Origin: a virus | Strand: one strand, 5' to 3' | Virus record (IMG/VR): IMGVR_UViG_3300042451_002160 | Span: 1 to 26,354 of that record | Length of the DNA stretch: 26,354 nucleotides | Part shown: one piece after another, positions 1 to 26,354 of the stretch | How the letters are laid out: each line of letters begins with the position of its first letter | How positions within the stretch are numbered: the first letter of the stretch is position 1 | Made by a program: the position numbers and the translations under genes | Notes under the pieces: model-generated | What the model was told of the DNA's origin: nothing | The model's database searches: none | The model's input: the letters and a program-made list of their open reading frames with translations, nothing else

Positions 1-744
1 ATTCCAAAGCCTGAAGAGGCACCATTCAGATCGACGCTCCTCGGCAACAGAAAGCTCGTTACGGGAAATGTAGAAGGGCGTTCGTTCCCACCCATTCGTA
101 GTCTTGACCTCAATAAGGCGTGTCTGACCATCCGGCATGAAGCTGGCGATGTCGTAGCCGGCACCGTCTCCTTCTTCCGCGGATATCCAACGGACTCTGC
201 GGGCCAAGTCTACGCGTCCAGCGGCCCTTAGCGATGCCGTTTCATGTTCAAGCACCCGTTCCTCGCCAGCGCGGCCAAGGGCACGGTTACGCTCGTCCCG
301 TTCGGCTACGTCATACCTTCGGGCGACGCGAAGCATCTGGCCCAATTCATCAGGCGGAAGTTGATTCGACAATGTTGGCGGCGGATCGATGAAGATCGAC
401 GCGGTTTCGCGTAGGCCTCTTGCTGAGCGCGTATTAGGAAGCCGCATAAGCCACTCAGGGTTTCGGTCGAGCCACCTGACGACCGCGTCAACTAATGCGG
501 CTTGGAAGTTGAAGGCCGGCTTGTAGCCAGGAATCCAGGCTTCCCCCAGGCCCTTGAGAACCGCGCTGATGTTCTGATGCTTGAACTCAATTGACCCATC
601 CGATCGCCCCTTTAGCAACGGAAGGAGTGCCCGGCGATGCTCCGCCTTGCTGTAGGGCCGTGCTTGGATGTCCTCGCGGAGCATCGCGAAGTAATCCGCG
701 ACGATCAGATCGTTCTCCTCGGAGCTCCAAACTTCAGCGGCCAT
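1..744 (-). CDS. DUF3883 domain protein, PD-(D/E)XK-like nuclease (3' end outside window)
   Basis: Reading the minus strand from ATG at 744 gives 248 codons without a stop up to the window edge; an in-frame stop lies just upstream of the ATG, so this start is well bounded. The C-terminal part matches the DUF3883 pattern: RNRALGRAGEERVLEHE (from about residue 149), then GRVDLARRVRWIS, GYDIASF with Asp198, and RLIEVKTT with Glu212 and Lys214, followed by PFYISRNE. The D...ExK arrangement is the PD-(D/E)XK nuclease signature, so DNA cleavage is a reasonable role. The N-terminal part contains RPYSKAEHRRALLPLL and YKPAFNFQAAL, seen in stand-alone proteins of this type. The final visible residues (RLWN) are where DUF3883 domains normally end, so probably little is missing. 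DUF3883 proteins are common in defence islands. The gene is divergent from the rest of the island and its specific target is unknown. Confidence 0.88.
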   Translation of the reverse strand, partial: MAAEVWSSEENDLIVADYFAMLREDIQARPYSKAEHRRALLPLLKGRSDGSIEFKHQNISAVLKGLGEAWIPGYKPAFNFQAALVDAVVRWLDRNPEWLMRLPNTRSARGLRETASIFIDPPPTLSNQLPPDELGQMLRVARRYDVAERDERNRALGRAGEERVLEHETASLRAAGRVDLARRVRWISAEEGDGAGYDIASFMPDGQTRLIEVKTTNGWERTPFYISRNELSVAEERRSEWCLFRLWN

Positions 745-1464
745 TGGTCCAAGGTTACTGTTGCCGAAGCTTCAAGGCCAGAAGATCTTGGGTTTTTGCC
801 CGGAGCTGCCCCGCAAGTGCCCGACGTCAGACCCGTGGGCGTCCGGAGACCCCGCGCACGACAGCGTCACGCCGCAAACCTACGCTTTGCCACCTCGCGG
901 CTTCCCCCTCCACGCTCCCCTACGCCTACTTCGGGTTGAGGCCCTTTTCGTCTCGACAGGCGAGAGAACCGTCACGAACTCGGCAAGGCCGCCAAAATCA
1001 TAAACTATTGAAAAATAACCACTTTCTTTAACCGAACCAATTTTGGCGAGGTTCGGTCGAAAAGAGACAAAAGGGCTTTAGAGACCGAATTTGGGCCTTT
1101 CCCCGGTCTCCGAGGTTCGGTCGCCTTCGCGAATTCCTTTGAAATCCTCAAAGAAACGGAGGCCATTTTCGGGCCTAGGACCAGTTAGCGACGGAAATCT
1201 GGCGGAAGGGGTGGACCCGGATGCTAACTCTCCCGGCGAGAGACAGCGTGGCCAGATAACGCAGATGCTAAATGCAGCGAAAATGCGGTTTTCTCGGCCT
1301 TTCGCTAATGCAAAGCGAGCCCATGAAAGGACAAACGCCACGCAGGCGCGTTCTCGAGGCTAAGCCTCTTAAGCGCGAAGGCCGTGGCTCATGCCCTTGA
1401 TAGTATTTTCTTCTCACGCCTTCGTCCTCTCGCGGACGACTTCGCGAACGAGGAGAAAGCCAAA
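745..1464. other. Intergenic region between DUF3883 gene and HTH gene
   Basis: About 720 bp without a gene I can support. Short open frames exist on both strands, but none has a recognisable domain or a convincing ribosome binding site, and several overlap the DUF3883 gene. The region holds inverted and direct repeats at 1031-1123 (listed separately) and a small palindrome, GAGGCT-A-AGCCTC, at 1356-1368. It must carry the promoters of the two divergent flanking genes, but I see no confident -35/-10 pair. Confidence 0.6.
1031..1123. repeat. Cluster of inverted and direct repeats
   Basis: ACCGAACC at 1031-1038 pairs with GGTTCGGT at 1050-1057 (8-bp arms, 11-nt spacer). GAGACCG at 1081-1087 pairs with CGGTCTC at 1104-1110 (7-bp arms, 16-nt spacer). 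The 13-mer CGAGGTTCGGTCG occurs at 1047-1059 and again perfectly at 1111-1123. The cluster could be an operator, a recombination-site relic or a dispersed intergenic repeat; the sequence does not decide between these. Confidence 0.6.
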
Positions 1465-1728
1465 ATGAGTGAAACCTGCTTAAACCAAATTGACCTCGCC
1501 CGGCGCTGGAAAATCAGCCCACGTACCCTGGAGCGTTGGCGCTGGCTTCGGGAAGGGCCGCGCTACCTCAAGCTGGGCGGGAGGGTCCTATACCGGGTGG
1601 CGGATATCGAGGCTTATGAGCGGTCCATCATCTGTCTAACCAAGGCGGATGCAACAAATTCCTGGCCTGACGGATCTGGCAAAGAAGCTTCGCCGGGCCT
1701 TACGTCATTCCTCACGCGCCGCAACTGA
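1465..1728 (+). CDS. AlpA/excisionase-like helix-turn-helix DNA-binding protein
   Basis: An 87-residue protein. I chose ATG 1465 because AGGAG at 1451-1455 lies about 9 nt upstream and because homology-like sequence begins here; an in-frame extension back to 1384 adds only unconserved residues. Residues about 7-27 (LNQIDLARRWKISPRTLERW) form a MerR/excisionase-type helix-turn-helix, and GGRVLYRVADIEAYE at about 37-51 is the typical wing. Such proteins act as excisionases or as small transcription factors in integrative elements, including alphaproteobacterial conjugative elements. No integrase, relaxase or replication gene follows it, so it may be a remnant of an integrative element or may regulate the neighbouring defence genes. 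The C-terminal tail after about residue 60 is not recognised. Confidence 0.8.
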   Translation: MSETCLNQIDLARRWKISPRTLERWRWLREGPRYLKLGGRVLYRVADIEAYERSIICLTKADATNSWPDGSGKEASPGLTSFLTRRN

Positions 1729-2197
1729 TTGCGGCGGAAGGCGATGGCCCGGATGGTGAACATGACGATTTTGTCACTTTAACGGCATTTAGTAGGAAAA
1801 AATTGATTAAACGGAGCTTTGTCGAGGTGATTTGTCGTGACTGGTGATTGAAGTGGAACGCTCCGGCTCTTGGGGGCGCGAGCGAAGCAATACGCCAGCG
1901 ATTTTCCAGGCGATCTTGAATGAGCGCCGGCCGGAAGGGGTGACACCGCCGCGGTTGCTGGAGGGGATGCCGGTGGGGTGGGGGGAAGCAGCGGGGCCTG
2001 TACTGGGGGATCATTGTCTAGCTCGCACTGCCCCAAGCAGATTATGAAAACGTTCCCTGGCGTTTTAGGAAAAGGCGACCATTCCTAAGGCGGGCCCTTC
2101 CCATGTTTCACTTCAAAACTCGATACGTTGATGCGCGGCAAGAAAACTACTAGCGTTGAGTTTATCTTCAAAAAACCAAAGCTAGAACGAGGCATTT
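1729..2197. other. Intergenic region, possible gene remnant
   Basis: About 470 bp between the HTH gene and the DUF262 gene. One frame (1844-2047, GTG start) gives 67 residues with a protein-like composition, including GSWGRERSNTPAIFQAIL and EGVTPPRLLEGMPVGW, but it has no good ribosome binding site, follows directly on an in-frame stop and matches nothing I recognise. It may be a decayed fragment of a mobile-element gene. An inverted repeat lies at 2065-2088. I see nothing else here. Confidence 0.4.
2065..2088. promoter_or_regulatory. Inverted repeat upstream of DUF262 gene
   Basis: TTAGGAA at 2065-2071 pairs perfectly with TTCCTAA at 2082-2088 across a 10-nt spacer, about 110 bp before the start of the DUF262 gene. 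The layout suits a dimeric repressor operator. Nothing in the sequence identifies the protein that would bind it; the HTH protein encoded just upstream is one candidate. Confidence 0.3.
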
Positions 2198-4141
2198 TTG
2201 AAAATCTCTACGATCCTGGACCATATCGACAATGGTCACATGGCGTTGCCGGAATTTCAGCGCGGCTACGTTTGGAATCGTGACCAAGTGCGAGGTCTAT
2301 TCGATTCGCTTTATAGGCGTCACCCGGTAGGAGGGTTGCTCGTCTGGGCCACTGAAGCCCAGACTGCAACTCACCGCGGTGAGGGTCAGCTCGCGTCCGG
2401 AATCGTGAAGCTGCTTCTCGATGGACAGCAGCGCATGACAACGCTTTACGGAGTTATTCGTGGCCATCCACCTAAATTTTTTGACGGCCAAGCCCAGGCG
2501 TTCACAAGCCTTCAATTCCATCTGGGGTCTGAGACGTTTTCATTCTATCAGCCCATTAAAATGCAAGACGACCCGCTTTGGATTGATGTTACGGATCTGA
2601 TGAAAGCAGGAATGACGGGCTTGGGGACATTCGTCACTCGGCTGTCAGCCCTGCCTCAGCATGCGGCACAGCTGGGTGATTTCGTGGGCCGCTTAAGCAA
2701 GTTATTGAGTATCGCAGACATTGATCTCCATATCGAAGAAGTTACCGGGGCGGATAAGACTCTTGATGTCGTGGTAGACATTTTTAATCGAGTAAATAGT
2801 GGCGGCACTAAGCTTTCGAAGGGCGACTTAGCGTTGGCGAAGATCTGCGCCGAATGGCCGGAGGCTCGCGATACGATGAAAGCGAAGATCAAGGAATGGT
2901 CTGCCGCAGGTTATCAATTTAATCTCGATTGGCTCTTGCGTTCGGTGAATACCATATTGACCGGAGAGGCGAAATTCAGCTTCCTCCACGATAAGGACGC
3001 CGTTGCTATCGAAGATGGACTGAAACGGACCAAGAAGCACATCGATACGGTTTTAAATCTCATTTCTGGGCGATTGGGCCTTGATCATGATCAGGTATTT
3101 TTTGGTCGTTTTGGTGTCCCCGTGATGGTTCGCTACCTCGATCAAAAGACGGGTCCCCTCAACGCTAAAGAGCGCGATAAACTTCTTTTCTGGTATGCCC
3201 AGGCCGGCATGTGGGGGCGCTTTTCTGGATCAACGGAAACAGTAATTGACCAGGACCTCGCGGCTTTGGAAGGAAACGATGGAGGTCTCGACGCTCTCCT
3301 TGAGCAGTTACGCCTCTGGCATGGCGGACTAAAAGTTGAACCTGGGCATTTTACGGGGTGGAGTCTTGGTGCGCGTTTCTATCCCGTTCTTTACATGCTA
3401 ACGCGGATGGGTGGGGCTCGTGATTGGGGTACAGGCCTGCCCCTCAAGGCTACCCTTCTCGGGAAAATGAATCGTTTAGAGGTACATCATATCTTTCCAA
3501 AAGCTCAGCTATACAAATTAAAACATCGACAACCTGATGTGAATGCGCTGGCGAATTTTTGCTTTCTAACTAAGGATACGAACCTGAGCATTAGTGACCG
3601 TAAGCCTGAAAATTACTTTACTGAGATCGAGGAAAATCACCCGGGCGCATTGGCCTCGCAGTGGATCCCTATGGACCCTGCACTTTGGAAAATGGATCGC
3701 TATCTCGATTTTCTCGATGCACGTAAGGCTTTGCTCGCGGAAGAGGCCAACAAGTGTTTCGCTGACCTTTTGCACGGCGAGACCCACTGGGTTGGAGAAT
3801 CTGCGTCAATTTCTGCCGCTCTTCCGGCTGTTATCGGTGGGCCAACAAGCGAAGCAGAGGAACTGCAGATAGATGCATTGAATGAGTGGATTGAAGCGAA
3901 AGGCTTAATGCGAGGTGTTATCGCCTTTGACTGCTCTGATCCGATCACGGGAAATCAACTCGCGGTCATTGACCTTGCTTGGCCCGAAGGTCTGCAGCAG
4001 GGCCTAACAGCGCCTGTCGCCCTGCTGCTAAATGAAGATACAGATGTTCTTGCATTTGCGAGTGCCCGTGGTTTTCGTTGTTTCACCTCTATCGCGGATT
4101 TAAAGGCCTACGTTTCATCCGAAATTCGTCGGCCGGATTAG
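2198..4141 (+). CDS. DUF262 and HNH protein, GmrSD-like type IV restriction enzyme
   Basis: A 647-residue protein starting at TTG 2198. An in-frame stop lies 15 nt upstream and GAGG at 2189-2192 is a plausible ribosome binding site, and the encoded start (MKISTILDHIDNG) matches the usual DUF262 N-terminus. LPEFQRGYVWNRDQV (about residues 17-31) and DGQQR (75-79) mark the DUF262/ParB-like nucleotide-binding domain, corresponding to GmrS. LEVHHIFPK with His430/His431, then NALANFCFLTKDTNLS, form the DUF1524-like HNH nuclease, corresponding to GmrD. Known GmrSD enzymes cleave phage DNA carrying glucosylated hydroxymethylcytosine; that this protein shares the specificity is inference. Residues from about 560 form an extra C-terminal domain (CSDPITGNQLAVIDLAWPEG and onward) that I cannot assign. 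The gene is visibly AT-richer than the downstream operon, suggesting separate acquisition. Confidence 0.88.
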   Translation: MKISTILDHIDNGHMALPEFQRGYVWNRDQVRGLFDSLYRRHPVGGLLVWATEAQTATHRGEGQLASGIVKLLLDGQQRMTTLYGVIRGHPPKFFDGQAQAFTSLQFHLGSETFSFYQPIKMQDDPLWIDVTDLMKAGMTGLGTFVTRLSALPQHAAQLGDFVGRLSKLLSIADIDLHIEEVTGADKTLDVVVDIFNRVNSGGTKLSKGDLALAKICAEWPEARDTMKAKIKEWSAAGYQFNLDWLLRSVNTILTGEAKFSFLHDKDAVAIEDGLKRTKKHIDTVLNLISGRLGLDHDQVFFGRFGVPVMVRYLDQKTGPLNAKERDKLLFWYAQAGMWGRFSGSTETVIDQDLAALEGNDGGLDALLEQLRLWHGGLKVEPGHFTGWSLGARFYPVLYMLTRMGGARDWGTGLPLKATLLGKMNRLEVHHIFPKAQLYKLKHRQPDVNALANFCFLTKDTNLSISDRKPENYFTEIEENHPGALASQWIPMDPALWKMDRYLDFLDARKALLAEEANKCFADLLHGETHWVGESASISAALPAVIGGPTSEAEELQIDALNEWIEAKGLMRGVIAFDCSDPITGNQLAVIDLAWPEGLQQGLTAPVALLLNEDTDVLAFASARGFRCFTSIADLKAYVSSEIRRPD

Positions 4142-4430
4142 TTTTGGCAAGCATCCCAAGGCAGTGCTGCTCAAGCCGGTGGCAAAGGGAATCCCTCGTT
4201 GCCACAATTTGATGGCGCCTCCCTTCAATAACTTGCGTCTACGATGGACCTGACCGGCTGGTCGAATGGTCTGTGTTCCGGGGCTTCACGAGCAAAATGA
4301 GGGGGAAACAGGCCCCAGGGGCCTGGAATCCCCTCCCGCCAGCCGCAGAGAGGGTATAAGGTGGCTGTAACAGGGGCCGGAAACCGTCTCCGTGGCCGCC
4401 AAATTAGAAAATCCGGGTGAACCAAGGCTC
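4142..4430. other. Intergenic region upstream of the DUF499 operon
   Basis: About 290 bp with no supported gene. It holds an exact palindrome at 4309-4325 (CAGGCCCC-A-GGGGCCTG) and a -10-like TATAAG at 4355-4360 without a convincing -35. The promoter of the four-gene defence operon is expected here. An in-frame GTG at 4392 opens the DUF499 frame early, but ATG 4431 is the better start. Confidence 0.45.
4309..4325. repeat. 17-bp palindrome in the operon leader
   Basis: CAGGCCCC and GGGGCCTG flank a single central A. It lies 105 bp before the DUF499 start codon. It is not followed by a T-run, so it is not a standard intrinsic terminator of the DUF262 gene; it could be an operator or a leader RNA hairpin. 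Confidence 0.4.
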
Positions 4431-7400
4431 ATGGCTATCGCAACGATCAAACAGCTCTGCACACCGAATGCTGTCGTCACCGGCGACAGCCTCGTAGAAC
4501 AAGTTGCTCAGATTGACGATCTTGCCAAAGGCAAGATCGATGGCCGTGAATTCTTTCGCCGGAACCATTTTACATCAGGTCTAGAACTGCTCGTGAAGCG
4601 TGGCTTCGATAGGCTCGCGGGTAAGTCGGAAGATGGAGCCTTCTACCTCACCCAAGCGATGGGTGGCGGTAAGACACATAGCCTCATCGCCTTCGGGCTT
4701 TTGGCCTCCGACCCCGCACTCAGGCGAGAAATTGTGCCGCGTATCTCCGCCGGCTCGGAATTTGGCGCCGCCAAGGTGGTCATCTTCAACGGTCACCAGA
4801 ACCCGGAGACCCTGCTCTGGGGCTACATCGCCGAACAGCTTGGTCGGCCTGATGTCATGGCGCCGTTCTGGCGTAGCGGTGCCAAGACACCAGGCGTTGA
4901 TGAATGGGTACAGACCCTTGGCACAGAACCTGTGCTCATCCTTTTGGATGAACTCCCCAGCTACCTCCAAATGGCGCAGGGCGAGCCGGTGGGCGCCTCT
5001 ACCCTTGGCGACCTGACGATCGGCGCCTTAGAGCGGCTGTTCAACGCGCTACCGCAATGCCCGCGTGCCTGTGTGGTTGTTACCAACCTGAAGGACGACG
5101 TGTACCTGGAAGGCTCAGGCCAGCTACGCACGCTGATCGAGAGCCTTACCAAGCACTACGACCGCAATGCCCAGGCCATTACGCCGGTCCAGCAAAATAC
5201 CGGTGAGGTTTTCGCCATCGTCCGCAAGCGCCTTTTTGACGGCTTGCCCAGCGCGGAGCGTATCGACGAAATCGCGCAAGCCTACGTAGCCGCGCTCCAG
5301 AAGGCCAAACGGGTCGACACCATCCCCACCACGCCAGAGACTTTTGTCGAGCGGATCCGCGAAACCTATCCATTCCATCCGTCAATCCGCGACATCGTCG
5401 CTCGCTTTGCCGAGAACCGCGGCTACCAAAAAACCCGGGCGCTCATCCGACTTCTTCGCCTCGCCGTCCGCGGCGCGATGGCGAGCAATGGCAACGCATT
5501 CCTGGTCGGCCTTCAGCACCTCGATTTCAACAACCAAGCCACCATTGAGGAAATACGGAAGATCAATCCGGCCTATGGCAATGCCATCTCGCGCGATGTC
5601 TCCGATCGCGGCAACGCCCTCGCGGAGAAGATCGACGCAATTGATGGCAATGCCACCGCTTCCAGTGTGGCCAAGCAGTTGCTGATGTCCTCGCTCTCCA
5701 ACGCTGAGTCCCCCCTGCGCGGCCTAACGGACGGCGAGCTGATCGAGACCCTGGTTGATCCATTACTCGAAGTCTCCGAGATCAAGACAGCGCTCAGCCG
5801 CATCCAGGGCCAGGCCTGGTACCTGTTCCAAAGTATCGATCAGCGCGTGTTCTTTGGTCAGACGGCCAACGTCACTGCCGAGATCACCGAGATCGCGGCC
5901 AATATCGCCGAGGAACAGGTTGACCAGACCCTGCGCGAAAAGCTGCGCGAGGTCTTCAAGCCGCGGAACGGCGCGCTCTATTCCGACAAGATGGCGATCC
6001 TGCCAGCGTTGGATGAAATCCAACTCGACGATGAACGCCCAACCTTGGTGATCCTGGAACGGCCCGCTGACAAGCTGCCGCAGGACTTCGTTGATTGGTG
6101 GAACAAGCAGGACCTGCAGAACCGCGTCCTTGTCCTCACCGCCGACCCCAACGCCGTCACCACCCTTCGGCTTAGTGCGCGACGGATGCGGGCGATCGGC
6201 AAGGTGGAGGAGCGCATCAAGGCGCAGCACGGCCAGGGTTCGCCGCAGATGACCGAACTTGATACTGTGCGCGACCGTGAAGCGGCCAATTTCACCAGTG
6301 CGCTCCGTGAGACTTTCAAGACCATCATGTTTCCAATGACGAAGGCGCTTCGCCGCGTGGACGATTTCCGCATGGAGTTCGACCGCAACGACTATTCCGG
6401 TGAGCAGCAGATCATCGACACGCTGACCAAGCGCGGCAAGTTCATCCCGAGTGATCAGTTCGACAGCAGGTTTGAGAACATCCGCCTTGATGCCGAGGAA
6501 ATGCTGTTTGATGCGGACGCAGTTCAGGCATCGTCCTTGCGTCGGAATGCTGCCGTGCGCTCAGGTTGGTTCTGGCTGCCTAAGGGTGGGCTGGAACAAT
6601 TGGTCCGCACCGCCGTGCAACGCGGCTTCTGGCGCGAAAAGGAAGGCCTGGTCGCCAAAAAGTGGGAACGCCTGACAAAGGTCACCGCCCGGCAGGATGA
6701 TTTCGCTTCGGACCCGATGATCACTGGCCGCTTCCAGATCAACGTGACCCCCGAGGATGCTGACATCGTCTATGTGTCTGAGAGCGGACCGCCCGACCCA
6801 ACAAAGGCGGCCAAGCTCGATGGGCGCGTCTATGAAACGGCGGCGCCGGCAGTCTGGTTCCTGGGCGTTGATTCCAAGGGCGTGGCGAAAACTGGCAATG
6901 CTTATGAGTGGCGCGCGACGCTGCGCGTGAAGCCAGATGTACGGCGCTTGGCTACCGGCTATCGCGTGGCGCTCCTGGCCATCCCGCGTGCCGCGACGAT
7001 CCGCGCGACTTTTGACGATACCGACCCCCGGACAGGACCGGAGGTCCAACACGGCGAGATTGCTGCGCCGCCTGATGCCCGCAAGCTGCGCGTCATTGCG
7101 GAACTGAATGGCCAGTTCAGCCAGGAGGAAACGGCCCCACTGGCAACCGGCATGGATGACGGCCCCTTCAACCCAGGCAGACCTAAGTTGAAGCCTGATG
7201 CGCCTGTCACTATGATCTCCAAGTTCGAGCCGAAGGACACCGCGGCAGCTTTCTCCGCGCTCGACCGCTTGGCGAAGCTGCCGGACGCAAAGGTACTGGG
7301 CGGCACCATCGACTTGAACGGCATGCGGTCTGAGGCGGATTTCCTCACGCTCCGCCTGGGGCGTGATGTGCCTGTGCCTGCAGCGGCACTCGATCAAAAG

Positions 7401-7550
7401 GTGAAGGATTTGCTCGCCTTGCTCTCCGCCGATGCACCAACGGTCAAGCTGCGCCTCGACGGTATTGCCTTTCCGTCTGGACGGGACCTTATGGCTTTCT
7501 GCGACGCGGCAGGTGAGGATTTCGACCGCGTTGTCTGGAACCAGGACTGA
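4431..7550 (+). CDS. DUF499 P-loop ATPase of an anti-phage operon
   Basis: A 1039-residue protein. ATG 4431 is preferred because the conserved-looking start MAIATIKQLCTPNAVV begins here and AAGG precedes it closely; GTG 4392 would add 13 residues. MGGGKTH (Walker A, GGGKT at residues 78-82) and VLILLDELPSY (Walker B, Asp174/Glu175) show an active P-loop NTPase. The rest fits DUF499 proteins, which from memory include BrxC/PglY-type ATPases of BREX and ATPases of other methyltransferase-linked phage defence operons. The last 110 or so residues look like a separate small domain. The stop is 5 nt before the DUF3780 start, so the two are co-transcribed. It probably powers or gates the methyltransferase/nuclease complex; that role is inference. 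It is the first gene of the operon and is complete. Confidence 0.9.
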   Translation: MAIATIKQLCTPNAVVTGDSLVEQVAQIDDLAKGKIDGREFFRRNHFTSGLELLVKRGFDRLAGKSEDGAFYLTQAMGGGKTHSLIAFGLLASDPALRREIVPRISAGSEFGAAKVVIFNGHQNPETLLWGYIAEQLGRPDVMAPFWRSGAKTPGVDEWVQTLGTEPVLILLDELPSYLQMAQGEPVGASTLGDLTIGALERLFNALPQCPRACVVVTNLKDDVYLEGSGQLRTLIESLTKHYDRNAQAITPVQQNTGEVFAIVRKRLFDGLPSAERIDEIAQAYVAALQKAKRVDTIPTTPETFVERIRETYPFHPSIRDIVARFAENRGYQKTRALIRLLRLAVRGAMASNGNAFLVGLQHLDFNNQATIEEIRKINPAYGNAISRDVSDRGNALAEKIDAIDGNATASSVAKQLLMSSLSNAESPLRGLTDGELIETLVDPLLEVSEIKTALSRIQGQAWYLFQSIDQRVFFGQTANVTAEITEIAANIAEEQVDQTLREKLREVFKPRNGALYSDKMAILPALDEIQLDDERPTLVILERPADKLPQDFVDWWNKQDLQNRVLVLTADPNAVTTLRLSARRMRAIGKVEERIKAQHGQGSPQMTELDTVRDREAANFTSALRETFKTIMFPMTKALRRVDDFRMEFDRNDYSGEQQIIDTLTKRGKFIPSDQFDSRFENIRLDAEEMLFDADAVQASSLRRNAAVRSGWFWLPKGGLEQLVRTAVQRGFWREKEGLVAKKWERLTKVTARQDDFASDPMITGRFQINVTPEDADIVYVSESGPPDPTKAAKLDGRVYETAAPAVWFLGVDSKGVAKTGNAYEWRATLRVKPDVRRLATGYRVALLAIPRAATIRATFDDTDPRTGPEVQHGEIAAPPDARKLRVIAELNGQFSQEETAPLATGMDDGPFNPGRPKLKPDAPVTMISKFEPKDTAAAFSALDRLAKLPDAKVLGGTIDLNGMRSEADFLTLRLGRDVPVPAAALDQKVKDLLALLSADAPTVKLRLDGIAFPSGRDLMAFCDAAGEDFDRVVWNQD

Positions 7551-7555
7551 CGACC

Positions 7556-8227
7556 ATGGCCCTAGGCCCCGCCACACCCGCGCCCGCCAGCTTCGACTGC
7601 GCCGATATCTATCAGGAGCACGGCTTTCTCGTGCGGCTGACCAAGGGCCGCGACGCCAAGGTGCAGGTGTTTGAGGTGTTCGGGCGCCCGCCGACGGAAC
7701 GCGAGCCACAATGGGCGCCCGAGACCATCATGCGCTGCGAGGCCGCGCGCGAGGTGTGGGATGTTGTTTCCCCCGAAGCGCGCGCCGAGTTCAACCGGCG
7801 CCTGAAGGCGGAGAACCGTCCGTCGGGGCGCTGGGGTGCAGATGAAACCGCCGTGCAGCGCCTGTTCGGCAAGGAATTGCTGGTGCTGCTTTGGGCCATA
7901 GAATTGGCAGATGTGAAGCCGGAGGAAGTTGGCGTGGCGATCCGCAACTGGCTGGGGCTGAAGCCGGAGGAGCGCTGGTGGCTCTACACCATGACTGCGG
8001 CTGGGACCGGGCTGGCGCACCAAGCGGGGATGGGCTGGCGCGGTGCGCTACGCCAGGCGTTGTGCTTCGGCACCCGCCACGATGCCTTCCACCTGGGGGC
8101 GGTGACCGGCCGCGGCACGCTGGAACCCCGGGTAAATGCCCAATACGTTCAGCCGAAGCGTAAGCCGGGCCGCAAGAAGGCTGATGATCCCGGTTTCCTG
8201 TTCGCCCCGGCGCTGCCAGCTGAATGA
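7556..8227 (+). CDS. DUF3780 protein of the anti-phage operon
   Basis: A 223-residue protein with no known enzymatic motif. The family is recognised from the central and C-terminal block: EFNRRLKAENRPSGRW (about residues 80-95), then LFGKELLVLLWAIE, IRNWLGLKPEERWWLYTMTA and GWRGALRQAL. This block is typical of DUF3780 proteins, which occur with DUF499 ATPases and DUF1156 methyltransferases. The C-terminus is basic (KRKPGRKK), which could contact nucleic acid. It starts 5 nt after the DUF499 stop and ends in an ATGA overlap with the DUF1156 start, so translation of the three is likely coupled. Its biochemical role is unknown; an adaptor between ATPase and methyltransferase is a guess from gene order. 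Confidence 0.88.
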   Translation: MALGPATPAPASFDCADIYQEHGFLVRLTKGRDAKVQVFEVFGRPPTEREPQWAPETIMRCEAAREVWDVVSPEARAEFNRRLKAENRPSGRWGADETAVQRLFGKELLVLLWAIELADVKPEEVGVAIRNWLGLKPEERWWLYTMTAAGTGLAHQAGMGWRGALRQALCFGTRHDAFHLGAVTGRGTLEPRVNAQYVQPKRKPGRKKADDPGFLFAPALPAE

Positions 8228-11202
8228 CGGAGAGTTCTGTGAGTTCTGCTGCTCTTCCTGAGACGGCCCCCGGCCTTGCGCCGTTTTCCTTGAAAGATGC
8301 TCCGGCCTTCATCGAGCGGCAGTTCCCGGTCGGACGCATTTCGGCGGAGGCCTACAAAGAGCGCACTGCTGTGCAAGGCCAGCTTCTCACAACCCTGGGA
8401 ACCTACTGGAAGGGACGAAAGCCACTCATTCTAGTGCGCGCTGCCGTACTCGGCTGCCTTTTGCCCGCGACAGAGGACCCCGCAAGCGATCTCGATGTCT
8501 TCCTCAAGCTCATGGCAATGGACGACGCTGCATTCGGACGACGATTCGATCGTAGCGCTGCAGAGTTTGACCGGCTGTTCCCTTATCAGGCAGGGCAGCT
8601 CACGGAGGCGCGCGGCAAGCGCGTGGGTTGGCGCGAAGGTATATCCAACGCAGACCGGGCGCGCCGCATCGCGGAGTGTTTCGCCACACTACCCTATGCC
8701 GAAAGGCTGAAGCATGTTCGGCGGCCCGAGGAATGCAACGAGACTGACTTGTTGGCGCCCATCTGGCCGTCGGTGAACCGCCATTTGGGCACACGCGCCA
8801 CCAGCATGGCACAGTTGGTCGATCAACTTGGTTTTGCACGCTTTGGACAGCGCCCCCGCCTCGCCGATACATTCTGCGGCGGGGGATCGATCCCGTTCGA
8901 GGCGGCGCGAATGGGTTGCGATGTATATGCCTCCGACCTCAATCCAATTGCCGCGATGCTCACATGGGGCGCGTTTAACATCATTGGCGCCAGTGAAGAT
9001 CTACGTGGAGAAATTGAGGTAGCGCAGAGGCGCTTGGCTGCGGCGGTCGATGCTAAGATCCAGCAGCTTCGGATCGAGCACGACACCGAAAGCAATCGCG
9101 CCAAGGCCTATCTTTATTGCTTGGAGACGCGCTGCCCCCGAACTGGCTGGATGGTGCCGATGGCGCCCTCCTGGATTATTTCCAAGACGCGCAATGTGGT
9201 AGCGAAGCTGGTGCCGGACCACACGGCCAAGCGCTATACGATCGAGATTGAGAGTGGCGCGGATGCAGCCACGATGGCGCAAGCCGAGCAGGGTACGGTG
9301 CAGGGTGGGCGCCTGATCCATCCGATGAATCCGGAGCGCTCCGGCGTGGATATCAAGACTATTCGCGGGGACTACCGTGATGCGGACGGCACGTCTCGAA
9401 ACCGACTACGCCTGTGGGAGAAACAAGATTTTATTCCGCTGCCAGACGATATCTTTCAAGAACGTCTCTACTGCATCCAGTGGATAACTAAAGAAACGTT
9501 GGGCAAGGGCCGCCAGGAGACATTTTTTCGGGCGATTTTGCCTGAGGATGAGGCACGCGAGCGACATGTCGAGGCTATAGTACGCGAGAAGATTATCGCT
9601 TGGCAGAATGCAGGCTTAATGCCTGACATGGCAATCGAGCCGGGTGACAATACCACTCAGCCTATCCGTGAGCGTGGTTGGACGCACTGGCATCATCTTT
9701 TCTGCGCCAGAAATTTGCTTTTCTATTCGATGCTACTCGAAGAAATCAAAAATGAATCTCCTCAGCAGCAGGCGACACTATTGATTTGTTTTGCCAAAAC
9801 ACTCGATTGGGGAAATAAGCTCTGCTATTATGGAACAGGAGCCGCGCGCGAATCCATTAGTCATTTGTTTTCGAATCAAGCCTTCAATACGTTTCTAAAC
9901 TATGGCGTCCGCGGTACGTCGGGTCTTTTGGAGCACATAAATTTAGATTTTGGATTAGTTCAAGAAGTTCCAGGTTCGAGAACTGTGTCCGCCCATTCAG
10001 CAAGAGATATTTGGTGCGATGTCGATATATTTATAACCGATCCTCCTTATGCGGACGCCATAAATTATCATGAAATAACTGAATTTTTTATTGCCTGGAT
10101 AAGAAAAATTGCTCCACTGCCATTCCATGATTGGATATGGGACTCTCGTCGTAATTCAGCGATCAAAGGTAAGGACGAGCAGTTCCGTCGAGACATGGTT
10201 ACCGCGTACGCTGCCATGACAAGAAAGCTCCCTGAGAATGGGCAGCAGGTCGTGATGTTTACTCATCAGGACGCAGGGGTGTGGGCTGATCTTGGCAGTA
10301 TTCTTTGGGCCGCTGGACTTCGAGTGACCGCAGCTTGGAACGTGGTGACTGAAACGCCTAAGCCGGATGGACTTGGGAACTATGTCCAGGGCACGGTCTG
10401 CCTCGTCCTTCGCAAGCGCCAGGGCGCAACCAATGCACGCCGCATGGAGATTGAGGCAGAAATCGAGGAAGCAGTTGTAGCGCAACTCGCCCACCTCAAC
10501 GCCCTGGATGATGCTTGGCATGAGCGCACTAATGCCGAAACGCTCTACACCGATGGCGACCTGACCCTCGCCGCCTATGCCGCCGCGCTGCAGGTCGTCA
10601 CCGCCTATTCCAGCATTGATCGCCAACCGCTCGACCGCGACCTCTACCGCAAGCTAGGCAAGGGCGAGACCACCATGCTGCGCGACCTGGTGGACTATGC
10701 CGCTCAGGTGGCGAACAGCTTGCTGGTGCCGGAAGGTTTCCCCCGCGACATGTGGCGGGACCTGCTGGCTGCCGAGCGCTTCTATGTCCGCATGCTGGAT
10801 ATGGAAGCGAAGGGCTCCGCCAAGGTGGCCGATTTCCAGAATTTCGCGAAGAGCTTTGCCTTTGGCGGCTATGCCGATCTGATGGCCTCCACCACCGCGA
10901 ACGCCGCATCGCTTGCTGGTGCCGCCGATTTCAAAGGCCGCATGCTGGAAGGCGAGGGCTTTGGTGGCACGCAGCTTCGTCAAGTACTCTTCGCCATCTG
11001 GAAGACCATGGAAGGGCGGGAACTTGACCCCAAACGCGGTGTCACGCTGCTGAAATCCGAATACAGTGCCGACTACTGGCAGCGACGCCAGAAGCTGATC
11101 TCGCTCGCTGGCTACATTGCCATGAAGACCGCACGTACTCGCCCTGAAGAAAACGCGGCCGCGCATGAACTGGCCGAGGCGCTGAAGCTCGATAGGGTCT
11201 AG
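8224..11202 (+). CDS. DUF1156 adenine-type DNA methyltransferase
   Basis: A 992-residue protein. The N-terminus has the DUF1156 pattern FPVGRISAEAYKERTA followed by LTTLGTYWKGRKPLILVRA. DTFCGGGSIPFEAARMG (residues 215-231) is the SAM-binding motif I region and DPPY (606-609) is the amino-methyltransferase catalytic motif, so N6-adenine (less likely N4-cytosine) methylation of DNA is predicted. The presumed job is to mark host DNA as self while the operon's nuclease/helicase acts on unmarked phage DNA. The ATG overlaps the DUF3780 stop by 4 nt. Bases about 9420-10150, which include DPPY, are strikingly AT-rich compared with the rest of the gene, while the frame stays open; this suggests internal recombination. 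The C-terminal about 250 residues are helical-looking and unassigned, and may hold interaction surfaces. Confidence 0.92.
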   Translation: MTESSVSSAALPETAPGLAPFSLKDAPAFIERQFPVGRISAEAYKERTAVQGQLLTTLGTYWKGRKPLILVRAAVLGCLLPATEDPASDLDVFLKLMAMDDAAFGRRFDRSAAEFDRLFPYQAGQLTEARGKRVGWREGISNADRARRIAECFATLPYAERLKHVRRPEECNETDLLAPIWPSVNRHLGTRATSMAQLVDQLGFARFGQRPRLADTFCGGGSIPFEAARMGCDVYASDLNPIAAMLTWGAFNIIGASEDLRGEIEVAQRRLAAAVDAKIQQLRIEHDTESNRAKAYLYCLETRCPRTGWMVPMAPSWIISKTRNVVAKLVPDHTAKRYTIEIESGADAATMAQAEQGTVQGGRLIHPMNPERSGVDIKTIRGDYRDADGTSRNRLRLWEKQDFIPLPDDIFQERLYCIQWITKETLGKGRQETFFRAILPEDEARERHVEAIVREKIIAWQNAGLMPDMAIEPGDNTTQPIRERGWTHWHHLFCARNLLFYSMLLEEIKNESPQQQATLLICFAKTLDWGNKLCYYGTGAARESISHLFSNQAFNTFLNYGVRGTSGLLEHINLDFGLVQEVPGSRTVSAHSARDIWCDVDIFITDPPYADAINYHEITEFFIAWIRKIAPLPFHDWIWDSRRNSAIKGKDEQFRRDMVTAYAAMTRKLPENGQQVVMFTHQDAGVWADLGSILWAAGLRVTAAWNVVTETPKPDGLGNYVQGTVCLVLRKRQGATNARRMEIEAEIEEAVVAQLAHLNALDDAWHERTNAETLYTDGDLTLAAYAAALQVVTAYSSIDRQPLDRDLYRKLGKGETTMLRDLVDYAAQVANSLLVPEGFPRDMWRDLLAAERFYVRMLDMEAKGSAKVADFQNFAKSFAFGGYADLMASTTANAASLAGAADFKGRMLEGEGFGGTQLRQVLFAIWKTMEGRELDPKRGVTLLKSEYSADYWQRRQKLISLAGYIAMKTARTRPEENAAAHELAEALKLDRV
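9420..10150. other. AT-rich internal segment of the methyltransferase gene
   Basis: Counting by eye, 10021-10140 has 43 G+C of 120 bases and 9781-9840 has 23 of 60, whereas 10561-10620 in the same gene has 39 of 60. The change is gradual on the left and abrupt on the right near 10150. The reading frame is uninterrupted and the catalytic DPPY lies inside, so this is a coding block of different base composition, not an insertion. Confidence 0.7.
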
Positions 11203-11221
11203 CGCTTATGGGCACGGTGGC

Positions 11222-13966
11222 ATGATCGAACGCTTTTCCTCCCGCCGTGAAGCGCTGGGCCCCGTCCTGACTGCACGCCTTACTGGCGCAACGCACTACC
11301 TCCGCATTGCCGGCTATTTCCGATCTTCCCTGCTTGATGTGGTGGGTGAGGCACTGGAAACAGTCGGTGAGATCAGGGTGATCTGCAACGGGGACCTCGA
11401 CCCGCATGACGTAAAGGTGGCGAAGGCTGCTCGCGACGGCCAGGCGGCGTTGGCGCGCACGCTGGTGTCCTCCTGGCAGGCAACGGAAGACGGGTTGGAT
11501 GTGCTGCTGGCCCGCGAACGCTATCGGCGGCTGCATGGCCTGCTGGCCTCCGGCCGGATGAAGGTGCGGGTCGTGCCGCGGGACGCCAATAATGTCTTCG
11601 TGCACGGTAAAGCTGGCGTGATCGAACATGGCGACGGGCGGGTCTATTCCTTCGTCGGCAGCGTGAATGATTCCGCCTCCGGCTTCCGACATGCCTACGA
11701 GATTCTTTGGGGCGACGAAGATCCGATTGCCGCGACCTGGGTGCGCGAGGAGTTCGAGCATTTCTGGCAGCAGGGCGTGGATCTGCCCGATGCAGTGGTG
11801 AAGCACGTCGCCGCCATGGCGGGCCGGATCGAATATCGCTCGATCGAAGCGGCACGTGATGCGGGCGGCGATGTTGCTACCGATGCTATCTTGGCCGAGC
11901 GCCCAATCTACAAGGGTGGCCAGATTTTGCGGTCCTGGCAGAAGCGCTTCGTACAAAGCTGCGTCGAAGATCGCAGGCTGCATGGCAGTGCGCGCTACCT
12001 CATCGCGGATGATGTCGGCCTCGGCAAGACGCTCTCCATGGCGGCGGCTGCGCTGGTGCTGTCGATGTTGGACGATAAGCCAGTGCTGATCCTGGCCCCA
12101 GCAACGCTGATCTGGCAGTGGCAGGAGGAATTGGAAGATAAGCTCGGCGTGCCAGCGGCGGTGTGGTCAACGCAGAAGAAGTGCTGGCTGGATGGCGAAC
12201 GACGCCCACTGACGCAAAAGGGCGATCCGACGTTGGTGGCGAAGTGTCCCTGGCGCATCGGGATCATGTCCACCGGGCTGATCGTCAATGGCGATGATGC
12301 AGGTGAGCGCGGGGCGCTGGCAAAGAAATCTTTTGGCGTGGTCATCCTTGATGAGGCGCACAAGGCGCGCGCCTCTCGCGGCCAGAACGGACGCGGTGCG
12401 GCGGAACCTAACCAGCTGCTGCGGTTCCTGCGTGGCGCCGCAGGCAAGGCTACCAACGTGATCATTGGCACTGCAACGCCGATCCAGCTCGACGCGGTGG
12501 AACTTTGGGATTTGATGCATGCGCTTGGCCAGGGGGCGCCGCATGTCCTTGGTACGCCCTTTGATGGCGGCGAGTGGATGCGCGAGGAATCGATCCGTTA
12601 CCTGACCGGCGCCAAGGCCTGGCCGATGAATGATACGAACCGTTGGGGCCTGTTTCGTAACCCGCTTCCCCCAGCTGCCGAGCACTCGGTGTTCCGCGAT
12701 GTTCGTAATGATGCCGGCCTCCTCCCACGCGAAGTACTGGGGCCACGGTTCGATGATCTTAGTTCAGATACCCGCACCGATTTCCTGAACGACTTCCAGG
12801 GGCTCGCCGAACGGAACAACCCAATCGTGCGTCGGGTTGTTCGGCGCACCAGGCCAATGCTCGAAGCGCGTGGGCTGCTGAAGCGCATTGGTGTGCTGAC
12901 GCACCCAAAGCCGGATGACGGTCTGCCAACATCGCTATTCAGCGGTGAAGGGCTGGAGATGAGTATTGCCTTCAAGGCCGCCTATGAAGCAGCGGAGGAA
13001 TTCAGTCGTCTTTACGCGCAACGCTTCCCCGGAGCCGGGTTTCTAAAGACCATCCTCCTGCGCCGTATCGGGTCTTCTGCGCGCGCGGGGCTGGAGACGG
13101 CGCGGCATCTGCTGGGCCGGCTCGAGGGGCCGCCCGTTTCTGAAGATGAGGCGAGTGATGAAGGATTTCCCGATGTAGTCCTTCCACCCGAGCCCCAGGA
13201 GATCCAATACCTGCGGGAGGTGGAGCGGAACCTAGCCGCCGTCGTGGCAGGCAGTGATACGGATCCGAAGGTTCAGGTGGTTTTGCATTATCTGCGGGAA
13301 CGCCGCTGGCTTGAAACAAATGGCGCCATAATCTTCAGCCAGTATCGGACGACGGCGGAGTGGGTCCTGGAGGCCCTCTGCGCGGCGTTTCCGGACGAGC
13401 CGGTGGCCCTCTACGCCGGCGGCGCAGCTTCCTTCGTGCAACGCGGCCAGGACCGCCGCACGGCTGCCCGCGAGCAGATCAAGCGACGTATTCAGGATGG
13501 AGAAATCAGGCTGGTCTGCGCCACGGATGCTGCCTGCGAGGGCCTGAACCTTCAGCGTCTTGGGGCGCAGGTGAACATCGATTTGCCGTGGAACCCGTCG
13601 CGGCTGGAGCAGCGGAAGGGGCGCGTGCAGCGCATCGGTCAAGCGCGGGACGACATTCACGTGCTGAACCTGCGCTATGCCGGCACAGTGGAGGATCAAG
13701 TCTACGCGGCGCTGTCTCAGCGCTTCGGCGATATCTTCTCGGTCCTTGGGCAACTTCCAGATGCTTTTGAGGATGACTGGATCTCGGCCGCTCTCAATGA
13801 TCGCACGGCACTTCAGAATTTCTCACAACGGGTAGAATTGGCAAAGCCGCCAATGGAACTGCGTTATTCTCTGGACATCGCCGATGATCAGGGCCTTGAC
13901 TGGGAGTATACGGAGAATGTGCTCTCCTCCCGCGATATCGACGAATGGATGCGGCAGGGATGGTGA
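11222..13966 (+). CDS. PLD-like nuclease fused to SNF2-family helicase
   Basis: A 914-residue protein. The N-terminal about 200 residues are phospholipase-D-like: VHGK with His128 and Lys130, then GSVND at 146-150, the core of one HKD motif. Glu135 replaces the usual Asp. A single HKD motif would require a dimer for catalysis, as in BfiI-type enzymes. Residues from about 240 form a SNF2/superfamily II motor: Walker A DVGLGKT (264-270), DEAH (377-380), GTATP, IIFSQYRTTAEW, and the motif V/VI region with LEQRKGRVQRIGQ. The protein probably translocates along invading DNA and cuts it. It starts 19 nt after the methyltransferase stop and is the last gene of the tight four-gene cluster. Its domain order resembles DISARM's separate helicase and PLD proteins joined into one chain; that parallel is inference. 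Confidence 0.92.
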   Translation: MIERFSSRREALGPVLTARLTGATHYLRIAGYFRSSLLDVVGEALETVGEIRVICNGDLDPHDVKVAKAARDGQAALARTLVSSWQATEDGLDVLLARERYRRLHGLLASGRMKVRVVPRDANNVFVHGKAGVIEHGDGRVYSFVGSVNDSASGFRHAYEILWGDEDPIAATWVREEFEHFWQQGVDLPDAVVKHVAAMAGRIEYRSIEAARDAGGDVATDAILAERPIYKGGQILRSWQKRFVQSCVEDRRLHGSARYLIADDVGLGKTLSMAAAALVLSMLDDKPVLILAPATLIWQWQEELEDKLGVPAAVWSTQKKCWLDGERRPLTQKGDPTLVAKCPWRIGIMSTGLIVNGDDAGERGALAKKSFGVVILDEAHKARASRGQNGRGAAEPNQLLRFLRGAAGKATNVIIGTATPIQLDAVELWDLMHALGQGAPHVLGTPFDGGEWMREESIRYLTGAKAWPMNDTNRWGLFRNPLPPAAEHSVFRDVRNDAGLLPREVLGPRFDDLSSDTRTDFLNDFQGLAERNNPIVRRVVRRTRPMLEARGLLKRIGVLTHPKPDDGLPTSLFSGEGLEMSIAFKAAYEAAEEFSRLYAQRFPGAGFLKTILLRRIGSSARAGLETARHLLGRLEGPPVSEDEASDEGFPDVVLPPEPQEIQYLREVERNLAAVVAGSDTDPKVQVVLHYLRERRWLETNGAIIFSQYRTTAEWVLEALCAAFPDEPVALYAGGAASFVQRGQDRRTAAREQIKRRIQDGEIRLVCATDAACEGLNLQRLGAQVNIDLPWNPSRLEQRKGRVQRIGQARDDIHVLNLRYAGTVEDQVYAALSQRFGDIFSVLGQLPDAFEDDWISAALNDRTALQNFSQRVELAKPPMELRYSLDIADDQGLDWEYTENVLSSRDIDEWMRQGW

Positions 13967-13972
13967 TTATCG

Positions 13973-13998
13973 TTATGCATAATGAGACTCATCTCATT
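13973..13998. promoter_or_regulatory. Two adjacent palindromes before the HEPN gene
   Basis: TTATGCATAA at 13973-13982 is a perfect 10-bp palindrome. Overlapping its end, AATGAGA at 13981-13987 pairs with TCTCATT at 13992-13998 around a 4-nt loop. Both lie in the 49-bp gap between the helicase stop and the HEPN start. They could be an operator giving the HEPN gene its own control, or an RNA hairpin that damps readthrough. There is no T-run for an intrinsic terminator. Confidence 0.45.
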
Positions 13999-14015
13999 TC
14001 TGGGGCACTCAAACC

Positions 14016-14495
14016 ATGATGCCGCATATCCATGTGCTCGACATGATGCGCCGGACAATGGTCAACTTGGAGTTCGTTGAACGCCATTCTGCTAGGAACG
14101 GCCCCTTCGAGGTCACCCAACTCATAAACTCATATCTCGCTGCCCTGGTGCATCCATGGGAAGAACTGATGGCAGACCTGCCGAACACCACGCTTTCGGT
14201 AGCTCGAGCCGCCGGGTGGCCTATCCCTGAGAAGCAAGGCGGTAGTAGTCCTCCCCCAGAAACACTCGGTGATATATTTCGCTTGCTTCGTAATGGGGTC
14301 GCCCATGGCAACCTAACCTTGCTGTCCGATGGGCGCGGCCAGATTCACGCAATCCGCATCGAAAACTACAATCGAAACCAACTGACTTGGCGCGGAGTAA
14401 TCACCGTTGCGGAAATGCGAATACTCCTGCATCGGTTTGTGGCGCTGGTGGAGGAAATCGACCACGAGGCGCGCCAGCCAAAACGCTCAGCTTAG
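14016..14495 (+). CDS. HEPN-domain protein, probable RNase (pEK499_p136-like)
   Basis: A 159-residue protein. ATG 14016 is immediately followed by a second ATG; either could be used and neither has a strong ribosome binding site. LLRNGVAHGNL contains Arg92 and His97, the R-x4-H active-site motif of HEPN ribonucleases, in the RNG-AHGN context I associate with the pEK499_p136 HEPN family. The helical N-terminus with FEVTQLINSYLAAL and a second helix LLHRFVALVEEI fit the HEPN fold. HEPN proteins act as RNases in abortive infection, toxin-antitoxin and CRISPR effectors. No antitoxin gene such as an MNT nucleotidyltransferase adjoins it. It follows the helicase by 49 bp on the same strand and may be the RNA-targeting arm of the preceding system, or an independent gene. 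Confidence 0.65.
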   Translation: MMPHIHVLDMMRRTMVNLEFVERHSARNGPFEVTQLINSYLAALVHPWEELMADLPNTTLSVARAAGWPIPEKQGGSSPPPETLGDIFRLLRNGVAHGNLTLLSDGRGQIHAIRIENYNRNQLTWRGVITVAEMRILLHRFVALVEEIDHEARQPKRSA

Positions 14496-15172
14496 GTTTT
14501 GCGCTACTTTTTTAGGCAGTTGAAAATGCACCGGTAGCTTGTATTTCTCTTTTCGCTTTTGCTGGCCCCCATATCTCAGGCGAGTTTGCTGCTAGCCACG
14601 CCACATTTTCGCCACACAAAAACCAATCCTTTCCAGTAACTTACAACCTCCGTACTAAATCAGCCAAGTCTACAGGTTAGGAGAGAACTGGCCCTCGAAG
14701 CGCAATTTTTGGGCTTTTCCCGGCTTGGCCGGTCAATAGGTTCGCCCCAAAAACCCCAAGACTCCTGCCAAAGATAGGGCCGATCGGGCCGGCGGAGAGA
14801 GCGGATCATTTTGAAACTGGCGGAGGGAAAAGTGAGGTGCTGGAGACGAAGTCTCTGAGTAGAGAGTAGCCAAGCCCTTGATAGGACTGCGGAAACTGGC
14901 GTTTAAGCTCGTTACTAGAAACTACGCTCCTTCCCGCCGGACAGAGACTGCAGCAGCTGCCAGACGCTCTGGTCACAAACGATTTCAGCGATCTAGAAGG
15001 AGTCGAAAGGCCGTCGTGCGTGACAAATTCGCAGTGGCGCCGACGTCGGTCTGCCGCTACACTGACGCCGCTCAATAAGCTTGCTCTGAAATTTCGCAAT
15101 CATTGTGGGAAATCAGAAACAAAGCAAGGCGGATGCAGAGTGAACTCAGTCGCTCGGGACAAGTTGGGAACC
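14496..15172. other. Intergenic region between HEPN gene and the AAA/S8 operon
   Basis: About 680 bp. Short open frames on both strands show no recognisable domain. The DNA holds a nested stem structure at 14706-14753 (listed separately), CCGATCGG at 14780-14787 and a small GAGAC-GAA-GTCTC hairpin near 14843-14855. The promoter of the AAA/S8 pair is expected here, but no confident promoter was found. The frame of the AAA gene stays open back to a GTG at 15020, but those upstream residues do not look conserved. Confidence 0.5.
14706..14753. repeat. Nested inverted repeats in the intergenic region
   Basis: Outer arms TTTTTGGG (14706-14713) and CCCAAAAA (14746-14753) enclose an inner hairpin, CCGGC (14720-14724), TTG loop, GCCGG (14728-14732). 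The arrangement could fold as a two-level RNA or DNA cruciform. Part of it (14704-14723) resembles the sequence at 1088-1106 on the other side of the central defence operon. Confidence 0.45.
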
Positions 15173-16159
15173 ATGACGACCGCTAGGCACATCATTGCCC
15201 TGCTCAAGAGCCACATTGCGGGCGACGAGGATAGGTTCCTCGCCACCGCTATGCAGCTTGCCGCGCATGAAGCCCGGCAAGGGCACGGGAAGATTGCGGC
15301 CGAACTCCGCGATCTCATCGATGCCACGAAGTCGAAAGATGCTGCGATCGGGCGGAAGGTCGCGCCTGTTCCGATGGCGCAGCCAAAAGGTGAGCTCGCG
15401 GCTCTCTTAGCTGTTCGCTACCCCGATCTCCGATTTTCCGAAATGGTCCTTTCAGAGACAATCTCATCTCGCTTACAACGCGTGCTGCTTGAACAACGGC
15501 AGCAGGAAAATCTTCGCTCGCACGGATTGCGCCCGCGCAGAAAGCTTCTGCTCATTGGTCCTCCCGGCGCTGGCAAGACGATGACCGCGGCGTCGATGGC
15601 TGGCGAACTTAAGCTTCCCCTATTCACCGTGGTCCTCGACGGATTGATCACGAAATTCATGGGCGATACTGCTGGGAAACTCCGCCTTGTATTCGATGCG
15701 ATGAATGCGACGCGAGGTATCTATTTCTTTGACGAGTTTGATGCGATTGGCGCAAAGCGTGCCGAACGTAATGATGTGGGCGAGATTCGACGGGTACTGA
15801 ATTCGTTTCTACAATTCCTCGAGCAAGATGACAGTCAAGGGCTGATCATCGCAGCAACCAATCACCCCGAGCTTCTCGATAAGGCACTCTTCCGCCGCTT
15901 CGATGACGTGGTCGAGTATGAGTTGCCAGATGCAGTTCTGGTTCAGCGAATACTCAAGGCGCGACTGACGGCATTCGACACCAGAGGCCTTGCTTGGGAC
16001 GAGGCGGCCGAGGCCGCAGTGGGCCTGAGCCCGGCAGAAGTCGTTCGTTCAGCTGAGAACGCAGCGAAATCAGTGGTTCTTGCTGGAAGAAAGCGCGTTA
16101 CGTTGGCCGAATTGAAGGATGCGATTGCGGAGCGGCGGGAGGCAACACTCTCAAGCTAA
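15173..16159 (+). CDS. ietA: AAA+ ATPase of an ietAS-type defence pair
   Basis: A 328-residue protein. ATG 15173 is chosen because MTTARHIIALLKSHIAGDE is where the family-like N-terminus starts; the in-frame GTG at 15020 would add 51 basic, low-complexity residues. GPPGAGKT (129-136, Walker A), FFDEFDAIG with Asp187/Glu188 (Walker B), AATNHPELLD (sensor 1) and FRRFD (arginine-finger region) define a classical AAA ATPase of the FtsH/spastin type without a membrane segment. The N-terminal about 80 residues are helical and probably bind substrate or partner. The S8 protease gene begins 12 nt after the stop. An AAA ATPase followed by a subtilisin-like protease is the ietA-ietS arrangement, first described as a plasmid-stabilising toxin-antitoxin pair in Agrobacterium and later reported as anti-phage. 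The ATPase is thought to restrain or feed the protease. Confidence 0.85.
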   Translation: MTTARHIIALLKSHIAGDEDRFLATAMQLAAHEARQGHGKIAAELRDLIDATKSKDAAIGRKVAPVPMAQPKGELAALLAVRYPDLRFSEMVLSETISSRLQRVLLEQRQQENLRSHGLRPRRKLLLIGPPGAGKTMTAASMAGELKLPLFTVVLDGLITKFMGDTAGKLRLVFDAMNATRGIYFFDEFDAIGAKRAERNDVGEIRRVLNSFLQFLEQDDSQGLIIAATNHPELLDKALFRRFDDVVEYELPDAVLVQRILKARLTAFDTRGLAWDEAAEAAVGLSPAEVVRSAENAAKSVVLAGRKRVTLAELKDAIAERREATLSS

Positions 16160-16171
16160 GCTGAACCCAAC

Positions 16172-18652
16172 ATGAATGATTTGCCCCGCAATCGACCGCA
16201 TCTATTCATAGATGGTGGCGGTCAAACCGAACAATACCGACGCCCCGCGCAAGCTATCCGCAGGCCACCGCTGCCGGGCAGAGATCGTGCGGCCCACGCG
16301 GACGCGTTATCTGCTTCAATTGGTGTCGCGCTCGAAGCAGCCCGCGCCCAACTCGCAGCAAGGGCGACCGCCGTGGCGGAGGGTGTACCGGGTTTCTATT
16401 TGCAAATAGAATTTCCTGCTGCAGAGAAAGCGGTAATCGATCAACTCGGTAACAGACAAAAGCAGATTGAGGTAGTGGCCGTTCGCGAGCCGACCGCGGA
16501 AAGCCCCTCAGTAACCGCCGCTGTTTTCGTGCCGGCCTCGGCCGAGACGTACTACCAAGAAAAGGTAGAAGCCTATCGGACGCAGGAAACGCGAACGGGC
16601 CACCCAAAAAATGAACTTCTCATTGCGCGGATGGAGGTTGTTCGTTTGGCGACGGCAAGATCGCTGTTCACGGACGACGACGCACTCTTTCCTATCGACG
16701 ATGGTGCTGTATGGTGGGAAATCTGGCTTCGAGGCGGACATCGGGATGTCTTTTCGCGAATGGCCACGCGATTGAACCTCCAAGTGAAGGACCACGCCGT
16801 TCGCTTTCCTGAGCGCGAGGTTGTTCTCGCCCTCGCAAATACCGAATCCATCAATCGTTTGGTAGCATACAGCGACGTGGTGGCAGAGCTTCGGCGTGCG
16901 AAGGATACTCCCGCCTTCTTTATGGGGCTTGGCGGCGGCGAACAGCGTGAATGGAGCGCGGAGGCTCTCGCCCGCGTTACGCCGCCTGCGGATGCAAATG
17001 TCGCTGTCTGCATTCTTGATAGCGGTGTCACGCATGTTCACCCTCTTCTGTCACCTGCACTCGACGTTGCAGATCTCCATACGATCAATCCTGCCTGGGG
17101 AACCGCAGACTCGGCCGAGCAATGGCGGGGCCACGGGACGGCCATGGCCGGGACCGTGCTTTACGGAGATTTGGTTCCGGCTCTAACCGGCAGCGGCCCC
17201 ATTGTTCTCACGCACCGGCTGGAAAGCGTGAAAATCTTGCCGCCGAATGGCGTGGCCGACAATGAGCCGGACCTCTACGGCGCGATCACCGCTGAAGCGA
17301 TTGCACGCGCCGAAATCAAGGCACCGCACCGCAGAAGGGCAATTGCGCTTGCGGTGACGAGCGAAAACGCGATGCGCGGGAAGCCGTCCTCGTGGTCGGC
17401 TGCCATCGATCAGCTTTGCTTTGATCCCGACAATCCTCGGTTGCTCATCGTTTCGACAGGCAACATCCGTGTTGACTTAATGCCAGCCGATCATTTAGCT
17501 CGGAACGATTTGGAATCTATCGAGGACCCTGCACATGCCTGGAATGTCCTCACCGTGGGAGCGTTCACGGAAAAAACCGATGTCATCGATCCGGCTTTGG
17601 CGGGATGGTCCGCGATAGCACCGGCAGGGGAGTTATCGCCTCGCAGTCGAACATCGGTGACGTGGGAGCGCCAGTGGCCTATCAAGCCTGATGTGGTCAT
17701 CGAGGGCGGGAACCTTGCGTCAAACGGAGTGCTTCCAGGCGAGCCGGTTGACGAGTTGCAATTGTTGACTACGCACAATAGACTTACATATCGCGTTTTC
17801 AACACCATCGGGGACTCCAGCGCAGCAACCGCCCTTGTGGCAAGGCTTGCCGGTGCGATCTTGGCGACACGACCAAGGCTTTGGCCTGAAACGGTTAGAG
17901 GCCTGATCGTTCATTCCGCCGAATGGACTCCAGCGATGCGTGCTCGCGTCGATGCATGCAACGGGAGGAAAGGTCAGATTCACGCCCTTGTACGACGTTA
18001 TGGATTCGGCGTTCCCGACTTGGGCCGGGCACTTTTTTCCGCGCAGAACGATTTGACTTTGATGGTGGAAGACTCTCTCACGCCATTCAGCAAGGTGGGC
18101 AGCGCTTCCGTAAAGACACGAGATATGAAGGTGCATCAGTTGCCCTGGCCGAATGATGTTCTCGCTCAGCTCGGAGAAGCCCACGTCGAACTTCGCGTCA
18201 CGCTATCGTATTTCATCGAGCCGAATCCAGGCGAGCGCGGCTGGACCCGCCGCCACCGTTATGCGTCACATGGTCTTCGGTTCGCTGTGAAAAAAGCAAC
18301 CGAGTCGCTCGACGATTTTCGGGCTCGCGTCAATGACGCCGCGAGAGACGAGGAAGAGGGCGAGACTATGGGAGGCGGCGCTGGAGGTGATGAGTGGCTT
18401 CTTGGTCCGAAGTACCGCAATCAAGGTTCGCTTCATTCGGACTTCTGGTCCGGTACGGCGTCCGATCTTGCCCAACGCGACGCGATAGGCGTTTTCCCCG
18501 TTGGCGGCTGGTGGAAAGAGAAATCTTACCTCGAGAAATGGGATACCGAAGCCCGATATGCCTTGATCGTCACGATCAAAGCTCCTGGCGTTGAAGTTGA
18601 TATCTACACGCCAGTGGAAGCTAAGGTCGCGATTGCTGCGGAGATCGTGTGA
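16172..18652 (+). CDS. ietS: Subtilisin-like S8 protease of an ietAS-type defence pair
   Basis: An 826-residue protein without a signal peptide, so probably cytoplasmic. The catalytic triad of family S8 is complete: Asp283 in CILDSGVTHVHPLL, His321 in WRGHGTAMAG and Ser549 in GDSSAATALVARLAG; STGN supplies the oxyanion Asn. About 270 residues precede the protease domain and may be an inhibitory or sensing region; about 230 residues follow it and are unassigned. The gene is the second of a two-gene operon with the AAA ATPase. In the known ietAS systems the protease is the toxic component and the ATPase the antitoxin-like partner; its substrates are not known. The start ATG 16172 has no strong ribosome binding site, consistent with coupling to the upstream gene. 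It is the last + strand gene before the prophage block. Confidence 0.87.
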   Translation: MNDLPRNRPHLFIDGGGQTEQYRRPAQAIRRPPLPGRDRAAHADALSASIGVALEAARAQLAARATAVAEGVPGFYLQIEFPAAEKAVIDQLGNRQKQIEVVAVREPTAESPSVTAAVFVPASAETYYQEKVEAYRTQETRTGHPKNELLIARMEVVRLATARSLFTDDDALFPIDDGAVWWEIWLRGGHRDVFSRMATRLNLQVKDHAVRFPEREVVLALANTESINRLVAYSDVVAELRRAKDTPAFFMGLGGGEQREWSAEALARVTPPADANVAVCILDSGVTHVHPLLSPALDVADLHTINPAWGTADSAEQWRGHGTAMAGTVLYGDLVPALTGSGPIVLTHRLESVKILPPNGVADNEPDLYGAITAEAIARAEIKAPHRRRAIALAVTSENAMRGKPSSWSAAIDQLCFDPDNPRLLIVSTGNIRVDLMPADHLARNDLESIEDPAHAWNVLTVGAFTEKTDVIDPALAGWSAIAPAGELSPRSRTSVTWERQWPIKPDVVIEGGNLASNGVLPGEPVDELQLLTTHNRLTYRVFNTIGDSSAATALVARLAGAILATRPRLWPETVRGLIVHSAEWTPAMRARVDACNGRKGQIHALVRRYGFGVPDLGRALFSAQNDLTLMVEDSLTPFSKVGSASVKTRDMKVHQLPWPNDVLAQLGEAHVELRVTLSYFIEPNPGERGWTRRHRYASHGLRFAVKKATESLDDFRARVNDAARDEEEGETMGGGAGGDEWLLGPKYRNQGSLHSDFWSGTASDLAQRDAIGVFPVGGWWKEKSYLEKWDTEARYALIVTIKAPGVEVDIYTPVEAKVAIAAEIV

Positions 18653-18838
18653 CGCCAGAAAAAGCGTGAATCTTGTGGTTGCTTCGCCCTGTCCGGCGTC
18701 AGCGCCTATGGACCAAATTGGCGAATTGAGTAACGGAGGAATCCTGGATCATCGTAGCCCTAAAGTCAGCGAGGATAAGCCAGCCTACTCAATTGAAGTA
18801 TCATGGCGCGACCGGCTGTCCCGGCTGATGGCGGTATC
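18653..18838. other. Convergent junction between defence island and phage tail module
   Basis: A gap of 186 bp between the protease gene on + and the tailspike gene on -. It holds a 9-bp perfect inverted repeat (AATTGAGTA at 18724-18732, TACTCAATT at 18786-18794) and a CCGGCTG direct repeat near 18817-18832. No T-rich intrinsic terminator, att core or tRNA is visible, although transcription must end here from both sides. Confidence 0.5.
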
Positions 18839-20674
18839 TCACCCCACCCTTCGCTTCACCACCTGCACATGCAGCGCCGCCGCGGGCAAATCCACCGTGG
18901 AAAGGCTGACATTCCGCGCTGTCACGCGCACCTTGTCATTCGACCAGACATGGCAATCCAGCACAAACGCAATGCTGCTGGTATCGAGCGATGCATCCGC
19001 GAAATCCCCCCGACGCGCCCCGGGCACGGTCACGTCTGCATTGCTCGTCGCCCCTGGCGGCATGCTTGGCAGATCCCAACTGGCGGAGACCATCAGCGTT
19101 CTGCTGCCAGCAGGCAGTGCGGGGCAGCCGGACAGGATTGCCGGCGCGTCCTCCGGCAGGCCGTAAAGGCGCAGCGCCTCCAACTCAATCTGCCCGTCAA
19201 AGCCAATGATCCCGATTTGCGCAAAGGCGACCTCCGGCCCAAATCGCACGGTCTGGCGGCGATTGAGGTCACTTTCCTGCATCACTGCGCCCGCCTGCCA
19301 GGATTTGGAGGTCGGCGCCCATTGTAGCGTGGTGCCGGATGCCAGCGCATCGCCAGCGATATTCTCCCGCACAATGCCGGCACCATCAAAGCAGCGCAGA
19401 CAAAGCCGCCCACCATCCGCACCGCCCACCAACCAATGCGCCAATGCGAACTCCTTGGCGTGCGTCGTCTGCACGACAAAACCGATGCCGCGATTGGGAT
19501 TCAGCAGCAGGCCCCGCGCGGTGGCGGTGATGCCATTCAGCCCATTCCAGGAAAGCGCTGCCATGGTGGTCTCGGCCGTGGTCGAAGTGGCGATGATGCA
19601 GGCGCCCTCCACACCAATCTCGGTGCTGCTCTGCCAAAACGCGGCAGCGCGGATATTCGGGATATGCGCCAGCAGCCGTGTCAGCCGCGATGTCGGCGCG
19701 CGGTGACGGTTGAATACGGCATTGCCGGCGCGGGTCGCGCTTGGCGTGTAGTCCACGCCAATCGCATAGCTCTGCGCCCAGGCCACATCATATTCGCAAT
19801 CGGTCGCGGCCGCCGTGTGGCGCGCGGCAAAGGGCGAACACCCCTCCATCCGCATGTTCCGCGCGATGATGGCAGTGCCGTTTGTCTCATTCAAAAAGGG
19901 AATGGCGATATTGGGGTCAAGCTGGCGCAGCTCGAAATTCGGTGCGTCAAAGACATGGCGATTGTGGTTGTTATAGGCATCGGCGGCGCCGCGCGAAAAC
20001 CGCACGCCAAAGCGGTCCAGCGCCGGGTTGATGCCCGTGCCACAGGCAAAATGCCCGCCATAGTATCGGATGGAAGTATTCCAGGCCGTCGCCGTCGCGG
20101 CATGCGCATCAATGCCGTAGCGGTTGTTGAGGATGCGCCCCAGGTTCAGCGTGCTATCCTCAAACCCGCGCCCATCGCCAAGCGTGCGCAGCCCAATGGT
20201 GAACCCGGACACCAGGCGGAGATCAAGCAGCGAGGAATCCAGGTTGCGCGCCAGGATGCCGATATCATTCTCATTGACCCAATCGGATTGGAACTGCCGC
20301 GTCACTTGCAGGCCGAGGTAGAGCTTTTCGCCATTGCGCGTGGTGCCACCATCGCCCAGCGTCAGCACGGTGGCGGGTATATTGGTAGCGCCGGTATACT
20401 GGATCATCCCCTGCATGATCAGCCCGCGCGCGCCGCCACCAAGCGTGACACCAGCATCCACGCGCCAGGTGCCGGGAGGGATGACGGCGAATTTGCGATC
20501 CGCCGCCGCGCGATCAAAACACGCCTGGATGGCCGCGCGATCATTCGCCGCGCCATCGCCAAGTCCGCCGAAATCAAAGGGCAGCACGGCCTCGCGGTCG
20601 CGCAGATATTTTGCGAGATCGGTCTTCGAGATATTCTGACCCAGCACCAGCAGATCATCGATGCGTGCGGCCAT
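18839..20674 (-). CDS. Phage tailspike, pectate-lyase-like beta-helix protein
   Basis: A 611-residue protein, ATG at 20674. LPFDFGGLGDGAANDRAAIQ near residue 31 is the head of glycosyl-hydrolase-28-related/pectate-lyase-3 domains found in tailspikes, followed by FAVIPPGTWRVDAGV, the usual next strand. The Gly/Asn/Ile-rich middle (about 100-390) suits a right-handed beta-helix that binds or cleaves host surface polysaccharide. The last 200 or so residues are a beta-rich C-terminal region. It is the last gene of the tail operon, 10 nt after the tail-tip gene, where receptor-binding proteins usually lie. The catalytic residues cannot be assigned by eye. It ends against the defence island. Confidence 0.75.
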   Translation of the reverse strand: MAARIDDLLVLGQNISKTDLAKYLRDREAVLPFDFGGLGDGAANDRAAIQACFDRAAADRKFAVIPPGTWRVDAGVTLGGGARGLIMQGMIQYTGATNIPATVLTLGDGGTTRNGEKLYLGLQVTRQFQSDWVNENDIGILARNLDSSLLDLRLVSGFTIGLRTLGDGRGFEDSTLNLGRILNNRYGIDAHAATATAWNTSIRYYGGHFACGTGINPALDRFGVRFSRGAADAYNNHNRHVFDAPNFELRQLDPNIAIPFLNETNGTAIIARNMRMEGCSPFAARHTAAATDCEYDVAWAQSYAIGVDYTPSATRAGNAVFNRHRAPTSRLTRLLAHIPNIRAAAFWQSSTEIGVEGACIIATSTTAETTMAALSWNGLNGITATARGLLLNPNRGIGFVVQTTHAKEFALAHWLVGGADGGRLCLRCFDGAGIVRENIAGDALASGTTLQWAPTSKSWQAGAVMQESDLNRRQTVRFGPEVAFAQIGIIGFDGQIELEALRLYGLPEDAPAILSGCPALPAGSRTLMVSASWDLPSMPPGATSNADVTVPGARRGDFADASLDTSSIAFVLDCHVWSNDKVRVTARNVSLSTVDLPAAALHVQVVKRRVG

Positions 20675-20684
20675 GGCTACGACC

Positions 20685-22679
20685 CTAGATTGCGGTAGCG
20701 GTGACCGGCCCGATCAACGCGGAGACATTGCCCTCGGCCGAGACAGAGCGCAGCCAATACCAACGGGCTTGCCCCGCGCTGAGCCCAGTGCGGTTCCAGG
20801 GCAGCGCTGTCGGTTCTGTGGCCAGCTTCACCGCTTGGGAAAGATTGGCGCTGCTCGCCTCAAACACCTGCAACCGGGTGACCTCGGGCGGCAGGTTCCC
20901 CGAAAGCCGGACACCACCCGCAATGCCAAGCGCTACTGGCGCGGTGACGCCGCCTGGAATGGCGGCCTCCTGCCAGCCGGACACCGCGCCACTGCGGGCC
21001 ACGGCGCGGAGCCTGAACGCCGTCGACTCGCTGGTGGCAATGGAGGCCGCAATGGCACTCAACGCCCCGCCATAGCCCTGCCAGGCCGCCACAGAGGCCG
21101 GGCGGAATTCCAATTCATAGCCGGAGAGATACGCACTGCCGACCGCCGCCCAGGAAAGGCTGAGTGCGGTGAACGCACTGCCCGTTGGTGTTTCCACGTT
21201 GATCGTCGCCGGTGCGGCAATCACGCCCGGGTTGGGCAGCACCACCGATGGGCTATCGCCGGTCGCGCGTTCATCCACCGCCGGGTCCCAATCCCAAATC
21301 GCGGGATCTTCCTCGGCCAACGTCAAATCCACGCCACCATCGGGCGCCAGCCGCCAGCCCGTCACCCGCGCCGGAAATGGCCCCAGCCGATCCAGCGCCA
21401 GCGTCACGCTATCCCAGGGCCGCAGTCGCAGCGCGGAGAGATTAGCCGGGAAGGCCACTTCTCGCTGGCGACGATTGCGTTCCAATTCAGCCTTCATGAT
21501 GCGCTGCACTGTCGCGACCGAAGTCGTCAGTGGAAATTCCATGCTGCGATAAATCGCCTCGCCTCCGTCCTCGGCGACATAATTCGCGGCCAACAAGGGC
21601 GGCGCATCGGTTGGCTGCCAGTTTTTCGCAGGGTCCACATAGACCGCGCGCACACCGTTAAAGAGGTCCCGGCGCGGGCGACTGCCCTGGATGGTGACAT
21701 CGCCTCGCAGCGCATTGGCATTGAGCGTGGTGACAGGCAGCGCGGGTCCACCGGCATGAACAAAGAACCGCCCGCCCGAGACCACCAGCGCGCCAGCCAT
21801 GGCGGCAACGAGCTTGCGGGTGATGGCGATCTTTCCCTCGCCGAGTGAGACCCGGCCATTGACCGTGTAGCGCTTTTCATAAACGCCGGCGCGCGTGCCG
21901 ATCAGCTCGTCACAGATATTGGCGGCGGCGATCAAGGCGGGGATGTCGATATCATCCCAGGATGCCTTCCAGCCAAAGGGCGCCGTGAGATACCAGGCAA
22001 GGCAGAGCGCAGGATTATCGGACCATCCCGTTGTATTGCTGCGCGGGTCCAGAATGGTGTTCGCGCCGTGCACAAGTGCTGCGATATTCGGCGGGCCTGA
22101 GGGAAAGGCCTGGGCGGTGATTTTGAGTCGCACCGCGACATAGGCTCGCCCGCGGCCGCGATGATTGGCGGTCCATTTGCCGGCTGTCTCGGCAATCAGA
22201 TTTGCGTTGGCGGCCTGGTCCGCCGCGCCAAGATGGCGATCAATCCGGACAAGGCCAGAGAACTTTGCGTCGGTCGCCAGCGTATCGCCCAGCCAGACAT
22301 CACCAATGGATTGCACGCGATGCCCGGCCAGCACGATGACGGTGTAGAAATACCCATCGGCGCGGCCCTGATCATCGGTCGCGGAATGGATGAACACCAT
22401 GGGCCCGCCGACCTTGATGCGGCCAAAGACGATCTGATGTTCCGTCAGTGGCTGGCGAAAGGATTGCGTGCGCCCTGCGCCGGGGGCGGTCGCGTTATCT
22501 CCAGCGCGCGCTGGGCTGACGGGGGATGAGGGCGGGCGTGAGGGAAAGACAGAACCGCCGACGCTGGTAATGGCGAAGGCAGTGCCGGCGCCAACCAAGG
22601 CACCGATGATGCCACCACCGACAGCGGCTGAGGCGACGGCACCGACGGCGACGGCGATGATCGGGATGGCGACGGGCAT
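20685..22679 (-). CDS. Phage tail-tip protein (gpJ/host-specificity-like)
   Basis: A 664-residue protein, ATG at 22679. The first 45 residues are hydrophobic and Gly/Ala-rich (AVGAVASAAVGGGIIGALVG), typical of tail-tip proteins that interact with or insert into membranes. A block around residues 75-130 (QIVFGRIKVGGPMVFIHSA, DGYFYTVIVLAGHRV) and NPALCLAWYLTAPFG near 225 are the pattern I associate with gpJ-like central tail-fibre proteins. Residues from about 470 look like fibronectin-type III repeats (LSLSWAAVGSAYLSGYELEF). It is shorter than lambda gpJ or GTA orfg15. It abuts the DUF6950 gene without any gap. Likely role: the adsorption hub carrying the tailspike encoded next. Confidence 0.8.
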   Translation of the reverse strand: MPVAIPIIAVAVGAVASAAVGGGIIGALVGAGTAFAITSVGGSVFPSRPPSSPVSPARAGDNATAPGAGRTQSFRQPLTEHQIVFGRIKVGGPMVFIHSATDDQGRADGYFYTVIVLAGHRVQSIGDVWLGDTLATDAKFSGLVRIDRHLGAADQAANANLIAETAGKWTANHRGRGRAYVAVRLKITAQAFPSGPPNIAALVHGANTILDPRSNTTGWSDNPALCLAWYLTAPFGWKASWDDIDIPALIAAANICDELIGTRAGVYEKRYTVNGRVSLGEGKIAITRKLVAAMAGALVVSGGRFFVHAGGPALPVTTLNANALRGDVTIQGSRPRRDLFNGVRAVYVDPAKNWQPTDAPPLLAANYVAEDGGEAIYRSMEFPLTTSVATVQRIMKAELERNRRQREVAFPANLSALRLRPWDSVTLALDRLGPFPARVTGWRLAPDGGVDLTLAEEDPAIWDWDPAVDERATGDSPSVVLPNPGVIAAPATINVETPTGSAFTALSLSWAAVGSAYLSGYELEFRPASVAAWQGYGGALSAIAASIATSESTAFRLRAVARSGAVSGWQEAAIPGGVTAPVALGIAGGVRLSGNLPPEVTRLQVFEASSANLSQAVKLATEPTALPWNRTGLSAGQARWYWLRSVSAEGNVSALIGPVTATAI

Positions 22680-23030
22680 TCAGCCGATCCTCCAAGCTAT
22701 GCTGCATTCGGTAATCGGCGCGTGGGTCAGGCCGCGTGGCCCAACAAAAGCCGCGCGGCCTGCATCCACCACCACGCCAAGGCGCGGCGGATCGCCAGCC
22801 AGGACGATATCGCCGGGCCGCGCATAGGCGGGCGCGATACGTGGAAAGCCAGCGCTATCGGCTGATTCAGCAAGCGATGGATAGATCTGCACCTGCGGTC
22901 GTGCGCCGGTTGTGGCTTCAACGGCCGCGAGCGCGAAGCTGGCGCAATTCCACTGCCGCGCATCGAATGGACGCGTTTCCGCCGCCGACAGCAGCGCCGC
23001 CAGCCGCAACGCCCAATCTTTTCGCCGCAT
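22680..23030 (-). CDS. DUF6950-like small tail protein (NlpC/P60-like)
   Basis: About 116 residues. The start could be ATG 23030 (TGATG overlap of 1 nt with the upstream stop) or the adjacent GTG 23033 (4-nt overlap); I prefer the ATG. DARQWNCASFALAAVEATTG has the Cys of NlpC/P60-like phage tail hydrolases, and ARPGDIVLAGD followed by GVVVDAGRAAFV is the downstream region that usually carries the His, although no clear catalytic His stands out. The gene sits exactly where lambda gpK or GTA orfg14 (cell-wall peptidase) lies, between a distal-tail protein and the tail tip. It may cleave peptidoglycan during DNA entry or be a structural relative without activity. Confidence 0.72.
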   Translation of the reverse strand: MRRKDWALRLAALLSAAETRPFDARQWNCASFALAAVEATTGARPQVQIYPSLAESADSAGFPRIAPAYARPGDIVLAGDPPRLGVVVDAGRAAFVGPRGLTHAPITECSIAWRIG

Positions 23031-23605
23031 CACTGCGCCGGCAGGCGTATCTCCGCCTCCTGCAAGGCGGGCACATATTCGAAAAACCGGTCGCCCTGAT
23101 ATTCCGCCTGCTGATCGGCATCGGTGTAGCGCCGTACCTCAGCGCGTTCGAGATCCACAAGGCGGCTTTCGCAGGTCAGTGAAATCCGGGCCTCTGTCCC
23201 GTCCGTCACTTCCATGACATCCATGAGCCCCGCCCAAAGCGGGAATGGATCGGCGACAAAAGCACCCTCAGCATCCAGAAGCACGCCCCATAGCCGCGCG
23301 GGACGCAGCCGAAAGCTGCGCTCGGCCAGCGCAATATCCACAACCTCCTGCGGCACAGGCGAAAGCGAGAGCGTCAACCGCACAGCACGCAATTCGACGG
23401 TTTCCTCAATTTCGCTGACGGCACCAATGGCGCCCAGCCCCTCGAATACCTTCCCCGCCCAATGCAGGGAACCAATCCCCGTCCATGCGCGGAAAAAGCC
23501 CGAGGCGAAATCAAGCTCCACCAGCACAACGGGTGCCGCGACCGGCGACGCCGCAGCGGCAATGGCGGCGGGCGTGAGGCGTGGCGATGGGTTGCTGCCT
23601 GACAT
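23030..23605 (-). CDS. Phage distal-tail protein (orfg13/gpL-like position)
   Basis: A 191-residue protein, ATG at 23605, which overlaps the upstream TAA by one base (TAATG). VVLVELDFASGFFRAW and WAGKVFEGLGAIGAV near residues 25-60, then ESRLVDLERAEVRRYTDADQ and GDRFFEYVP near the end, form a pattern common in phage tail proteins located between tape measure and tail tip. By position it corresponds to GTA orfg13 or lambda gpL. No enzymatic motif is seen. It is probably part of the tail hub; the exact family is uncertain. Confidence 0.7.
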   Translation of the reverse strand: MSGSNPSPRLTPAAIAAAASPVAAPVVLVELDFASGFFRAWTGIGSLHWAGKVFEGLGAIGAVSEIEETVELRAVRLTLSLSPVPQEVVDIALAERSFRLRPARLWGVLLDAEGAFVADPFPLWAGLMDVMEVTDGTEARISLTCESRLVDLERAEVRRYTDADQQAEYQGDRFFEYVPALQEAEIRLPAQ

Positions 23606-24291
23606 TACAGCGCCTCCTCAAGCCGGATGGTGATGGCGGTAAAGCCGCCCGGGCGGGTTGGGTTCGCCGCCTCATCATCCGATACCAACCGCATCGGCAC
23701 GCTGGGCTTGGTCAGCACCAGCGGCTGGTTCACCAGCAATGCCTCACGCAAGGGTGGTGCAATCGGAATGGTGGCGGTGCCAGTGCCGGATGCGGTGATG
23801 GCCTCGGTCGCGATGTAAAGCCGCCCGGCAAGGCCGATCATATCCCCTGCACCAATCGCCAGCGCATTCGGATACCAACCCTGCGTCTGGATCGAAAGCG
23901 CGCCGCGCGGCGCACCCGCCGCCAGCGCTGGATTACCCGAGCCCACCACAAAGCCGGTACCATCGGTAAAGATCGTCGCATCATCAAAGGAGAATGGACC
24001 GCTTGGCACTTGGCCCTGGCTGCGCGGATCGCCACTGCGGAATTCTCTGCGCCAGTCATAGATCCTGACCGTATTGAGCGATCCCGCCAGTGCGGCCAGC
24101 AACCCCTCCAGAATGCCACCCCGCCTGCGATCCAGCGGTTCAAAACTCGCCTGCGCCACCCAGCGCGCGCCTTCGCGTCGCAGCACCTGCGCCTGGCGCG
24201 TGATGGGCGAGACAAAGCGCGTGGTATTGTGTTGCAGATAGAATGTCAGCCGCGTCGGGCGCAGCGCCTCCGGCCAGACATATTCAACCAT
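23605..24291 (-). CDS. Phage distal-tail protein (orfg12/gpM-like position)
   Basis: A 228-residue protein, ATG at 24291, five bases after the tape-measure stop. The N-terminus (RPTRLTFYLQHNTTRFVSP) and GSLNTVRIYDWRREFRSGDP are familiar from tail proteins directly downstream of tape-measure genes. By position it corresponds to GTA orfg12 or lambda gpM, a distal-tail component that connects tube and tip. The C-terminal half is beta-rich with no catalytic motif. I recognise the context better than the family itself. Confidence 0.68.
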   Translation of the reverse strand: MVEYVWPEALRPTRLTFYLQHNTTRFVSPITRQAQVLRREGARWVAQASFEPLDRRRGGILEGLLAALAGSLNTVRIYDWRREFRSGDPRSQGQVPSGPFSFDDATIFTDGTGFVVGSGNPALAAGAPRGALSIQTQGWYPNALAIGAGDMIGLAGRLYIATEAITASGTGTATIPIAPPLREALLVNQPLVLTKPSVPMRLVSDDEAANPTRPGGFTAITIRLEEAL

Positions 24292-24296
24292 GGCTG

Positions 24297-26354
24297 TTAC
24301 CCCCGCACTGTCTCATAAGCGCTGCCACCCCGGCGAATGGCATCCAGCGTCATGCTTGATGACTGCCGCGCAATCTGCCCGGCCAAAATGCGCAGCCGCG
24401 CCTCCACCCCCGCATCGGCGCCGCGCGCATCAATGGCGATAGAGGTATTGATCGTGGTGCCGGCTGGCGCGCTGCCGTTCGGCAGCACCGTGCCGGCCTG
24501 GTTCGGCACAAACCATTCCGGGCCGCGTTCGCCAACAATGTAGGGCTGGCCCGCTGCCACCGGGCCGCCATCGGCGCGGAACAAGCCGCCAATGGCGGTG
24601 CCGATATCATTCAGCCAATTCCCCGCGCCAATACTGGAAAGCCCGGCCGAGGCCGCATTGCCCAAAGGTTCAGTTATGGTGCGCCGGGCGATAATGCGCG
24701 TCATGTCCTGCAACAGGCCCTTGAGCACTTCAGACAGCCTGGCGCCGCGCACAATCGCGTCCTCAAAGGCCGAGGAAAACGCAAAGCCCAATTCCCGCGC
24801 GGCGTCGCGCGTATTTTCCGTGCTGCGCTTGATGCGCTGCTCGGCCTCCTCCAATTCGCTCAAAGCGCGTTCGCCTTCGCGGGCGATGGTCTCGGTGGGG
24901 ATGGGGCGGCCAGCGCGCTCGGCACGCTCCGCCAAATCTCCAAGCCGTTCCAGGCGCCGCTGATAGCGTTCATAGGCATTCTCATTATCCAGGATCAGCC
25001 TTTCGCGTTCGCGGAGCAGGTCATTCAACTCGCGTTCCGCCGCGCGATCAGCGGGCGGGATGGCTGCGACACGGCGGGTGGTGCCCTCAATGCGGCGCAG
25101 GGCCTCATCACGTTCTTGCAGCGCCAGGGTTTCAAGCTGGGTGCGATCCGCGGCGGTGATGCCACCGGCGGCCTCAGCCTCACGCAGGCGGCGGACGCGG
25201 TCCTCATATTCGCTATTAATGCGAAAGCGATCATCGAGCGCGCGGCGCAATTCCTCGGCATCCGCGCCGGCGCGGCGGCGGCGTGCATCGGCGGCCTGGG
25301 CGGCGGCGCTTTCCGCCTCGCGCTGCTGCCGTTCGCCGGAGGCCTGTTCGCCGCGCGTGATTTCCTCCGCGAGTTCCTGATATTGCCTACGCAATTCTTC
25401 CAGCCGGGCGGCGCGGTCCACCCCGGCCTGTTGCTGCGCGGTGCCGACCAGGCCGCTGCGGATGGTGCCGCGCCGTGGTTCGGTGGGCAGGCTTTGGCCT
25501 TCGATTTCAGCCTCAAGCCGGGCGATTTGCGCGCGCAGCGCCGCGGCCTCCGCCCGGCGCGCGGCCTCCTGCTCGGTTGGCAGCAAAAGGCCAGAGCCGC
25601 GCCGCACGCCATCCAGCACGCGCGCCGCGCCGGACAGCGCCTGGGCCAGCGTATTGGAAAGGCCGATGGCCTGATCGAGCCGGGCGAGGAATTGATCCGT
25701 CGCGACGGTGAGCTGCCCAAAGGCGCGCCCCACCGAAAGCGGCGCGCGTTCAAATTCGCCATTCAGTTTTTCAACGGCGCCCAGCAGCGCGGGGAATACC
25801 GTATCGGCGGTGAGTTTGCCCTCAGAGCCGAGCTTGCGGAGTTCACCGATGGAAACGCCAAGCTCCCGCGCCAGCGCCTGCGCAAGGGTCGGCAGGCCTT
25901 CCAGGATGGATCGCAGTTCATCGCCTTGCAGCGTGCCCGATGCCAAGGCCTGGGCAAGCTGCTGGGTGGCGGAGGAGATTTCCTGCTGCGATGCGCCCGA
26001 GGCGATGGCGATACGCTGCAAGCCGCCGACGAGCGTTGCAACCTGATCCGAAGTGGCGCCAATCTCCCGCGCGGCGATGGAAAACCGCGCGAAGGCGTCC
26101 ACGCTTTCACGCACCGCGACGCCGGTTTGCAGGCTATCCTGATAGAGCCTGTCATAGATTTCCCCGGCGCGTTCCACCGAACCGAGCGCGGTATTCAGCC
26201 GGCCCATGGATTGGGTGAGCGCATCGCCGGCCACCACCACCGCGCGCAGCCCGGCGGCCAAGCCCGCGATCTGCACGCCGCGCACGGCGATATCCAGTAA
26301 ATCCAATGCGCGGGAGGCCCGTTCCGCGCCGCCCTGAATGCGCGCGAGGGAGCG
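24297..26354 (-). CDS. Phage tail tape-measure protein (5' end outside window)
   Basis: 685 codons are visible with no stop up to the window edge; a TTG at 26306 could be read as a start, but the frame continues upstream with plausible residues (SLARIQGGAERASRAL), so the true start lies outside. The N-terminal part has the tape-measure domain pattern, including GLQRIAIASGASQQEISSAT, QGDELRSILEGLPTLAQAL and LTADTVFPALLGAVEKL. Residues about 270-470 are long charged coiled coil rich in Arg, Glu and Ala. The C-terminus carries RADGGPVAAGQPYIVGERGP, the classic tape-measure ending. The protein sets tail length and is injected or ejected with DNA. It is short for this family even allowing for the missing start. 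Confidence 0.9.
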   Translation of the reverse strand, partial: RSLARIQGGAERASRALDLLDIAVRGVQIAGLAAGLRAVVVAGDALTQSMGRLNTALGSVERAGEIYDRLYQDSLQTGVAVRESVDAFARFSIAAREIGATSDQVATLVGGLQRIAIASGASQQEISSATQQLAQALASGTLQGDELRSILEGLPTLAQALARELGVSIGELRKLGSEGKLTADTVFPALLGAVEKLNGEFERAPLSVGRAFGQLTVATDQFLARLDQAIGLSNTLAQALSGAARVLDGVRRGSGLLLPTEQEAARRAEAAALRAQIARLEAEIEGQSLPTEPRRGTIRSGLVGTAQQQAGVDRAARLEELRRQYQELAEEITRGEQASGERQQREAESAAAQAADARRRRAGADAEELRRALDDRFRINSEYEDRVRRLREAEAAGGITAADRTQLETLALQERDEALRRIEGTTRRVAAIPPADRAAERELNDLLRERERLILDNENAYERYQRRLERLGDLAERAERAGRPIPTETIAREGERALSELEEAEQRIKRSTENTRDAARELGFAFSSAFEDAIVRGARLSEVLKGLLQDMTRIIARRTITEPLGNAASAGLSSIGAGNWLNDIGTAIGGLFRADGGPVAAGQPYIVGERGPEWFVPNQAGTVLPNGSAPAGTTINTSIAIDARGADAGVEARLRILAGQIARQSSSMTLDAIRRGGSAYETVRG

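Follow-up and report, generated by a model that had tools for sequence, protein, structure and literature searches.

A divergent Type-2 BREX-related defense operon with a hypervariable methyltransferase stretch that looks like a swappable target-recognition segment

The operon and its relation to named defense systems

A DUF499-centered Type-2 of the BREX-related (BR) defense systems, present in 1120 taxa, was defined in a January 2026 NAR paper (PMC12839542). It consists of a DUF499 ATPase, a standalone DUF3780 protein, a DUF1156 N6-adenine methyltransferase (MTase), and an HKD-helicase, in which an HKD nuclease replaces the N-terminal TUDOR of the SNF2 helicase (PMC12839542). Its DUF499 proteins are characterized by a C-terminal RRM, accompanied by FnIII in roughly half of them. 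NCBIfam holds four dedicated "antiphage" families for this gene set (NF042961-NF042964), and PADLOC models all four proteins as well. No experimental paper on the Type-2 BR subtype was found in the literature searched. For BREX, PglX/BrxX has been established as the specificity factor for methylation and defense, and engineered changes shift both together (PMC11341690, PMC11842806).

The window, i.e. the whole stretch of 26,354 nt analyzed here, carries four genes of this kind, all on the + strand and separated by 5, -4, and 19 nt according to the ORF calls. The first encodes a BrxC-like DUF499 AAA+ ATPase, starting at 4392 (GTG) or 4431 (in-frame ATG) and ending at 7550 (PF04465; NF042962, 786 bits; PADLOC DUF499, 673 bits). 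It is followed by the genes for a DUF3780 protein of 223 residues (7556..8227; PF12635, E 6.8e-45; NF042961), a DUF1156 MTase of 992 residues (8224..11202; PF06634; NF042963, 1281 bits), and a PLD (HKD) nuclease fused to an SNF2-type helicase, 914 residues long (11222..13966; NF042964, 1062 bits). With NCBIfam E-values of 5.5e-236, 9.3e-45, 0, and 0, the matches of the operon proteins go far beyond chance. In the proposed effector, the PLD-SNF2 protein, PF13091 (PLDc_2) was located at residues 17-182, ahead of SNF2-rel_dom and Helicase_C, and the profile search gave no match to a TUDOR domain. The catalytic motifs are intact in the window and are kept across 28 loci: Walker A (QAMGGGKTHSL) and Walker B (LLDEL) of DUF499, motif I (214-227) and TDPPYAD (605-611) of the MTase, and HxK...GSxN of the PLD domain together with Walker A, DEAH, and motif VI of the helicase. 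HxK and GSxN are both present in the window, and the canonical Asp position of the PLD motif is a Glu there and is variable in the family. A promoter and terminator scan of the window gave nothing above chance. The gene set, its positions and spacing, and the intact motifs, which an earlier note had read from the letters, were thus confirmed by ORF calls, profile searches, and comparison of the 28 loci.

The earlier note had counted a match to a named system as grounds for rejecting its reading, and as far as the name goes such a match exists: the operon is a Type-2 BR defense system, to which the window adds a further member, and the view of an unnamed system was not supported. All Type-2 BR features that were tested were found, namely DUF499, standalone DUF3780, DUF1156 N6-MTase, and HKD-SNF2, with DUF499 assigned to Type-2 by its best profile match. 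The window has in common with the published set the four genes, their order, the HKD domain at the helicase N terminus, the standalone DUF3780, and the lack of PglZ, but it belongs to a divergent alphaproteobacterial clade. A run of PADLOC matched all four proteins to its models of the set. The window is regarded as a divergent member because only the MTase clears its NCBIfam equivalog cut-off (1281/1000 bits), whereas DUF499 (786/1200), DUF3780 (153/200), and the helicase (1062/1100) fall below theirs.

Comparison with other systems gave a consistent placement. Hma (Type-1 BR) has a homologous ATPase, MTase, and SNF2 helicase, but it lacks DUF3780 and HKD, both of which are present in the window. 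It comprises three genes with a C-terminal REase on the helicase, an arrangement that the window does not fit, and its PADLOC models scored far lower than those of the present set (ATPase, 160 versus 673 bits; MTase, 66 versus 1169 bits). BREX of Types 1 and 3 has a related AAA+ ATPase and N6-MTase, Type 3 an SNF2 helicase too, and in BREX as in the window the MTase is the likely specificity factor. In contrast to BREX, the window is without PglZ, BrxA, BrxB, and BrxL, and the PLD nuclease is the probable effector instead. Profile searches detected no PglZ, DUF1998, or BrxL family match among the predicted window proteins scanned, in agreement with the earlier reading, and no BrxL or other BREX core gene among the neighboring ORFs scanned, which places the operon outside BREX. 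It is likewise outside DISARM, as DrmB (DUF1998) had no match in the window. DrmD models matched nothing but the helicase domain, at 133 bits against 913 for PLD_Helicase (PADLOC). Of the likeness to BREX and DISARM proposed earlier, the relation to BREX therefore stood, whereas that to DISARM shrank to a common SNF2 helicase superfamily.

The four genes follow one another in this order in at least 19 IMG/VR contigs, in some of them with an insert between genes, and the order is kept on plasmids of Halomonas, Pseudomonas, and Acinetobacter and in alphaproteobacterial and cyanobacterial genomes; further plasmids carry the set too, the first genes of which were seen there. Among 5426 complete E. 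coli genomes, 17 carry the set as well, with copies that are at least 99% alike. The claim that it recurs as a conserved BREX-related defense operon was thus upheld. E. coli UMNK88 has a locus with all four genes in unchanged order, but there DUF3780 is fused to DUF4357 and a restriction endonuclease gene comes after. DUF3780 was found in only 2 of 398 Pseudomonadota genomes in a wide sample. A search for PglZ beyond the window (PF08665) again agreed with its absence from the operon, since six of seven related records or genomes lacked it and the seventh carried it on another contig. In DUF499, DUF3780, and the helicase, the closest relatives share 88-96% identity with the window, but in the MTase only ~74%.

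The hypervariable MTase segment and a proposed mechanism

To this published system type the present work adds a segment of the MTase with strictly local hypervariability and sharing across lineages. The proteins of 19 locus pairs with a helicase identity of at least 88% were scanned in 50-residue windows. The lowest mean identity over these pairs was 85% for DUF499, 89% for DUF3780, and 84% for the helicase, but 27% for the MTase (at 501-550). Residues 500-604 of the MTase, encoded at 9721..10035 on the + strand, averaged ~27% over the 19 close pairs. Conserved stretches flank them, RGWxHWHHLF...R496..L499 before and TDPPYAD after, so that they sit just ahead of the DPPY motif. In all pairs of eight close loci, residues 500-598 were 16-30% identical regardless of relatedness elsewhere, and the same pattern was seen in several separate clades (28 loci). 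For L007 and L008, identity was 99% in the helicase, 99% in DUF499, 98% in DUF3780, and 27% in MTase residues 500-598; the corresponding values were 99, 99, 97, and 22% for L006/L011, 98, 96, 99, and 34% for L033/L034, and 98, 96, 93, and 31% for L023/L026. At the DNA level, identity drops only across the MTase gene, where it falls at the start, is down to ~40-55% over the segment, and rises again in the last third.

Segments of one type were also found far apart. The segment of L006 was 51% identical to that of E. coli and 55% to that of L023, yet 22% to that of its sister L011, and the E. coli and L023 segments were 71% identical. Those of L019 and L028 were 77% alike, whereas L019 and L026 reached only 32% despite being closer elsewhere (helicase, 96%). 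Such recurrence of segment types across lineages is a mosaic of the sort that target-recognition domains usually show, and the stretch of 105 residues looks like a swappable target-recognition segment. The E. coli loci, tried as another check on segment swapping, were uninformative, all 17 being at least 99% identical. MTase residues 30-499 vary as well (~62-81% in close pairs), and given this variation the recognition unit may be wider than 500-604. In the published description, a target-recognition insert was placed after MTase strand 2, and a role in recognition was given to the C-terminal RRM of DUF499 (PMC12839542). The segment, if correctly read, narrows the recognition region relative to that insert. 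The AF2 model of the MTase had a pLDDT of 77.6, with values in the segment mostly below 80 and down to 35, and a Foldseek search of the model against the PDB returned nothing with E <0.001.

We propose, with a probability of about 0.7, that the Type-2 BR operon works as a multi-subunit restriction-modification system in which the MTase segment sets the target. The MTase would recognize a short DNA motif via the swappable segment and methylate the adenine in that motif on the host chromosome, giving a self mark. When the motif on incoming DNA is unmethylated, the MTase, together with the DUF499 ATPase and DUF3780, would license the PLD-SNF2 protein, which would then move along the incoming DNA and cut it. 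A single subunit, the MTase, would thereby provide the specificity for protection and attack alike, and, like PglX in BREX, it probably determines what is targeted in either case. If the protected motif varies but the ATPase, DUF3780, and nuclease-helicase hardly do, these three can scarcely be its readers, and the MTase would have to serve attack specificity too. By inference, the segment would be in contact with DNA, methylated sites would be spared from restriction, and the PLD domain would be what cuts DNA. Knowledge of the families suggests the steps after recognition, in which the PLD-SNF2 protein would translocate and cut and in which DUF499 and DUF3780 would act as assembly or licensing factors. 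The lack of PglZ had been taken to mean a mechanism different from that of BREX; this appears right for the effector, the PLD nuclease, whereas target recognition is probably as in BREX.

The same comparisons bear on two other explanations. The invader might instead be recognized by DUF499, through its alpha+beta domain, wHTH units, and C-terminal RRM, with the MTase marking self only, as argued from the domains and from the variability of the RRM across the family (PMC12839542). Here too, the C-terminal part of DUF499 ranks with its less conserved regions, but mean identity in the windows of this part is still 85-91% for the 19 close pairs, and DUF499 is 95-99% identical between closest relatives whose MTase segments differ entirely. 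A constant DUF499 sensor combined with a changing protected motif would attack self or miss its target, and we consider recognition by DUF499 unlikely. Secondly, the segment might change fast because it evades phage inhibitors and not because it recognizes DNA. The TRD/CTD surface of BrxX is a binding site for Ocr-like proteins (PMC11842806), and pieces of this BR system are present in phages. However, the identity of the segment falls to ~20-35%, its borders are sharp, and one and the same type nevertheless reappears in distant lineages; inhibitors as the driving force are judged quite improbable.

Genomic setting of the operon

The window stems from an IMG/VR record and has tail genes at its right end. 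The operon is nevertheless unlikely to be phage-borne cargo, as phage homology stops within ~50 bp of 18,838. Beyond this border, relatives carry different DNA, and L074, which is 99% identical over the phage part, ends exactly after IetS at 18,653. From the end of phage homology and the break in L074, the island with the operon was therefore treated as host DNA, which probably lies beside the prophage end. A prophage of the same tail family also ends at another defense island (L086:13700-21575; GmrSD-like, SNF2 helicase, DPPF methyltransferase).

The window is a stacked defense island. Upstream of the operon, 2198-4141 encode a GmrSD-like protein (DUF262 plus HHIFPK motif; PADLOC HEC-05), and 15020-18652 hold the defense pair IetA (AAA ATPase) and IetS (subtilase), the latter very divergent (36/900 bits with the NCBIfam model). 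Between the operon and this pair lies the scar of a tRNA-Ser integration site (14649..14826), a 176-bp block common to L006, L007, L008, L011, and L128. In L006, L008, and L011 the block abuts the tRNA-Ser 3' end downstream of the sister operons, while the tRNA side is missing in the window. Because the block is the flank beside tRNA-Ser in these sister loci, the operon and the HEPN gene next to it seem to be part of a tRNA-Ser-anchored island, with IetAS as a separate block. A serine-recombinase-like gene was observed upstream of sister operons (L006:4315-5715, L008:3111-4460), with which they may travel.

The HEPN gene (14016..14495, + strand; pEK499_p136 type, PF18736, E 1.7e-13, RxxxxH present) starts 49 nt after the operon and has a 71% identical counterpart at the same place in L008; its product is a possible auxiliary RNase. 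HEPN proteins have been reported among auxiliary effectors (PMC12839542), so that the operon might act by abortive infection with this neighbor as effector and without true DNA restriction. In a similarity search, however, HEPN was absent beside other close relatives, whereas the PLD-helicase is always present with its motifs intact. We regard abortive infection as very improbable and retain restriction by the PLD-SNF2 protein as the preferred reading.

DUF3780 tails and lone phage copies

The AF2 model of DUF3780 showed a confident core (~20-170) and a disordered C-terminal tail (175-223). The fold had no Foldseek match with E <0.001, and the best VIA-align Z was 5.0 over 67 residues. The tails of full systems terminate in short peptides, among them SLDLFGD, TLPLFQ, TLSLFE, QSLFSGK, and SQLSLNL, whereas the tail of the window, GFLFAPALPAE, is a weak example of the motif. 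Of 25 representative tails, 9 matched a Q-based pattern, where shuffling would give 1.1, and 19 matched a looser one, where it would give 2.8, both patterns having been written after the tails were seen. These LxLF- or QLxLxL-like peptides resemble DnaN-binding peptides. It is conceivable, though rather unlikely, that the tail (xLxLF or SQLxLxL) tethers the complex to the sliding clamp, so that newly replicated DNA is checked, and that tail-less lone DUF3780 proteins of phages occupy the complex untethered and so counter the system. The clamp is not mentioned in PMC12839542.

Lone, tail-less DUF3780 genes were observed in phage contigs at L027:9962-10414, L038:9983-10453, L040:8555-9028, and L041:2784-3455. 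Their neighbors are a terminase (L027), a Sak4-like gene and an exonuclease (L038), or an exonuclease (L040, L041), and no DUF1156 was found on these four records. Proteus phage Pm34 (L002:9344-10432) has only two small ORFs of the system, gp4 and gp5, for a piece of the DUF499 C terminus and for a DUF3780 that lacks the tail. The lone phage proteins are possible counter-defense proteins, and their genes offer concrete candidates for such a function. Both they and the DUF3780 tail are weaker leads than the swappable segment.

Type-2 BR systems are widespread and known mainly from computation. Specificity placed in 105 residues of one subunit would make their mechanism testable by one swap, and it would allow motifs to be predicted from the methylomes of strains that have already been long-read sequenced.
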